From Maribacter luteus (GTDB lineage: Bacteria; Bacteroidota; Bacteroidia; Flavobacteriales; Flavobacteriaceae), in assembly GCF_009674825.1 (NCBI RefSeq), contig NZ_WKJH01000001.1:124001-188000 (forward strand): 64,000 bases of DNA, in the 5' to 3' direction. Each line of letters starts with the position of its first letter. The stretch's first letter is position 1. The notes beneath the pieces were generated by a model. That model did no database searches, was not told where the DNA came from, and saw only the letters and a list, made by a program, of their open reading frames with translations. Of this stretch, positions 1 to 64,000 are shown in pieces. Made by a program: the position numbers and the translations under genes.

Positions 1-2105
1 TCCACTGTATCCAACACCACTTTCAACGCTGCAATATTACTATTGGAGTTCACAGCAGATTCCGATACAGGGCTATAACTACCATGTGCTTCAACCACCG
101 AAACAAAAAGACTGTTTTGAACTTCTTTTCTCCGAATTAGAAAACCTGCTTCTCTTCTAAGGTTAAATTCAGGGTCATTCGCCCCTATTCTAACAAAGCT
201 TAGTTCATCATTTTTCAATGTCGCCGACGTTAAGGTGTAGAAACTCCCTTTATCCAACCAGCTTAATTTGGTGTTTTCCCCTATTGGGTGCCCACTGCCT
301 TCCGACCATAAATGTTGATATCCATTATCTTTCCCTAAAGGCTCAAGTATTTGCGGAACCTCGTATTCAAAATTCGTTTTTAATACTTGCCCCATAAAAT
401 AAAAGGGTAGGTCATATTGATTTACACTATCTGATTTTACTTTGAATATATCAAGCAAGAATGGCTTTTCAAATCCTTCTTCCTTAATAATGGCCATGGT
501 CCTATGCATTTCCGTTCCGGGATAGGCATTTGTTTCCTTAGCACTTACCAATTGTATCTCGGGTTTAGATGCATCAAAAAGGTACAAATCTGGATGATAC
601 TTGCTTCCAATATCAAATTTACCCTGATAGTGGGACTTCCCATTCTGCACCAACGTATTATGGGCAATAGTCTGTTTGGCCCATGTTTTATTTTCCTTTA
701 AATAGTTGCCACCACCTTTTTGTTCAATATTTACAAAACGTGCCAATCCGTAATCCTGCAATACTTCATCCCCCTTTTCATAGAACGAAAAGGACAATTT
801 ATCATAATGACCATGACTTGAACCTTGGGCTGAATATTTAAAAACAAGTTCTAAATCTTCACTTCGTAAAATACCGACACCTCCCTGATTTCCATCCGGA
901 CCATCGGTTAAGTTGATTGATTTTTTGTCGAACGGCTTGGCTTTTCCATTTTTTATACCAAGTGCAACTGCCAAACCAGAATCATCTAACAAGACTTTGT
1001 TTTGTTTTGCCGCAATACTTAACAAGCCTGGATCTTGATTTCCGAAATAATAAGAAATATCAACGGCTGTAACCAAAGCATCATTATAATAAGACATTCC
1101 TTTTTGTCCGTCGTTAAGCGGAAAAAAATCCCCATCTGCATCAGATAAATTCAATAGCGCATTGATCGATTTTAAAAGAACACCATCTTTATATTCAAAA
1201 ATTTTCAATTCAGGTTTTACGTTGTGTAGCCCTTCAGCAAAAATCAAAAATGGATACATGGCATAACGCTGATAATACGGACCTTCATTATAATAGCCAT
1301 CTGGTGAAAAAGGTTCTTCTATATTGGCTAAAAAACCAGCTTTTCCATCTTTATTCAAAAAACCACCATCATCATCTTTTGCTGTTTTGTCCAAATTCAC
1401 ACCTTTGATACCATATAGGGCCCGATCAATCAACTCTTTATCATTCATTACCAAACCAATCATACCAACAGCTGCATTACCCCACGTACTATGGTTATGG
1501 ACTCTTTGGTAAAATTGCGGACTGTCCACTGAAATATGATCTGCAAATGGTCTAAAAAGATTCTTTTCTAGTTTCTTTCTTTCGGCTTTACTTAAATAAT
1601 TATAAATACAATCATAAGCCTGGCTAACATAAACCAACCAATTGGAATCGTTTAGGCATTGCCAAAACAATTTACCCCTGGCGTACGACCTTGTTTTAGG
1701 ATGCAACGGTAATGTTCTATACATTCCTTCATATTGCATTAGCATGTCTTTTACGTACTTAGCATATTTTTCGTCATCCAAAATTTGGTATAAAACACCT
1801 GCTTTTTGCATGACTACCATATTACGCTTGTGTCTTACATGTGTGTAACCACCTGAATAATCCTTTGGGATTGGCGTATCAATGCCAAGAGCTATTTCGG
1901 CATCAACCTCTTCTTTCACTTGTTCCAAGGTTGCGTCAAAAATGGGAATACTACCCAATTCGGCCCTGATTTTTTCTACCCCTGCTTTGGTTAAAATCAG
2001 ATTTGGATGCTCTTGAGCTTGATTAAGAATAGGGCATAGGCTTATTAGTAAGCATGTCACCGATATTAGCACCCTATTTATTCTTTTTATATGCATTCTT
2101 TTCAT
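1..2105 (-). CDS. Alginate lyase family PL17 (exo-type oligoalginate lyase), 3' end cut by window edge
   Basis: The minus strand is open from an ATG at 2105 to base 1 (701 codons, no stop), so this is a partial gene lacking only its C-terminus; PL17 enzymes are usually about 700-750 residues. A signal peptide ends near residue 30 (ISLCPILNQAQ). The alpha/alpha-toroid part carries HNHSTWGN at about 203-210 and YYNEGPYYQRYA at about 271-282, the places where PL17 enzymes hold the Asn/His and Tyr of the active site. A heparinase II/III-like beta-sheet half follows with SSHGHYDKLSFSF. Known role of the family: stepwise release of unsaturated uronate (DEH) from alginate oligomers. It lies 96 bp behind the PL6 lyase on the same strand and probably shares its promoter. 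A second ATG three codons downstream (2096) is possible. Confidence 0.88.
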   Translation of the reverse strand, partial: MKRMHIKRINRVLISVTCLLISLCPILNQAQEHPNLILTKAGVEKIRAELGSIPIFDATLEQVKEEVDAEIALGIDTPIPKDYSGGYTHVRHKRNMVVMQKAGVLYQILDDEKYAKYVKDMLMQYEGMYRTLPLHPKTRSYARGKLFWQCLNDSNWLVYVSQAYDCIYNYLSKAERKKLEKNLFRPFADHISVDSPQFYQRVHNHSTWGNAAVGMIGLVMNDKELIDRALYGIKGVNLDKTAKDDDGGFLNKDGKAGFLANIEEPFSPDGYYNEGPYYQRYAMYPFLIFAEGLHNVKPELKIFEYKDGVLLKSINALLNLSDADGDFFPLNDGQKGMSYYNDALVTAVDISYYFGNQDPGLLSIAAKQNKVLLDDSGLAVALGIKNGKAKPFDKKSINLTDGPDGNQGGVGILRSEDLELVFKYSAQGSSHGHYDKLSFSFYEKGDEVLQDYGLARFVNIEQKGGGNYLKENKTWAKQTIAHNTLVQNGKSHYQGKFDIGSKYHPDLYLFDASKPEIQLVSAKETNAYPGTEMHRTMAIIKEEGFEKPFLLDIFKVKSDSVNQYDLPFYFMGQVLKTNFEYEVPQILEPLGKDNGYQHLWSEGSGHPIGENTKLSWLDKGSFYTLTSATLKNDELSFVRIGANDPEFNLRREAGFLIRRKEVQNSLFVSVVEAHGSYSPVSESAVNSNSNIAALKVVLDTV

Positions 2106-2201
2106 TTACTTTTCATAAGTATTTTACGAACTATTTCTTTTATCCTGCAAACTGTCTCCCGAAAACAAATGAGTTATTCTGACCCTTGTTTTCAATATGG
2201 A

Positions 2202-4523
2202 TCAATACATTAACTTCAACTTCAAATTCTCTTCAACTTTAATCTCACCCGAGTTTGAAATTTTATTATCAGATGCTACATTGTTCTTTGCACCCCATAA
2301 CAAAGCAACCAATTCTACCATGTTATCAGTAAATGTGTTCTTATTGATATTGACATTCACAATCCCCCTATGGTTCAATAAAATCCTATTCTTTTCTTTA
2401 CTTCCACAATTTGTAAAAGTGCTATTGGTGACCAACAGATTACCTCCGATCGTAGATTCATCATACCCACCCCTATAATAATCGATCACATTTTGGTTTA
2501 CGTTGGTGAACGAACAGTTATCAATGGTTAAATACTCGACATTATAATCTCCTTTATCATTTGTCTCCTCTGATAATTCTATTCCATTCTCACAATCGGA
2601 AATACTTGTGTTCTTAAATGTAATTTCTTCTGCAAATGTCTGCTTGTACGCTTTTAAAACATAGTTAAAGTTGTTAATATCACAACCTGAAACCGTTAAT
2701 CCGAAGTGATTTGACATATTTTCCTTTAAGTTGGAAAAAGCTTGTTGTTTACCGTTCCCTGTAAGCGACACATTCTTAATATGTAAGATTCCGTAAGGAT
2801 TCAATTCGAACACAGGAGTATTGTCCGCTCCCGTAAATATGATTTCCGCTTTTTCGTTTTCCTTTGATTGGATCGTTATGGTTTTATTGATTATTATCGA
2901 TTTTGACACATTATATTGTCCCGGACCCAAAGAGATAATGTCCCCTGCTTTGGCAGCAGCTATTTTTTCTTCTAATTCTCCCTTAGCAGAAGTAACTGCA
3001 ATAACACTAGGCTCTTGGGCTTCAATACTATTAGAAAACCAATCAGCCCCGTATTTAGTTTTGTCCAAAATGTTAGGATCTTTAAATTCTCCTTGAACCG
3101 TTGCCCCGATCGAGTTCTTGTCCTCTCTTGAATTTCCAAACAGATCATTTGTTATTTTATCAAACCCAAAACCTTGATAAATATCAAATTCTCTTGATAA
3201 TTCAGGTAAATAAATATACTCACCAACTTTCGTCAATTCAAATTCAGTTGCCTTGATTCTTGTAGTATCACCAAAATCAACTCCTTGGTTATTGATAATG
3301 TTATTTTTGAATTTTACCCCATCAGCCTTGTCATGCTCAATAATTACATTTTTATCCCCTATTTTATTGTAAATGATATTATTGGCAACCTCTGTTCTAA
3401 GTGCCCTTGCAGAACGTATTTCCGATTTGGGAAGCACATCAGCCTGCGCTATATTCGTTCCCACTCCAAATTGCCATGGCGATTTACAATCAACATAGGT
3501 GTTATATGCTACTACAACATCAGTAACTTGATTATATCTATTTAATGGCGATTTTGGAATTCCGTTCATAACCGCTAAAGGACTCCTGAAGTTTTCACCG
3601 ATAATATTATAGAAATAATTATTGATAACCCAATGCCCTGTATTTACAAGTCGTATTCCCCCAAAGTTTTTGTTTACACCATCACCGATGAAATAATTAC
3701 CATCAATAACAGCGTAATTACCATGACGTGTTACGACAGAACCCTCACTTTTGTAGAATACATTGTTTCTAATCTCATTAAAGTTGGTTTTACTTGAAAT
3801 AATTTCAACTTCCCCATTACACTCTTCAAATAAATTATTGGCTATGGTCGTATTACTTGGCGACATAGAGGTAAAACTACTACCTAATTGAATAGTTTCG
3901 CCTCTGGCACCACCTTTTCTAGGTCTTGGCCCAAAATGGTTATTCACGATTTGATGATAATTCCTTATGCTTTGGTTTCCTTTTAAATCTACCCTGACCG
4001 TTGGGCCACCATTGGTTTTACCTGCAAGATAACAATGATCCATTGTATTATGTGTACCATAAAACTGAACCCAAAGATCATCCTTATCACGCTGTAACTG
4101 GTTGTAATCCAGAATTACACAATTAGTAACCCTAGAGTGGTTGGCTACTTTTTCTTCACTTGTTCTAAATGCAATTACATTACCGGTCGGTGTATGGCCA
4201 TTTCTAAAAAACAAGCCTTTAACGACCAAATAATTTCCGGAAATTTCCAAATTGGAAACACCTTCAATAAATACTTTACCTGGAGTTTCTGCCTTTATAG
4301 TAATCGGTTTGTCTTTGGCTCCTTCTCCTATAAATTTTAATTGAACATCTTTCCAGACGCCATTGGCCAGTACTATTTCAGTTCCAGGTTCGGCTTCTAG
4401 AACAGCTTTATCAAATTCCGCAAGGTTATGGACCAAAACATCGGTCACCGCTCTTTCCGAGCATGAAATTGTCAAGACTAAAATTAGTAAGGGAAAAACC
4501 TGTTTGAGGATATTGAAGTTCAT
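2202..4523 (-). CDS. Alginate lyase family PL6, two-domain beta-helix lipoprotein
   Basis: This 773-residue protein begins with a lipoprotein-type signal ending LVLTISC (Cys21), so it is probably anchored to a membrane. Residues about 30-400 form a chondroitinase-B-like parallel beta-helix. The two catalytic residues of the family are visible: Lys245 in EIISSK and Arg266 in TRHGN, 21 residues apart as in chondroitinase B (Lys250/Arg271). A second beta-helix region, about 510-773, resembles the C-terminal domain of two-domain PL6 enzymes such as AlyGC, and the length agrees with them. Family role: cutting alginate by beta-elimination. The PL17 gene follows after 96 bp, so the pair could convert polymer or oligomer to monomer. 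Dermatan sulfate as substrate is less likely beside a PL17 gene. The start is set by the promoter and operators just upstream. Confidence 0.9.
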   Translation of the reverse strand: MNFNILKQVFPLLILVLTISCSERAVTDVLVHNLAEFDKAVLEAEPGTEIVLANGVWKDVQLKFIGEGAKDKPITIKAETPGKVFIEGVSNLEISGNYLVVKGLFFRNGHTPTGNVIAFRTSEEKVANHSRVTNCVILDYNQLQRDKDDLWVQFYGTHNTMDHCYLAGKTNGGPTVRVDLKGNQSIRNYHQIVNNHFGPRPRKGGARGETIQLGSSFTSMSPSNTTIANNLFEECNGEVEIISSKTNFNEIRNNVFYKSEGSVVTRHGNYAVIDGNYFIGDGVNKNFGGIRLVNTGHWVINNYFYNIIGENFRSPLAVMNGIPKSPLNRYNQVTDVVVAYNTYVDCKSPWQFGVGTNIAQADVLPKSEIRSARALRTEVANNIIYNKIGDKNVIIEHDKADGVKFKNNIINNQGVDFGDTTRIKATEFELTKVGEYIYLPELSREFDIYQGFGFDKITNDLFGNSREDKNSIGATVQGEFKDPNILDKTKYGADWFSNSIEAQEPSVIAVTSAKGELEEKIAAAKAGDIISLGPGQYNVSKSIIINKTITIQSKENEKAEIIFTGADNTPVFELNPYGILHIKNVSLTGNGKQQAFSNLKENMSNHFGLTVSGCDINNFNYVLKAYKQTFAEEITFKNTSISDCENGIELSEETNDKGDYNVEYLTIDNCSFTNVNQNVIDYYRGGYDESTIGGNLLVTNSTFTNCGSKEKNRILLNHRGIVNVNINKNTFTDNMVELVALLWGAKNNVASDNKISNSGEIKVEENLKLKLMY

Positions 4524-4538
4524 TGGAATAGATTAAAT

Positions 4539-4561
4539 TGGTTAACCAGTTTGGTTTACCA
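4539..4561. promoter_or_regulatory. Pair of TGGTTWACCA operator-like palindromes
   Basis: TGGTTAACCA (4539-4548) is a perfect 10-bp palindrome, and TGGTTTACCA (4552-4561) is the same sequence with one changed base. Their starts are 13 bp apart. They lie 16 to 38 bp before the PL6 start codon, at and just downstream of the -7 box, the usual place for repressor binding. The TGGT-N2-ACCA form recalls FadR-type GntR sites. That family assignment is inference, and no such regulator is in the window. Confidence 0.65.
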
Positions 4562-4590
4562 AATATATGTATATTTGTGGAGCTAACAAA
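4560..4590 (-). promoter_or_regulatory. Bacteroidota-type promoter of the PL6-PL17 operon
   Basis: Reading the minus strand, TTTG (4590-4587) is followed after exactly 19 bp by TATATTTG (4567-4560). This matches the Bacteroidota consensus TTTG-N19-21-TAnnTTTG without a mismatch. The -7 box lies about 37 bp before the PL6 start codon and runs into the distal TGGTTTACCA palindrome. Confidence 0.75.
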
Positions 4591-4810
4591 TTTTTAGCCT
4601 ATAATTCCTAATCCAATAATTTTAAATACGACATTATATTAAAATGGAAACACCCTCTTAAATGAGACTATCAATTACCATTATGAATATTCCATTTCCA
4701 AAGCATTTCAAGTAAAACAGGTAACCTTAAAAATAAGGAAGTTCATCACCAAGATAGCATAATTTAGAAGGAAGACGACATACACAAAGTACAACCTAAA
4801 ACCGGAACTT

Positions 4811-5776
4811 ATGAAACGCACTAGAAGACAATTCCTTAAACAATCAACTCTTGCAGGTTCTGCCATGATACTTCCTTTATCAGGGATTGCCGGCCATTTA
4901 ATTGAAAAACCTAAAATTAATGAAGCCGGACCAAACATATTCTTGTTTTCGAAACACCTTCAATTTTTGGACTACGATGCCATGTCGGCAGCAACCGCTG
5001 AGATGGGTTTTAATGGGGTTGACTTAACAGTAAGGCCAAATGGCCATGTATCCCCGGAAAAAGTGATCGATGATCTGCCAAAAGCTGTAGAGGCGATGAA
5101 AAAGAACAATTTACTTCCAGTAATGATGACCACGAATGTTCTTGATGCCCGTAACAAAGAGACCTCATCTGTTTTAAAAACAGCTGGCGCTTTAGGTTTC
5201 TCCCACTACCGTACAGGATGGCTTTCATATCCTGAAGATAGATCTATTGATGAAAGCCAAGCCATATACGCCCAACAATTTAAAGAATTGGAGATTATTA
5301 ATAAAAAATATGGTTTAGTAGGATGTTATCAAAACCATGCCGGCAATCATGTGGGAGCACCAATTTGGGACCTACCTCCTATCCTAGGCCAAACACAAAA
5401 CGAACACATGGGTTGCCAATACGATATAAGACACGCTATGGTAGAAGGCGGAAACTGTTGGGAACTTGGATTAAGGCGCATACAACCTTATATAAAATCC
5501 ATCGTAATCAAGGATTTTAAATGGGGTAAAGTGAACGGAAAATGGCAACCCGTAAACACTCCTCTCGGAGAAGGGATGGTTGATTTTGAACACTATTTCA
5601 CATTACTGAAAAAGTATAACATCAACGTACCGATTTCCCTGCATTTGGAATATGACCTTGGCGGTGCCCAACGTGGAGCATCCAAAATATCGATTCCCCA
5701 GAAAGAGGTCTTTAAGCAGATGAAAAAAGATTTAACCTATTTAAAAGAAACGTGGCAAAAAGTAAATCAACAATAA
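4811..5776 (+). CDS. Sugar phosphate isomerase/epimerase-like TIM-barrel protein with Tat signal
   Basis: The 321-residue protein starts with a twin-arginine signal (RRQFLKQSTLAGSA), so it is probably exported folded. The rest looks like the xylose isomerase-like TIM-barrel (AP endonuclease 2) family: the metal-site type segments are QNHAG at about 176-180, QYDIRHA near 200, VIKDFKWG near 235 and SLHLEYD near 276. Family members are isomerases, epimerases or dehydratases of sugars and polyols, and the substrate cannot be read from sequence. It is transcribed away from the alginate lyases, and the RraA-family gene follows after 18 bp, so the two probably form an operon. An exported isomerase beside polysaccharide lyases suggests action on a periplasmic sugar, but this is inference. 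No clear promoter was found in the 287 bp upstream beyond the lyase control region. Confidence 0.75.
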   Translation: MKRTRRQFLKQSTLAGSAMILPLSGIAGHLIEKPKINEAGPNIFLFSKHLQFLDYDAMSAATAEMGFNGVDLTVRPNGHVSPEKVIDDLPKAVEAMKKNNLLPVMMTTNVLDARNKETSSVLKTAGALGFSHYRTGWLSYPEDRSIDESQAIYAQQFKELEIINKKYGLVGCYQNHAGNHVGAPIWDLPPILGQTQNEHMGCQYDIRHAMVEGGNCWELGLRRIQPYIKSIVIKDFKWGKVNGKWQPVNTPLGEGMVDFEHYFTLLKKYNINVPISLHLEYDLGGAQRGASKISIPQKEVFKQMKKDLTYLKETWQKVNQQ

Positions 5777-5794
5777 ACTTTCTAACATCAAATC

Positions 5795-6520
5795 ATGGCC
5801 CGAGCATTAAAATCTACCAAGGAAAAACTAAAAACAGTCAGTACGGCAACTATTGCGACTTGTCTTTTTAAACGAGGATTGAAAAATCAATTCATACAAG
5901 ATGTCAAACCTTTAAAATTGAACAAACCTACGATGGTCGGTGAGGCATATACATTAAGGTATATTCCTGCCAGGGAAGACCTAAACCCAATAGAAATATT
6001 CAGGGATCCCAAACACCTTCAAAGAATAGCGGTTGAAGAATGCCCCATAGGTGCGGTTTTGGTCATCGACAGTAGAAAAGATGCTCGGGCAGCATCGGCT
6101 GGTTCAATTTTAGCCACCAGGTTGATGGTTAGAGGTGCAGCCGGCCTCGTTACCGATGGCGGGTTCCGTGATTCTGCTGAAATCGCCGATTTGGATTTAC
6201 CTTCTTACCATAATCGCCCCTCAGCTCCCACCAACTTAACCTTGCACCAAGCGATAGCTATCAACGAGCCTATAGGTTGTGGGGATGTTGCCGTATTTCC
6301 TGGTGATATTTTAGTTGGGGATGACGATGGGGTAATGGTGATTCCAGCCAACATTGCCGATGAAGTTGCGGATGAATGTGTTCACATGACCTTGTATGAA
6401 GAATTCGTAATGGAACAAGTAAATAATGGTCATGCGGTCATAGGCCTTTATCCCCTTGTTGACGAAAACATTAAAAAAGAGTTTGAGCTATGGAAGAATA
6501 TGAAGACTGACAATCATTAA
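5795..6520 (+). CDS. RraA family protein (HMG/CHA aldolase-like fold)
   Basis: The 241-residue protein has the RraA/MenG-like fold of COG0684. The signature block RGAAGLVTDGGFRD (about 111-124) contains the conserved Arg and the DGGxRD residues that bind Mg and pyruvate/oxaloacetate in class II HMG/CHA aldolases, so an aldolase or decarboxylase activity is possible. It lacks a signal peptide, unlike the preceding TIM-barrel gene. RraA homologues also occur as RNase E inhibitors in Proteobacteria, which is an unlikely role in this operon. A strong terminator follows. The combination of TIM-barrel isomerase and RraA aldolase hints at a short catabolic step on a sugar acid, but the pathway is not recognised. 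Confidence 0.75.
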   Translation: MARALKSTKEKLKTVSTATIATCLFKRGLKNQFIQDVKPLKLNKPTMVGEAYTLRYIPAREDLNPIEIFRDPKHLQRIAVEECPIGAVLVIDSRKDARAASAGSILATRLMVRGAAGLVTDGGFRDSAEIADLDLPSYHNRPSAPTNLTLHQAIAINEPIGCGDVAVFPGDILVGDDDGVMVIPANIADEVADECVHMTLYEEFVMEQVNNGHAVIGLYPLVDENIKKEFELWKNMKTDNH

Positions 6521-6546
6521 TATACTACCATAATAATTTGAATTTT

Positions 6547-6587
6547 AATAAGGGGCGAAATGATGAATTTCGCCCCTTATTTTTTTA
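6547..6587 (+). terminator. Rho-independent terminator after the RraA-family gene
   Basis: AATAAGGGGCGAAAT, a GATG loop, then AATTTCGCCCCTTATT and a run of T. The arms pair over about 15 bp, and the hairpin begins 27 bp after the stop codon. It separates this operon from the rnf operon. Confidence 0.9.
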
Positions 6588-6647
6588 AGAAAAACTCTTT
6601 AGAATCATTCTAAAGAACTAAAAACCACCCGTTCATGCAGTAAATCC

Positions 6648-6659
6648 TGACATATGTCA
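6648..6659. promoter_or_regulatory. TGACATATGTCA palindrome upstream of rseC-rnf
   Basis: A perfect 12-bp palindrome of the TGAC-N4-GTCA type lies 67 bp before the likely rseC start. Crp/Fnr-family regulators bind sites of this layout (TTGAC-N4-GTCAA and related), so redox or oxygen control of rnf is possible. A further half-site-like TGAC follows at about 6664. The link to a regulator is inference. Confidence 0.45.
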
Positions 6660-6725
6660 TGTTCTGACCTAACCATTAAACTTAACTTTATAACCTCTAA
6701 AAATGAGATAAACAACCATTTGAAA

Positions 6726-7154
6726 ATGGAATCGAACCTATCAAGTAAAGATGTATACACACACTCCGGTGTTGTTTCCAAAAAAAACAATGGTTCACTG
6801 GTTGTTTCTTTAGATGAAAACGTTCATTGTGAATCTTGTCGGGCCAAAAGTACTTGTGGCATTTCAGAATCCGGTTCCAAAGAAGTAGAAATAAGCACTC
6901 CAAACGAAACTTTCAATATAAACGAGCATGTAAATGTTGTCCTAAGGAAAGGATTGGGTCTAAAAGCTGTTTTCTGGGCTTATATTTTCCCTTTTCTACT
7001 CATGGTATTCACTTTAGGGGTTTCATCATTATTCCTAAAAGAATGGATGGCAGGTGTATTATCCCTATTGATTTTGATTCCTTATTACCTAGCACTCTAT
7101 GCCTTAAGGAACGTCTTTAAAAAAACATTTAAAATTTCTGTCGTAAAAATATAG
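6726..7154 (+). CDS. rseC: RseC/MucC family membrane protein
   Basis: The 142-residue protein from Met at 6726 has an N-terminal cytosolic part with a cysteine cluster (CESCRAKSTC, two CxxC-like pairs), then two hydrophobic segments (about 75-95 and 100-120). This is the layout of RseC/MucC, whose genes accompany rnf genes and which takes part in the SoxR-reducing system in E. coli. It lies 6 bp upstream of rnfB and opens the rnf operon. An in-frame ATG at 6654 exists, but it sits inside the TGACATATGTCA palindrome and would add 24 residues without homology, so the later start is preferred. Its function in Bacteroidota is not known; assembly or electron supply to an iron-sulfur target is the usual guess. 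Confidence 0.8.
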   Translation: MESNLSSKDVYTHSGVVSKKNNGSLVVSLDENVHCESCRAKSTCGISESGSKEVEISTPNETFNINEHVNVVLRKGLGLKAVFWAYIFPFLLMVFTLGVSSLFLKEWMAGVLSLLILIPYYLALYALRNVFKKTFKISVVKI

Positions 7155-7160
7155 CCAATA

Positions 7161-8066
7161 ATGAACGAATCTATATTAAATAGTGTCCTTTTACTAGTTT
7201 CTTTAGGAGCTGTCACGGCCTTGGTCCTGTATGTAGTCTCAAAAAAATTCTATGTATACGAGGATCCGTTGATTGCAGAGGTGGAAGACCTTTTGCCAGG
7301 GGCCAATTGCGCTGGCTGTGGTTCCCCTGGATGCAAATCATTTGCCGAAAAACTGGTAGGAACTGAAGATATATCGGATTTATTTTGCCCTGTAGGAGGA
7401 AATGATACCATGAAATTGGTAGCTGAAGCCTTAGGCAAGGAAGTCGCTGAAAAAGACCCAACGGTCGCCGTAGTCCGCTGTCAAGGATCCTGTGAGGTTC
7501 GGCCAAAAACAACCGAATACCAAGGACCGAAATCCTGCGCCATATCGGCCATGATCTATAGTGGTGAAACTGATTGCCAATACGGTTGTCTTGGTGATGG
7601 GGACTGCGTAACAGCCTGTAAGTTCGATGCCATGTTCATGGATGAAACTACCGGACTCCCCATTGTGATAACCGACAAATGTACATCTTGTGGTATGTGT
7701 GTTGAAGCTTGTCCGCGTGACATTATCGAGATGCGACCAAAAAACAAGAGGGACTTAAAAGTTTATGTAGGCTGTTTAAATGAGGAAAAAGGTGGTATTG
7801 CCAAAAAAGCCTGTTCCGTGGCCTGTATAGGATGTTCAAAATGCGAGGATGTTTGTCCAAAAGATGCCATTACAATGGTAAACAACTTGGCCTATATAGA
7901 TCCCGAATATTGTACATTATGTAGAAAATGTGTTCCTGTATGTCCTACGCACTCCATTATTGAAACAAACTTCCCTCCACCAAAAGTAAAAAAGGTAGTG
8001 GAGAAAAAGGTAGAAGCTGACCCCTCAGGCGAAGTTAAATCGGTAAACCTTGTAAAAGATGCTTAA
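7161..8066 (+). CDS. rnfB: Rnf complex iron-sulfur subunit RnfB
   Basis: RnfB is the electron-entry subunit of the Rnf complex, which couples ferredoxin oxidation and NAD+ reduction to Na+ or H+ transport. The 301-residue protein has one N-terminal membrane anchor (about 4-25), then the RnfB-type cluster motif CAGCGSPGC with a further Cys in FCPVGG. A long cysteine-rich tail carries ferredoxin motifs CTSCGMCVEACP, CIGCSKCEDVCP and CTLCRKCVPVCP plus extra cysteines (CQYGC, CVTAC). The tail is longer than in E. coli RnfB (about 190 residues) and resembles the multi-cluster RnfB of anaerobes. It overlaps rnfC by 8 bp, which supports translational coupling. Confidence 0.95.
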   Translation: MNESILNSVLLLVSLGAVTALVLYVVSKKFYVYEDPLIAEVEDLLPGANCAGCGSPGCKSFAEKLVGTEDISDLFCPVGGNDTMKLVAEALGKEVAEKDPTVAVVRCQGSCEVRPKTTEYQGPKSCAISAMIYSGETDCQYGCLGDGDCVTACKFDAMFMDETTGLPIVITDKCTSCGMCVEACPRDIIEMRPKNKRDLKVYVGCLNEEKGGIAKKACSVACIGCSKCEDVCPKDAITMVNNLAYIDPEYCTLCRKCVPVCPTHSIIETNFPPPKVKKVVEKKVEADPSGEVKSVNLVKDA

Positions 8067-9387
8067 AACATTCTCAAAGGGAGGTATTCATCCTCCTGAA
8101 AATAAACTGACATCCTCAAAGAACATTAAGCGACTGTCAGCACCCAAAGTCGTGTATGTACCTATAGCCCAACACATTGGTATTCCTGCCGAAATCGTTG
8201 TTGACAGAAAAGACAAGGTCGAAATTGGTCAGGTCATTGCTAAATCCGGAGGTTTCGTTTCTTCGAACATACATTCCCCCGTTGCCGGTACCGTGACCAA
8301 ATTGGATATGGTCATCGATTCCAGTGGATACAAAAAACAATGTATTGTAATACGTACAGATGCAAAGAACGAAGCCAACTTTCAGGAAGTCGATTATCCC
8401 CTTAAAAAGGAAATAACCCTTGAACCTGCGGAAATCGTAAAACGAATTTCCGATTTCGGAATCGTTGGTTTGGGCGGTGCTACTTTCCCTTCCCATGTAA
8501 AACTCAACGTCAAGGAAGATAAAAAGATGGATTGTCTTATTATCAATGGTGTCGAATGCGAACCTTATTTAACGGCAGATCATAGGTTGATGCTCGAAAA
8601 AGGGGAAGAAATAGTCGTAGGCATAAAAATCTTAATGAAGGCCCTTCATGTAAACAAAGCTGTCATTGGGATTGAGGACAATAAACACGATGCGGTTGAA
8701 TTATTCAAACGATTAACTGCCGACGAAAAAGAAATACAAGTAGCTGCCTTACAGGTTAAATATCCCCAAGGTGGTGAAAAGCAATTGATAAGTGCCATTT
8801 TGAATCGTGAGGTTCCAAAAAACGGTCTACCTATGGATGTAGGTGTGGTCGTGAATAATGTTGGGACGGTTTTCGCTATTTACGAGGCCATTCAGCATAA
8901 CAAACCATTGATCGAAAGGGTCGTAACCGTAACCGGAAAAAAATTGGACAACCCATCTAACTTTTGGGTTAAGATAGGCACTCCGATCAAAGACCTTATC
9001 GAGGAAGTAGGTGGTATGCCGGAAGGTACCCGAAAAATAATAAATGGTGGCCCCATGATGGGTAAAGCCATTAAAAATACCGACGTACCTGTTACCAAAG
9101 GCACCTCGGGCATCCTTATCGTCAATGAGGATGAAGCTTGTAGGGGCGAAGTCAAAAATTGTATCCGTTGCGGCGAATGCGTCAATGTTTGTCCCATGGG
9201 ACTTGAACCCCATCTTTTAATGAACCTAACAGAGAAAGGCATGTATGAAAAAGCAGCCCAAGAAGATATAATGACATGTATCGAATGTGGCTCCTGTAGT
9301 TATGTATGCCCTTCAAACCGTCCTCTATTGGATTATATCAGGTTTGGAAAAAATATTACTAAAAATTTAGCATCTTCTAAAAATTAA
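8059..9387 (+). CDS. rnfC: Rnf complex subunit RnfC (NADH-binding, 4Fe-4S)
   Basis: RnfC is the peripheral subunit that carries the NAD(H) and FMN site. The 442-residue protein begins with the RnfC N-terminal barrel (GGIHPPENK). A Rossmann-like region similar to the Nqo1/NuoF flavoprotein follows (IVGLGGATFPSHVKL near 135-149, INGVECEPYLTADHRLM near 162-178). Two C-terminal [4Fe-4S] motifs are CIRCGECVNVCP and CIECGSCSYVCP. Its length is usual for compact RnfC proteins without the long repetitive tail of E. coli. It overlaps rnfB by 8 bp and rnfD starts 8 bp later. Confidence 0.95.
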   Translation: MLKTFSKGGIHPPENKLTSSKNIKRLSAPKVVYVPIAQHIGIPAEIVVDRKDKVEIGQVIAKSGGFVSSNIHSPVAGTVTKLDMVIDSSGYKKQCIVIRTDAKNEANFQEVDYPLKKEITLEPAEIVKRISDFGIVGLGGATFPSHVKLNVKEDKKMDCLIINGVECEPYLTADHRLMLEKGEEIVVGIKILMKALHVNKAVIGIEDNKHDAVELFKRLTADEKEIQVAALQVKYPQGGEKQLISAILNREVPKNGLPMDVGVVVNNVGTVFAIYEAIQHNKPLIERVVTVTGKKLDNPSNFWVKIGTPIKDLIEEVGGMPEGTRKIINGGPMMGKAIKNTDVPVTKGTSGILIVNEDEACRGEVKNCIRCGECVNVCPMGLEPHLLMNLTEKGMYEKAAQEDIMTCIECGSCSYVCPSNRPLLDYIRFGKNITKNLASSKN

Positions 9388-9394
9388 ATACATA

Positions 9395-10405
9395 ATGGAT
9401 AGCCCCCCAATTGTTATTTCGGCCTCCCCACACCTTCATTCTGAAAGAACTTCAAAAAAAATAATGTATGATGTGGTCATAGCATTGGTACCCGCATTTT
9501 TGGTATCATTGTATGTATTTGGCTTTAACGCATTGATAACAACCTCAATAGCCATTATTTCATGTTTGTTGTTCGAATATCTGATTCAAAAATATCTCAT
9601 GAAAACCGAGGTGACCATAACCGATGGCTCGGCTCTGTTAACAGGACTACTTTTGGCCTTTAACGTACCGGCCGGACTGCCCATTTGGATGATCATCGTA
9701 GGTAGTTTAGTGGCAATCGGTATCGCAAAACTTTCATTCGGTGGACTTGGTTTCAACGTGTTCAATCCTGCTCTTGTCGGTAGGGTTTTCCTTTTGGTCT
9801 GTTTTCCCGTTCAAATGACACTTTGGCCAATGGCCGTGGTGAACAACACTACGATTGCAGATGCCGTTTCCGGTGCTACAACTTTAGGGATCATAAAAGA
9901 AGGTTTACAATTTGGAGGAACAATGACCGAGTTAAGTGCCAAGATTCCTTCAAGTATTGATATGCTTTTAGGTATCACAGGAGGTTCCCTAGGGGAAATG
10001 TCGGCTATTGCCTTACTACTTGGAGGCCTATATCTTATGATTCGTAAAGTCATCTCATGGCATATTCCAGTAACGGTATTATTGACCATGGGTATTATGA
10101 CCGGTATTTTCTGGTCAATAGACCCCGAGCATTATGCCAATCCGGTTATACATTTATTATCCGGTGGAGCTATTCTCGGAGCTTTCTTTATGGCCACGGA
10201 TATGGTTACAAGTCCCATGACCAAAAAAGGGATGGTTATTTTCGCGATAGGCATCGGTTTAATTACCGTTATCATTCGTTTTTACGGAGCTTATCCAGAA
10301 GGCATCTCTTTTGCCATATTGATTATGAATGCTTTTGTACCCCTGATCAACAGCTTTTTTAAACCACGCAGGTTCGGTTCTAAGATCAAAGCCAAAATTA
10401 TGTAG
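9395..10405 (+). CDS. rnfD: Rnf complex membrane subunit RnfD (covalent FMN)
   Basis: The 336-residue integral membrane protein has about nine to ten hydrophobic segments and the NqrB/RnfD layout. The covalent flavin attachment motif is seen as DAVSGATTLG (about 151-160), where the Thr of SGAT normally carries FMN through a phosphoester bond. RnfD forms part of the ion-translocating core. Flavinylation needs an ApbE transferase, which is not encoded in the window and must lie elsewhere. The gene is followed by rnfG after 2 bp. Confidence 0.94.
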   Translation: MDSPPIVISASPHLHSERTSKKIMYDVVIALVPAFLVSLYVFGFNALITTSIAIISCLLFEYLIQKYLMKTEVTITDGSALLTGLLLAFNVPAGLPIWMIIVGSLVAIGIAKLSFGGLGFNVFNPALVGRVFLLVCFPVQMTLWPMAVVNNTTIADAVSGATTLGIIKEGLQFGGTMTELSAKIPSSIDMLLGITGGSLGEMSAIALLLGGLYLMIRKVISWHIPVTVLLTMGIMTGIFWSIDPEHYANPVIHLLSGGAILGAFFMATDMVTSPMTKKGMVIFAIGIGLITVIIRFYGAYPEGISFAILIMNAFVPLINSFFKPRRFGSKIKAKIM

Positions 10406-10407
10406 TT

Positions 10408-11004
10408 ATGAGTAAGAAGGAATCAACATTTTTGAACATGGCCCTGGCACTTATCGTGATAACCTTAGTGGCCGGATTCTCTTTGGGTTTTGTCAATGAC
10501 CTGACCATGGGACCAAAGGCAGAAGCCAAATTGGCGAAAAAAGTCAATGCCCTTAAGGCCGTACTACCGGAATTTGACAATGACCTTGTATCCGAAGTAG
10601 TTAAGATAAAAACCCCAATAGCAAAGGATAGTGTAGAAGTTTACCCAGCTTTTAAAAGTGGAAAATTCGTAGGAGCCGCCGTTATCGGTGCTTCGGAAAA
10701 AGGCTTTAGTGGCTTGGTGAAAATCATGGTAGGATTTAAACCTGACGGAGGCATTCAAAATATCGTCGTACTTGAGCAGAAAGAAACCCCTGGACTTGGT
10801 ACCAAAATGAAGGAAGAAAAATTCTTGGGACAATTTCGCGACAAAAACCCCTCCGACTATAACCTAAAAGTCTCAAAAGATGGTGGTGAGGTCGATGCTT
10901 TGACCGGAGCTACGATAAGTTCAAGGGCCTTTACCGAAGCTGCCCAAAGCGCCTATGACGAATACATGAAAATCAAGGATTCTTTAACCAAATCGAACAA
11001 CTAG
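10408..11004 (+). CDS. rnfG: Rnf complex flavoprotein subunit RnfG (covalent FMN)
   Basis: The 198-residue protein has one N-terminal membrane helix (about 8-28) and an FMN-binding domain on the periplasmic side. The flavinylation motif appears as LTGATISSRAF near 169-179; the Thr of TGAT is the expected attachment residue, with Thr replacing the more common first Ser. A second typical element is the ETPGLG turn near 131-136. It passes electrons between RnfD and the rest of the complex. Tight spacing on both sides (2 and 5 bp) supports one transcript. Confidence 0.94.
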   Translation: MSKKESTFLNMALALIVITLVAGFSLGFVNDLTMGPKAEAKLAKKVNALKAVLPEFDNDLVSEVVKIKTPIAKDSVEVYPAFKSGKFVGAAVIGASEKGFSGLVKIMVGFKPDGGIQNIVVLEQKETPGLGTKMKEEKFLGQFRDKNPSDYNLKVSKDGGEVDALTGATISSRAFTEAAQSAYDEYMKIKDSLTKSNN

Positions 11005-11009
11005 AAATT

Positions 11010-11615
11010 ATGGCCAATACCATTGATCAAAAGCAAAATTTCTTAAAAGGTATCGTCAAGGAGAACCCCATCTTTGTAATGCTTCTGGGCATGTGTCCTA
11101 CTTTGGGGGTTACTTCATCGGCCTTTAACGGATTCGGTATGGGAGTTGCCACCTTATTCGTACTCTTAATGTCCAATACGGTCGTTTCCCTTGTCAAATC
11201 ACAAATACCGAGTAAGGTCAGGATTCCTGCCTTTATCATCATAATCGCTTCTTTCGTGACCATAGTTGAAATGGTCTTGGAAGCTTTTATCCCCTTTCTT
11301 TACGAGCAACTGGGCATCTTTATCCCCTTAATCGTGGTAAACTGTCTCATTCTAGGAAGGGCCGAGGCCTTTGCCTCGAAAAATGATTTAAAATCCTCGG
11401 TGTTGGATGCACTTGGCATGGGACTGGGTTTTGTACTTGCGCTTACCGTTTTGGGTATAACCCGAGAAATTCTGGGTAATGGAAGTATTTTCGATTATAA
11501 ATTCGTTTCAGAGGATGCGAATACGTTCATCCTTTTCATTCTACCTCCAGGAGCATTCATAGCCTTGGCCTATCTATCAATCTTGTTTAATAAACTAACC
11601 GCTAAAACAGCTTAG
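11010..11615 (+). CDS. rnfE: Rnf complex membrane subunit RnfE
   Basis: The 201-residue protein has about six membrane helices of the NqrD/RnfE family. Recognisable conserved segments are ENPIFVMLLGMCPTLGVTSS near the N-terminus, with the Cys that helps hold the membrane 2Fe cluster between RnfA and RnfE, and VVNCLILGRAEAFAS in the middle, carrying the second conserved Cys. RnfE and RnfA are inverted relatives and form a symmetric pair in the membrane. One base separates it from rnfA. Confidence 0.94.
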   Translation: MANTIDQKQNFLKGIVKENPIFVMLLGMCPTLGVTSSAFNGFGMGVATLFVLLMSNTVVSLVKSQIPSKVRIPAFIIIIASFVTIVEMVLEAFIPFLYEQLGIFIPLIVVNCLILGRAEAFASKNDLKSSVLDALGMGLGFVLALTVLGITREILGNGSIFDYKFVSEDANTFILFILPPGAFIALAYLSILFNKLTAKTA

Positions 11616-11616
11616 A

Positions 11617-12192
11617 ATGGACTATATCGTAATACTCATAGCCGCTGTATTCGTCAACAATATTGTACTATCGCAATTTTTGGGCATCTGCCCCTTTTTA
11701 GGCGTTTCCAACAAAATATCGACCTCGGTGGGTATGGCAGGTGCCGTAATGTTCGTAATGACCATTGCAACGACCGCGACCTATCTGTTACATAACTATA
11801 TTCTACTTCCTGCAGGGTTGGATTATCTACGGACCATAACCTTTATCCTGGTAATTGCCGCTTTGGTGCAAATGGTAGAGATCATACTTAAAAAAGTGAG
11901 TCCACCTTTATACCAGGCTTTGGGGGTTTTTCTTCCACTGATTACCACGAATTGTGCAGTCCTTGGTGTTGCTATCCTAGCTTTGGGTCTCGAAAACAGC
12001 AGCCTCTTAAAGGCCGTTTTCTTCGCTTTCTCCAATTCTCTTGGATTTGGTTTGGCTTTGATCGTCTTTGCCAGTATTCGCGAATATCTAGAACTCGCCA
12101 ATATACCTGAAGGTATGAAAGGGGTTCCTATCAATTTGTTGGTAGCCGGACTATTGTCCTTGGCCTTTTTAGGTTTCACAGGATTGGTGTAA
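11617..12192 (+). CDS. rnfA: Rnf complex membrane subunit RnfA
   Basis: The 191-residue protein has six membrane helices and matches NqrE/RnfA: VNNIVLSQFLGICPFLGVS near residues 13-31 and ITTNCAVLGVAILAL near 109-123 contain the two conserved cysteines that pair with those of RnfE. It ends the rseC-rnfBCDGEA operon. The following 284 bp to the convergent CE12 gene hold no gene and no convincing terminator; only a 7-bp inverted repeat (12394-12400 with 12413-12419) without a T-run is visible. Confidence 0.94.
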   Translation: MDYIVILIAAVFVNNIVLSQFLGICPFLGVSNKISTSVGMAGAVMFVMTIATTATYLLHNYILLPAGLDYLRTITFILVIAALVQMVEIILKKVSPPLYQALGVFLPLITTNCAVLGVAILALGLENSSLLKAVFFAFSNSLGFGLALIVFASIREYLELANIPEGMKGVPINLLVAGLLSLAFLGFTGLV

Positions 12193-12476
12193 TCGAAAAA
12201 TGTGACCAAAAACAAGCCATAATAGCACAACCATTATAAGTTGAAAACCAAAATCCAGCAACCTGGGTCTTGGGTCAGTTTATTTGTTAAATACCTACCT
12301 TAAAAACAAATCAATATACGCTATGGTAGACTGAAACCAATGGTGATACAAACAAAATGAATGAGTCGCATCCTTAAATTCATGAACCTCTGAATAATCC
12401 TGTTCTTATTACGGATTATGGTATTCCAACCCCCGGGGTAATTACCAAAATAACCCAAAAACCTTTTGAATCGACT

Positions 12477-13217
12477 TCATGGTTTCAGCATACCCACCAA
12501 TGGAAGTCCTAAGGATCTTAGCTCATCTACGACCAATCTTGAAACCGACAATGCCCCTTTTTTGGACAAATGTGTATTGTCCTCCTTTCCGTTTGGATAG
12601 TACGGATGCTCCCCAGGTTTAAAGTGAAGGTGTAGTTTTTTGGACCCTTCGGGGCCACAGGAGATTTCCAACTCCTCGGTTAAATATTGAAGGTCAACAA
12701 ATGGAACCTTTAATTCCTGGGCCACCAATCGTACTTCCATAGGATATTCGCCGTGTGTATCGACCAAAGTCCCAAATTCATTGAAATTTCTTCTTGCAAT
12801 GGATGAAAAAAGTATTGGGATTGCCCCCTTTTCCCTTGTTTCCTTGACAAATCGAATCAAATTATAACGATAGGCAGTATGTGGATTGGTATAACGGGTC
12901 GAATCCTTTATCTTTTGATCGTTATGTCCAAACTGGATGAACACATAATCATTTGGTTTTAATACTTTGCAAACCGAATCCCATCTTTTCTCATTGATAA
13001 AACTTTTTGAACTCCGACCATTAACGGCCCTATTGTCTATCTTCACTTCCTTGGTAAAAAAAAGTGGCAAAACCTGCGCCCAACCACGTTCTGGATTTTC
13101 ATTGGGATTATCCTTGTTCGCCATTGTCGAATCCCCAATACAATAAATCGTTGTCTCCTGTGCATTGCCGATTGCACCTAGGAACACGAAAACCATCAAA
13201 AATACTTTTACTTTCAT
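12477..13217 (-). CDS. Rhamnogalacturonan/pectin acetylesterase, SGNH hydrolase (CE12-like)
   Basis: The SGNH blocks are clear: GDSTMA (nucleophile Ser), NRAVNGRSSKSF (Gly), FIQFGHNDQK (Asn) and NTHLSKKGA (Asp/His region DNTHLS). This order and spacing fit family CE12, which removes acetyl groups from rhamnogalacturonan or pectin. A signal peptide MKVKVFLMVFVFLGAIGNAQ implies export. I start at 13217 because this ATG overlaps the stop of the PL10-CE8 gene as ATGA and begins the signal peptide directly; a longer start at 13238 would add seven residues. It is the last gene of the pectin operon. Deacetylation would open pectin to the PL10, GH28 and GH105 enzymes nearby. Confidence 0.85.
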   Translation of the reverse strand: MKVKVFLMVFVFLGAIGNAQETTIYCIGDSTMANKDNPNENPERGWAQVLPLFFTKEVKIDNRAVNGRSSKSFINEKRWDSVCKVLKPNDYVFIQFGHNDQKIKDSTRYTNPHTAYRYNLIRFVKETREKGAIPILFSSIARRNFNEFGTLVDTHGEYPMEVRLVAQELKVPFVDLQYLTEELEISCGPEGSKKLHLHFKPGEHPYYPNGKEDNTHLSKKGALSVSRLVVDELRSLGLPLVGMLKP

Positions 13218-15232
13218 TTCCTGAAATTCAAATACCATGGTTTACCCTCTTTTTTTTGATTCCCAAGAATATTCCCAACTGTGTATTTTTTAGCTTCCGA
13301 TTTTTTTATCTGATAGGACCACCCCACCCGTTTACCGGGTTGAAATCCTGGCCCGCTGCAATTATATTCCGCGTAGAACGTCTCACCCATGGCTTTCTCG
13401 TTAGACCAATTATCCCATCCCTCTGGGATGATATGATCTCCCATAAAACAATTGATAAAAACGGTTTTTGCATACGTTCGCCATGGTCTGCCTAAGTATA
13501 CTTTACCCAATCCCGGAGTGCCCGTAAGTTTACAACCCTTGAAAACATAGCCGAATTCCATATTTTTTGAGGTAGAGGCAGCCGTGATAAAGGAATCTGA
13601 TTTACTGTGGATTACACTATTCTGAAAAAGTGCTGTCGCCTGTCCAAAAATAAAGTCGGTCGTTCCTTCGATATAGCAATCCTTATAGTATTGCCTAAAA
13701 CCTTCCCCTGTGGTATATAAGGTATCTTGATTTCCTTTGATTTTACAATTCTCAATTAAAACGCGGTCCGCATTTACCGCTAGGGCCACAGCTTGTCCTT
13801 TTTGGCCGGCAGTATTTTGAAAGGTAAGGTTTTCGGCATAAAAGTCATTGCCCTGCACCAAGAATGTAGGGGTATGGAAGGTACTGTTTCTTCCCAGATT
13901 CAATCTTTCAAAATAATCATCATAAGTAATGATGGTCTTATCCTTATCCTCCCCAATGATCGACATATGTGTATTCCATTCATAAACCTCAACTTTTTCC
14001 TTATAAATTCCATTTTTTATCTTGATGGTTACGCGCCTGTCAGGAAATCCCTTGGCACTATTGATGGCCTCTTGGATTGAGGTGAAATCTCCTGTGCCAT
14101 CCTTGGCCACAACCATATTGTAGATATCGATATCCCCTTTTGTTTTGGCCTTTCCCATGATTTTAGCCTTCCACTTCGGATATTTTACCAATACCTCTAG
14201 AGGTTCATCGGTATACCATTTATAACCATTTCTACGCTCTTCCCCTATTTCTTCTATGCTTTCTTTTTTAATGCCATCACGATCACAGAAAAAAGGTCTG
14301 TTATCCTCTAATTCCATAAACCTGGCCCAAAGGGGTTTGGCCCCAGCGTCAGGCACCATTATTTTTTTTATCAATTTACCGTTGTCATTATAGACACGCT
14401 CTTCCCGTAACCCTTCAATTTTTGTTTCCTTAAACCATTTCACGGCGGATTCAATCGCTGCTACAACCTCGTCTGAAGGGTTTTCAACACTTAAAAGAAG
14501 TAAAACGATCTTTGCGGATTCACTCCCACTTAATGAAGGCAACTCATATGATCTTGCTTTAGCAGGAAGTAAGGTGTTTTCATCATGTTGGGCACACCAC
14601 ACGGTCAACTTTCCGTTTTGCACATATTGTGTTTTCAGAATGCAATCAATACCTTTTTCAAAGGCCAGTCTAGCCTTCTTGACTTTTTCGACAGGTATAT
14701 CGAGATGTACGAATCGCTTTGAACCGGCAATATCCTTTAGGATACGAAGCACATTTACCATGGCGTCATCATTATAGGTTATGTGCGTATAATAGCCCTT
14801 GCGCAAAGGGTAGAATTGCGGCCACCCCCCATTTTCGTACTGGGCATCCAAGAGATAATCCAAACCCTTTAAAAAGGCCGTTCTATATTGCCCATTTTTG
14901 GTTTGTTGGTACATTTTGGACAGGAATATCATTTCTTGGGTAGTAGCCCCATTGTCTATGGTACATCCTCGAGGTATTGATTTCAGTTCATTCAATTCAC
15001 GCTTTTTCCCTTCAGAAAAGGGCTTGTGCATTTGAATGTTCTTTGGCCACCCCCCAATATCCCTTTGAAACAACAAAACATTCCCTGCTACCGCCTTAGC
15101 CTCAATTGTAGCAAACCAAGAACTGTCTTTCAAGTGGGTAATTTCTTTCCACGAAGCATCCAACACCTGTGTCTGTGTATAGGTGATGTTGGTTAGTATA
15201 AAAAACAGGCTACATCTTAAAAAATTGAACAT
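13214..15232 (-). CDS. Fusion of pectate lyase (PL10) and pectin methylesterase (CE8)
   Basis: Two enzymes lie in one chain of 672 residues. Residues about 25-355 match PL10 pectate lyase (FQRDIGGWPKNIQM, TIDNGATTQEM, GGWPQFYPLR, NDDAMVNVLR, ELEDNRPFFCDRDG). Residues about 373-672 form a CE8 beta-helix with both catalytic Asp residues (QDTLYTTGEG, Asp503; GTTDFIFGQ, Asp526) and the substrate Arg in YLGRPWR. CE8 removes methyl esters, giving the free polygalacturonate that PL10 cuts, so the fusion couples the two steps. A signal peptide follows Met at 15232 (MFNFLRCSLFFILT); a start at 15268 would overlap the GH43 gene. It overlaps the CE12 gene by 4 bp. No T9SS C-terminal domain is seen. Confidence 0.88.
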   Translation of the reverse strand: MFNFLRCSLFFILTNITYTQTQVLDASWKEITHLKDSSWFATIEAKAVAGNVLLFQRDIGGWPKNIQMHKPFSEGKKRELNELKSIPRGCTIDNGATTQEMIFLSKMYQQTKNGQYRTAFLKGLDYLLDAQYENGGWPQFYPLRKGYYTHITYNDDAMVNVLRILKDIAGSKRFVHLDIPVEKVKKARLAFEKGIDCILKTQYVQNGKLTVWCAQHDENTLLPAKARSYELPSLSGSESAKIVLLLLSVENPSDEVVAAIESAVKWFKETKIEGLREERVYNDNGKLIKKIMVPDAGAKPLWARFMELEDNRPFFCDRDGIKKESIEEIGEERRNGYKWYTDEPLEVLVKYPKWKAKIMGKAKTKGDIDIYNMVVAKDGTGDFTSIQEAINSAKGFPDRRVTIKIKNGIYKEKVEVYEWNTHMSIIGEDKDKTIITYDDYFERLNLGRNSTFHTPTFLVQGNDFYAENLTFQNTAGQKGQAVALAVNADRVLIENCKIKGNQDTLYTTGEGFRQYYKDCYIEGTTDFIFGQATALFQNSVIHSKSDSFITAASTSKNMEFGYVFKGCKLTGTPGLGKVYLGRPWRTYAKTVFINCFMGDHIIPEGWDNWSNEKAMGETFYAEYNCSGPGFQPGKRVGWSYQIKKSEAKKYTVGNILGNQKKEGKPWYLNFRK

Positions 15233-15246
15233 ATATAAAAATTTAA

Positions 15247-16899
15247 TCAGGGCGTAAAACGAATCCAATCAATATCTAAATACCCCGCATTATTGGTTAT
15301 ACCTTTCCTTTGGGCAAAATACCCGATCTTGGCTCCGATCCACTTCCCTTCCCGGGCTACGAATCCTTCCCCAACATTTTTAAAAGTTTTACCGTCCTCA
15401 CTAAAACTAAATAGACACTTTCCCCCTTTATTGACCACTATTCTTAAATACAGTTCATTGGACTTTACCTTATAGGATTTTCCCACTGTTTCAATACCTT
15501 TCAAATCGGCATTATCACAGATTACCTGAGAGACATACAATTCATCTTTCTCCTGTTTAACTTCGAGGTAAGCATAAGATCTTCCCATTATCAAAAAGCC
15601 TGCTTTCTCACCATCTTCATGAGCGCGGAAAGCTACCTTTGTTGTTGCTGTGAATGTTTCGGAGGGCCATTTTTGTAATAACAAATTCGGAACATCCCAT
15701 AAATTAGTTACCCCTTCAGGAATTGCTTGGCAAAACAGTCTAAAATATCCGTTGGAGGTCGGAAATCCCCAATACAACTTCGGGTTTGCATGCCATTGCC
15801 ATTGCAATTCGAGTGAAGTTGTATCAAACCCATCTGAATCCGGAGGGGTTACTTTAGGATACATTTTACCTACATTGGGTTTTTTATACCCCAATACAGG
15901 CACACCAATACCATTGCCCTGATCCTTACCGATAATGGGCCAATCGTTTTTCCATTTCATTGGTTGTAAATGAACAACACGGCCATAAGCCCCTTTATCC
16001 TGAAAATGGATAAACCAATCCTCACCCGTAATCGTATCGACCCAAGCACCTTGATGTGGGCCGTTTATAGGTGTTGCACCTTGCTCCATCACAATTTTTT
16101 CTTCATAGGGCCCTAAGACATTTTTTGACCGCAATACCAATTGCCAACCAGTAGAAACACCTCCTGCCGGTGCAAAAAGATAATAGTATCCATTTCTTTT
16201 GTAAAATTTAGGACCTTCGATCGTGGGTTGTTTTTCATGACCATCAAACACCAAAACATCATTTTCCACAGTTCTGGTAGCATCAGGTGACATGGCACAA
16301 ACCATCAGCATGCTCTTTATTCCCGCCCTGCTTCCTGCGAAGGCATAAGCTAAATATGCTTTTCCGTCTTCATCCCATAAGGGAGCAGGATCAATCAACC
16401 CTTTTCCACTTTTTATCAATTGGGGTTCTGACCAATTGGTATTGGGATCATTTGTCTTGATCATGTAAATACCAAAATCCGGATCTGGATAAAATATATA
16501 ATACATGCCTTCATGAAATCGAATACAAGGTGCCCATACCCCATTAGCATGCTGCGGCATATCAAAAACATCCAAAGGCACTTGTTTTGGCAAAGCATGG
16601 TTTACCAACTGCCAGTTGACAAGATCTTTCGAATGAAGAATAGGTAATCCCGGGATACAATTGAAGGAAGATGCAGTCATATAATAATCCTCCCCTACCC
16701 GAACTACATCTGGGTCGGAATAATCAGCATGCAAAATCGGGTTGACATACGTACCATCACCTTGATCGGATTGCCATACTTCCGATATAGACTGTTGGGT
16801 TTGTCCTAAGAGCCATATTGGGGCCATAAGGAATAAAAAACAATTCTTTGTAACAAAAATCCCATATGGCACCAATGCACTTTTACTTCTACGTACCAT
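15247..16899 (-). CDS. Glycoside hydrolase family GH43 with C-terminal lectin-like domain
   Basis: The 550-residue protein shows the five-bladed propeller start of GH43: YVNPILHADYSDPDVVR, with the likely general base Asp62, and the acid-type block TIEGPKFYKRNGYYYLFAP. Residues about 355-550 resemble the concanavalin-like domain found in beta-xylosidase/arabinofuranosidase members (AHEDGEKAGFLIMGRSYAYL). Members remove arabinose, xylose or galactose side chains; here arabinan or other pectin side chains are the likely targets. The N-terminus has a long positively charged stretch before a hydrophobic segment (FLFLMAPIWLLGQ), so export is likely. Two bases separate it from the DUF5060 gene. Confidence 0.85.
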   Translation of the reverse strand: MVRRSKSALVPYGIFVTKNCFLFLMAPIWLLGQTQQSISEVWQSDQGDGTYVNPILHADYSDPDVVRVGEDYYMTASSFNCIPGLPILHSKDLVNWQLVNHALPKQVPLDVFDMPQHANGVWAPCIRFHEGMYYIFYPDPDFGIYMIKTNDPNTNWSEPQLIKSGKGLIDPAPLWDEDGKAYLAYAFAGSRAGIKSMLMVCAMSPDATRTVENDVLVFDGHEKQPTIEGPKFYKRNGYYYLFAPAGGVSTGWQLVLRSKNVLGPYEEKIVMEQGATPINGPHQGAWVDTITGEDWFIHFQDKGAYGRVVHLQPMKWKNDWPIIGKDQGNGIGVPVLGYKKPNVGKMYPKVTPPDSDGFDTTSLELQWQWHANPKLYWGFPTSNGYFRLFCQAIPEGVTNLWDVPNLLLQKWPSETFTATTKVAFRAHEDGEKAGFLIMGRSYAYLEVKQEKDELYVSQVICDNADLKGIETVGKSYKVKSNELYLRIVVNKGGKCLFSFSEDGKTFKNVGEGFVAREGKWIGAKIGYFAQRKGITNNAGYLDIDWIRFTP

Positions 16900-16901
16900 A
16901 A

Positions 16902-18515
16902 TTAATCCGTCTCAGTAATTCTTAGAGCTATATAGGGTTTTAAGGGTAAACGAACTTCTTTCATATCCTTATCAAAAACACGATACCCGTCTACTTTCCT
17001 GGTCTCAAAAATCTGTGGATCTGCTGTAATGGTCATATCCCAAGCATCAATAATGTCTACCTTGAATTTGGCACCGGGTTGTAATCGTTTTTTATCCCCA
17101 TTTTTTATAGGAAGGGAGAATATCCAGGACTCGTTCATTTCTTCCCCGAAGTAGACCAGATAATATCCCTTACCTGCTGATGATGTTTTTAGATCCCGAC
17201 TGATATCGGACATTATCAAGGGCCCTGGAGCGTCTTCCAAAATATTTCGTAAAAACGAAATCCGTTTCCAGCTACTTCCTTTTAAAGAACCTCCATCTGC
17301 CCAAAAAATAGTATCCTTTTCGCCACTATACATGTAGGTCTCCCCATGGGTTACGTAACCCCCTGAGATAACTCCGTTCCAAACCATATTTGTCATTTTC
17401 TCTGGGCTCAACCTTCCCCACCGTTGCGATAAATTACCTTCATAACCCACTTCATCCAATACAATAGGTTTCTTATAGATATTCCTTAAAGTTGCCGTGG
17501 AATAGGAGTTGAGGACCGGGGCCTCATCCTGAATACTGACATGGGTCAACCCTGGTTTTGTATAATCATAATATACCGACGTAGGACCATGAATAGAACA
17601 CAAGTGACCGTATGGGTCGTTCTTACCCACTGTTTCTATTAGGGCATCCCAATCGGCAACAGACTTTGATTTTAGGAATTTCCATTCATTCGCAATCGAC
17701 CACCATACATTTTTAAAGGAAGCCAAACGGGCCGTAATATATTCCAGATATCGAACATCCATTTTTTCTGACATTGAATCAAAACCCCAACGTCCTTTGT
17801 CATAGGGATGGAATAGGATCAGATCGGCCTGTATTCCCTGTGCGGACAATTCGTCGATTCTTTTTTCCAAATGCTGAAAGAACTCCGGGTCAAAACGTTC
17901 AAAATCCCATAAAAAAACTTTATTCCCCTCTTCGTCCTGTGTCATTTTCTTTATCTTAAATGGATAACGAAGTGGTTCTTCATGCACCAATTTGTAACTC
18001 TTTGGAAACACACACATCCTTACTTTATTAAAGCCTGATTTTTTTAAAGTCTCAAGTGTTATTTCTTGAAGTTCCTCTCCCATGTGGATCCATGCATAGG
18101 CCGTGGTACCGAAAGGGTAATACTGCTTACCATCGGCATATTTGAAATGATACGTATCGGCAACCCTTACTATACCGTGGTTTTCACCTGTGGCCCTTAC
18201 ACATTCAATATATCCTTTCTTATTGTCGAATTCCTTGATATTACTAGTAATCGTATAGTTCCACCTACCAATTTCTTGAGGCATAAAACGAATCTTGTAC
18301 GTATTATCCCCATCGTAAAAACCATTTATTAAAAACGTGGTGTCGGCATTATAGAACTTGGCCCTAAGTTCTACATCAGTAAACCCATTACCTTGTATAC
18401 GATGGTTTAAACTAATCTCAAAACGGTTCCATTGTTCAACCTTTTCCTGTGAAAAAACAGCTGTTTCACTTAGGACAAACAGCAGACCGGCAATCAGTAT
18501 TTTGGAAATTTTCAT
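16902..18515 (-). CDS. DUF5060/DUF4038-like TIM-barrel protein, putative glycoside hydrolase
   Basis: After a signal peptide (ILIAGLLFVLSETAVFSQ) the protein has an N-terminal beta-domain of the DUF5060 type (about 25-110, QEIGRWNYTITS). A TIM-barrel follows (YYPFGTTAYAWIHM, GFNKVRMCVFPKSY, LILFHPYDKGRWGF), then an acidic residue in NVWWSIANEW and another in KPIVLDEVGYEGN; these two Glu/Asp sites fit a clan GH-A-like acid/base and nucleophile pair. A C-terminal beta-domain closes it (DUF5605-like). The substrate is not known; the place between GH43 and Gfo/Idh genes in a pectin locus suggests a pectic side-chain sugar. It overlaps the next upstream gene by 4 bp (ATGA). Confidence 0.75.
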   Translation of the reverse strand: MKISKILIAGLLFVLSETAVFSQEKVEQWNRFEISLNHRIQGNGFTDVELRAKFYNADTTFLINGFYDGDNTYKIRFMPQEIGRWNYTITSNIKEFDNKKGYIECVRATGENHGIVRVADTYHFKYADGKQYYPFGTTAYAWIHMGEELQEITLETLKKSGFNKVRMCVFPKSYKLVHEEPLRYPFKIKKMTQDEEGNKVFLWDFERFDPEFFQHLEKRIDELSAQGIQADLILFHPYDKGRWGFDSMSEKMDVRYLEYITARLASFKNVWWSIANEWKFLKSKSVADWDALIETVGKNDPYGHLCSIHGPTSVYYDYTKPGLTHVSIQDEAPVLNSYSTATLRNIYKKPIVLDEVGYEGNLSQRWGRLSPEKMTNMVWNGVISGGYVTHGETYMYSGEKDTIFWADGGSLKGSSWKRISFLRNILEDAPGPLIMSDISRDLKTSSAGKGYYLVYFGEEMNESWIFSLPIKNGDKKRLQPGAKFKVDIIDAWDMTITADPQIFETRKVDGYRVFDKDMKEVRLPLKPYIALRITETD

Positions 18516-19555
18516 AAATCAATTGTTTTCTTTTCTATATTGCTTTTCTGGGCAGCCTCAATAACCATAATTACATGCATAGCCTCTGTTGCCGTGATGT
18601 TTAACGGTTTATTGTTTCGAATTGCCTCATATATTCCTTTATAATATTCCATATAATCACCGCGCAGTGTCGGAATCTTTTTCTTAACAATCGCCCCTTT
18701 AATTTCAGTATGCAATAGTCCTTCTTGACTTTTAGGCTCAAGGCCCCAATCCTTTGTACCCGGTATTTTACCGGCTTGTAACTCTGCTTCTTGAACGTCG
18801 CCCTTGGGTTTTATAAACGACCCCTTGGTACCGTGAATGACAATTCCCGGTAATGCCTCTTTCACATAATAACTCGACTTTAAGGTTACCCTATGCGAAG
18901 CGTAGAATAGTTTAACATCAAAATAATCCACTACCCTTGAATTAGGGCGTAACGAATCCAAGTCAGCAAATACTGCCTTTGGCATCCCAAACAAATGAAT
19001 GGCTTGATCAATTAAGTGGGAACCCAAGTCGTACAAGCTCCCTACACCCTCGGTAGGTATTTCTTTGTGTGTTTTATAGCTCAGTTCCGGATCAAAACGG
19101 TCATAACGGATTTCCGCATCCACAACTTTTCCCAGCAAACCATCCTTTAGCACCTTTTCGACCGTTTTACAGTCGCTGTCATATCTTCTATTATGATAAA
19201 CGGATAGTTTAACACCCTCCTTTTTGGCTAACCCGATCAATTCCCTCGCTTGGGATGATGTGGCCGTAAAAGGTTTTTCCACGATGAGATGCTTCCCTGA
19301 TGTTATCACCTTTTTGGCATAATCATAATGGGTAACACTAGGGGTATTCACAACAACCAATTCTATGTTGTCATCTGCCAATAATTCTTCCAAACTTCTA
19401 AAAGTCTTAATGTCGGGGTATCTTTTCCGTGCATTGTTTTTGGTCCGCTCCCAAACCCCATACAACTCAAAATTTGGATTTACGGAAATAAACGGGGCAT
19501 GAAAAACCGAACCACTAATACCAAAGGAGCATATTGCTGTTTTTATAGGTTTCAT
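18512..19555 (-). CDS. Gfo/Idh/MocA family oxidoreductase, cytosolic
   Basis: The 347-residue protein has an N-terminal Rossmann fold (ICSFGISGSVFHAPF, slightly unusual Gly pattern), the family motif VEKPFT near 93-98 with the catalytic-site Lys, and the C-terminal segment YDLGSHLIDQAIHLFG with the Asp/His pair. It lacks a signal peptide. Members oxidise or reduce sugars or inositols with NAD(P), for example galactose, glucose-fructose or uronate-related compounds. The position in the pectin operon, between an exported paralogue and the DUF5060 gene, suggests oxidation of a released neutral sugar, but the substrate is unknown. Confidence 0.82.
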   Translation of the reverse strand: MKPIKTAICSFGISGSVFHAPFISVNPNFELYGVWERTKNNARKRYPDIKTFRSLEELLADDNIELVVVNTPSVTHYDYAKKVITSGKHLIVEKPFTATSSQARELIGLAKKEGVKLSVYHNRRYDSDCKTVEKVLKDGLLGKVVDAEIRYDRFDPELSYKTHKEIPTEGVGSLYDLGSHLIDQAIHLFGMPKAVFADLDSLRPNSRVVDYFDVKLFYASHRVTLKSSYYVKEALPGIVIHGTKGSFIKPKGDVQEAELQAGKIPGTKDWGLEPKSQEGLLHTEIKGAIVKKKIPTLRGDYMEYYKGIYEAIRNNKPLNITATEAMHVIMVIEAAQKSNIEKKTIDL

Positions 19556-19587
19556 AAATTGGTTTTATTATTAGCTAAAAGTGATCC

Positions 19588-20997
19588 TTATTTTTTGATA
19601 CTTTTTATTCTCTTGGCCTGAGGAACCAAATCGGTTAGTTCCCCTATTTTGATCGGATTCCCCGTCTCAATACTATTTCGCGCACCAATTCCGATAAGTA
19701 TGGACATGATACCATCCCTGATCCCTGCTGATCTGGCATAAGGATCTTCTGTTTCCGGGGTTTTGAATATTTTATCATGCAAACGTTTATCCCCTCCTCC
19801 ATGGCCACCTTTCTCAGTAGAAACCGTTATAGTGTCAAAATCATTCCAAAGTTTATGTACGATTATGTTTTCTGACATCGCCTCTTCCACGGCATTTTGC
19901 TCCATTTCCTTGGCATGCATTTCTGCTTGGTCAACGTTGGTATTTATGTTATAGGGTATATCCAAGGATGCTTCAATCCTACCTTTTGTTCCGTTAAAGG
20001 CTATCCTCCAACCTTCAAAAGGTGAATAGGTGGTTAATGAATAATTTACGGTAACATCATTGGCATATTTGATCTGTGCCGACATTTTATCATAAATATC
20101 TATTTCGTCCCTAAACAAACAATTATCCCTGATATAACCATCGTGGTTTTCGTTGGCCACATATAGATCCATTAATCTTTGGTTCTTGGTGATATCGAAA
20201 TAATACTCACAATTTGCCTTGTGCTCACAGGTTCTACAACTTGCACCCTTAAATGGTCCATTTGAACCATAATGTTCCAAATTACCATATGCGAATACCT
20301 CACTTGGGTCTGCATTCAACCACCAGTTCAGAAGATCAAAGTGGTGCGTGGCCTTATGTACCCATAGGGAACCTCCTTTATCCTTTAAACCATGCCATCT
20401 CCGAAAATAAGAAGCCCCATGATAGGTGTTCAAATACCAATGAAAATCAACCGACGTTATATCCCCAATCGTATTGTTCATCAATAGCTCCTTGATTTTG
20501 GTATTATATGGACTCCATCGATAATTGAACCCGACGATTAGATTTTTTCCAGATTTTCTTTCTGCATCCAGTATTTTTTGAGCCTTGTCCGCATCGGTTG
20601 TAAGTGGTTTTTCCGTTAATACATCACAACCATTTTCCAATCCCTTGATAATGAACTCATGATGGGTGGCATCAACCGTGGTCACGATAACCAAATCCGG
20701 TTTGGTCTTCTTCAGCATTTCATCAAAATTGGTGAACAAGGGACATGTAACGCCAATATATTTCTTAGCATAGTTCAATCTACCCGAATTCACATCACTT
20801 AAACCTACAAACTCCAAGATATCGGAATATTCATCCACCAATCTTTTACCCCAAAAACTCGTGCCACGGATACCGGTCCCAACAAGTACGACCTTAAGTT
20901 TCCTTGATTCTCCAAAACCAAAAGATTGAACTGGAAAAGCACTGGCTGCTGCCAACATGCTTATTGATGTCAAAAATTTTCTTCTAGAATTTCTCAT
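19588..20997 (-). CDS. Gfo/Idh/MocA family oxidoreductase with Tat signal, exported
   Basis: The 469-residue protein starts with a twin-arginine signal (SRRKFLTSISMLAAASAF), which exports proteins with bound cofactor. The Rossmann motif is VLVGTGIRGTSFWG and the catalytic-site motif VLTEKPLT. A substrate-side block reads HKATHHFDLLNWWL. A small cysteine cluster CRTCEHKANCEYYF at about 256-269 could bind a metal. The protein is longer than usual members (about 350). Exported proteins of this family include NAD-dependent glycosidases (GH109 and relatives) that use tightly bound NAD for oxidation, elimination and reduction. That would make sense in the periplasm of a pectin locus, but is inference; a plain dehydrogenase would need cofactor supply. 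Confidence 0.8.
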   Translation of the reverse strand: MRNSRRKFLTSISMLAAASAFPVQSFGFGESRKLKVVLVGTGIRGTSFWGKRLVDEYSDILEFVGLSDVNSGRLNYAKKYIGVTCPLFTNFDEMLKKTKPDLVIVTTVDATHHEFIIKGLENGCDVLTEKPLTTDADKAQKILDAERKSGKNLIVGFNYRWSPYNTKIKELLMNNTIGDITSVDFHWYLNTYHGASYFRRWHGLKDKGGSLWVHKATHHFDLLNWWLNADPSEVFAYGNLEHYGSNGPFKGASCRTCEHKANCEYYFDITKNQRLMDLYVANENHDGYIRDNCLFRDEIDIYDKMSAQIKYANDVTVNYSLTTYSPFEGWRIAFNGTKGRIEASLDIPYNINTNVDQAEMHAKEMEQNAVEEAMSENIIVHKLWNDFDTITVSTEKGGHGGGDKRLHDKIFKTPETEDPYARSAGIRDGIMSILIGIGARNSIETGNPIKIGELTDLVPQAKRIKSIKK

Positions 20998-21008
20998 GTG
21001 GCTATATT

Positions 21009-22235
21009 TTATTTATCAAGTTCCAATGCTGCGAATATAAATGGACCGGTACCCTTGGGGTCGTTCGAACGAATGATCTCATTAATATAGTAGTCAAAGC
21101 TACCGTCCCTGTACGGATCTCCACCTAAACCGGCCACACCGCAACATTTATTCAGGTTAATGACCCCATTGTCCTCAATGGTAATAAACTGCTCTATAAT
21201 GCCCTCAAAACCTTTCTTGGCATAATTGAGATATTTTGGAGGGATATACCCCTTATTGGCGGCTTTTGCCAAGGTATAGGTAAACATAGATGTACCCGTT
21301 GCCTCTAAATAATTTCCTTCTTTTTCGGGCATATCAAGTACTTGATACCAAGCACCTGTCTTATCCTGATACTTTACAATGGCCTCAGCATACCCATTTA
21401 AATACCCAATAATACGATCCCGGCCAGGATGGTTCTCTGGAAGGTAATCCAAGACATCTACCAATGCCATACCGTACCAACCCATACCCCGTGACCAAAA
21501 ATTTTCTGAAAGTCCGGTTTCCTTATCTGCCCATCTCTGCGCTTTACTTTCATCCCATCCGTGGTAATACAGTCCCGTTTTAAGGTCTTTATTATATTTC
21601 TCAATAAGATCGAACTGCAATACTATTTTATCCAAAACTTTTTCGGCTTCAGATCCGTCCATAAACTCCATCGCATAGTTCGCATGAAATGGTTCCGCCA
21701 TAAAAACACCGTCTAACCACATTTGATAAGGATAGCGTTTTTTATGCCAATAACCACCTTCCGAAGTAGTTGGCTGACCTTCTAACTGAAGATGTAGGGA
21801 ATCCATCGCCGCTTTAAATCTCGGTTCTTTGCTTTTTTGATACAAGTAGAAAGTGACATCCCCGGACTTGATCATATCCAAATTGTAATTACTTAATTTA
21901 TAGGTTTTTATACTACCATCACTATTGATCATACGATTACCATAATCATAGATATAGTCATATAGTTTTTCGTTCTTTGTCTGAGTATATACCCTTGACA
22001 TGGCCTGTAGGACCAAACCGTTAGTATAGCTCCATCTTGATTTCTCTTGGAAATCGAGTAGGGTTGGATCCGGGAAACGATGTATTTCCGAAAGAGCCAT
22101 ACGTTCTGACCATTTTAGATTGGTCGGGACCGACATTTCCACGGATGTGTTTTTTGAATCCTTACTTTTTGAAGCTTCCTTGCAGTTGCAAAAGAAGAAG
22201 AGAAGAATAACGATTGGAAGATAAATTTTATTCAT
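21009..22235 (-). CDS. Unsaturated rhamnogalacturonyl/glucuronyl hydrolase GH105, copy 1 (lipoprotein)
   Basis: The 408-residue protein has a lipoprotein signal (LLFFFCNC) and an alpha6/alpha6 barrel of the YteR/GH105 type. The catalytic Asp region is MWLDGVFMAEPFHANY (about 163-178); further conserved parts are ENFWSRGMGWYGMALVDVL and SMFTYTLAKA, and C-terminal GVAGLGGDPYRDGSFDYY. GH105 hydrates the 4,5-unsaturated uronate at the non-reducing end of lyase products, releasing 4-deoxy-5-keto-uronate. It lies 27 bp after a second GH105 gene with which it shares the whole domain order, so the two are old tandem duplicates. Copy 1 has its own Cys pair KCCGVAG, which copy 2 has as QICGSAG. Confidence 0.9.
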   Translation of the reverse strand: MNKIYLPIVILLFFFCNCKEASKSKDSKNTSVEMSVPTNLKWSERMALSEIHRFPDPTLLDFQEKSRWSYTNGLVLQAMSRVYTQTKNEKLYDYIYDYGNRMINSDGSIKTYKLSNYNLDMIKSGDVTFYLYQKSKEPRFKAAMDSLHLQLEGQPTTSEGGYWHKKRYPYQMWLDGVFMAEPFHANYAMEFMDGSEAEKVLDKIVLQFDLIEKYNKDLKTGLYYHGWDESKAQRWADKETGLSENFWSRGMGWYGMALVDVLDYLPENHPGRDRIIGYLNGYAEAIVKYQDKTGAWYQVLDMPEKEGNYLEATGTSMFTYTLAKAANKGYIPPKYLNYAKKGFEGIIEQFITIEDNGVINLNKCCGVAGLGGDPYRDGSFDYYINEIIRSNDPKGTGPFIFAALELDK

Positions 22236-22262
22236 TTGGATGTGTGTTTTTTGTCTAAAATA

Positions 22263-23507
22263 TTATTGGTCTAGTGAGAGTGCTGCTAAAATGAAAGGGC
22301 CGGTACCATGCAGATTATCAGTCTTTATCGTCTCACCAACGTAGTATTCAAAAGAGCCGTCACGATATGGATTACCTCCCAGGCCTGCACTACCGCAAAT
22401 TTGGGTCAAATGAATTTCACCATCTTCTTCTATTTTCACCAATTCACCAACAATGCCATTAAATGCTTTCTGGGCCAAGGAATAATACTTTTCAGGGAGA
22501 TAACCCTTTGTATGCCCTTTAGCAAATGCATAAACGAACATACATGAAGCAGAGGCCTCCAAATAATTACCTTCTTTATTTGGTAGGTCGGTAACTTGGT
22601 ACCAAAGACCCGTATTATGCTGATGCTTGGCCAAAGCCCCCGATAGCTTATTTAAATAACCTATGATTTCATCGCGTCCTGGATGTTCCTCAGGAATAAA
22701 ATCAAGTACATCTACCATGGCCATCATGTACCAACCCATTGATCTTGACCAAAAACCTGGGGATTTACCCGTTAGTTTATCCGCCCATTCCATTTGTTTA
22801 CTTTCGTCCCACGCATGGTAGAGCAAACCGGTTTCTTGGTCATAGGTATTTTGGTACACCAACCTGAATTGTTTAACGATGTCATCAATTTTATCGGCAT
22901 TCTCAAAACGAGTGTTATAAGCCGCGTAAAATGGGGCTCCCATATACAACCCATCCAACCACATCTGATTGGGATATATCTTTTTGTGCCAAAATCCACC
23001 AGATTTTGTCCGGGGATGTCCCTTTAATTGTTGTCTAAGGGTCGTTAAGGCATGTAGATAACGCTCGTCATTCGTTTTATCATAAAGGTAAAAAAGCATT
23101 TTACCCGAATTGATCATGTCTATATTATAATCCTTCAACCGGTAATTCAGGATTTGACCAGAACTATCAATGACTTTTTGGGAATACGCCTCCACATAAT
23201 CACTGTATTTTATATTTCCGGTTTTCTTCAAGAGCTCTTCGAATGATGTACATAGTAGTCCTATCTTGTAATTCCATTTTACAACCGAATCATTTTCTGT
23301 CTGCCATGCCTCTGGATGACGTTTTATTACCGAAAGTGCCATACGTTCAGACCACGGCAAACTATCTGAAATGACCATAGGATTCAAAGGTTCCTGCTCA
23401 TTGGGTGCCTTAACTGATTGCTTACAGCCAAAAGACAACAATAAGAACAGAACCAATCCGACGATTTCAAATCCAACCTTCATAAACTTATGGCTAAAAG
23501 CATTCAT
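22263..23507 (-). CDS. Unsaturated rhamnogalacturonyl/galacturonyl hydrolase GH105, copy 2 (lipoprotein)
   Basis: The 414-residue protein has a lipoprotein signal ending LLLSFGC and the same alpha6/alpha6 barrel as copy 1. The catalytic block is MWLDGLYMGAPFYAAY, followed by PGFWSRSMGWYMMAMVDVL and CMFVYAFAKG, ending SAGLGGNPYRDGSFEYY. The two copies differ around the active-site entrance (GVFMAEPFHANY against GLYMGAPFYAAY), which suggests different preferred substrates, for example delta-GalA-Rha and delta-GalA-GalA. A shorter start at Met9 (23483) gives a more usual signal length. The cupin gene ends one base upstream. Confidence 0.9.
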   Translation of the reverse strand: MNAFSHKFMKVGFEIVGLVLFLLLSFGCKQSVKAPNEQEPLNPMVISDSLPWSERMALSVIKRHPEAWQTENDSVVKWNYKIGLLCTSFEELLKKTGNIKYSDYVEAYSQKVIDSSGQILNYRLKDYNIDMINSGKMLFYLYDKTNDERYLHALTTLRQQLKGHPRTKSGGFWHKKIYPNQMWLDGLYMGAPFYAAYNTRFENADKIDDIVKQFRLVYQNTYDQETGLLYHAWDESKQMEWADKLTGKSPGFWSRSMGWYMMAMVDVLDFIPEEHPGRDEIIGYLNKLSGALAKHQHNTGLWYQVTDLPNKEGNYLEASASCMFVYAFAKGHTKGYLPEKYYSLAQKAFNGIVGELVKIEEDGEIHLTQICGSAGLGGNPYRDGSFEYYVGETIKTDNLHGTGPFILAALSLDQ

Positions 23508-23508
23508 T

Positions 23509-23952
23509 CTAATCCCTGTTATATTTTTTAATGACTAAATACTTTAATTGCGTATCACCAACATTTCGTATCCCATGCATTATATTCGGAGGACAGTATA
23601 AGCTCGTATACGGTGGAACGGTAACCGTTTTTCCATCTAGAAAAAACTCCGCCGATCCTTCCAAAATGAAAAAAAACTCATCCTCTAGGTGTTTGTGTGG
23701 CGCATGTGTTGCCTTATTAGGTTCAACAACACTCATTTTCAACGTTCTGCCATCCAATAAATCCTTATCGGCGAACCAATATTGGTAACCGACTTCAGTC
23801 GTGTGTTTTTTGTCCAAATCAAAAGTGTTCACACAATTCTCGATAGTGAACACTTTTTCTTGGGCTGTTAATGTCTGTATCAATAAGAATACAAACATGA
23901 AGCATGTAAAAGAATGGTTAATCGTAATAAAAAAGTGCTTAGTATGTGTCAT
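23509..23952 (-). CDS. Exported cupin protein, possibly KdgF-like
   Basis: The 147-residue protein has an N-terminal signal segment (FTCFMFVFLLIQTLTAQ) and one cupin domain. The metal-ligand pattern is HAPHKHLEDEFFFILEG in motif 1 and PPNIMHGIRNVG in motif 2, giving the usual three His and one Glu. KdgF cupins open the ring of unsaturated uronates to 5-keto-4-deoxyuronate in pectin and alginate pathways. A periplasmic version beside two GH105 genes could act on their products. KdgF proteins are normally cytosolic and shorter, so this call is tentative; a sugar-binding or isomerase cupin remains possible. Confidence 0.65.
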   Translation of the reverse strand: MTHTKHFFITINHSFTCFMFVFLLIQTLTAQEKVFTIENCVNTFDLDKKHTTEVGYQYWFADKDLLDGRTLKMSVVEPNKATHAPHKHLEDEFFFILEGSAEFFLDGKTVTVPPYTSLYCPPNIMHGIRNVGDTQLKYLVIKKYNRD

Positions 23953-23959
23953 AAATGTT

Positions 23960-24949
23960 TTATTGGCTTAGTAAGGTCAACGATTCATCTAGATAAGTGA
24001 AAAATTCGGTTTTATTTTTCAAACCGTCCTTTTCCTTTTCCCATGCCGCGGCAAAATAATAGGTAATCGGTTCGTTAGTAGGATTAAAAACCACCAAATG
24101 GTCAAACTCGGAATCGGATATTTTTTCAACATCATGGACTTTATAAAAAATGGCCATTCCCAATTGATCGGGAACCAAGGTCTGTTCGCCATATGTAGCT
24201 ATATAGCCCCATTTCCCATTTTTACTTTCCTTTTTGACAAGGTCTATATCTTCAAACTTTACGATTCCGGTACTAAGACCCAAAGTACTCTTTGAAGGGG
24301 TTAAAGTAGCCTTCGTCATTCGTGAATCAGGTTCAATGAAAAGTTCCGCTTTTAGGTCCATGGTGTTATCCATAACGGTCCATCCGTAATAATCGACAAC
24401 AACACCGGATCCTCCTTCCGTATTCATTATCCTAGCCGTAGTGGAATCTACCTTATTGAAATGGGCCACATTATTATCCCCATCAAAAAGACCATACGAC
24501 CCTATACCCAAGGATTTACCGGCCTTAAGGATATCTTGCCCCCACTCACTGTCCTCATGATACGAATCATAATTATCCAAACCTACTTTGGATAGCACCA
24601 TGGTATCAACCTTTTTTCCGAAAATATCAATGGCATTTCTCCAATCCAAGTACAAACGGTACCCAACCTTATTACTTTCCCATCCAGGACCTTCATAACG
24701 AACATAGTATGAATGATCCGTAAGACTGTCCGGTGCTTTCAGGAATTCAACATTTTTGAACGTAAAGGCCTCACCAACATATTTTTTCCCTTCCCATTGA
24801 CCACCCTCTTTAATGGATATCTCTGCATAGGTTTTTGCACCCATTTGATTTTGGGTAGTTTCCTTTGAAAGAACCTTGGTTTTAGGCTCTTCCTTACAAG
24901 CAAATAATATCATTAAAAATAGAAATAAAAGAAGTGCTGTTTTTTTCAT
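23960..24949 (-). CDS. DUF4861 domain lipoprotein of the pectin locus
   Basis: The 329-residue protein has a lipoprotein signal (LLFLFLMILFAC, Cys18) and matches what I know of DUF4861 proteins: a beta-rich fold with segments YVRYEGPGWESNKVGYRLYLDW, split here as YVRYEGPGW and KVGYRLYLDWRN, and later SYGLFDGDNN and STGIVKFED. The function is unknown. The family recurs in Bacteroidota pectin loci near GH105 and GH28 genes, so binding or processing of unsaturated galacturonides is the natural guess. Seven bases separate it from the cupin gene. It is the first gene after the 158-bp gap behind susD. Confidence 0.7.
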   Translation of the reverse strand: MKKTALLLFLFLMILFACKEEPKTKVLSKETTQNQMGAKTYAEISIKEGGQWEGKKYVGEAFTFKNVEFLKAPDSLTDHSYYVRYEGPGWESNKVGYRLYLDWRNAIDIFGKKVDTMVLSKVGLDNYDSYHEDSEWGQDILKAGKSLGIGSYGLFDGDNNVAHFNKVDSTTARIMNTEGGSGVVVDYYGWTVMDNTMDLKAELFIEPDSRMTKATLTPSKSTLGLSTGIVKFEDIDLVKKESKNGKWGYIATYGEQTLVPDQLGMAIFYKVHDVEKISDSEFDHLVVFNPTNEPITYYFAAAWEKEKDGLKNKTEFFTYLDESLTLLSQ

Positions 24950-25047
24950 GCTATTGAATATTTTTTAATCTGGACACATATGCACTATGAATCCGAAATT
25001 GACAAATAGAACAGGTCTTTAAGGTATGCTCCTATTTAAGTTAAATA

Positions 25048-25081
25048 AGGGATCTGATAAAATCACTTTCACCAAATCCCT
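25048..25081 (-). other. Inverted repeat behind the susD-like gene
   Basis: AGGGAT (25048-25053) pairs with ATCCCT (25076-25081), with a small inner TGAT/ATCA hairpin between. It lies 27 bp after the SusD stop codon in the one sizeable gap (158 bp) of the pectin operon. RNA structures in this place often reduce transcription past susCD. There is no long T-run, so a full terminator is unlikely. Confidence 0.35.
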
Positions 25082-25107
25082 GAATTAAACTAACTCAAAC
25101 GATAATT

Positions 25108-26724
25108 CTAATTATAAGCGGGATTTTGAGCAAAATCTTTATTTAAATTTAAATCCAAGGCCTTTTGGGGAATTGGCCTTAAAATCTTAAGTTCCCCTCC
25201 GGCTCCTGCAAAATTGCCTTCTTGAATCAAATAATGATGAAGTGAAGCCCTTTCCACTAATTTTCCAGTACGTTTTAGATCAAACCATCTATGATATTCC
25301 CCTAGAAGTTCACGAGCTCTTTCATCCAAAATATAATCAATATCCAAATCACCGATTTCCGCTGGAGCGACACCTGCACGTTGCCTGACAACATTGAGCC
25401 TGTTCAAAGCAGTTGTTGGATCTGATGCTTGCAAATAGGCTTCCGCAGCTATTAAGTAAGTATCCCCAAGTCTTGAGAGAATAATATCCCGAGTGCTTGT
25501 TTCTTCACCGAATTGTGCTTCTGGATCATCGAATTTCTTAACTGGGATAGTTTCATAATCCAAACTTACCACTTGCGCGGAATGCGTACCATAGGAATGA
25601 TATTCGAAATCCTGAGTTAAAGCATGGGTTGTAACGTAAGCCAAGCTGTCAGCTGTTGTGAACCATTGTGGTTCATAAAAATCGGTAATGGGCAAACCGC
25701 TGTCTGGACCTTCATCGTAATAGTCGAAATACCTCTCAAACACCTCATTCATAAAAGTGGCTTCCCAGCGGGTATCATCTTCGGTGTACAAGCTTAAGGC
25801 AAAATCAGTTGGACAAAGGTTATACGTTCTAAATGGTGCATCACCTGCCACTTCGGAACCTCCTAAATAAGGTCCAAAATAAGATGCTTGGCGATTACCC
25901 AAAACTGTGGGATCAGTGCTTATTGATGACCCATCATACTGCACGGAGAATATCACTTCTTCATTCTTGTCATTCTTTGGTGTCCAAAGTTCCTCGAAGG
26001 TCAAATTCAATGCTTGCCCGTTAATAGCATCATCAGCATAATCTGCCGCAGTGGAAAAATCCGTGGAAGATCCAAATGATTCATATCCTTTAGTCAAATA
26101 TACTTTAGCCAGTAAGTGTTGAACGGCCCTTTGGTTCACCCTTCCGCTAAAATCTCCAGAGGAGACCGAACCTAAGGCTTCGGTCAAATCGGTAATAATC
26201 AAATCATAAACCTCTTCTGCCGAACTCCTGTCAAATTCCAAAACGGGACTATCTATAAAATCCGTTACTATACCAACCCCACCATAGGTCTGAACCAATA
26301 AGAAATAGGCATTTGCCCTTAAATACTTGATTTCACCGATCCGGGCCGCTAAATTTGTAGTCTGTTCGGTCTGTTCCGAATAATACAAAGCGGTATTGGC
26401 AGTTTGAATGGCTTTATATGCCGTTCTATAAATGTGATCAACACCTTCAGATGAAGCGTTTAACTGGGTGTATTGACTTAACCCAGGTGGTTCTTCGGTC
26501 CTACCTGGAGCATAGAGATCGGTACCGGAACAAAACATGAAAGCTTCCTCCCCATAAATTTCCCTAAGTTGGGCATAATTGGCATTGACCAAACTTTCAA
26601 AGCCCGATTCTGTCAAATAAAAAGTCTCTGCCGTTGCATTTGCTAGGTTTTCCTCTTCCAGATAATCGCTACAAGAGGTAAGGATCAATCCTAAAAATCC
26701 TAAAATGGTTATTATTTTTTTCAT
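25108..26724 (-). CDS. SusD/RagB family surface glycan-binding lipoprotein
   Basis: The 538-residue protein has a lipoprotein signal (LTSCSDYLEEE, Cys18), the N-terminal TPR-like helices of SusD (YKAIQTANTALYYSEQ; EIKYLRANAYFLLVQTYGGVGIVTDF) and the C-terminal RagB/SusD end (YILDERARELLGEYHRWFDLKRTG, then LRPIPQKALDLN). SusD proteins sit on the SusC barrel at the cell surface and capture oligosaccharides. It follows the SusC gene after 10 bp. The pectin enzymes around it imply an oligogalacturonide or rhamnogalacturonan ligand. Confidence 0.95.
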   Translation of the reverse strand: MKKIITILGFLGLILTSCSDYLEEENLANATAETFYLTESGFESLVNANYAQLREIYGEEAFMFCSGTDLYAPGRTEEPPGLSQYTQLNASSEGVDHIYRTAYKAIQTANTALYYSEQTEQTTNLAARIGEIKYLRANAYFLLVQTYGGVGIVTDFIDSPVLEFDRSSAEEVYDLIITDLTEALGSVSSGDFSGRVNQRAVQHLLAKVYLTKGYESFGSSTDFSTAADYADDAINGQALNLTFEELWTPKNDKNEEVIFSVQYDGSSISTDPTVLGNRQASYFGPYLGGSEVAGDAPFRTYNLCPTDFALSLYTEDDTRWEATFMNEVFERYFDYYDEGPDSGLPITDFYEPQWFTTADSLAYVTTHALTQDFEYHSYGTHSAQVVSLDYETIPVKKFDDPEAQFGEETSTRDIILSRLGDTYLIAAEAYLQASDPTTALNRLNVVRQRAGVAPAEIGDLDIDYILDERARELLGEYHRWFDLKRTGKLVERASLHHYLIQEGNFAGAGGELKILRPIPQKALDLNLNKDFAQNPAYN

Positions 26725-26734
26725 CGTTTTTTTT

Positions 26735-29700
26735 TTAAAGTTTTACACTTAGCCCTAATTGGTATGTAATAGAACTGACCCTACCTATTTCGTAACCTGC
26801 AGAAGCCCATTCTGGATCGTAACCATCATAATCCGTAAATACAAATGGATTTAGGACATTAGCATAAATCCTTAGTGATTTTAATCCCAATCTATCCAAG
26901 GTGTTCTTCTCAAAAGTATAGCCTAGGGCGATATTCTTGACCTTAACAAAGGAAGCATCCCTATAATACCCTACTTGATCGTTCCTCCAGTACTGACCAG
27001 CATTCCTAGCTTGCGGATAACTATTCGAGTACTGTGCTGGAATATCTGCTCCATTTGCAGGAATGTACCAGTCCGCTATGTCTAATTTTTGACGTCCCCT
27101 ATCCCGAACATCAGTGAAATTTTGGTGGAACTCACTATAGACAAAAACACCTTGATTGGTAATTGCCGAAGCTGAAACATCAAAATTACCTACACGTAGT
27201 CTCGTAAATACACTACCCGACCATTTAGGATCTGATGAACCTAAAACCACGCGATCATTATCTATTCCTAGTTTACCTTCCCCTGGACTAATTACACCGT
27301 CCCCATTGAAATCAACGACTTTCGCTTGACCTTCGCCTTGACCGTAAGACTCGGCCTGGGCAACTTCATCGGCCTGCCATATACCATCGAATTTATAATT
27401 GTACTGGGCATCCAATGACTCCCCGATGATTCTCCAAACCCTTGATTCGTCGGTTGCGAAAACCAAACCTGATTCATCTTGGCCTTGAAAGGATTCTAAA
27501 GTATTGGTATTCTTGGTGAACGTAAATGATGTTTCCCAAGAAATATTCTCTGTATCAACATTGAGTGTTCTAAGGGCAACTTCCACCCCCTTATTACTCA
27601 CTGACCCCGTATTCGAAGTAATCACGGAATATCCCGTTTCCAAAGGCAACGCTAGATCTTCCAATAAATCTTTTGACAATCTATCATAAACATCCACACT
27701 ACCCGATATCCTATTTCTCAAGAAGCCGAAATCAACACCTACATTCAATTCCCTAGTTCGTTCCCAACCTAAATAGGCATTAGCTAATGAAGAAGGTAAA
27801 AAACCGTTTGCGGCACTACCTCCAAAATCATAATAAGTAGATTGATCCAAAATGTTCTTTGTTTTGTAAGCATCTATGTTATTGTTCCCGGTATAACCGA
27901 AACTGGCCCTCAACTTTAAATTGGAAACTGTTCCTTGTTCTTTCATAAAAGATTCCTCGCTGATTCTCCAGGCTACAGCGGCCGATGGGAAAGAATCCCA
28001 TCTCTTACTTTCAGAGAGCAACGAAGAGCCATCCCATCTATTGGATAGGGTCAACAAATACTTATTATCATAGGAATAGTTTAACCTAACAGCATAAGAA
28101 CTCAAGGTTTGCTTTACAAAATCTGAATTGAGGTTGAACGTGCTTTGTTCCCCAGAACCCAAATTATAAAAACCAGTATCAAAAGGTTGTTTTCTTGAGC
28201 TCGAAAATGAACTTTCGTAACGATCGGAATATAAACTCTGAAGTCCCAATAACTTAACATTGTGCTTTTCATTAAAGGTATAATCGATATTGAATTGATT
28301 ATCCCAACTATAATTGAAGCTTTCTTCTTTTGTCAATTCAGAAGATGGCAAATTATCGTTACCAATACCTGTATTGGTCATGGCTCCCCATGCCCTACCC
28401 CTACGTTCTGTATTCAAACCTGCGGAATACGTAGTCTTAAAGCTCAACCATTCCAAAGGACTGTATTGAAAAAACACGTTACCTATACCGTTCCACCTTC
28501 TATACTCATCGGTTGAGTTCTCGATTTCCAATAGCGGGTTATAAGTACTTGTTTTATTAATGGCATAATCTCCACTGGTTGGAAACACCAATTTACCCGG
28601 CTGTGGAAAAAGCTCGTTGGTTTCATTTCCATTGTCATCAATGGCGTAAGGGGTTAAGAACGGGTTTAATCTAAATGCCTCACGCATAGCCAAATCACTT
28701 CCGTCATTTTGAATGGTATGTGCCATTGTCAAATTGATACCAGTAGAAAATTTATCACTGATTCGATGATTAACCCCTACTTTAAAGGTATACTTGTCCA
28801 ACTCCTCATTTTCAATGTTTCCTGTTTCATTTTGAAGTCCAAAACCAATATTATAAGAAAGTCCGTTATCGGCCCTTCCAGAAATATTCAAATAGTTATT
28901 CTGCTGGATCCCAGTCTTTAAAACCGCATCGTACCAGTCAAATACCTGACCATTGTCCGCACGTTGTTTTAAAACTGAATTGGCAGTTCCAACGACTTTC
29001 TCCTGTAACAGTTCGGGTGATATGGTCATAGGATCACTAGCAGTTGTTGCCAAATAAGCAGATTGGTGGTAATACCACCATTTCTCACCACCCATCATTT
29101 TAGGTAACCGGGCCGTTTCCTTAACCCCTAAATATGAATCAAAGGAAATATTAATCCCTCCTTTCGCAGAAGTACCACTTTTTGTAGTTACTATAACCAC
29201 TCCATTTGTACCTCTTGAACCGTAAATAGCCGTAGAAGAAGCATCTTTCAAAATATCTATTTGGGCAATATCCTGAGGGTTTAAAAAGTCGATACCATCC
29301 GTTGGCACGCCATCAACTACATATAAGGGTTCTGAATCCCCTGTTGTAGAATTCTTACCCCTGATCACAATGTCGAAACCATCTCCGATACGACCCGTAG
29401 AGGATGATATTTGAACCCCGGCCACATTACCTTGGATAGCTTCTAAAGGACTTGTAGTATTTCGCTCGGTAAGAGCCTCGGTACCAACCGAAGTAATTGC
29501 ACCAGTAAGGTCGGACTTTTTTTGTGTACCGTACCCTACAACAACCACTTCTTCAAGAGCCTGGGTATCTTCCTGTAAGGTTACGCTCACCTGGGTTCTT
29601 CCGTCAACGCTGACCTCTTGGGTCGAATAACCCAAATAACTCAATACCAATACAGCATTGTCCGTTGTTAAGGTAATTGAATAATTACCATCAAAATCTG

Positions 29701-29896
29701 TTTGAGTACCATTAGTAGTACCCTTTTCCACGATGTTAACCCCTGGAAGCGGGCCTTGTGTTCCGGCTTCGGTTATTAAACCGCTAACCGTTTCCCCCTG
29801 TTGCGCCTGTACATTCCCTACGACCAGTAGAAAAAGAAAAAGGGCACTGGCAGAAATCCATTTAAAGGATTTTCCTTTTGATAAGTTAATTTTCAT
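26735..29896 (-). CDS. SusC/RagA family TonB-dependent outer membrane transporter
   Basis: The 1053-residue protein has a signal peptide (ending NVQAQQ), a carboxypeptidase-D regulatory-like domain (about 37-112; GPLPGVNIVEKGTTNGTQTD), a TonB box region (ALEEVVVVGYGTQKK), a plug domain (DIVIRGKNS, EPLYVVDGVP, STAIYGSRGTNGVVIVTTK) and a long beta-barrel ending LGLSVKL. It imports oligosaccharides with TonB energy, together with the SusD-like protein encoded next. It is the second gene after GH28, 30 bp apart. No own promoter is evident in that gap, so transcription from the GH28 promoter is likely. Confidence 0.96.
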   Translation of the reverse strand: MKINLSKGKSFKWISASALFLFLLVVGNVQAQQGETVSGLITEAGTQGPLPGVNIVEKGTTNGTQTDFDGNYSITLTTDNAVLVLSYLGYSTQEVSVDGRTQVSVTLQEDTQALEEVVVVGYGTQKKSDLTGAITSVGTEALTERNTTSPLEAIQGNVAGVQISSSTGRIGDGFDIVIRGKNSTTGDSEPLYVVDGVPTDGIDFLNPQDIAQIDILKDASSTAIYGSRGTNGVVIVTTKSGTSAKGGINISFDSYLGVKETARLPKMMGGEKWWYYHQSAYLATTASDPMTISPELLQEKVVGTANSVLKQRADNGQVFDWYDAVLKTGIQQNNYLNISGRADNGLSYNIGFGLQNETGNIENEELDKYTFKVGVNHRISDKFSTGINLTMAHTIQNDGSDLAMREAFRLNPFLTPYAIDDNGNETNELFPQPGKLVFPTSGDYAINKTSTYNPLLEIENSTDEYRRWNGIGNVFFQYSPLEWLSFKTTYSAGLNTERRGRAWGAMTNTGIGNDNLPSSELTKEESFNYSWDNQFNIDYTFNEKHNVKLLGLQSLYSDRYESSFSSSRKQPFDTGFYNLGSGEQSTFNLNSDFVKQTLSSYAVRLNYSYDNKYLLTLSNRWDGSSLLSESKRWDSFPSAAVAWRISEESFMKEQGTVSNLKLRASFGYTGNNNIDAYKTKNILDQSTYYDFGGSAANGFLPSSLANAYLGWERTRELNVGVDFGFLRNRISGSVDVYDRLSKDLLEDLALPLETGYSVITSNTGSVSNKGVEVALRTLNVDTENISWETSFTFTKNTNTLESFQGQDESGLVFATDESRVWRIIGESLDAQYNYKFDGIWQADEVAQAESYGQGEGQAKVVDFNGDGVISPGEGKLGIDNDRVVLGSSDPKWSGSVFTRLRVGNFDVSASAITNQGVFVYSEFHQNFTDVRDRGRQKLDIADWYIPANGADIPAQYSNSYPQARNAGQYWRNDQVGYYRDASFVKVKNIALGYTFEKNTLDRLGLKSLRIYANVLNPFVFTDYDGYDPEWASAGYEIGRVSSITYQLGLSVKL

Positions 29897-29926
29897 AATT
29901 GTTAATTAGTTAAGTTAATCTTTTAG

Positions 29927-31366
29927 TTAATCACTAAGAGTTTTCATTAATTTTCCATTGATTATTGTATTGATAAAGTTTAAATTAGTTACGTTTTCAA
30001 CTGAGTATGCCGAGTCCACTTTTTTGATCGTAACATTCTTCAATGTTATGTCCTTAATCGGCACCTCTTTATATCCCTTAGCCAAAACACCATACTCCCC
30101 GCCATCTTCAACAGTTATATTCTCAAGATTTATATTTTGGATCCTAGGTATGAAATCCCCTTCTTGAGCTCCATATATTCCATAGAAAAGATTGATTTTC
30201 AGAACAGCCTCCTTTACTTCCCCTACTTTGATGTTTCGCACATAAACATCCTCGACAAAGCCCCCTCTTTTGGTGTTGGTCTTGATCCTGATGGCCCTAT
30301 CTAAATTTGGACTGTCCATTATACAATCCTCTACAAAGATGTTTCTTACCCCTGCCGAGATCTCACTACCCATGACCACACCCCCATGGCCATCTATCAT
30401 TCTACAGTTTTGTACTATGATATTCTCACTGACTATACCCACTCTTCTTCCATCCTCATTTCTTCCAGATTTAATGGCAATACAATCATCCCCCGTATTG
30501 AAGACAGCATTTTTTATCAAGACATTTTTCGAATATTCCGGGTCACAACCATCATTGTTTGGACCATGGCTCTCAACAACAACTCCGTCAATCGTAACAT
30601 TAATAGATTTGATAGGGTGTATAACCCAGAAAGGGGCATTAATTATCTTTACTCCTTGTACAAGTACATTCTCACAAGAAAAAGGCTCAATGAACGATGG
30701 CCTAAGAAATTCACCTTTTCCAAATATCCTTTGATTCACTGGAACATCGACCTCTGACATTTCCTCCTTTAATTTTTTTAAGGAAGAATGCTGTTTTGGA
30801 TCGCCTTCTTGCCAACCATAACTATCTTTTCCGCACCATGGCCACCAAAAATCATTACCTGCTTGACCATTTAACACCCCTTTACCAGTGATGGCGATGT
30901 TCTTTTTTTCGTAAGCGTAAATCAATGGTGAGAAATTCATTAGTTCAGTACCTTCATAAGATGTATGGACAAGAGGGTAATAGTCATCCAAATTTTTACT
31001 GAATAATATTTCAGATCCTGCTTCCAAGTGCAAATTGACATTATCTTCTAAATGTATGGGTCCTGTCAAAAATTTTCCTTTTGGGACCAACACTATGCCA
31101 CCACCAGCTTCGGAGCAAGCACCCATTACTTTTTTGAAAGCATCCGTATTGTCATAAACCCCGTCAGCAACAGCTCCAAAATCTAGAATACTAAGGGTAT
31201 CGCCCTTAAAAACAGGTAATGTTATGGAATCAACTATCTGGGCCATTTGCTTCCATGGATCCGATGTTCGACTTTCATTTTGCCTACACGAAACGACAAA
31301 CAAAACAATACCTAACAAAACCAAACCCTTAACCCAATGCAACTTATAGAATGTGTTTTGTGACAT
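29927..31366 (-). CDS. Polygalacturonase GH28, lipoprotein
   Basis: The 479-residue protein has a lipoprotein signal (VLFVVSC, Cys27) and a right-handed beta-helix. All family active-site blocks are present: NNDGCD (Asp272), TGDDCIAIKSG (Asp293, Asp294), GHGG (His327) and RIK (Arg360, Lys362). GH28 hydrolyses alpha-1,4 bonds of polygalacturonate or terminal galacturonosyl units with inversion. It opens the pectin operon and is the first gene after the divergent control region with the LacI-type regulator; an ATCGAT-centred palindrome lies at its promoter. Saturated galacturonate from this enzyme would feed the UxaC-UxaB-UxaA branch. Confidence 0.93.
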   Translation of the reverse strand: MSQNTFYKLHWVKGLVLLGIVLFVVSCRQNESRTSDPWKQMAQIVDSITLPVFKGDTLSILDFGAVADGVYDNTDAFKKVMGACSEAGGGIVLVPKGKFLTGPIHLEDNVNLHLEAGSEILFSKNLDDYYPLVHTSYEGTELMNFSPLIYAYEKKNIAITGKGVLNGQAGNDFWWPWCGKDSYGWQEGDPKQHSSLKKLKEEMSEVDVPVNQRIFGKGEFLRPSFIEPFSCENVLVQGVKIINAPFWVIHPIKSINVTIDGVVVESHGPNNDGCDPEYSKNVLIKNAVFNTGDDCIAIKSGRNEDGRRVGIVSENIIVQNCRMIDGHGGVVMGSEISAGVRNIFVEDCIMDSPNLDRAIRIKTNTKRGGFVEDVYVRNIKVGEVKEAVLKINLFYGIYGAQEGDFIPRIQNINLENITVEDGGEYGVLAKGYKEVPIKDITLKNVTIKKVDSAYSVENVTNLNFINTIINGKLMKTLSD

Positions 31367-31396
31367 AGAATTTATTCTAAAAAATTATTGTACAAC

Positions 31397-31412
31397 GTGC
31401 AATCGATTGCAC
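31397..31412. promoter_or_regulatory. LacI-type operator at the GH28 promoter
   Basis: GTGCAATCGATTGCAC is a perfect 16-bp palindrome with the central CG typical of LacI-family sites. It starts directly at the end of the -7 box of the GH28 promoter and would block transcription when occupied. Related sites lie at 31594-31607 and 41979-41996. Confidence 0.8.
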
Positions 31413-31443
31413 AATACTAAGAAATAATTTGGCATTTAACAAA
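31412..31443 (-). promoter_or_regulatory. Promoter of the pectin utilisation operon
   Basis: On the minus strand TTTG (31443-31440) and TAGTATTG (31419-31412) are separated by 20 bp. This fits TTTG-N19-21-TAnnTTTG with one mismatch. The last base of the -7 box is the first pair of the operator palindrome. The GH28 start codon is 46 bp downstream. Confidence 0.6.
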
Positions 31444-31593
31444 ATATTTGGATGTAAAAATGTGTTTTTAACAAAATAACACCCTCTATATTCTTTATTT
31501 AATGATTCAAAGTTGTCCTAAATGAAATACAACCCATTGCTAAACACTATTTATTCAATAAATACAGTACATTTATACAACAAATACTTATAT

Positions 31594-31607
31594 TGTAATC
31601 GATAACA
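31594..31607. promoter_or_regulatory. LacI-type operator upstream of the LacI gene
   Basis: TGTAATCGATAACA is a 14-bp palindrome with one mismatched pair and the same ATCGAT core as the other two sites. It lies 52 bp before the regulator start codon, just after TATATTG, and points to autoregulation. It is the weakest of the three sites. Confidence 0.6.
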
Positions 31608-31658
31608 CATTTTTGATTTATTTTAACTGTATTATGCCTTTCTTTGACCAAAAAATAA

Positions 31659-32687
31659 ATGAGTAAGAAAACCACCATATACGATATCGCCAAAGCATTG
31701 AATATTACTGCCGCAACGGTATCCAGAGCACTAAACAACAATCCTAGGATAAGTGACGATACCAAAAGGATGGTATTGGAGACTGCTGCGGAGTTAAATT
31801 ACAAGCCCAACAGGTTGGCTATGGCCCTAAAAAGCGGAAAGAGCAAGAATGTTGGAGTAGTGTTACCCTATATAAACCGAACTTTTTTTTCCAATGTCAT
31901 ACATGGCATCGAGGAAGAATTGAATCCTATGGGATATAATGTTATTATTTGTCAAACCCATGAGGATGAGAAAAAGGAAGCAGATGTTATTCAAAACCTT
32001 TTAAATGCTCAGGTAGACGGGATTCTCATATCCGTATCCCGAGAAACAAAGAATACGGAGCATTTTAACCAAATATTGAAAAAAAACATTCCGCTTATAT
32101 TCTACGATCGTAAAATCAATGTTAAAGGAGCAAGTTCGGTAACATTGGATGACTACCAAGGAGCATACGAAGCGACCAAACATTTAATTGACCAAGGTTG
32201 CAAGAAAATCGCTCATTTTACCGTTGACCGATCCTTGGAAATATATGAAAATAGAATTCAAGGCTATAAACAGGCTTTGAAAGATGGAGGAATCAAATTC
32301 AACATGAACCATGTAGTAACCATTGAAAGTGACATCGAAGCTGGTAAGGAAGCGACCAAAAAGCTAATGGAGCTTGCGAATCCGCCAGATGCCATCTTCT
32401 CGGCAAGTGACCCTTGCGCCTTAGGGGCGATTCAACATTTAAAGTCTATCAATGTACGTATTCCCGAAGACTTTTGTGTAGTAGGTTTCAGTAATGACCC
32501 GTTTACCCAATTCATGGAATTAACGATAAGTTCTGTTGATCAATCTCCCTTGCTAATGGGCAGAACAGCGGCAAAAGTCTTCTTGGAACAAATTAATGAG
32601 GATGATATAAAGATTGAAAAGCAAGTAGTGTTAACCCCTAGCCTCAAAATACGTAAATCATCGATGAAATTAGATTCTGATTTATAA
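31659..32687 (+). CDS. LacI family transcriptional regulator of pectin/uronate genes
   Basis: The 342-residue protein has a LacI-type helix-turn-helix (TIYDIAKALNITAATVSRAL, about 5-24), the hinge helix (PNRLAMALKSGKS) and a periplasmic-binding-protein-like sensor domain (GVVLPYINRTFFSNV, GVDGILISVSR region, FSASDPCALGA, DQSPLLMGRTAAKVF). It is transcribed away from the GH28 operon and runs into the end of uxaA with a 6-bp tail overlap. Three palindromes with an ATCGAT core, at the GH28 promoter, upstream of this gene and at the kduI promoter, are its likely targets. The inducer is probably a uronate intermediate such as KDG, galacturonate or a keto-deoxyuronate; this is inference. Confidence 0.9.
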   Translation: MSKKTTIYDIAKALNITAATVSRALNNNPRISDDTKRMVLETAAELNYKPNRLAMALKSGKSKNVGVVLPYINRTFFSNVIHGIEEELNPMGYNVIICQTHEDEKKEADVIQNLLNAQVDGILISVSRETKNTEHFNQILKKNIPLIFYDRKINVKGASSVTLDDYQGAYEATKHLIDQGCKKIAHFTVDRSLEIYENRIQGYKQALKDGGIKFNMNHVVTIESDIEAGKEATKKLMELANPPDAIFSASDPCALGAIQHLKSINVRIPEDFCVVGFSNDPFTQFMELTISSVDQSPLLMGRTAAKVFLEQINEDDIKIEKQVVLTPSLKIRKSSMKLDSDL

Positions 32688-34295
32688 GGAAACCCCTCTT
32701 TTCCATGGGATAAAATCATCCTGGCCCAAAGAATCGGCCTTTGACACGATTTCGCCACTTGCCACTTTAATGACATACTCCAAAATCTCTTCTCCCATTT
32801 CGGAAATTGATTTTTCCCCACTAATTACCCCTCCTGTATCTATATCGATAATATCGGGCATACGTTCTGCCAAAGTACTATTTGATGCAATTTTCAACAC
32901 AGGGGCTATCGGGTTGCCAGTTGGTGTTCCCAGACCGGTAGTAAACAAAACGATATTAGCTCCTGAACCAACTAAACCCGTGGTACTTTCAACATCATTA
33001 CCCGGAGTACATAGTAAATTAAGACCTGGTTTAGTAACGTATTCCGTATAATCCAAAACCGCTTCTACAGGAGAAGTACCTCCTTTCTTCGCCGCTCCCG
33101 CGGATTTCATCGCATCGGTAATGAGACCATCTTTTATATTTCCGGGAGACGGATTCATATCAAAACCAGACCCCGCATTCACCACCGATTTTTCATAATC
33201 ATGCATCAATTGCATAAATCGTTGGCCGTCCTCTTCGTTTACACATCGATTCACAAGTTCTTGTTCAACCCCACATAACTCCGGAAATTCGGAAAGTATG
33301 GGAGAGCCCCCCAATGCCGCTAAAATATCGGAGGCATACCCCAATGCCGGATTGGCGGATATGCCCGAAAATCCATCAGAACCACCACACTCCAATCCCA
33401 TCTTCAATTTAGAAAGGGGAGCAGGTCTTCGTTCTATTCCATTTGCCGTTTTTATGGCCTCGAAAGACTCCTTTATAATCGTATTCAACATATGGTCAAC
33501 AGTTCCCATTTGTTGCTGTTCATAAATAAGCACGGGCTTTTCTAAATCAGGATCAATACTAGACAATGCTTTTTTAAAGATATCGACCTGAAGGTTTTGA
33601 CACCCTAAACTCAATACCGTTGCCCCGGCTACATTCGGGTTCTTCACATAACCTGCCAATAATTTGGCCAAAGTCTCCGAATCTTGACGGATTCCACCAC
33701 ATCCTCCTTGATGGGTAATGAACTTGATCTTGATGTTTTCCAGATTAATAGCTTTTTGCCCACCTTCATATACAGGAACATCAGCGGTATTACCGCTAAT
33801 AAGGTCTCGCAACAACTGTTGTTGCTTACTGACTTTACTTATTGAAAGTTCTTTCTCAAAAATATCTTTTAGGACCTCGATATTCCTGTTTTCACAAAAC
33901 ACCAACGGAAAAAACAACCAAACATTCTCGGTACCCACCTGCCCATCGGGCCGATGATACCCCATAAAAGTCCTATCCTTCCATTTTTCAATAGATGGTG
34001 CCGTCCACGAAACGCTAGTAGTCTTTTCCTTTACAGGGTTGGTTTGGTGTTTGACATTCCCAACCGTCAACAATCCTCCCTTATCTATATGGGTGACTGC
34101 CCTACCTACTAGGACGCCGTACATGTAGATGTTATCATTAGGTTGTAGTTCGACCAAGGATATTTTGTGCTTGGCTTTGGTATTTTCCAAAATTACAAGC
34201 TCATCACCCTCAAAACGTAATTTCTCCCCTTGCTTTAAATCAACAAGAGCGACTGCTACATTATCTTCATTCTGAACCTTGATCAACTTTCGCAT
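32682..34295 (-). CDS. uxaA: Altronate dehydratase UxaA
   Basis: The 537-residue enzyme dehydrates D-altronate to KDG (2-keto-3-deoxygluconate). It has the N-terminal SAF domain (VALVDLKQGEKLRF) and the large UxaA/GarD-type domain (FMGYHRPDGQVGTENVW, THQGGCGGIRQD, GLECGGSDGFSGISANPALG, NPSPGNIKDGLIT, LLCTPGNDVESTTGL). The Cys/His-rich Gly motifs belong to the metal site. It is the last gene of the uronate operon, 10 bp after uxaB, and its final bases overlap the 3' end of the convergent LacI gene by 6 bp. Confidence 0.94.
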   Translation of the reverse strand: MRKLIKVQNEDNVAVALVDLKQGEKLRFEGDELVILENTKAKHKISLVELQPNDNIYMYGVLVGRAVTHIDKGGLLTVGNVKHQTNPVKEKTTSVSWTAPSIEKWKDRTFMGYHRPDGQVGTENVWLFFPLVFCENRNIEVLKDIFEKELSISKVSKQQQLLRDLISGNTADVPVYEGGQKAINLENIKIKFITHQGGCGGIRQDSETLAKLLAGYVKNPNVAGATVLSLGCQNLQVDIFKKALSSIDPDLEKPVLIYEQQQMGTVDHMLNTIIKESFEAIKTANGIERRPAPLSKLKMGLECGGSDGFSGISANPALGYASDILAALGGSPILSEFPELCGVEQELVNRCVNEEDGQRFMQLMHDYEKSVVNAGSGFDMNPSPGNIKDGLITDAMKSAGAAKKGGTSPVEAVLDYTEYVTKPGLNLLCTPGNDVESTTGLVGSGANIVLFTTGLGTPTGNPIAPVLKIASNSTLAERMPDIIDIDTGGVISGEKSISEMGEEILEYVIKVASGEIVSKADSLGQDDFIPWKRGVSL

Positions 34296-34305
34296 AAATG
34301 ATTAT

Positions 34306-35748
34306 TTACATGTTCTTAAATGCAATAAAACTTTCTTTTATGCCATTCTCATCGAGAAGTTGCAATGCTTTTGCAATATGATTTTTCAAATCATTAACCT
34401 GTGTAAGATCCTCTCCCCAGTATTCAGCTTTAGACAATACTTTTTCCGCAATGGCATTATAATTTCCAGACTGCCAAATGCCTTTCATTTCGGCAACGAT
34501 TTCCGGGTCATCATTGACAGGTAATTCCTTGCCCTCGAAATTCCCTTTATAAAAACGGATCAGACATGCAAAGGCAAAAACCAAATGCACAGGCAAGCTG
34601 TTCTTTCTCTTTACAAACTCCAATAAACTTGGCAGTACCCTTACTTTGAATTTTGAAATGGAATTCAAAGCTATACTTGACAACTGATGCTTTATAAACG
34701 GATTTCTAAAACGATCGAATACCGCCTTTGCAAAAGCCTCTAATTCTGCCTTGTCCATATCCAATGTTGGTATAATTTCATCGAATACCACTGATTGAAT
34801 GAATGGTCCGGTGAATTTTTCATCAACACTTTCCTTTACGGTCTGATTCCCGTACAATATTGAGAAAGGTACCATTGCCGTATGTGCACCATTTAATATG
34901 CGCACCTTACGGGTTCTGAAAGGCTGCATATCCTTTACGATTTTGACATCTAGATCCGTTTTATGAAAAGGCAATTTTTCTTTTAACCTTTCATCACCTT
35001 CAATAACCCATAAAAAGAAAGTTTCAGCACTCACGAGTAACTTATCCTCATAATCCAATTGAGCATTATAAGCTTCTATTTGATCCCGAGGATATCCAGG
35101 TACAATTCGGTCTACCAAAGTATTGTGAAAGGTACAGGCATTTAAAACCCAATTTTTAAAACCTTCCCCAAGCTTCCATAGATCAATATAATCGAGTATG
35201 ATCTTTTTTAAAGTATCCGAATTAAAGTTGATCAACTCACATGGGATAATAGTAAGCCCTTTCTCTTCTGCCCCATTAAAATACTGATAACGCTCATGCA
35301 GTAACACAGTAAGTTTGGCAGGATACGAACTTGGAGGTGTCATATCCCTAGCATCCGATGCTACATATGCTATACCCGCTTCAGTAGTGTTCGATATTAT
35401 AAATTGAAGTTGCTCCTCTTTGGCCAAATCCAAAAAATCTTGAAAATGGGTATATGGATCTATCCCCTTTACGATATTCGTAATAAGTTCTTTTTTCTCA
35501 ACTTCCCGGCCACCCTTGATTCCTTTTGTAAAAAGGGTATAAAGACCATCTTGATCATTCAGCATGGTTACCATTCCCCTATCAATAGGTTGAACTACAG
35601 CTATACCTGCATCGAAGTCCACTTCTTGATTCAATTTCTGAACAGCATAATCCACAAAAGCCCTTAGAAAATTTCCCTCACCAAACTGAACAATTTTGAT
35701 AGGGTGCTTTTCTTCTAAACCAAGATTTGCCCTATTTAATACTATCAT
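34306..35748 (-). CDS. uxaB: Tagaturonate reductase UxaB
   Basis: The 480-residue protein is of the mannitol dehydrogenase type used for altronate/tagaturonate. It shows the N-terminal VQFGEGNFLRAFVDYAVQKL segment for NAD binding, SNTTEAGIAY, IPCELINFNSDTLKKI and the C-domain with RKVRILNGAHTAMVPFSILYG, which holds catalytic-site Lys, Asn and His residues of the family. It reduces D-tagaturonate from UxaC to D-altronate for UxaA. Fructuronate reductase (UxuB) is a close relative, but the neighbour UxaA and the length favour UxaB. Confidence 0.92.
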   Translation of the reverse strand: MIVLNRANLGLEEKHPIKIVQFGEGNFLRAFVDYAVQKLNQEVDFDAGIAVVQPIDRGMVTMLNDQDGLYTLFTKGIKGGREVEKKELITNIVKGIDPYTHFQDFLDLAKEEQLQFIISNTTEAGIAYVASDARDMTPPSSYPAKLTVLLHERYQYFNGAEEKGLTIIPCELINFNSDTLKKIILDYIDLWKLGEGFKNWVLNACTFHNTLVDRIVPGYPRDQIEAYNAQLDYEDKLLVSAETFFLWVIEGDERLKEKLPFHKTDLDVKIVKDMQPFRTRKVRILNGAHTAMVPFSILYGNQTVKESVDEKFTGPFIQSVVFDEIIPTLDMDKAELEAFAKAVFDRFRNPFIKHQLSSIALNSISKFKVRVLPSLLEFVKRKNSLPVHLVFAFACLIRFYKGNFEGKELPVNDDPEIVAEMKGIWQSGNYNAIAEKVLSKAEYWGEDLTQVNDLKNHIAKALQLLDENGIKESFIAFKNM

Positions 35749-35781
35749 TTACTTTTTATTAAACTCTTACACCAAAAAATA

Positions 35782-37083
35782 TTATTCCTTAATAAGATTT
35801 AAATTTTCATCCAACGGCCTCATTTTGGGCATTAACAAGTGCACAAAACCTAATAGGATCAAATAACTGGAACCAGCAATCAAAAATGCCCAAAAGTACC
35901 CGGTATTACCGGCCTGATCCAATACCGACCCCAAGGCCTTATCAGCAACGATGCCGGCGACAGCACCTATCATACCCCCAATACCGACAACCGAAGCTGT
36001 CGCTTTTTTTGGAAATACATCAGAAACCAGGGTGAAAATATTGGCCGACCAAGCTTGATGCCCTGCCGCACCAAGACCAATTAAAAATATAGCTATCCAC
36101 TTACTTTCCGTAATCGCGACAAAACTCACTGGAAGGATAATCAAGGCACATATAAGTAGTGTAATCTTTCTAGCCTTATTAACGGTCCATCCTTTTCTCA
36201 TGAACGCCCCGGAAAGATATCCTCCAAAAATACTACCACCATCAGCCAAAATATAGATTACGAAGAACGGTAACGCAATATTTTTAATATTCACATCAAA
36301 AGTGGCAGCTAAGAATTTGGCTCCCCAGAAAAGATAAAACCACCATACGGCATCGGTTAATTTAGCCAAGCCAAATGCCCATGTCTGACGTTTTCCCAGA
36401 ACACTTTTCCAAGGTAATTTCTCATTGTTTTCTGCAACGGAATCGCTCTGAATATAAGCTAGTTCCTCTTTGGAAACCTTAGGATGAACTTCCGGTTTCT
36501 TATACATTTTCAGCCATAATCCTACCCAAATGGCACTTAGGGCACCTGTAAGTAAAAATGGAACCTGCCAGTTTTGTCCATTTTCGTGAACGATCCAACC
36601 GATAACAAAAGGAGCGGCTATAGCACCAATACTTGTTGCAGCATTAAAAAGCCCGGTAGCAAAAGCCCTGTCTTTTTTAGGGAACCACTCCGCAGTTGTT
36701 TTAATGGCTGCCGGAAAGTTCCCAGCTTCACCAAATCCTAAACCAAAACGGGCAGCGGCGAATCCGATCACGCTGAAACCCGGACGTACCAAGGCATGCA
36801 ACATTCCGAATATACTCCAAATAGCGATAGATAATGTGTATCCCTTTTTGGTGCCCAAACGATCGATCAAACCTCCCATCGAAAGCAACCCAACAGCATA
36901 AGCCACCTTAAATGAAATCATTATGTTCGCATAATCACTGTTGGTCCAGTGAAACATTTTTTCCAGGGTAGGCGCCATTACACCGATAATACTCCTATCA
37001 AAGTAGTTAATGGTCGTTGCGAACATCAACAGCGCTAAAATCCTATAGCGATAGGTTCCTATTTTTTGAGGGTTGTCTTTCAT
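35782..37083 (-). CDS. MFS hexuronate transporter (ExuT-like)
   Basis: About twelve membrane helices and the anion:cation symporter signature of hexuronate transporters are visible: ATTINYFDRSIIGVMAP in helix 1, GGLIDRLGTKKGYTLS in the loop 2-3, and RFGLGFGEAGNFPAAIKTTAEWFPKKDRAFATG, given here as RFGLGFGEAGNFPAAIK plus WFPKKDRAFATG. It should carry galacturonate or related keto-uronates across the inner membrane. I place the start at Met21 of the longer frame (37083), where homologues begin (MKDNPQKIGTYRYRI); the 5' frame could start at 37143. It sits between kdgA and uxaB. Confidence 0.9.
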   Translation of the reverse strand: MKDNPQKIGTYRYRILALLMFATTINYFDRSIIGVMAPTLEKMFHWTNSDYANIMISFKVAYAVGLLSMGGLIDRLGTKKGYTLSIAIWSIFGMLHALVRPGFSVIGFAAARFGLGFGEAGNFPAAIKTTAEWFPKKDRAFATGLFNAATSIGAIAAPFVIGWIVHENGQNWQVPFLLTGALSAIWVGLWLKMYKKPEVHPKVSKEELAYIQSDSVAENNEKLPWKSVLGKRQTWAFGLAKLTDAVWWFYLFWGAKFLAATFDVNIKNIALPFFVIYILADGGSIFGGYLSGAFMRKGWTVNKARKITLLICALIILPVSFVAITESKWIAIFLIGLGAAGHQAWSANIFTLVSDVFPKKATASVVGIGGMIGAVAGIVADKALGSVLDQAGNTGYFWAFLIAGSSYLILLGFVHLLMPKMRPLDENLNLIKE

Positions 37084-37160
37084 TTCTTTCCTGTTTGGTT
37101 TTATCTTTATTATTGAACTACTTTTTAAAACATTCTTTTGCAAAATATTAAATCCTTATT

Positions 37161-37829
37161 CTACTTTCTCAAATCCTTAATTAAATCTAGGGCAGCTTTC
37201 ACATTAGCCGTTAGTAGTTGATAATTTTTGGTTTCCAATATTTCTTTAGAAATCAATTGCGACCCCATTCCCACACATGTTACTCCGGCTCCGAACCAAC
37301 CTTTAAGGTTACTTTCCTCTGTACTAACCCCTCCAGTAGGCATAATGCTTGTCCATGGTTGTGGCCCTTTAATCGCTTTTACGAAGCCTGGACCATAAGT
37401 AGAACCAGGAAATAACTTAATGATCTCACAGCCAAGTTCTTCTGCGCGGTTAATTTCGGTCAATGACCCACATCCAGGAGACCAAAGTACTTTTCTTCTA
37501 TTACAAGCGATAGCAATATCTTCCCTTAATGAAGGTGTTACTATAAAATTGGCCCCCATCTGCATAAACATACTGGCCGCACCAGCGTCGGTAATGGAAC
37601 CAACTCCCATGATCATTCCTGGTAATTCCTTAATAGCGTATTTGTTCAATTCTGAAAATACCTCGAAAGCGAAATCGCCCCTTGCCGTAAACTCCATTAA
37701 ACGGGCTCCCCCGTCATAACAGGCCTTTAGTACTTTTTTTCCCAATTCGATATCGGAATGGTAAAACAAAGGAATCATCCCTGTTTCTTCCATCACTTTT
37801 GCAACATGTAATCTTGAGTATTGTGCCAT
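37161..37829 (-). CDS. kdgA: KDPG aldolase (2-dehydro-3-deoxy-phosphogluconate aldolase)
   Basis: The 222-residue class I aldolase has the Schiff-base Lys in EIIKLFPGSTYGP (about 136-148), the glutamate in LMEFTARGDF and phosphate-binding TGGVSTEE and GVGSITDAG segments. It splits KDPG to pyruvate and glyceraldehyde 3-phosphate, the common last step for pectin and alginate uronates. It follows kdgK after 18 bp in this operon. Confidence 0.93.
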   Translation of the reverse strand: MAQYSRLHVAKVMEETGMIPLFYHSDIELGKKVLKACYDGGARLMEFTARGDFAFEVFSELNKYAIKELPGMIMGVGSITDAGAASMFMQMGANFIVTPSLREDIAIACNRRKVLWSPGCGSLTEINRAEELGCEIIKLFPGSTYGPGFVKAIKGPQPWTSIMPTGGVSTEESNLKGWFGAGVTCVGMGSQLISKEILETKNYQLLTANVKAALDLIKDLRK

Positions 37830-37847
37830 AATGTTTGTTTTCTTTTA

Positions 37848-38888
37848 TTAACGTGCTACCCTACCTGAGGCATCACCTCCCATTAATTTTTCAACTTCAT
37901 CCACAGTTACTAAATTCGCATCACCTTTTATAGTATGCTTTAAACAAGAAGCCGCTACGGCAAAGTCCAACGCATTTTGATCGTCATCAGGATATTGTAA
38001 AAGACCGTAGATCAATCCTCCCATAAAAGAATCCCCACCACCGACGCGGTCCACGATATCGGTTATTTGGTATTGGCGGGTCTCATACATTTTCTTACCA
38101 TCGTAGAGAACACCTGCCCAAGTGTTATGGGATGCCGATATTGACCCTCTTAAAGTAGTGATTACTTTTTTTGCTTTGGGGAATTTTTTCATCATTTGTT
38201 CACAAACAGAAAGAAAAGCCTCTGCCTTTACATCATGACCGTCTTTATGCACATCCAAACCTTCCGGATGAATTCCAAAATGCTTTTCGGCATCTTCCTC
38301 ATTACCTAAAATAATATCACAATAGGAAGTAAGTTCGGTCATGATGGCCTCACGATCACCACCGTAATTCCATAATTTGGCCCTATAATTCAAATCTGTA
38401 GATATAGTGATTCCCATTTCACTGGCCACTTTAACAGCTTCAAGACAAACATCCGCAGCACCTTGGGAAATTGCCGGGGTTATACCTGTCCAATGAAACC
38501 AACCGGCACCATCAAATACTTTTTCCCAATCGATCATTCCCGGTTTGATCTCACAAATGGCCGAGTGTGCACGGTCATAAACCACCTTACTACCTCGGCT
38601 TACCGCACCGGTTTCTAAAAAATAAATCCCTAAACGATCACCACCAAAAACAATGTTCTGTGTATTCACTCCTCTTTTTCTCATCTCCATAAGAGCACAC
38701 TCCCCGATGTCATTTTTAGGAAGGCGTGTAACAAAATCAACAGGCACTCCGTAATTCGCCAAAGAAACGGCAACGTTAGACTCACCCCCACCATATACTA
38801 CATCAAAACTATTGGTTTGTGAGAACCTTAAAAATCCCGGAGGGGACAATCGAAGCATGATTTCACCGAATGTTACTACTTTTTTCAT
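37848..38888 (-). CDS. kdgK: 2-keto-3-deoxygluconate kinase KdgK
   Basis: The 346-residue PfkB-family sugar kinase has the N-terminal signature YGGGESNVAVSLANYG and the C-terminal VDRVGGGDSFMGGLIYGL with the catalytic Asp (GGGD). The substrate block LEITGAVS-like GIYFLETGAVSRGSKVVYDR fits 2-keto-3-deoxygluconate kinases. It makes KDPG for KdgA. KDG arises here from KduD, from UxaA and, off the window, from the reduction of alginate-derived DEH. Confidence 0.93.
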   Translation of the reverse strand: MKKVVTFGEIMLRLSPPGFLRFSQTNSFDVVYGGGESNVAVSLANYGVPVDFVTRLPKNDIGECALMEMRKRGVNTQNIVFGGDRLGIYFLETGAVSRGSKVVYDRAHSAICEIKPGMIDWEKVFDGAGWFHWTGITPAISQGAADVCLEAVKVASEMGITISTDLNYRAKLWNYGGDREAIMTELTSYCDIILGNEEDAEKHFGIHPEGLDVHKDGHDVKAEAFLSVCEQMMKKFPKAKKVITTLRGSISASHNTWAGVLYDGKKMYETRQYQITDIVDRVGGGDSFMGGLIYGLLQYPDDDQNALDFAVAASCLKHTIKGDANLVTVDEVEKLMGGDASGRVAR

Positions 38889-38912
38889 ACTGTTTAGTTG
38901 GATTATGATTTT

Positions 38913-40319
38913 TTAAAAATTGAAATATTCTTTTGCATTGTGATATGAGATATCCTGAATAATCTTCCCTACCCATTCCATATCATTTGGCAATTGCCCA
39001 TTTTGGATCTCGGCACCAAAAAGATTGCATAAAACACGTCTAAAATACTCATGCCTAGGAAATGAAAGGAAACTACGGGAATCTGTAAGCATTCCTATAA
39101 AACAGCTTATCAATCCCATATTCGAAAGAGCGTTCATTTGCTTGGTCATCCCGTCTTTTTGATCCAAAAACCACCAACCGGACCCAAACTGCACTTTACC
39201 CTTTATACTTCCATCGTTGAAATTACCGATCATACTAGCCATAACCTCATTATCGGCCGGATTCAGGTTGTAAATGATGGTCTTAACCAATTTATCCTTA
39301 CTATCCAATGTATTCAAGAAAGCGGATAACTTTTCGGCCTGGGGAAAATCCCCGATGGAATCCCAACCGGTATCAGGGCCAAGTAACCTATGCATACGTG
39401 CATTGTTGTTCCTTAATGCCCCTAAGTGGAATTGTTGTACCCACCCGTAATTATGGTAGGTTTCTGACAGGAACAATAAAATAGCACTTTGAAATTTTGA
39501 GGTCTCTTCACCCGTAAGTTCCTTACCACTTCTTTTCTTGGCGAAAATCGCCAATATTTCAGACTCGGTATATGACTCAAAATACATTTTATCCAATCCG
39601 TGATCACAAAGCTTACAACCGTTTTTATCGAAATAGGCTATTCTATTTTCCAGTGCCTCGCACAATTCACCATAGGTATTGATCTCTTGGCCAGAAGCTT
39701 TGGCCAAAGCATCTATGTAATCGTTATACCCATCGTGGGAAATAAAAATGGCCTTATCAGGCCTAAAAGCCGTACTCACTTTAAAATCCAAGTCTTTTTT
39801 AGCTATTGCCTGATGGTGTTCCAAGCTATCCGTGGGGTCCTCGGTCGTACAAACGACCTCAACGTTGGCCTTTCTCAAGAGGTTTTGACAGCTATATGCT
39901 TGGGAGCCTAATTTATCAGCTGTTTCTGCATATATTTTCTCAGCGGAATTTTCATTTAGAAGATCATAGATGTCAAAATATCTGGCCAATTCCAAATGTG
40001 TCCAATGATATAGTGGGTTACGCATGGTATAAGGCACGGTTTTGGCCCAATGCATGAATTTTTCCTTATCGGACCCATCACCTGTAATGAATTTTTCCTT
40101 TATACCCAATGTACGCATGGCCCGCCACTTATAGTGATCGCCATTGATCCATACTTTGGTCATATTACCGAAAACCCTGTCATCTGAAATCTCGTTAGGC
40201 GGCAGGTGGTTGTGGTAGTCTATTATAGGTTGATCCTTGGCATAGGTATGATAAAGTTCCTGTGCGTATTTATTTTCTAACAGAAAATCGTCGTTTATAA
40301 ACGTCTTTATTGAAGCCAT
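38913..40319 (-). CDS. uxaC: Uronate isomerase UxaC
   Basis: The 468-residue protein is an amidohydrolase-fold uronate isomerase. It shows the metal-binding IIDYHNHLPPNEI (HxH), KVWINGDHYKWRAMR, the VVCTTEDPTDSLEHH block and C-terminal LTDSRSFLSFPRHEYFRR. It turns galacturonate to tagaturonate, and glucuronate to fructuronate. The neighbours UxaB and UxaA make galacturonate the main substrate. Length and motifs are normal. Confidence 0.95.
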   Translation of the reverse strand: MASIKTFINDDFLLENKYAQELYHTYAKDQPIIDYHNHLPPNEISDDRVFGNMTKVWINGDHYKWRAMRTLGIKEKFITGDGSDKEKFMHWAKTVPYTMRNPLYHWTHLELARYFDIYDLLNENSAEKIYAETADKLGSQAYSCQNLLRKANVEVVCTTEDPTDSLEHHQAIAKKDLDFKVSTAFRPDKAIFISHDGYNDYIDALAKASGQEINTYGELCEALENRIAYFDKNGCKLCDHGLDKMYFESYTESEILAIFAKKRSGKELTGEETSKFQSAILLFLSETYHNYGWVQQFHLGALRNNNARMHRLLGPDTGWDSIGDFPQAEKLSAFLNTLDSKDKLVKTIIYNLNPADNEVMASMIGNFNDGSIKGKVQFGSGWWFLDQKDGMTKQMNALSNMGLISCFIGMLTDSRSFLSFPRHEYFRRVLCNLFGAEIQNGQLPNDMEWVGKIIQDISYHNAKEYFNF

Positions 40320-40332
40320 ATTTAATACTTTT

Positions 40333-41118
40333 CTACTCGTTAGCTGGTTTTCCTATTGTGGCTAAAATACCTCCGTCAACGTATATGATCTGACCATTAA
40401 CGAAATCACTTGCCTTTGATGCCAAAAATACCGCCGCACCGACCAAATCTTCAGGATCTCCCCAACGGGCAGCAGGGGTTCTACTGATTATAAAATCATT
40501 GAATGGATGTCCGTTCACCCGAATAGGTGCCGTTTGCGAAGTTGCAAAGTACCCAGGCCCAATACCATTGGTCTGAATGTTATATTTTGCCCATTCGGTA
40601 GCCATATTTTTGGTCAACATCTTTAATCCGCCTTTTGAAGCCGCATACGCCGAAACGGTATCCCTTCCCAATTCGCTCATCATAGAATTGATATTGATGA
40701 TTTTACCTGCTCTACGGGCAATCATCTTTCGGCCCACATATTTAGAAACGATAAAGGGTCCTACTAAATTTACATCTATTACCGCTTCGAAATCCTTGGT
40801 CTCCATATCCTGCATGGGAACCCTCTTAATGATACCGGCATTATTAATCAAAATATCTATGGGGCCTACTTCATTTTCAATTAAATCTATATGCTTTTCT
40901 ACTTCTTTATCATCAGTGACATCAAATACATACGTATGAACCTTAAGCCCTTCTTTTTCATATTCCTTTTTGGCCTCTACCAACATATCGGCCGAATTAT
41001 TGTTTACGATCAGCTCGGCACCCGCATGCCCCAATCCTTTGGCCATGGCCATTCCCAGACCATGTACTGCACCGGTGACCAGTGCCCTTTTTCCACTTAA
41101 ATCAAATAAACTTTTCAT
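40333..41118 (-). CDS. kduD: SDR oxidoreductase, likely 2-deoxy-D-gluconate 3-dehydrogenase KduD
   Basis: The 261-residue short-chain dehydrogenase has the cofactor motif TGAVHGLGMAMAKGLG, NNAGI, the catalytic Ser (NINSMMSELG) and YAASKGG with Tyr and Lys. It lies 10 bp after kduI, which makes KduD the natural call: reduction of 2,5-diketo-3-deoxygluconate to KDG with NAD(H). Related SDRs reduce alginate-derived DEH, so a dual role is possible. A gluconate 5-dehydrogenase annotation is a common alternative. Confidence 0.88.
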   Translation of the reverse strand: MKSLFDLSGKRALVTGAVHGLGMAMAKGLGHAGAELIVNNNSADMLVEAKKEYEKEGLKVHTYVFDVTDDKEVEKHIDLIENEVGPIDILINNAGIIKRVPMQDMETKDFEAVIDVNLVGPFIVSKYVGRKMIARRAGKIININSMMSELGRDTVSAYAASKGGLKMLTKNMATEWAKYNIQTNGIGPGYFATSQTAPIRVNGHPFNDFIISRTPAARWGDPEDLVGAAVFLASKASDFVNGQIIYVDGGILATIGKPANE

Positions 41119-41128
41119 GATATATGTA

Positions 41129-41965
41129 TTATTTCAATTCGTTAGGTGCACATACGTCCATATCACCATAATCCAAATTTTCCCCCGCCATTCCCCAAAC
41201 AAAGGAATAATTACAGGTACCCGACCCTGAATGAATTGACCATTCAGGTGATAGAACCGCTTGATTGTTTTCAATAAAAATATGGCGTGTATGCTGAGGT
41301 TCCCCCATAAAATGACATATGGCCTGACCCTCTTCCAAATTAAAGTAGAAATAAGCTTCCATACGCCTACTATGGGTATGTGCCGGCATGGTATTCCATA
41401 CATTGCCCGGCAAAAGTTCAGTGAGTCCCATTTGCAATTGGCATGTTTCTACAATACTATTTACAATAAGCTTGTTCAACACCCTTTTGTTGGCATACTT
41501 TTCATCACCCAATTGCACAACTTCAGCATCTTTCGCACCGACTTTTTTTGTCGGGAATCTTTTGTGTGCCGGGGCAGAATTTATATAAAATAAAGGTTGC
41601 CCTTCCCCTAAACTTGAAAAAACAACATCTTTTGAATCCTTACCCACATAGAGTGCCTCTTTGGTATTGAGCTCATAATCTTCCCCGTCAACAGTCACTT
41701 TTCCTTTTGCCCCAACATTTATCACACCCAATTCCCTTCTATCCAAAAAATTCTTGGACTTAAGGTATGGTATCGTCTCTAATTTCAAATCTTCATTAAC
41801 GGGCATAGCACCCCCAACAATGTAACGATCGTACATTGAATAGGTCAATTGTATCTGATTTTCAACAAAAAGCTTGTCTATTAAAAACTCCCTACGTAAT
41901 TCTTCTGTCCCATATTTCCTAGCATCTACGGGATTTGCAGCGTATCTGAATTCGTGTTTTGTCAT
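41129..41965 (-). CDS. kduI: 5-dehydro-4-deoxy-D-glucuronate isomerase KduI
   Basis: The 278-residue bicupin-like protein matches KduI throughout: YAANPVDARKYGTEELRR at the N-terminus, GGAMPVNEDLKLE, RRELGVINVG, and the metal-site MPAHTHSRRMEAYFYFNL (His-x-His, Glu) with PEWSIHSGSGTCNYSFVWGMAGEN near the end, noted here as WSIHSGSGT and FVWGMAGEN. It converts 5-keto-4-deoxyuronate, the product of GH105 or KdgF chemistry, to 2,5-diketo-3-deoxygluconate for KduD. It is the first gene of the uronate operon, directly behind a LacI-type operator. Confidence 0.95.
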   Translation of the reverse strand: MTKHEFRYAANPVDARKYGTEELRREFLIDKLFVENQIQLTYSMYDRYIVGGAMPVNEDLKLETIPYLKSKNFLDRRELGVINVGAKGKVTVDGEDYELNTKEALYVGKDSKDVVFSSLGEGQPLFYINSAPAHKRFPTKKVGAKDAEVVQLGDEKYANKRVLNKLIVNSIVETCQLQMGLTELLPGNVWNTMPAHTHSRRMEAYFYFNLEEGQAICHFMGEPQHTRHIFIENNQAVLSPEWSIHSGSGTCNYSFVWGMAGENLDYGDMDVCAPNELK

Positions 41966-41978
41966 TTTTTATATAATT

Positions 41979-42024
41979 TGCGCAATCGATTACGCGAATA
42001 TAATCCATTTTTAGGGAATTCAAA
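41979..42024 (-). promoter_or_regulatory. Promoter and LacI-type operator of the uronate operon
   Basis: The minus strand reads TTTG (42024-42021), an 18-bp spacer, TATATTCG (42002-41995), then the operator CGCGTAATCGATTGCGCA (41996-41979), a palindrome with 7 of 9 pairs matching and the ATCGAT core shared with the GH28 and LacI sites. The operator ends 13 bp before the kduI start codon. As at GH28, the operator begins at the -7 box. The 306-bp gap 41966-42271 otherwise holds only the terminator at 42189-42217. Confidence 0.75.
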
Positions 42025-42188
42025 AAAATAAGCAGCCAATATTTGACAAAAGAAAAGTATTACCACTCTTCTTTGTTGTATTCGTACTTACTTAAATAGT
42101 AATCCGAAAAGAACCTTGATCCTTAAAAAAATATTGACAAGGCACCCCATTAAAGAATTCTTTGAACACCTTTAAAAAAACCAAAAAC

Positions 42189-42217
42189 GCCCCCATACCC
42201 TTATGGCTAGGTATGGG
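42189..42217 (-). terminator. Terminator behind the response-regulator gene
   Basis: On the minus strand CCCATACC, a 10-nt loop and GGTATGGG form an 8-bp stem followed by GGCGTTTTTGGTTTTTTT. It lies about 55 bp after the response-regulator stop codon and insulates the kduI operon. Confidence 0.8.
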
Positions 42218-42271
42218 AGCGCATGGAAAATTGAACAAGTCAAAATAATCCTCTAATGTACGATAGCACTT

Positions 42272-42892
42272 TTACAATTGCCGTAGCTTAATCAAGGCCT
42301 CTGATTTCGAATTCACATTTAATTTTAAATAGATATTCTGTATGTGAAAGTTTATGGTACTGGTAGTAACGAAAAGTTTCTCAGCAATCATTTTATAGGT
42401 TGCTCCCTTACATAAAAAATCTATGATTTGGTTTTCCCTATTAGAGAAATCCTGATATGACTTTCCATTTAAATTCTGTATTACCTTTTGGACAATATCA
42501 TTGCTCATTGCCGCTCCTTCGTACTTAATTGAATTTAAGGCGTTATGCAAGCGATACTTGCTCAATGGTTTGGTAAGATAACCATTGGCCCCTTTTTTAA
42601 AGGCCCTTTTCACAAGTTCAAAGTCAGAGTTACCACTTATCATTATCACTTTTACATATGGGTCTTTTCTTCTAAACTTCTTTATAGCCTCTATATGATC
42701 TTCATTGTCCAAGACCGTTTCAGTCAAAATAATATCGGGCATAATGGTACTATAATCATACAAGGCCTCATCCGCTGACCCATATAGCCCTACAAGGGCG
42801 TAGTCCTTAAAACTCTCAAAATAAAACCTATAACCTTCTTGAAGCTCTCGATCATTGTCAATAATGATAATCTTTAATGCATTTGCTTTCAT
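42272..42892 (-). CDS. Orphan response regulator (REC + LuxR-type HTH) with Glu at the phosphoacceptor site
   Basis: The 206-residue protein has a receiver domain (1-120) and a NarL/LuxR-type DNA-binding domain (about 145-206; FSNRENQIIDFLCKGATYKMIAEKL with the helix-turn-helix and TINFHIQNIYLKL). The acidic pair Asp12/Asp14, Ser86 (MISGNSD) and Lys108 (LTKPLS) are normal, but the usual phosphoacceptor Asp is Glu58 (PDIILTETVLD). Such a change may mimic the phosphorylated state or make the receiver phosphorylation-independent. No histidine kinase is adjacent. A 16-bp inverted repeat lies 81 bp upstream of the start. Target genes are unknown; the neighbouring sprF/porE-like pair on the same strand is one possibility. 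Confidence 0.88.
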   Translation of the reverse strand: MKANALKIIIIDNDRELQEGYRFYFESFKDYALVGLYGSADEALYDYSTIMPDIILTETVLDNEDHIEAIKKFRRKDPYVKVIMISGNSDFELVKRAFKKGANGYLTKPLSKYRLHNALNSIKYEGAAMSNDIVQKVIQNLNGKSYQDFSNRENQIIDFLCKGATYKMIAEKLFVTTSTINFHIQNIYLKLNVNSKSEALIKLRQL

Positions 42893-43494
42893 AATTTGGG
42901 GGGTATTTTTGTTACATATATTTCTGTTTACTAAATTTTGTTCATTTCACGACAGGGAGCATATGTATGGCTTGTATGGTGCCATACAAAATGATGCAAC
43001 AAGACAATAAGGTTCTTTCTGACTATTGGAAATAATCAGTTAAAACACCAATAAGGTATTTTCAGAAACAATTTTAAGAGTAGAAAATCTAGAGGAATCC
43101 CACTAAAAAAAATCCGCTATTGTCCAGGCAAAAATTTAATTGCGCCTAAAGACCGTACGATGCGATTGATCTGGATTTTGAAAAAAAACTGGATGTTTTT
43201 CTTTTGTTGGAACATCAGGCCGCGATTGCCGATGCAAGTTGTTTTTTGCTAAGTACAAAAAAACGCACTTTTCTTTTCTGAGGTACTGTAGGTTATGGTT
43301 CGCTTCCATTTCTTGGGGGGATTTGGAGGTTAATATTGGTTGATTTTTGTTATACAATGATAGTCAATATTGACCTGAAATTATATTTATTGTAGCTGTT
43401 TTCGTTCAAATGCACTATGTGTTGAAACATTATGCATAAAAGATCATTTTTATCATCAAAAAACCAGAAAATCCTTAATTAACCCTTAAAATTG
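42893..43494. other. Intergenic stretch without a supported gene
   Basis: This 602-bp stretch between the response regulator and the repeat pair holds one operator-like palindrome (42973-42988). Short open frames exist on both strands (for example 43136-43357 minus, and about 42 codons on plus ending 43281), but they have low-complexity composition, no upstream signals and no family resemblance. A decayed gene cannot be ruled out. Confidence 0.5.
42973..42988. promoter_or_regulatory. Inverted repeat TGTATGG-TG-CCATACA upstream of the response regulator
   Basis: Seven-base arms flank a 2-bp centre, and an extra TATGG half lies at 42966-42970. It is 81 bp before the start codon. NarL/LuxR-type regulators bind short inverted repeats, so autoregulation is possible. 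No regulator can be assigned from sequence alone. Confidence 0.4.
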
Positions 43495-43569
43495 AAAAGG
43501 AGGGGAAAAATACTATCCCCCCGGATACCCCTCCTTTTTATCAACCCAATCAGAAAATCTTTATATGCT
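43495..43569. repeat. Structured tandem repeat, unit 1
   Basis: Unit 1 contains the arms AAAAGGAGGGG (43495-43505) and CCCCTCCTTTT (43528-43538), which pair over 11 bp, with ATCCCCCCGGAT inside the loop. A conserved non-palindromic tail follows (ACCCAATCAGAAAATC, then TTTATATGCT). Unit 2 repeats the whole 75 bp after 23 bp. Both strands end in a short T-run after the stem, so it could work as a bidirectional terminator. Confidence 0.75.
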
Positions 43570-43592
43570 TTAATGTTTTGTTTTCCCTAAGT

Positions 43593-43667
43593 AAAAAGGA
43601 GGGAATGAATGCTATCCCCCCGGATACCCCTCCTTTTATCTACCCAATCAGAAAATTTTTATATTCT
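43593..43667. repeat. Structured tandem repeat, unit 2
   Basis: Unit 2 has AAAAAGGAGGG (43593-43603) pairing with CCCTCCTTTT, the identical loop core GCTATCCCCCCGGATA and the tail ACCCAATCAGAAAAT. It differs from unit 1 at about ten positions, mostly in the first half of the loop. It lies 70 bp behind the stop of the PorP/SprF-SPOR gene and reads as a terminator there (CCCTCCTTTTT on the minus strand). The conserved tail is not needed for termination. Confidence 0.75.
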
Positions 43668-43736
43668 ACAATGCATACTACTTGTTTAGTAGATTCTAAA
43701 TGCACCTTAATTTTTAATCCAATACCGTTTAGGTTA

Positions 43737-45416
43737 CTAGTCATCATATAAATTAGCAGCTGTAGCCGTGGTGTTTTCAACCTGCATGATCCACTTCTCA
43801 TCCCTATATTCCCCGTGTAGGTTAGACACAACAGCCGTTTCAGCATCTTTTTTAATGTCATAATCGGCCAAGTACACATAATGAAGTCCGTTTGCTTTAT
43901 TAAAGAACTGTTTCGCATTCAATCCTTGACGTTTTAGGTCATCAATAAAGGCATTTAAGTACTTCTTGTTTTTATATACATTTACAATAACATAGTACCC
44001 GGTCTTTACCCCGATTATATCGGATTGGTCCAACACTTTTATTGGCAACTTCACATAATCTTTATGCTCCATTTCATTCAGGTTGGTCGTTGACTCGGCT
44101 TTATTCGTATTAGTAACCAAAACCGTACGGCTTTCAGTACTGAATTCCTTGTTATTTGTTTTAACGTTATTCTTCAGGTCATTTCGTAATACGCGTACAA
44201 TGGTTTCAAAACGTTTTTCAAATTCTTTGTTCCTTGCTTTTTCCAAAGAATCCTGTCTTAAAATAAGTTCATCCAAGATCAAGCGGTTTTGATAAGCAAG
44301 GTCATTATTGTCAACCACTTCCCTATCCATGTTCTTGGTAAGTGAAGCTTTATCATTGGTTACCTCAGCCTCAGATTTTTGGGCCTTACTTTTCTTTTCG
44401 GCCCTAAGTGCCAATATCTGCTCTTCATAATTCCTAACAATACGATCTATTTTTGCATCTTCGGATGTATCTGCATAACTAGAACTACTATCACCACTAT
44501 CCTTAAAAGTATACGCCAAAGACACCTCATGGTTAAATCCTAAATCGGCATCTTCTTGCTTTATATCCTTCTCCATTAAGTAACCGATAGACATTTTTTT
44601 ACTGATATTGAAACCAAGTCCCATTGACAGGCCATAGGTGTCGTCTAAAGTAGTTTGCAACCATCCGTAATTAGGCATATCCAAAAGTAAAGAACCTAAA
44701 TAAGCCATTGAATTATCGTCATTTCTCCCTACTTGTAACAAGGGCATTAATCGTGCATTTTCAAACAATCCCCTATTGGCCCCAAAAGAATGGGTATACT
44801 GTAAAGATGCTTTAACGCTTTTATCATCGAACTGTGTTAAAAACTCATTGGTAGTTTGATTGAATTTAAAAAGGTCCTCTGCATACAACCCAAAATCAAA
44901 ACTTCCGACAGATAAGGTAACACCAGGTTGAATGGCAATTTTACTTTGCTTGTTCGCTTCCAAGACTTCGGGATCACTCTCATTGGTAGTTATCCTATTT
45001 TTATCCAAACCTTCATTATAGTAGGAAATGTTTGTTCCAAAAGTCAGTTTGCTTTTAGCACCCAAACGGACAGCAGTTGCATAATTCGCATTGAAACCGA
45101 ATTCTTGAACAACTCCTTCCCATTGACTGTACACCCCTATACCCAATGCGGTATTCTCGTTTAACTTATTACTAAATCCCAAGAAATAGTTTTGGCTATT
45201 GTCCTCGAAAGTCGCATACTGGTTTCTATGAAGGATATTGAGGTATGATTTGTTTTCACGAACCAACGAAAACGTCGGGTTGATCAAAAAACGGTTAAAG
45301 AACAATTGATTGTGGTATGCACTCCGAGAGCTCAAACCTGAACTTTCCTCCTGTGCGAACGAGGAAAAGAAGCCTAGCATTATGCAAAACACCATCAGCG
45401 TTCTTGACCTATCCAT
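43737..45416 (-). CDS. PorP/SprF family T9SS-associated membrane protein with C-terminal SPOR-like domain
   Basis: After a signal peptide (MDRSRTLMVFCIMLGFFSSFAQ) residues about 25-315 match the PorP/SprF beta-barrel family (YHNQLFFNRFLINPTFS, LHRNQYATFEDN, GIGVYSQWEG, GSFDFGLYAEDLF, GLGFNISKKMSIGYLME). A polar, charged linker with coiled-coil tendency follows (about 315-450). The last 90 residues resemble a SPOR domain (TGYYVIVNVYKNKKYLNAF, then GLHYVYLADYDIKKDAE), which binds denuded peptidoglycan. SprF helps to export or attach the SprB adhesin through T9SS. This copy has no adhesin gene upstream. The start at 45416 is preferred over 45437 because it begins the signal peptide. Confidence 0.82.
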   Translation of the reverse strand: MDRSRTLMVFCIMLGFFSSFAQEESSGLSSRSAYHNQLFFNRFLINPTFSLVRENKSYLNILHRNQYATFEDNSQNYFLGFSNKLNENTALGIGVYSQWEGVVQEFGFNANYATAVRLGAKSKLTFGTNISYYNEGLDKNRITTNESDPEVLEANKQSKIAIQPGVTLSVGSFDFGLYAEDLFKFNQTTNEFLTQFDDKSVKASLQYTHSFGANRGLFENARLMPLLQVGRNDDNSMAYLGSLLLDMPNYGWLQTTLDDTYGLSMGLGFNISKKMSIGYLMEKDIKQEDADLGFNHEVSLAYTFKDSGDSSSSYADTSEDAKIDRIVRNYEEQILALRAEKKSKAQKSEAEVTNDKASLTKNMDREVVDNNDLAYQNRLILDELILRQDSLEKARNKEFEKRFETIVRVLRNDLKNNVKTNNKEFSTESRTVLVTNTNKAESTTNLNEMEHKDYVKLPIKVLDQSDIIGVKTGYYVIVNVYKNKKYLNAFIDDLKRQGLNAKQFFNKANGLHYVYLADYDIKKDAETAVVSNLHGEYRDEKWIMQVENTTATAANLYDD

Positions 45417-45622
45417 TAATGTAGTATAGCAACTCATCTTTGCGAAATTTTATATTAGACTTTTTAACTTTTACTCTCCAAAAAACAGTGTGTCTTTCGG
45501 GCCTTGGGCTCTTTCGTAAAATATTTAGAATAAACCTATATATACCCGAGTATTCGTGTTATTGGATTTTTGAAGTCCCAAGGTTTTGAATTTTACCCCA
45601 AACTCCTTTACAGATCTTTTTC

Positions 45623-46867
45623 TTACTCATCTTCAAAGACCGATGAGCTTAAATCCATTTTTGATTCATTATTGATCGCTTCCAGGATATTATATGCCGT
45701 ATTCTCTTCAGGTATATGGTCCCCGGGTTGGCTATACGAAAAGGCCACCTGATGCAGATCCCCTGCTGATTTGCCACGGCTAGATATAACATAGGCCATA
45801 TCATTTTCAGGCATGAACCGAACAGCATAATCATCTTCACGGCTATTTAGGGTATCTCCCAGATTAATAGCCAATCCCACATTAGTGCTATTCACTTGGG
45901 CCATATAAACATCAAGGCCTCCAAGTCCTTTTCTCCCATCCGAGGCAAAGAAGAGGGTCGACGTACCAACTATTCTAGGGTACATATCGTTTTTCTTGGT
46001 ATTTACCTTTTCCCCCAGGTTCATTGCTACCCCTAATGAACCGTCTTTGCGTATATTCGAAACATAAATGTCGTATTTACCATAGCTTCCGGGCATATCT
46101 GAAGTAAAGAACAATCGTTTCCCATCATAAGACACTGCCGGGTGAAGGGCTGAGGAATATTTTGGGCATACTGCTATTTCCCTTACATTTTGCCACCTAC
46201 CGTTCTTTTTATCCGCACGATAAATCTTATGAACAACCTCCTTTTTAGAAAATATCCCGATAGGTGGTTTAACGTAAACCGCCTTACTGAAGAAAGCCGT
46301 TTTACCATCTGCAGTTAAACTTATGGGTGCTTTGTAACCGTACCCTTCTTTCAGCTCTTCTCCTAAGTCATCATTATTGGCACCTAGCAATTGACTTTTC
46401 ATATTCCCCTGAAGGATAAGTTTTGAGTCTAACCGACGATATTTATTATCATGAGAATTATTGGATTCTTCAACCTCATAATCCCTTCGAATGGCAGCAA
46501 GCCAATCTTCCCTGTTCATTGCGACCGCCGTTTCTGAATCGGAAGTTTTCGCCACGGTATATTCATATCGCTTTTGAAACCCCTTACTTAAGGTCCCCTC
46601 TGCACTTACGGCCCTGAACTTTTCATACCAGAATAGTGCGGTTTCATAGTTTTCGGCTAAAAAATGGGCATTACCCAAATCTTCGAAAATCTCCTTTTCT
46701 TGGTACCCCAATTTTTTTAACTTGATAAAATCATCGGCACGTTTATTCTTCTCATAAACACTAACAGAATTGTTTTCCGGTGTTTTTGTGCGTTGCGCAT
46801 TCAAAGAATAGCAGAAAAATGAAATAATGAAGGCAAATGTTACGTTGTAGGTTATAGTATTTTTCAT
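45623..46867 (-). CDS. PorE-like TPR and PD40 beta-propeller protein lacking an OmpA domain
   Basis: From Met at 46867 a signal peptide is clear (YNVTFAFIISFFCYSLNAQ). A TPR-like helical part follows (LGNAHFLAENYETALFWYEKF), then PD40/WD40-like propeller repeats (LHPAVSYDGKRLFFTSDMPGSYG, written here as AVSYDGKRLFFTSDMPGSYG; and GTSTLFFASDGRKGLGGLDVY). The order TPR-PD40 is that of PorE and related T9SS accessory proteins, but the usual OmpA-like C-terminal domain is missing; the protein ends in an acidic tail. It lies upstream of the PorP/SprF-SPOR gene, 206 bp apart; in that pair the SPOR domain may replace the missing peptidoglycan-binding part. Confidence 0.78.
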   Translation of the reverse strand: MKNTITYNVTFAFIISFFCYSLNAQRTKTPENNSVSVYEKNKRADDFIKLKKLGYQEKEIFEDLGNAHFLAENYETALFWYEKFRAVSAEGTLSKGFQKRYEYTVAKTSDSETAVAMNREDWLAAIRRDYEVEESNNSHDNKYRRLDSKLILQGNMKSQLLGANNDDLGEELKEGYGYKAPISLTADGKTAFFSKAVYVKPPIGIFSKKEVVHKIYRADKKNGRWQNVREIAVCPKYSSALHPAVSYDGKRLFFTSDMPGSYGKYDIYVSNIRKDGSLGVAMNLGEKVNTKKNDMYPRIVGTSTLFFASDGRKGLGGLDVYMAQVNSTNVGLAINLGDTLNSREDDYAVRFMPENDMAYVISSRGKSAGDLHQVAFSYSQPGDHIPEENTAYNILEAINNESKMDLSSSVFEDE

Positions 46868-47287
46868 AATGATAAGATATTGGGTTCTTATGGGTTCAAA
46901 GTTCACCAATAGTAACCAACCTTGTACTAGTAAAAATTCACAGGTTTTGGTATTTTTTGGCTTTCAAAGTGGTATTTGAACGAATTTATTAATCCCCTCA
47001 ACCAAATTTTTTGCTTGTTTTAAAAAGTGATTACCGTGTTTTATCACTAAAACTTATTGAACAAAAACCCTCCCTTAGACTCAAAATCAATGATATACAT
47101 CGTGCATTAGATCGTTTTAAAACTGCCCAAAACAGCTTTTTTGCACAAAAAATCAAAAATTGACGTAATAAGCAAGGATGATATTGATCTCATTGTCAAA
47201 ACCAAAAATAGGAAAGGGAAGAGCCTTAGGAAATGCCCTGAATAAAGAAGGGGCAAACAAAAAACGGGCTTTGAGAAATGCTGTAAA
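46868..47287. other. Intergenic stretch without a supported gene
   Basis: These 420 bp separate the PorE-like gene from the end of the efflux operon. A 70-codon plus-strand frame (47178-47390) runs into the antisense of the CPXCG gene and is not supported. No terminator hairpin for the efflux operon is visible, and no consensus promoter for the PorE-like gene was found. Confidence 0.5.
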
Positions 47288-47470
47288 TTACTGTTCTAAG
47301 CTTTTCACCTCAAAGCCCACTAAATTATTATCATTGAATTGTGGTGTAATATCCATTGGGTTACAACAGACTTCACAATCCTCAACATAGGTTTGACTTG
47401 ATATTGAAGAATCTAACAGTATGGAAATCTCTTCCCAGCAATACGGACATTGGAAAAAATGCTCGTACAT
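47288..47470 (-). CDS. CPXCG-type cysteine-rich small protein
   Basis: The 60-residue protein has two CxxC-type pairs, CPYCWEE near the N-terminus and CEVCCNP in the middle, as in the CPXCG cysteine-rich family, which probably binds a zinc ion. The sequence YVEDCEVCCNPMDI is characteristic. Its function is not known. It starts 2 bp after the tolC-like gene and so is the last gene of the MarR-RND efflux operon, perhaps by chance of co-transcription. Confidence 0.85.
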   Translation of the reverse strand: MYEHFFQCPYCWEEISILLDSSISSQTYVEDCEVCCNPMDITPQFNDNNLVGFEVKSLEQ

Positions 47471-47472
47471 TT

Positions 47473-48828
47473 TTAAAGCTCCACATTCAACAATTGCCCG
47501 GTAAGCTGCAGTAACTGAAGTTCTGCCAATTTGGCCTCGTATTTGGCCAAATTCTTATTGGTCTGGGCATTCAATAAATTTATCTGGGCCTGTCTGAATT
47601 CAATAGAGGTTATTCTACCCAATTGAAACTGCTCCTTTGAGCGTTCAAAATTATTTTGGTTGGTAACAACGTTTTGTTCCTGAATGGTATAAATGACCAG
47701 TTTGTTTTCATAGATAGCCATAGCATTCTGAATATCGCGATCTACTTCAAGTTCAATTTGTTTTTTAAGCAGCTCTTGGTTCTCATAAGCTATTTTAGCA
47801 TTCTTGACCCGAACATTGGTACCTCCACCATCAAACAGGTTCCAAGAAAGACTGGCTCCCAAATCAAAACTGGTATTGTCGGTATTGGTACCTGGAAAAA
47901 AGGCCGATTGGGCACTTTGGTTCAAATTCCACCCATAGGATCCACTTAACCCAATAGTAGGGAGATAGCCCGACTTTTGTACTTTGATATCGTATGAATT
48001 GATCGCAAGATTCCTTTCGGTCTGCAATAGGGAAACGTTATTCAACTTTGCCTGCCCAACGAACTCCTCCAATTTGATTTTAGGAATAAAAGTAACCAAG
48101 GTATCAACAGTATATAGCATGTTCAAATCCTGACTCAAAAGCACGTTAAGGTCCCGTTTTGTATTCGCCAGTTGTTGTCTTGCATTCAATACATTTATAC
48201 TATCATTGGTAATATCGACTTGGGCATTTAGAATATCCAATTTTGTACTTTGACCATATTCAAACGAATACTCCGAACGCGTATACCGATCCCTTGAAAT
48301 ATCAAGTGTTTTTCGCAATACATTTTCATTTTCGGTAAGCCTTGCTATTTCATAATATACACTGAAAAGTTGTACTATGGTATTTTCTATTGTTTCCCGC
48401 GCCTGTAGTTCGCTTAGTTGATATTGCTCTTTCAATCTTTTATAATTGTAGAATCTACCTAGGCCATCGAATAGCGTATAACTTGCCGTTAAAGCGGAGG
48501 AATACGATTGGGCTTCTGCCTTATCGAGTTCAACATCTTCCCTAGGGGTGCCATCTTCGTTGAACTGTCCCGGAAACTCAATAACGGAATCATCCCTACT
48601 GTAACTTGCACCGGCAGAACCTGTAAGTGTCGGCAAATAACCGGAATTCATGATTCCTTTATTATTCCCGGCAACCTCAACTTGGTTCTTGGCCACATTA
48701 ATACCGTAATTATTTTCCAAGGCTAGTGCAATTGCATCCTCTTTGGTCAATACTTTTTCCTGTGCCTTAAGACTTACTCCAAAAACACCTATTAAAGCCA
48801 TTAAAAAGGCAACTTTGTTTTTAATCAT
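47473..48828 (-). CDS. TolC family outer membrane efflux protein
   Basis: After a signal peptide (IKNKVAFLMALIGVFGVSLKAQ region, start Met 48828) the protein shows two OEP repeats with long coiled helices (EDAIALALENNYGINVAKNQVEVA; NLAINSYDIKVQKSGYLPTIGLSG, shown here only in part as YDIKVQKSGYLPTIGLSG; and LGRITSIEFRQAQINLLNAQ). It forms the outer membrane channel for the RND pump encoded upstream. A start at 48867 is possible but adds a charged stretch before the signal. It lies 69 bp behind the pump gene. Confidence 0.92.
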   Translation of the reverse strand: MIKNKVAFLMALIGVFGVSLKAQEKVLTKEDAIALALENNYGINVAKNQVEVAGNNKGIMNSGYLPTLTGSAGASYSRDDSVIEFPGQFNEDGTPREDVELDKAEAQSYSSALTASYTLFDGLGRFYNYKRLKEQYQLSELQARETIENTIVQLFSVYYEIARLTENENVLRKTLDISRDRYTRSEYSFEYGQSTKLDILNAQVDITNDSINVLNARQQLANTKRDLNVLLSQDLNMLYTVDTLVTFIPKIKLEEFVGQAKLNNVSLLQTERNLAINSYDIKVQKSGYLPTIGLSGSYGWNLNQSAQSAFFPGTNTDNTSFDLGASLSWNLFDGGGTNVRVKNAKIAYENQELLKKQIELEVDRDIQNAMAIYENKLVIYTIQEQNVVTNQNNFERSKEQFQLGRITSIEFRQAQINLLNAQTNKNLAKYEAKLAELQLLQLTGQLLNVEL

Positions 48829-48897
48829 GTTCGAACGTCGTATTTTATAATGTTCTTCGTTATACATGGCTTACACTTTCCAAAATCCTTAAATATT

Positions 48898-51800
48898 TTA
48901 ATCATCATTATGACTCATAACCGCATGGCCTTCAGAAAGGTCACCGCTTAAATGAGCCTCCTCTTTCTGTTCCTTTATGGCCCTTTCAACCTCTTCCTTG
49001 GTGACACGTTCACCTGTTTTCAACCATTTGGTCCCCACCTTTATCTTATTACTGAAAGAAAGGAAAAGTGGCAACATCAATAAGGTCAAAACTGTGGCAA
49101 ATGCAATACCGTAGGCAATGGAAATCGCCATAGGTTTTAAAAACTGTGCCTGTCTACTTTTTTCCAACAGCAATGGGGCCAAACCGGCAATGGTAGTTAC
49201 CGAGGTCAGGAAAATAGCCCTAAATCTCGATTTTCCTGCTTCAATCAAGGCATCATCAAACTGCATACCTTCCCTAAGGTTTGCATTGAACTTACCTATG
49301 AGTACCAACCCGTCGTTAACCATAATACCGATCAATGCAATAATACCCAACATTGACAGAAAGTTCACCGGGAAACCATGTATCCAATGCCCCCAACCAA
49401 CTGCTGTGATGCTAAAAGGCACCAACAAGATCAACATTAAAGGTTGACTGAAACTCCTAAAGGTAAAGGCGATGGTAATATAAATCAAGAGTATTACGGC
49501 CACACCTACCCCTTCCAACGAATTAATGGTTTTGTTCACTTCCCGGTTTTGACCTTCATAAGAAGGAGTCACCGTAGGATATTTCGATTGTATCCCCGGC
49601 ATGATATTCGCTTTTATATCGTTCATAACGTCGGTAGCACTGGTCTCCTTTTCATTTTTCAAGTCAGCTGAAATTTGGATTTCACGTCTCCCTTCCAAAC
49701 GATTGATCGCCACATCCCCCCTTTCGATAGAATAACTGGCTATTTCTTTTAAAGGCACCCGGTCCCCAGATGGCGTCTGTATGCGCATTTCATCTAAATC
49801 GGCAATAGAAGATCGGTTTCCACGATCATACCGAACCCAGACCTTAATCTCATCTTGCCCACGTTGAAAACGCTGTGCTTGGGAACCAAAAAAACCGGCC
49901 CTTACCTGATTCATTACCGTTCTTAGGTCCAACCCCAACAAATAAGCATTTTCCTTGAGTTCCAAACGTATTTCTTTTATACCCGCCGGGTCGTTATCCT
50001 CAATATCCTTTAAAGCGGAATTACTCAACATAGCCGTCTTCAGTTCATTCTTGGCCGCCTTTAATTCTTCAATGTTATTTCCCAGCAAGGATACCGAAAC
50101 CGGATTCCCTCCAAAATTACCACCAGAACCATAAATCAAACTCTCTACCCCTATTACCGGACCCACCAACTCCCTGAGTCGATTAGTCACCAAATCCGAA
50201 ACAATTTCATCAGGACGCTCCTCCCCTGGCAATAAATTCAGGGTCAGGGTAGCTGCTGACGACCCTGGACCCAATTGCTTTATCACATTCTCGTATAATA
50301 CTTTACCTGTACCTTGCAAATATTTATCTGTCAATTCTTGATTCACGATTTCAGCCTTCGTCTCAATCATTGAAATTATTGAATCGGTCACCTTCTCATT
50401 CGTCCCATTGGGCATTAATAACTCTACCTGAACACGATCACTCGCGATCCGAGGAAAAAATGAAGTACGGATTATTCCCCCACCGATCGACCCTAAGGTC
50501 AGGATCAATAGCATTGAAAATATTCCAAAAGAAAAGAGCTTATGTTGCATTACGAACTGCAGGGTTGGACTGTACATTTTATCCCTCATCCATTTCATGA
50601 ACCTGTCACCAGCCCGATTGATTCCCCTAAGACGGGCAAAGGCCGCTGCTATTCCCTTTTTCTCTGTATTATCAACCGGTTGAAGGGCCTTAGAGTGTGC
50701 CAAGTGGGCAGGGAGTATAATCAAAGCCTCTATCAAGGAAATTACCAGGGTGAGGATAACAATTACGGAAACTTCACTGAAAAACTCACCTATCCTACCA
50801 TCCAAGAACAGGAATATCGAGAATGCCAGTACTGTCGTAATAATAGCAGAAACAATAGGGGGTATAACCTCCATGGTACCGTCAATCGCTGCGGCCAAAG
50901 GCGATTTTCCCCTCTCGTAATGCTGATAGATATTTTCTGCGATTACTATACCGTCATCAACAAGAATACCGATTACGATAATCATCCCGAATAATGAAAG
51001 TACATTTATGGTAACATCGAAAAAGCCTGCAAATATGAACATTCCCAAAAAGGAAATCGGCAAACCAAATGCTACCCAAAAGGCCAATCTTGTATTCAAA
51101 AAAAGTGAAAGGAACAAAAGAACCAAAAGCATACCCATAATGGCATTTTCGGTCAACAATTGGGTTCGCTGGTTCAAGGTCTTTGACTGATCACTCACCA
51201 CATCTAAACGAACATTGTTATGCTGTTCGTTAAAATTCGCTATATACTCTTTGACCTTATCCGCAGAACTAAGTAAATCTTCTGTATTTGTACTTGTTAT
51301 CGTGGTATTTATCGCCATATTCCCATTGAAATAAATGGCATTCGGGGTTTCGGAAAACCGGTCCCTGATAACGGCCACGTCTTTCAGGCGAACAGTTTGC
51401 CCACTAGCATCGGCCCTTACAATGATATTCGAAAGTTCACTACCATAATACGACCTATTATTTGCCCTTATCAGATATTCTTCCGCGTTCGTTTTAATAT
51501 TACCTCCTGTTACCAAGATATTGGCATTACTAACAGCTTGGGCAACTTCATCAAAAGACATATCGTAGGCCAAGAGATTATTCTCATTTACCGCAATTTC
51601 TATCTCTTCTTCAGGATACCCGGAAATGTCTATCTGGGAAATTCCGTCAATGGCCCTAAGATCATTCTCTATTTGCCTTCCAATCTGTTTCAAGGTCGCT
51701 AAAGGGATGTTGTCACCACTAATAGCAAAATTTATGGTTTGCCTAACAGCCTCCAATTTAGAAACGATCAATGGCTCCATACCTGTCGGAAATGTAGGTA

Positions 51801-52146
51801 CCCTGTCTACGGCATTTTTCACCTCTAGAAGCATAAAATCAATATCTCGCCCCTTTTCAATCTCAACATTTATGTTACCACTATTTTCTTGGGAGATGGA
51901 AGTAACCCTATCTACACCCTCCAAGCCTTTAAGGTTATCCTCGATCTTGAGTACAATACCCTCCTCAACTTCTTGTGGGGAAGCCCCAGGATAGGTAATA
52001 CTTATTGAAATGTTCTTGGAATCGGAAAGCGGGAAAAAGGAGGACTTTAATGAAAGTGCCCCTATTAGTCCAAAAATGGCAAACGCAAAAATAAAAACAT
52101 GTACCGCTACATGGTACTTGATGAAATAGGAAATAACGTTTCTCAT
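48898..52146 (-). CDS. RND efflux transporter permease (AcrB/HAE1-like)
   Basis: The 1082-residue inner membrane protein has about twelve helices and two large periplasmic loops. The proton-relay Asp pair is seen in GILVDDGIVIAENIYQHYE (helix 4), with the matching helix 10 segment GIMVNDGLVLIGKFNA. The N-terminal signature is YPGASPQEVEEGIVLKIEDN and the pore region has DISGYPEEEIEIAVNE. It pumps drugs, detergents or other amphiphiles with the adaptor and TolC encoded beside it. The start codon shares its A with the adaptor stop codon (TAATG). Confidence 0.95.
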   Translation of the reverse strand: MRNVISYFIKYHVAVHVFIFAFAIFGLIGALSLKSSFFPLSDSKNISISITYPGASPQEVEEGIVLKIEDNLKGLEGVDRVTSISQENSGNINVEIEKGRDIDFMLLEVKNAVDRVPTFPTGMEPLIVSKLEAVRQTINFAISGDNIPLATLKQIGRQIENDLRAIDGISQIDISGYPEEEIEIAVNENNLLAYDMSFDEVAQAVSNANILVTGGNIKTNAEEYLIRANNRSYYGSELSNIIVRADASGQTVRLKDVAVIRDRFSETPNAIYFNGNMAINTTITSTNTEDLLSSADKVKEYIANFNEQHNNVRLDVVSDQSKTLNQRTQLLTENAIMGMLLVLLFLSLFLNTRLAFWVAFGLPISFLGMFIFAGFFDVTINVLSLFGMIIVIGILVDDGIVIAENIYQHYERGKSPLAAAIDGTMEVIPPIVSAIITTVLAFSIFLFLDGRIGEFFSEVSVIVILTLVISLIEALIILPAHLAHSKALQPVDNTEKKGIAAAFARLRGINRAGDRFMKWMRDKMYSPTLQFVMQHKLFSFGIFSMLLILTLGSIGGGIIRTSFFPRIASDRVQVELLMPNGTNEKVTDSIISMIETKAEIVNQELTDKYLQGTGKVLYENVIKQLGPGSSAATLTLNLLPGEERPDEIVSDLVTNRLRELVGPVIGVESLIYGSGGNFGGNPVSVSLLGNNIEELKAAKNELKTAMLSNSALKDIEDNDPAGIKEIRLELKENAYLLGLDLRTVMNQVRAGFFGSQAQRFQRGQDEIKVWVRYDRGNRSSIADLDEMRIQTPSGDRVPLKEIASYSIERGDVAINRLEGRREIQISADLKNEKETSATDVMNDIKANIMPGIQSKYPTVTPSYEGQNREVNKTINSLEGVGVAVILLIYITIAFTFRSFSQPLMLILLVPFSITAVGWGHWIHGFPVNFLSMLGIIALIGIMVNDGLVLIGKFNANLREGMQFDDALIEAGKSRFRAIFLTSVTTIAGLAPLLLEKSRQAQFLKPMAISIAYGIAFATVLTLLMLPLFLSFSNKIKVGTKWLKTGERVTKEEVERAIKEQKEEAHLSGDLSEGHAVMSHNDD

Positions 52147-53288
52147 TAGTTGGCCGTATTAGTTGATTCCCTTGTTTCTTTTTCTTGATATTGCTTTACC
52201 AACATGCCGGTATAAGCCCCGACAACAGGTTTACTTAAAATGGTCAATCCGTTGGGTACATTTTTCAACACCACCTTTTTATTTGAGAAATAAACCGGCT
52301 CAACATCTATCATATCCAATAAAGAGTCGCGAACAACAAAAATGCGGTTATTTTCCAATAATAGGTTTCTATCAATTTCTATGGCATTCGTTTCATCCTT
52401 GGCATCTAGATTGGCCTCAAGATACATACCCTCCCTAAGGCCACTGTCCCTAACCTCAATATAGGCCTTGATCGTCTGCGTTGCCTGATCCACACTTCCG
52501 TTGATCCTGGTCACCTTGCCTTTGTATTCCTTGGTCTTGTCTAGATTGGTGAGGGCTACTTGCTCCCCTACTTGGAGCAAGTCGCTGAATTTCTTGCTTA
52601 TCGCGACCTCCAATTCATATACATCGGTATTTATGAACTCCCCTAACTTTTGACCGGAACGGATCAACGTTCCCTCGGTAACCAAGGCATCGGTCAAAAC
52701 TCCATTGAAAGGTGCCGATATGGTATATTTCGTAAGTCTTTGCTCTAAATTCTTCACATTGTAATACGTGGTCAATATTCCCCTACCTGAAATAAAGAAC
52801 TTTTCCTTTTCCGTAGTCATTTCCGGAAGTTTCGGAGTGGTCCCCTCTATATCAAAACCGGTGAGATACGCTTGCCATTTCGGAAAAATATCAGGGTAAT
52901 CCAATCGAAGATCGGGCATTATGGACGTAAGCTGATTATATAGGTTACTTTTTGCCGATTGTACATTTGCCTTGTATTCAGAAGCGTCTATACGAATAAT
53001 ACTTTCGCCTTTGCGATAGGTTTGACCTGGGCGAAATAGCTTATTACCCCCACGAAAAACACCTTGCACCTCTGCATACAGTTCTAAGCGGTTCTTGGCC
53101 CTAAGATTACCATTGGCCGGCACCACTATTGGTATAATACCATTTTCTACCTTTTGCGTAAAAACGGTTTTTACGACTTTTTCAGCTTTGGGCTTGGCAT
53201 TGCTCTTACTATCAATGATCAGTTTTGCTATGAAAATAGATGCCACGATAATCAGAACACCCAAAATACTTAAAATTGTTTTTCTCAT
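52146..53288 (-). CDS. Periplasmic adaptor of the RND pump (HlyD/MFP family)
   Basis: The 380-residue protein has one N-terminal membrane anchor (ILSILGVLIIVASIFIA), a split lipoyl domain (VQGVFRGGNKLFRPGQTYRKG and ISAPFNGVLTDALVTEGTLI, both with the hallmark Gly turns), a helical hairpin between and a beta-barrel (LEVAISKKFSDLLQVGEQVALT). It joins the RND pump to TolC. It follows the MarR-type regulator after 9 bp and overlaps the pump gene by one base. Confidence 0.93.
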   Translation of the reverse strand: MRKTILSILGVLIIVASIFIAKLIIDSKSNAKPKAEKVVKTVFTQKVENGIIPIVVPANGNLRAKNRLELYAEVQGVFRGGNKLFRPGQTYRKGESIIRIDASEYKANVQSAKSNLYNQLTSIMPDLRLDYPDIFPKWQAYLTGFDIEGTTPKLPEMTTEKEKFFISGRGILTTYYNVKNLEQRLTKYTISAPFNGVLTDALVTEGTLIRSGQKLGEFINTDVYELEVAISKKFSDLLQVGEQVALTNLDKTKEYKGKVTRINGSVDQATQTIKAYIEVRDSGLREGMYLEANLDAKDETNAIEIDRNLLLENNRIFVVRDSLLDMIDVEPVYFSNKKVVLKNVPNGLTILSKPVVGAYTGMLVKQYQEKETRESTNTAN

Positions 53289-53297
53289 ATGGTTTGG

Positions 53298-53768
53298 CTA
53301 TTGTACTAAACTTTCTTTCTTATAATTAATTTGCACTTTTTTCAATATTGCTATCAATTGCTTTTTTTCCATCTCCGAAATACCCTGCTCCATATCCTCA
53401 ATAAATTGATTTAGGGCTAATTTGGACTTTTTGAAAACCATCCTTCCTTCATCTGTCAAAAACACTTGGTTGACACGTTTATCTTCTTTATCCTGTTTTC
53501 TTATAATGCATTTCTTCTTTTCCATGTTCGAAAGCAAACGGGTCAATGAGGATTTATCCCTATTGGTCAAAAATGCCAATTCGTTTTGGTTAAGCCCGTC
53601 CCCTTCATGATCATGCAACATTTTAAGCACTACGATCTGCTCTTTACTGAAGGGCAACCCATGCCGGCTTAAAAGCAAATGCAGATAATGATCCACGAAT
53701 TTGGAGGTTCTACCCAGCCACGGAAGGATAGAATTTTCAAAATCAATTTGTACTTCATCTACTTGCAT
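53298..53768 (-). CDS. MarR family transcriptional regulator of the efflux operon
   Basis: The 156-residue protein has the MarR winged-helix (LHDHEGDGLNQNELAFLTNRDKSSLTRLL with recognition helix, and the wing KCIIRKQDKEDKRVNQVFLTDEG, given here as RKQDKEDKRVNQVFLTDEG). It is the first gene of the operon, so autoregulation with the pump is expected. MarR repressors usually release DNA on binding phenolic or amphiphilic compounds; the ligand is unknown. No palindrome could be assigned with confidence in the 107 bp to the LRR terminator. Confidence 0.9.
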   Translation of the reverse strand: MQVDEVQIDFENSILPWLGRTSKFVDHYLHLLLSRHGLPFSKEQIVVLKMLHDHEGDGLNQNELAFLTNRDKSSLTRLLSNMEKKKCIIRKQDKEDKRVNQVFLTDEGRMVFKKSKLALNQFIEDMEQGISEMEKKQLIAILKKVQINYKKESLVQ

Positions 53769-53875
53769 GTGGCGAAACTAACGAAAAACGTTTTTAGTTG
53801 CAGGTGCAACCAACGTTAAAATTATCATAATGTCATTGTTTGAACAGGTAAATTTTCTATTGATTTCACCCAAAC

Positions 53876-53902
53876 AAAAAGGGATGCCTCCGCATCCCTT
53901 TT
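53876..53902 (-). terminator. Terminator behind the LRR protein gene
   Basis: AAAAGGGATGC, a 4-nt loop (CTCC on plus) and GCATCCCTTTT pair over 11 bp. On the minus strand the stem ends in CCCTTTTTG. It begins 32 bp after the LRR stop codon. Confidence 0.88.
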
Positions 53903-53933
53903 AACCAAACTAACTAAAACTATGAATCACTAA

Positions 53934-54809
53934 CTATTCTTCGACATCTTCGAACTTTGTATCTGCCATTCTAGTTTTGCTAAAGTTAATGTCTTTGAAA
54001 TCTATACGGGAATCATCCTTATCATAGTCAAAGACCAACATACCTCTTGTATCCATCATTCCTAAGTTCTCAAAGGAATTAAAGTTATTGTTTTGTATTT
54101 GAAATACCTCTAAACTAGCCAATTGCCCAAATTCAGCAGGTATGGCACCTCCTAAATGGTTGTTTGCCAAAACCAGTTCCCTCAATTTTGTAAGGTTACC
54201 CATTTCATTGGGTATTTTACCATCCAATCCATTTTCAAAAAGTCCCAAACTTTCCAATTGGGTCAGTTCACCTAAAGATTTGGGGATGGCCCCTTTCAAA
54301 TTATTACTTGAAAGATTTAAGATCCTTAAGTTTTTCAGTCCTCCCAAAGCTTCTGGAATACTCCCTGAAATAAAGTTATTGAAAATGGAAAACTCCTCCA
54401 ATTCCGTCATCATACCGATAGTATTGGGCAACGTTCCCTTTAGGCGGTTCATTTCCAATTTTAAGACCTTTAATTCTTTCAACAGACCTAAACTTGTTGG
54501 TAATGTTCCTGTGATGGAATTGAAAGCCAAATTCAACTTTTTCAGGTGACCCAGTTTACCAATACTAGTTGGCAAGGTTCCCGACAGATTATTATGGAAC
54601 AATTCAATCCCTACAACATGATCTTTTTCAACATCAACACCGTACCATGTTTCACATTCGGTCTCTAAATCCCACGTAACTTTCCAAGATATCCCATTGG
54701 TACTTTCATAGAAATCTATCAAGGCTTGTTTTTCTTCTAAACTAACTTTAGCCAGTAATACACTATTGGCCATCATAGTCATCAAAACCAAACATAATAT
54801 CCTTTTCAT
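53934..54809 (-). CDS. Secreted leucine-rich repeat protein of plant type
   Basis: After a signal peptide (ILCLVLMTMMANSVLLAK) the 291-residue protein has a cap with the NGISWKVTWDLETECETWYG type of plant LRRNT domains, then seven to eight 23-24-residue repeats with the consensus LxxLxxLxLxxNxLxGxIPxxLGxL (for example LRILNLSSNNLKGAIPKSLG). An acidic 45-residue tail ends the chain; no T9SS sorting domain or lipobox is visible. The function is unknown; protein binding outside the cytoplasm is likely. It is a single gene, with its own terminator. Confidence 0.85.
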   Translation of the reverse strand: MKRILCLVLMTMMANSVLLAKVSLEEKQALIDFYESTNGISWKVTWDLETECETWYGVDVEKDHVVGIELFHNNLSGTLPTSIGKLGHLKKLNLAFNSITGTLPTSLGLLKELKVLKLEMNRLKGTLPNTIGMMTELEEFSIFNNFISGSIPEALGGLKNLRILNLSSNNLKGAIPKSLGELTQLESLGLFENGLDGKIPNEMGNLTKLRELVLANNHLGGAIPAEFGQLASLEVFQIQNNNFNSFENLGMMDTRGMLVFDYDKDDSRIDFKDINFSKTRMADTKFEDVEE

Positions 54810-54979
54810 ATTCCAAATAATTATTAATGAGTAAAACTACTTCTTATAAATTAAGAATTACCCTACAAATATAGCAGTAGAACCTGTTAAATCGCAACTT
54901 TTATCGTTAAACGGTTCTATAATGTTGTAAAAGTTCTGTTATGTGTGGTGTAGGAAAAGTTTAAACTAAAATTTAGGAA

Positions 54980-56896
54980 CTACCCAACCGAATTTTCCAA
55001 TTCGATGGTAATTTCGGTCCATTGTTCCATAAGTATTTCCAAATCTTTCTTTTTACCTTGGTAAGTATCGAAAAAATTAGGTGCCGCGATAGTAGCGTCA
55101 TAGTTCATGAGAAGTTCGTGGTCTATTTCCTTTAATTCCTTTTCCAGTAAGGCAATTTTACTTTCCACTGTACTCAATTTATTCTTTAAGGACTTTACTT
55201 TCTTTTGGTCTTGAAAGGAATTTGATGGCTTTTGGGCTTTTACCTTCTTGGTTGAATTGCTCTTTTCCTTCTCAATGGCCCTAAAATCGGCTACCTTTCT
55301 TTGTTCCAGATAAAAGTCGATGTCTCCCAAATACTCTTTGATCTTCCTATCCCTGAACTCATATACTTTATTGGTCAATCCCTGAAGGAAGTCCCTATCG
55401 TGAGAAACCAATATGAGGGTGCCCTCAAAATTCTGTAGGGCTGTTTTCAATACGTTCTTGGATTGGATATCGAGGTGATTGGTAGGTTCATCCATCACCA
55501 ATACATTAAAAGGTTGCAAAAGCATTTTTGCCAAAGCCAACCTATTGCGTTCACCTCCGGAAAGTACTTTCACGTATTTATCCACTTCCTCGCCCCTAAA
55601 AAGGAATGAGCCCAGAATATCACGTACCTTACTCCTATTGGATTCGTTGGCAGCGTCTATCATGGTATCCAAAACCGTTTTGCGTCCATCTAGGTATTCT
55701 GCCTGGTTCTGGGCAAAATACCCTATCTGCACATTATGCCCCAACTTGCATTTTCCTTCATACTCTATCTCGCCTACCATTATTTTTGCCAAGGTAGACT
55801 TCCCTTGACCGTTTTGGCCAACGAATGCAGTTTTACTATCGCGCTCAATTAGCAGGTCTATATTTTTGAGCACTAGATTATCCCCATAGTTTTTTGATAG
55901 GTCTTCAATTTCAGCAACTACTTTCCCGGGTGTTATTGAAATGGGGAATCGTAAATTCATTACGGCATTATCATCTTGATCTACCTCGATCCTCTCCATT
56001 TTATCGAGTTTTTTCATTAAGGATTGCGCCATAGAGGCTTTGGTAGATTTTGCCCTGAATTTCTCTATTAACCGCTCTGCCTGCTGAATTTCTTTATCCT
56101 GGTTCTTTTGGGCATTGAGTTGCTGCTCCTTCATTTCACCCCTTAACTTAAGAAATTCAGTATAGGGTTTCCCATAGTCATAAATGCGCCCTAAAGATAT
56201 TTCAATCGTACGGTTAGTGACATTATCCAAGAACATCTTGTCATGGGAAACGATCATCACCGCCCCGGGGTAATTGGTCAAAAATTGCTCTAACCATATA
56301 ATCGATTCTATATCCAAATGGTTGGTAGGCTCATCGAGCAACAATACATCATTGGTCTGTAACAATAGTTTGGCCAATTCGATACGCATACGCCAACCTC
56401 CGGAAAAAGTCTCGGTTTTCTTATTGAAATCTTCCCGTTTAAAACCAAGACCCAATAATATTTTTTCGGTCTCTCCTTGATAGTTATACCCGCCAATAAT
56501 CTCAAAATGGTGTGTAAAATCATTTAAATCCACCATTAATTGGTGATATTCCTCACTCTCATAATCTGTTCTTTCGGCAAGTTGGTGGTTTACTTCCTCT
56601 AGCTTTCGCTCCAAGGATTTTATTTCCTCAAAAGCATGATAAGCCTCCTCTAGAACCGTTCTGCCCTGTTTAAAATCTATATCCTGTCTAAGAAATCCTA
56701 TTTTTAAATTTTTCTCCGTGGCGATGGTACCCGAATCTATGGGCATATCTCTTGACAATAATTTCAAAAGTGTTGATTTTCCAGCACCATTTTTACCGAT
56801 TAGGCCTACGCGATCTCCAGCATTTAACCTGAATGATATTTCCTCAAATAAATATTCACCCCCGAAAGAGACTGAAAGATTATGGACGTTTAGCAT
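54980..56896 (-). CDS. ABC-F family ATPase (ribosome-associated)
   Basis: The 638-residue protein has two ABC ATPase domains without membrane helices. Walker A motifs are GLIGKNGAGKST and VGQNGQGKST; signatures FSGGWRMRIELAK and LSGGERNRLALAK; Walker B LLLDEPTNHLD and LVMDEPTNHLD, with the catalytic Glu after Asp in each. The linker (about 240-315) is charged and helical, and the C-terminus (about 555-638) is a coiled coil. This is the Uup/YheS type of ABC-F protein, which acts on the ribosome (E site) to rescue or tune translation. Antibiotic resistance is not implied by sequence. Confidence 0.93.
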   Translation of the reverse strand: MLNVHNLSVSFGGEYLFEEISFRLNAGDRVGLIGKNGAGKSTLLKLLSRDMPIDSGTIATEKNLKIGFLRQDIDFKQGRTVLEEAYHAFEEIKSLERKLEEVNHQLAERTDYESEEYHQLMVDLNDFTHHFEIIGGYNYQGETEKILLGLGFKREDFNKKTETFSGGWRMRIELAKLLLQTNDVLLLDEPTNHLDIESIIWLEQFLTNYPGAVMIVSHDKMFLDNVTNRTIEISLGRIYDYGKPYTEFLKLRGEMKEQQLNAQKNQDKEIQQAERLIEKFRAKSTKASMAQSLMKKLDKMERIEVDQDDNAVMNLRFPISITPGKVVAEIEDLSKNYGDNLVLKNIDLLIERDSKTAFVGQNGQGKSTLAKIMVGEIEYEGKCKLGHNVQIGYFAQNQAEYLDGRKTVLDTMIDAANESNRSKVRDILGSFLFRGEEVDKYVKVLSGGERNRLALAKMLLQPFNVLVMDEPTNHLDIQSKNVLKTALQNFEGTLILVSHDRDFLQGLTNKVYEFRDRKIKEYLGDIDFYLEQRKVADFRAIEKEKSNSTKKVKAQKPSNSFQDQKKVKSLKNKLSTVESKIALLEKELKEIDHELLMNYDATIAAPNFFDTYQGKKKDLEILMEQWTEITIELENSVG

Positions 56897-56961
56897 ATTT
56901 TTGTGACCTAGGTTACTTTATGAAAAGTACAAATACTGTACTTTCGCGAAAACTTTTGCAA

Positions 56962-57348
56962 ATGTTAAAAAAAGGAAACAAACTCTACAGTATTTTAACA
57001 GGAACTTGCCCTAAATGCCACAGTGAAAGTATGTATTTGGAGAAAAACCCTTATAAATTGGGCAAATTGTTCAAAATGCATGAACGTTGTTCGCATTGCA
57101 ATACGAAATACAAGATCGAACCTTCCTTCTTTTACGGTGCCATGTACGTTAGTTACGGGGTGGGTGTCGCTTTTGCCGTTGCTGCTTTTGTAATTTCCTT
57201 TTTGTTCATCGGTACTTCCCTATTTACATCTTTTATTGCAATAGTAGGTACCATGATAATTTTTTTACCAGTGATCATTCGCTTATCCAGAAATATTTGG
57301 ATAAACTTTTTTGTTCATTACGATCCCAATGCCGCTAAGAAGAAATAG
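56962..57348 (+). CDS. DUF983 family small membrane protein
   Basis: From Met at 56962 the 128-residue protein has a zinc-ribbon-like part with CPKCHSES and CSHCNTKY, followed by two hydrophobic helices (about 50-70 and 75-100; VGVAFAVAAFVISFLFIG and TSFIAIVGTMIIFLPVII). That is the DUF983 layout, of unknown function. Upstream frames up to 56833 overlap the ABC-F gene on the other strand; the chosen start follows an AT-rich leader with TACTTTCG (56939-56946), a -7-like box. The 3' end overlaps the convergent FAD oxidoreductase gene by 14 bp. Confidence 0.82.
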   Translation: MLKKGNKLYSILTGTCPKCHSESMYLEKNPYKLGKLFKMHERCSHCNTKYKIEPSFFYGAMYVSYGVGVAFAVAAFVISFLFIGTSLFTSFIAIVGTMIIFLPVIIRLSRNIWINFFVHYDPNAAKKK

Positions 57349-58393
57349 TATATTTTTTATTATACCGTTGGATATCTATTTCCGGGGGCAACATCACTTC
57401 GTTTTCAATAAATTCCCAAAGTTGTTTTGAGACCGTTGGTGCAATAAGCACTCCTCGGGAACCTAAACCGTTCAATACATACATTTGTTTATGTTCAGGA
57501 TGGCGGCCAACCAATGGCCTTCTATCAGCAACCGTTGGCCTTATACCCGCGGCATGACCAACGATTTCGTATTCGCTTTTTATAAACGTATGAAGTTTAG
57601 TCAATAATTCGTTTTTGGCCCTTTCGGTAGGTGTGTTGGTCTTATCCGTTCTTTCATAGGTTGCACCGACCCTATAATGATCCCTACCTAAAGGAATTAT
57701 AAAAACAGATGATTTAATGATCTCATTCACCTTTAATGAAGGTGCCTTTATGGTCAAAAGTTCCCCTTTACTACCCTGTAATGGCAGATAGTTGAAATAA
57801 GGATTTTTCTTAAGACCGAAACCTTGCGCAAAAACAATTCTCTTGGCTTCAATATTTTTATACTTTACATAACCTTGTAGTACTTGTAAGCTATCAAAAT
57901 CGAAAGTCTCTTTTACAAATTTTTCCTTTTCCAATAGATGGGCTTCGTATGAGGCAATCAGAGTCTTCACATCGATTCTTCCCGTATGCAGAACTTTCCC
58001 AAAACCAAAAGGAGCTGCAATGGCCTCGTTTCCGTTTACGACAACGGTGGTACTAAGAAACCTACCAAGCTTTTTTTTAGCCGCTGCTTCGAACCAAAGG
58101 TTTTGCTCCTCTATAGATGCGAATTTCCTTAAAATAGGAATCTTATAATCTAATTGTACGCCTAATTTCGTCTCGAGTTTACCGTAAAAGTATAAGGCAG
58201 TTTCCAATTGGGAATCGGCATTCCACGCCAATGTAAATCGTTTCAGTATTACCGGATTGTACAACCCGCCCGCAACAAGGGATGAAGTTTGTGACCCATC
58301 GGAGATAACCTTATACTCCTTTCCCGTAACCTCCAATTGCTCACAAAAAGAAACGCCAGCCAAACCAAGGCCAACAACCAAATAATCTATCAT
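57335..58393 (-). CDS. FAD-dependent oxidoreductase, DAO family
   Basis: The 352-residue protein starts with the FAD-binding motif DYLVVGLGLAGVSFCEQL and has the DAO family C-terminal block HAAGIRPTVADRRPLVGRH followed by NGLGSRGVLIAP. This pattern is close to glycine oxidase/D-amino acid oxidase and to the C-terminal domain of MnmC. The substrate is unknown, most likely an amine or amino acid. It is a single gene between the gld terminator and the DUF983 gene, with its stop inside the DUF983 3' end. Confidence 0.85.
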   Translation of the reverse strand: MIDYLVVGLGLAGVSFCEQLEVTGKEYKVISDGSQTSSLVAGGLYNPVILKRFTLAWNADSQLETALYFYGKLETKLGVQLDYKIPILRKFASIEEQNLWFEAAAKKKLGRFLSTTVVVNGNEAIAAPFGFGKVLHTGRIDVKTLIASYEAHLLEKEKFVKETFDFDSLQVLQGYVKYKNIEAKRIVFAQGFGLKKNPYFNYLPLQGSKGELLTIKAPSLKVNEIIKSSVFIIPLGRDHYRVGATYERTDKTNTPTERAKNELLTKLHTFIKSEYEIVGHAAGIRPTVADRRPLVGRHPEHKQMYVLNGLGSRGVLIAPTVSKQLWEFIENEVMLPPEIDIQRYNKKYTISS

Positions 58394-58445
58394 GCCGTAA
58401 AATTATACATTCTATTAAACTCGAAGTAATTCCTGAACATAAAAA

Positions 58446-58469
58446 AACCCTGACGAAATCGCCAGGGTT
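58446..58469 (-). terminator. Terminator of the gldKLMN operon
   Basis: On the minus strand AACCCTG, a 10-nt loop and CAGGGTT are followed by TTTTTT. The stem lies about 120 bp after the gldN stop codon; a smaller hairpin (TTGGCA/TGCCAA, 58528-58547) lies between. The run of A before the stem on plus could also serve the other direction less well. Confidence 0.85.
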
Positions 58470-58586
58470 TTCATTTTATGTATTGAATTGGAATTTACAG
58501 TACATTAGGGTCTTATCTCCCTTTAATTTGGCAGTTAATAATGCCAATTACTAGAATACTATAATTGTATTCAGATCAGGGCTTTA

Positions 58587-59489
58587 TTAATAGGCCCACA
58601 TATCCTGTTCCCTATCCCTAATATTCTCTTTGATTCTTTTAGCCTCTAAGAGTTGGAACAAGGCATTGTCAGCAATGTAGTCATTGACCTTACGGTCACC
58701 GTGAACATTATCCTCACGATAAATAACACCATTGAACCTTCTAGCATTCAACAACATATCATATGTGATAGGTTGTGCCGAGTTGCGTTGGTTAAAAACT
58801 TTTGCTTCGTGCAAGATCTGTCTTGCACTTGGGTACCATACCCAGAAAAGCTCAACCTTGGCATCTGAAGGATCCATAGATTCATCATCAATGAAGTTAA
58901 CATCGGGAGCAACAGGGGCAATACCTAACAAACGGTATTTTAATTCTCCCTGGCGCTTGTCGAAATACCAGATTCCTTTAATGCGATACTCTTCTATATC
59001 TGCGGCAGTCAAATCCCGCTGGTTGATAAACTCCGGTGATAGTTCCTCACCCGCATTTATCTGTTCGTATCCCATATCGGTGGTATCTACTTTCTGTAAC
59101 GTAGCGGCCAAATCACTGAACTTTCTTTTTTCAGTAAAATAGGAATCTACATATACATCTTCCAATTTACCGTTTTTGATGCTCTTGATAAGCACATCGT
59201 ATAACGACCTTCTATCAGAACCTATATCAACGGTATCTATCGGATAATAGAGTGGAAAGTTGACACGCTCATCCAGATCAATGGTCTCCCATACGGTTTT
59301 GGACCAAAGGATATCCCTATCATCTACATAACCGTACTCCAACGGAGCATCATTGTCCAGAGCTTTCTGCGCTTCGGTCCTTACACCTATCTGTTCTGGC
59401 TTTTTAGCATTCAATATGTTTGCTTGGGCCATGATCGATGCAGGCAGTAGACTAACAGCTCCGATTAATAAAACATTCTTCCAATTCAT
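58587..59489 (-). CDS. gldN: Gliding motility/T9SS protein GldN
   Basis: The 300-residue protein has a signal peptide (VLLIGAVSLLPASIMAQ) and the GldN/PorN pattern (DDRDILWSKTVWETIDLDERVNFPLYYP, here as ILWSKTVWETIDLDERVNF; SDRRSLYDVL; FWVWYPSARQILHEAKVFN). GldN forms the outer ring of the T9SS with GldK at the outer membrane, where it meets the GldLM motor. It ends the operon gldK-gldL-gldM-gldN in the usual order, 27 bp after gldM. Confidence 0.96.
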   Translation of the reverse strand: MNWKNVLLIGAVSLLPASIMAQANILNAKKPEQIGVRTEAQKALDNDAPLEYGYVDDRDILWSKTVWETIDLDERVNFPLYYPIDTVDIGSDRRSLYDVLIKSIKNGKLEDVYVDSYFTEKRKFSDLAATLQKVDTTDMGYEQINAGEELSPEFINQRDLTAADIEEYRIKGIWYFDKRQGELKYRLLGIAPVAPDVNFIDDESMDPSDAKVELFWVWYPSARQILHEAKVFNQRNSAQPITYDMLLNARRFNGVIYREDNVHGDRKVNDYIADNALFQLLEAKRIKENIRDREQDMWAY

Positions 59490-59516
59490 AAAATATAATT
59501 TAAATAATACTACTTA

Positions 59517-61073
59517 TTAGTTTGTTATCTCTACAACTACTGGAGATACCTTTTTAAGTTTGTAGCTCTTATTGTTCGTGATATAAGCATTTACGTCGAA
59601 TATCTGAACAGCATCACCACGTTTGGCTCTTTTCAAGGCAGATTTGGCCCTAGAGTCAAGTTTGTTACCATTTACACTTACGGTAGGCTGACCAGGTACT
59701 TTGAATTTGAATCCACTTACTTTTAGGTTCAAGTCAAAATCAAAGTCTTCCAATAAAGCACCGACTGTAGCAATCTCCAAGTTCTTTCTTGGCATTTTAG
59801 TACTACCGGTCTCACCTCTAATAGCTCCTGCAGGTCTTGGAATATCCTTGATCCTGAATTCAGATCTAGAAGATACGGTCTGACCATCTGGCAATTTACC
59901 AGAAGCTGTAATCGTAACTGTTCTACCAGTACCGGGATTCATTACATATTTACTACCACTTACGGATTTTAAACCTGGTGCGGAAGCATTTACTTTGTTA
60001 TTTGGTATACCTGGGATTGAAATAGACATTGGGTTAGAAACACCACGATAAACAACGTTCATCTTATCAGCAGCTATCAAAGCAGCATTTGGCTTACTAA
60101 TGGTCGCAAAGCTATTATTGACCTCAACAGGAATTTCCTCACCATCTTGCATAAAGAACATGGTACCTTTGATTTCATGATCACCAGCAGAACCGGCACC
60201 AATCAACATTTTAATACCACCAGCTTCCAAAGCATAGTCTTTACCTTCAGACAATTTTCTACCGTCAAGGGTCAATTCTGCCCTTACAGGTGTTGAAGAT
60301 TTATCTGTTTTACTGATAATGATCTTACCATCGTACTTTTCACCGGCATAGAAAGCGGATTTACTGGCAGCCAATGACGTTGCGAAATTCTTCAAAGAAA
60401 CCTGGTTGGTCAACTCACCCTCAAGCATTGATTTCAAAGCAGCCTCTTCAGTTGCCTTAACGTCTGCCTGAAGCGATGTAAGTTTAGCCAATGAAGCTAC
60501 TAAAGGATACCCTTCATAGTGATAATTAATCCAATCTTGCATTCCGTCTTTGGCCTTAACCTTACCTTCTTCGTTTCCTGTTTGAAAACGGGTAATTACG
60601 GATTCTTTCAAAGAAGCAGGTACCATTGCCGCAACCTGATCGCGGTAATCAGTGATTCTCTTCATGAATTCCTTACCTTCTTCGGCTAGGTTATCACCTT
60701 GGAAAAACTTCTGGTCCAAGAAATCTGAATTGTCCATACGGGCATAATCCTTTGGATCCTCCACTTTTTCCATCATCCCTTTCTTAAGACCTTCCAAATA
60801 GTCGAAATACTCTTGGGACATTGTTTTAATCGTCTGGGCTTTTTGATATAGCTCGCCATACTTCTTAGCATCTTCAGACGCTTTGGTTTCTAGACTTCCC
60901 AAGAAAGCTTCATTACTTTCGGTTGTCTTTATGTTAGAAGCTTCTAGCTTTTCGTTCATGATACCGAACGCTGCTAAAACTTCTTTACTCATATTTAAGG
61001 CCAACATCGCGATGAAGATCAAGTACATTAGGTTGATCATCTTCTGACGTGGTGACTGTTTTCCTCCTGCCAT
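59517..61073 (-). CDS. gldM: Gliding motility/T9SS motor protein GldM
   Basis: The 518-residue protein starts MAGGKQSPRQKMINLMYLIF, with one membrane helix (about 13-33) and four periplasmic domains behind it. Arg9 and Tyr17, known as important motor residues in GldM of Flavobacterium johnsoniae, are in place. The GldM dimer rotates in the GldL pentamer and transmits proton-motive force to the outer membrane. Length and order are normal. Confidence 0.97.
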   Translation of the reverse strand: MAGGKQSPRQKMINLMYLIFIAMLALNMSKEVLAAFGIMNEKLEASNIKTTESNEAFLGSLETKASEDAKKYGELYQKAQTIKTMSQEYFDYLEGLKKGMMEKVEDPKDYARMDNSDFLDQKFFQGDNLAEEGKEFMKRITDYRDQVAAMVPASLKESVITRFQTGNEEGKVKAKDGMQDWINYHYEGYPLVASLAKLTSLQADVKATEEAALKSMLEGELTNQVSLKNFATSLAASKSAFYAGEKYDGKIIISKTDKSSTPVRAELTLDGRKLSEGKDYALEAGGIKMLIGAGSAGDHEIKGTMFFMQDGEEIPVEVNNSFATISKPNAALIAADKMNVVYRGVSNPMSISIPGIPNNKVNASAPGLKSVSGSKYVMNPGTGRTVTITASGKLPDGQTVSSRSEFRIKDIPRPAGAIRGETGSTKMPRKNLEIATVGALLEDFDFDLNLKVSGFKFKVPGQPTVSVNGNKLDSRAKSALKRAKRGDAVQIFDVNAYITNNKSYKLKKVSPVVVEITN

Positions 61074-61135
61074 TTTTTCTAATTAGATATTAATGATTAT
61101 TTGATTTGGGTTTGGGGTTTGGACTAATGTTCTAA

Positions 61136-61789
61136 TTAGTTTCTGTTCATAGCAGTTAACATACCACCGTATACTCCGTTAAGAGAAGATAGGTTAGTGG
61201 CCAAAGATTCCATTTGATCTTTAAGAGCACTGGCATTCTGAACAACTTCTTCGTTTACGCTAGCTTGTCTGCTTGCACTTTCCAATTGTACTTTGTACAA
61301 ACTGTTCAAAGATTCCATTTGGGCAGCTGCCTGAACCATTTCATCAGAATATTTTTTGGTAGACTCCATGGCATCCACTGTAGGGGCGATACCTTTTGCT
61401 GCACCTTCGAAATTCTTGATACTGGAACCTAAGCTCTCCATAAGACTAGCGTCGATACCGGCTTCTTCCAATAGATTATCCAATTTTTTAGATAAAGAAG
61501 TTTCCGATTCCTTGATTTCAGCAAGTTCGTTTTTCTTAGAACCGCTGCTCATTCCACCAGCTAATTCTGGGTATACCAATGACCAATCGTATTCGTCATC
61601 TACCGGTTCAAATGCACTAATGGCAAAAATAAGTGCTTCTGTAATAAGACCTACAGACAATAAAAGACCTCCTGTTAACGGACCGATCTCCCAGTGAAGG
61701 ATCTTGAACAATGCACCAATAATTACTACCGATGCTCCAAGCCCGTAAGCCATGTTAAATAATTTTTTTGTTGATTTTGACTGTGCCAT
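61136..61789 (-). CDS. gldL: Gliding motility/T9SS motor protein GldL
   Basis: The 217-residue protein has two membrane helices (about 12-29 and 38-60; GLGASVVIIGALFKILHW and GGLLLSVGLITEALIFAIS) and a long cytosolic coiled-coil tail. Glu51 in GLITEALIF corresponds to the proton-carrying Glu49 of Flavobacterium johnsoniae GldL. With GldM it forms the rotary motor of gliding and type IX secretion. Confidence 0.97.
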   Translation of the reverse strand: MAQSKSTKKLFNMAYGLGASVVIIGALFKILHWEIGPLTGGLLLSVGLITEALIFAISAFEPVDDEYDWSLVYPELAGGMSSGSKKNELAEIKESETSLSKKLDNLLEEAGIDASLMESLGSSIKNFEGAAKGIAPTVDAMESTKKYSDEMVQAAAQMESLNSLYKVQLESASRQASVNEEVVQNASALKDQMESLATNLSSLNGVYGGMLTAMNRN

Positions 61790-61903
61790 AATTTTAAATT
61801 TAATTTTAGTTAATGTTAATAATAAGTATTTGGTTAAAGTTTGATTTTTTCCCCATCCGATATCGAACCGGGAATTGGGACGTATTTATGATAATCGTTA
61901 TTC

Positions 61904-63259
61904 TTATTGTGTTGAATCTTCTTCTCCCATATAATCCTGTACGGTTCTAAAACCTACATAACTACGGGCAGAATCCGCATATTCGTAATCCCTGGTACTT
62001 ACTTGTAGGAAATAAGCAACATCTTTCCAAGATCCTCCCCTAATTACCTTTCTGGCATTGTTTCCGTCGCCACCATTAGGGTTCATCGTAGATACATATT
62101 CGTATGAACTTGGATCATAACTGGAGTTTGTCCACTCCGAAACATTCCCTGCCATATTGTACAGGTTAAAGTCATTCGGTTCGTATGATTTGGCCTCAAC
62201 GGTGTATAGTGCTTGATCGGCTGCGTAATCACCACGTTGTGGTTTAAAGTTTGCCATAAAACAACCGGTATCACTTATAACATAAGGACCACCCCAAGGA
62301 TATGTACCTCCTTCGATACCTCCTCTTGCCGCATATTCCCATTCTGCCTCAGTAGGCAACCTGAATTTATTCACGAATTGTTTACCCCTGCTCTTTTGGT
62401 CATCGTTCTTGAACTTGGTTCTCCAATTACAAAATGCCTTGGCCTGTTTCCAGGAAATACCGACTACAGGGTATTCACTATAAGCATCGTGCCAAAAATA
62501 ATCGTTGTGCATGGGCTCATTATAGGAATATTCAAAATCCCTGATCCAAACGGTCGTATCTGGATAAATTTCCAATTCTTCATGCTTAATGAAATCTTTT
62601 CTGTTTCCGTTTCTGGAACGGGCGGCAGCTTCGATATCCATCCAGCTATACTTATACTTGAGAGCGGTAACATCAATGGTCCTTTGACCATTATATGATT
62701 CCTCTTCGGATATATATAAAGAATCCATTACTTCAGTATAATATTCATCTGGGTAGTCCGAGGTATCCCAGACCAAGTCCACATCGGTATTCAATGCACG
62801 ACCCTCATAACCTGTTTCTCCCATGCCAGAATAATTATCCAACATATACTTGTCATAAACAGATGCTTTGGTCGTATCCGCATCTTTAAACGCATAATCA
62901 CCGATACCTCCATCTTCAGGACCTAATCCCAGCTCATCGGCCAAAATAGCTAATTTGGTTCTGGTTATAGAATCTTTGACCCACTCAACGAACTGCCTAT
63001 ATTCACTGTTCGTTATTTCCGTGTCATCCATATAAAAGGATCGCACTGTAACAGTTTTGGTAGGTGCATTGAGAAGTTTGGCCTGATCTTCCTCACTTTT
63101 ACCCATGATGAAAGATCCGCGTGGGATCAATTCCATTCCATAAGGTTTTTCCGGGTACCACTTTTTGCCTTGGACGCCGACCAGCTCTCCTTTTGTTTTG
63201 GACCCACAACTGGTGAGTAAAAAAACAAATGCTATAGATGATAACAATAGCTTCTTCAT
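61904..63259 (-). CDS. gldK: Gliding motility/T9SS lipoprotein GldK
   Basis: The 451-residue protein has a lipoprotein signal ending FLLTSC (Cys19) and a formylglycine-generating-enzyme-like domain (GMELIPRGSFIMGKS; FYMDDTEITNSEYRQFV; FRLPTEAEWEYAARGG; NMAGNVSEWTNSSY; RGGSWKDV). As in other GldK/PorK proteins this fold is structural rather than a sulfatase modifier. It is the first gld gene; the gap of 120 bp upstream probably holds the operon promoter, though no clear consensus was found. Confidence 0.96.
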   Translation of the reverse strand: MKKLLLSSIAFVFLLTSCGSKTKGELVGVQGKKWYPEKPYGMELIPRGSFIMGKSEEDQAKLLNAPTKTVTVRSFYMDDTEITNSEYRQFVEWVKDSITRTKLAILADELGLGPEDGGIGDYAFKDADTTKASVYDKYMLDNYSGMGETGYEGRALNTDVDLVWDTSDYPDEYYTEVMDSLYISEEESYNGQRTIDVTALKYKYSWMDIEAAARSRNGNRKDFIKHEELEIYPDTTVWIRDFEYSYNEPMHNDYFWHDAYSEYPVVGISWKQAKAFCNWRTKFKNDDQKSRGKQFVNKFRLPTEAEWEYAARGGIEGGTYPWGGPYVISDTGCFMANFKPQRGDYAADQALYTVEAKSYEPNDFNLYNMAGNVSEWTNSSYDPSSYEYVSTMNPNGGDGNNARKVIRGGSWKDVAYFLQVSTRDYEYADSARSYVGFRTVQDYMGEEDSTQ

Positions 63260-63379
63260 ACTTTAGGTTAAATTTCGATTAAGGTTATAAATGCAAACAC
63301 AATTATTATTCTACTCTCTAAAACTACGTTTTGGGTAAATTATTGTACGTTATACGATTATCGCCTAATTTTTTTTTAA

Positions 63380-64000
63380 TCAGTTAAAGCCTTTTCTGTA
63401 GGCCTTGAACCACCTCTCTGGAATATTCTGGTTGCAAGCATCCAAATAGTCCTGTTCGGTGCAAGGTAATAACGCCACTGATCCGGCTTTAGTATGTGAA
63501 GTCAAAATTGAAGGTACCTCTACCCACCATCTTTCGGTAAGATGGCTCTTATAATAGACCAACTGCTCAGTATCAGTCGGCACGGTATACTTTGTAAAAT
63601 CGTCTGATTTTGAATAAGGGGATTCATCGATCCTGAAATTGACCCCTTCTATGAAGTACCATATGATCTGGGCCAACAATTGGCAAGACTGATCTATATT
63701 TTCCATTTCATAGATGCCGAAAACACTGACCTTCTCGCTTAGGCCCGCATATCTGGCTATGGCACATATCTCCCTTCCATCAAAACCATTAGGTGAGAAA
63801 TTCGGTGAAATTCCAAATTCGCTCGACTTAATCGCCCTGGTATCCAAACTTACCATATGGGCATTTCGAAGTACTGGTTCTGCCAAAGAAACGTCATTGA
63901 TCAACTCACCCAACCTGTAGGCATCAAAAAAAAGGCGATCCATAAGATCTTTTTCTTCCTGCGCGATAAAATAACTTTGGTATCCTAAATTGGAAAAATT
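63380..64000 (-). CDS. Ureohydrolase/formimidoylglutamase-like protein, 5' end cut by window edge
   Basis: The frame is open beyond 63943 to the right edge (coding for NFSNLGYQSYFIAQEEKDL before the internal Met), so the true start lies outside. The preserved part resembles the C-terminal two thirds of the arginase/formimidoylglutamase fold: HMVSLDTRAIKSSEFG where active members have a SFDxDxxDP metal site, then PNGFDGREICAIARYAGLS and VSVFGIYEMEN. The metal-site second Asp is Arg here (D-T-R), and the later DP pair is absent, so metal binding may be lost. Genes of this type commonly lie upstream of gldK in Flavobacteriia. A catalytic role is doubtful. Confidence 0.8.
   Translation of the reverse strand, partial: NFSNLGYQSYFIAQEEKDLMDRLFFDAYRLGELINDVSLAEPVLRNAHMVSLDTRAIKSSEFGISPNFSPNGFDGREICAIARYAGLSEKVSVFGIYEMENIDQSCQLLAQIIWYFIEGVNFRIDESPYSKSDDFTKYTVPTDTEQLVYYKSHLTERWWVEVPSILTSHTKAGSVALLPCTEQDYLDACNQNIPERWFKAYRKGFN

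Follow-up and report, generated by a model that had tools for sequence, protein, structure and literature searches.

Are the tandem hairpins that follow a secretion-type gene, for a PorP/SprF-like outer-membrane protein, in the marine bacterium Maribacter luteus a terminator that happens to be duplicated, or do they carry a second signal? The window, that is, the whole stretch of 64,000 nt that was analyzed, is part of one contig in a genome of 4.65 Mb. A first-pass annotation of its sequence had recorded two tandem copies with a 98-bp period and considered them to be more than terminators. The Flavobacteriaceae are termed understudied in PMC9723704, where it is also stated that the widely conserved sRNA Rfp18 comes from Flavobacterium.

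RESULTS

Anatomy of the units

Two units, A and B, and a decayed third lie directly 3′ of the gene for the PorP/SprF-SPOR protein (here porP), upstream of a small ORF and of the gene for an orphan LuxR-type response regulator (here luxR) (Table 1). The PorP protein is nearest to those of Maribacter species (the named ones among the best 80 of 107 loci), with a highest identity of 82%. In 77 of the 80 loci, luxR is found downstream of porP on the same strand; the other three loci end before luxR.

Table 1. Features of the porP–luxR region (window coordinates)
Feature	Position	Strand	Remarks
porP, PorP/SprF-like outer-membrane protein with C-terminal SPOR domain	43737..45437	−	Upstream gene; Pfam PF11751 (E 6e-54), PF05036 (E 5e-5)
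Unit A	43589..43665	−	Adjoins porP; lead TTTTCTGATTGGGTAGAT, terminator stem, inner hairpin UAUCC-GGGG-GGAUA, U tract
Unit B	43490..43567	−	Architecture as in unit A; full AAAAGGAGGGG/CCCCTCCTTTT stem
Relic of a third unit	43444..43477	−	Lead kept, hairpin gone; repeat family D3
Conserved box GCATTTGAACGAAAA	43399..43413	−	One occurrence in the genome at ≤1 mismatch
AAATCCCCCC in the small-ORF leader	43315..43324	−	Complement of the unit's GGGGGGAU
Small ORF, 57 aa	43136..43309	−	Conserved position ahead of luxR; weak constraint on the protein
luxR, response regulator, receiver and LuxR-type helix-turn-helix	42272..42892	−	Pfam PF00072, PF00196

In minus-strand orientation, every unit has a conserved lead of 20 nt, TTTTCTGATTGGGT(A/T)GAT, followed by the stem strand AAGGAGGGG, an inner hairpin, a 3′ bulge of about 8 nt, the stem strand CCCTCCTT, and a short T tract (4–5 U in the RNA). 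The outer stem, AAGGAGGG/CCCTCCTT, is like that of an intrinsic terminator and encloses the second hairpin, TATCC-GGGG-GGATA. The covariance model described below matches unit A at 43593–43650 (39.5 bits) and unit B at 43494–43548 (36.4 bits), both on the minus strand. The two copies make up the repeat families D1 (58 nt, 78%) and D2 (49 nt, 88%) with a spacing of 98–99, in agreement with the period first recorded.

Other details of the first-pass annotation need adjustment. The long stem that it assigned to each copy is exact in 43495–43538 but not in 43593–43650, where one arm ends in GGGA on the plus strand and the innermost G-C pair of the minus strand becomes G.U. Its inner element, ATCC-CCCC-GGAT, is present but longer (TATCC-CCCC-GGATA on the plus strand, UAUCC-GGGG-GGAUA in the RNA), and its conserved tail is real but, on the minus strand, forms the lead TTTTCTGATTGGGT on the 5′ side of the unit. 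The older third unit that it suspected from a faint partial tail at about 43466 is borne out by the relic, whose local alignment to the unit lead scores 35, a value reached by none of 1000 mononucleotide shuffles. A relic unit in the related locus L028 is unsupported, with 562 of 1000 shuffles scoring as high.

The repeat is best read on the minus strand, because both flanking genes are on that strand and because, in the structural alignment, G.U cells exceed A.C cells (25 vs. 3, with a model that was itself built for the minus strand). Folding does not point the same way: compared with dinucleotide shuffles, the two units are not exceptional on the minus strand (z −1.39 and −0.87), whereas the plus strand folds lower than its shuffles (z −2.33 and −4.31), which counts against the minus strand. 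The region contains eight terminator-like sites vs. 4.8 (sd 2.4) in shuffles, and the case therefore rests on conservation and not on folding.

Each unit lies 3′ of a gene encoded on its own strand and combines a stable G+C-rich hairpin with a U tract behind it, the arrangement with which intrinsic (Rho-independent) terminators close an operon. From this anatomy and place we infer that the units terminate the porP transcript, and the double terminator listed among the first suggestions fits the anatomy.

Conservation beyond pairing

In four genomes (group 1: the window, L025, L026, and L028), the first unit, taken in three consecutive blocks of 20 nt, shows mean pairwise identities of 0.85, 1.00, and 0.73, against 0.38–0.48 in the DNA before the unit and 0.42 and 0.31 after it. 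In seven genomes of a second clade (group 2), the blocks of the unit reach 0.88, 0.79, 0.80, and 0.64, with 0.17–0.47 before and 0.46–0.61 after. The blocks of the second unit of the window give 0.20–0.47, the one-unit genomes offering no counterpart to it. The terminator stretch behind luxR was used as a control and has identities of 0.28–0.41 in the four group-1 genomes, an imperfect comparison since, by eye, this stretch shows no clear hairpin in L025 and L026. In five group-2 genomes, the control gives 0.48 and 0.34, with blocks just past the terminator that reach 0.55–0.72.

The GGGG loop is present in 42 of 43 units. The exception, L029, has TAAC, within an inner stem that is preserved although its letters differ (TATCT-TAAC-AGATA). 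Four to five inner pairs are kept in L063, L065, L070, and L072, with C-G or A-U replacing A-U or U-A. In L053, L082, and L108, the inner stem is reduced to three pairs and TCCGGGGGGA is retained.

Multiple alignments put the stems out of register, and a model seeded on 11 sequences of one clade was used to align the remainder. The alignment fitted to the model (40 matches, with 28 rows that are distinct) favors structure and leaves out L029, L053, and L082, which are below the cut; 96.3% of its cells pair. Seven of the ten outer pairs are invariant in the 28 distinct rows. Covariation across copies, suggested at first as a check, gives three pairs with changes on both sides, a number equaled by 94 of 500 shuffles and not significant; the structure is therefore not proven by covariation.

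These data bear on the simplest alternative, namely that the porP operon ends in an ordinary intrinsic terminator and nothing more, whose second copy arose by chance duplication and acts as a back-up. The position 3′ of porP, the G+C-rich stem, and the short U tract agree with it, as does the fact that other genera carry, at this position, a terminator-like hairpin of another sequence (AGCGGGG..CCCCGCT, for example, in Zobellia and Ulvibacterium); moreover, the model also matches four ordinary AAAGG-type terminators elsewhere. However, the stem, the loop, and the lead are conserved in sequence beyond pairing, and above the adjoining DNA, when the stretch behind luxR is at background in the same genomes, and the lead is unnecessary for termination. 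To judge by the sequences, the near letter-for-letter conservation of the hairpin looks like more than an ordinary terminator needs. We thus regard the plain terminator as a serious but rather unlikely explanation, and the view that the repeats are more than terminators is upheld.

At the 3′ end of porP in other genera, a lead like GTTAGTGGG or ACAGTGGG, a small stem, and then a terminator of the GCGGGG..CCCCGC type can be seen by eye (L041, L044, L045, L047, L048, L054, L056, L058, L061, L086–L088, L090, and L098–L104). This element may be a second conserved 3′ UTR RNA of porP.

Recognition by a protein, in the RNA or in the DNA, would be another source of constraint: the invariant TCCGGGGGGA and GGAGG would be the letters recognized, and termination would be a second role. 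The persistence of TCCGGGGGGA in the three loci with a three-pair inner stem (L053, L082, and L108) is consistent with such a site, where letters may outweigh the stem. But the genome has no match to CsrA (PF02599) and none to RRM_1 (PF00076), so that both candidate partners were rejected, and, for a site in DNA, the G.U pairs favor RNA over DNA. A protein-binding site is accordingly held to be improbable.

A G-quadruplex in the G-rich strand had also been put forward, and it would act as a switch. Runs of G4 and G6 do occur on the minus strand, but the hairpin was kept, with no quadruplex predicted above it, in all five sequences (four units and one fragment) folded with quadruplexes allowed. 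In addition, the inner stem of L029, L063, and L070 still pairs despite changed letters, and the first of these loci is without the G loop. A quadruplex switch is very improbable.

A single site in Maribacter and Kriegella

No further copy is found in the own genome, where the best other match has E 0.04 over 26 nt and the exact-core pattern has two matches, the two units themselves. Orthologous porP loci were compared for the best 80 of 107. A unit is found 3′ of porP in 35 of these 80, with the GGGG loop in 34, and all 35 loci are labeled Maribacter or Kriegella; L030, L046, and L083 end soon after porP and are left unclassed. Together with the window, L108, and L124, these 35 loci yield a collection of 38 loci and 43 units, with three copies in L028 and in L067, two in the window, and one in each of the remaining loci. 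Of the named species, M. polysiphoniae has one unit and M. polysaccharolyticus has three.

Among 12 genomes of the genus, seven have copies, each with an adjoining porP (G000, G258, G299, G300, G301, G305, and G307). An additional short second match in G258 and the single weak match in G306 are without porP, and no copy was found in G032, G302, G303, and G304. The core pattern matches in eight of 299 genomes of the family, six times 3′ of porP; the other two matches (L107 and L114) lack the second arm, and porP is absent from the 3 kb around them. The covariance model has matches in eight of 149 family genomes, of which four are at porP and four are weak, on ordinary AAAGG-type terminators with no porP within 3 kb. 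The collections overlap, with stretches in G129, G300, and G258 that are identical to L067, L028, and L025, respectively.

As far as these sequence searches extend, the true copies sit at one orthologous site in all genomes searched, and in some lineages the unit was most likely multiplied by tandem duplication. The search of the genome and of relatives, as first proposed, is thus negative for the genome outside this locus and positive for relatives, in which the copies found lie behind porP. Tandem copies and the stem-loop shape are the only features shared with a dispersed REP/MITE-type extragenic repeat, the mobile element first envisaged; with no further copy in the genome and with copies only behind porP in the relatives searched, that origin is hardly credible.

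A candidate partner in the small-ORF leader

The GGGGGGA of the unit is complementary to a UCCCCCC in the leader of the small ORF, about 165 nt downstream; with the next base, the pairing amounts to 8 bp in the window. The C-rich leader, AACCTCCAAATCCCCCCAAGAAATG, is a strongly conserved island in the gap between porP and luxR, with a protein that is itself poorly conserved. The small ORF has no Pfam match, its length in relatives where it is found is roughly 23–59 aa, and a clear synonymous excess is present in two of 14 pairs compared (one further pair was skipped). It is maybe a leader peptide.

A leader C run of at least five is present in all 35 rows with the loop vs. 11 of 43 without, and one of at least six in 29 of 35 vs. 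two of 43 (18 loci and the window have manually entered leaders, and L052 is assigned with some doubt). In the tree, the supported branches hold three independent contrasts, too few to reach significance, for which at least six informative ones would be required. The average number in agreement is 0.8 (at least five C) or 1.9 (at least six C), with 0 or 0.3, respectively, in disagreement. Cognate duplexes have no advantage over swapped combinations (22 distinct elements, p 0.25). In duplex scans, run without a null, the leader ranks first in 11 of 36 rows and among the top four sense sites in 28; in the window it is outscored by a site within porP.

Several loci count against the pairing: L029 has lost the G loop and kept a C5 leader, and C5–C6 leaders occur without a unit in L039, L051, L052, L097–L102, and L104. 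Across the genome, there is no excess of TCCCCCC before ATG (21 vs. 18 for the reversed pattern) or of C6 leaders (7 vs. 9). The lead of the unit is complementary to four sites in the genome, two of which are the units themselves, and the reversed-pattern control also gives four. On these counts, a set of C6 leaders spread over the genome and a pairing of the lead with further genome sites were both rejected.

The leader of luxR itself is without a C run of at least five in 33 of 34 loop-bearing loci, and luxR is therefore a poor candidate partner; the window, outside that count, has C6 there. In this luxR leader, C6 is found in the window and L028. Where the loop is absent, the C run is of 3–5 in 37 of 43 loci; where it is present, the run is of 1–2 in 29 of 34. 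About 580 nt after porP in L034, L035, L038, and L040, a CCCCCGGAT that precedes luxR is complementary over 9 nt to the ATCCGGGGG of the species' own unit.

Pairing of the G loop with the small-ORF leader is, from the sequence comparisons, the leading hypothesis for a partner, unproven and tentative, and we would lean against it rather than for it.

The box GCATTTGAACGAAAA, another conserved island of this gap, is kept across several genera and lies upstream of the small ORF–luxR transcript. TAnnTTTG is the promoter consensus. The box, about 50 nt before a TAnnTTTG-like promoter, may be a regulatory site of the downstream transcript.

DISCUSSION

The units are probably both a terminator and a selected 3′ UTR RNA of the porP/SprF-type operon. 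The mRNA of that operon, read from the minus strand, would end in these units, each one acting as an intrinsic terminator with a conserved lead before it and a second hairpin, with a GGGG loop, within its stem. From the sequence constraint we infer a role beyond termination: the 3′ end of porP would act as a sequence-specific 3′ UTR RNA, either retained on the mRNA or freed as a short RNA. The phylum (Bacteroidota) makes little use of Shine–Dalgarno sites. The putative partner would be the C-rich region where translation of the small ORF before luxR starts (AAAUCCCCCC...AUG), and the pairing of GGGGGGA with UCCCCCC would repress the small ORF.

Comparison with known RNAs leaves the unit apart. 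Intrinsic terminators share with it the elements already described; unlike the usual ones, the units have a stem, an inner GGGG hairpin, and a lead that are nearly fixed across species, and they occur in tandem copies. The closest functional kind, as presented in PMC9438474, is that of the 3′ end-derived sRNAs, with a conserved mRNA 3′ end, a terminator-like hairpin, and possibly an mRNA as partner; here, too, conserved 3′ UTR sequence extends past the terminator, the short transcript and its partner being putative. The small RNA pair that was also suggested at first is a possible reading.

The FopS RNAs of Bacteroides are similar in belonging to Bacteroidota, in having several copies, and in combining a single-stranded 5′ stretch with a terminator hairpin. 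According to PMC11697453, FopS is a 14-member paralogous family with its own promoters and an RRM-1 partner protein, whereas the unit occupies one locus in a genome with no RRM_1 match. The FopS family of Rfam (RF04319) scores 18.5 bits, below its gathering score of 56. The Flavo-1 RNA motif, named in PMC9723704, is likewise a structured RNA of Flavobacteriaceae; no match to it, nor to any family of Rfam 15, was obtained at gathering score in the window and 15 relatives. The element is not described among the literature matches listed, and an earlier description in print may exist.

The complete scenario joins several propositions: a new, locus-dedicated family of 3′ UTR regulatory RNAs in Maribacter and Kriegella, amplified in tandem in some species, with a nearly invariant GGGGGGA loop that pairs with the C run and through which porP feeds back on the regulator. 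Taken as a whole it is unlikely, and we advance it as a speculation.

The natural versions with one, two, and three copies, together with a candidate partner about 165 nt away, would allow one to test whether a terminator doubles as a regulator of the neighboring operon. If the scenario is true, the expression of a surface apparatus would feed back on the mRNA of the neighboring small ORF–luxR regulator.
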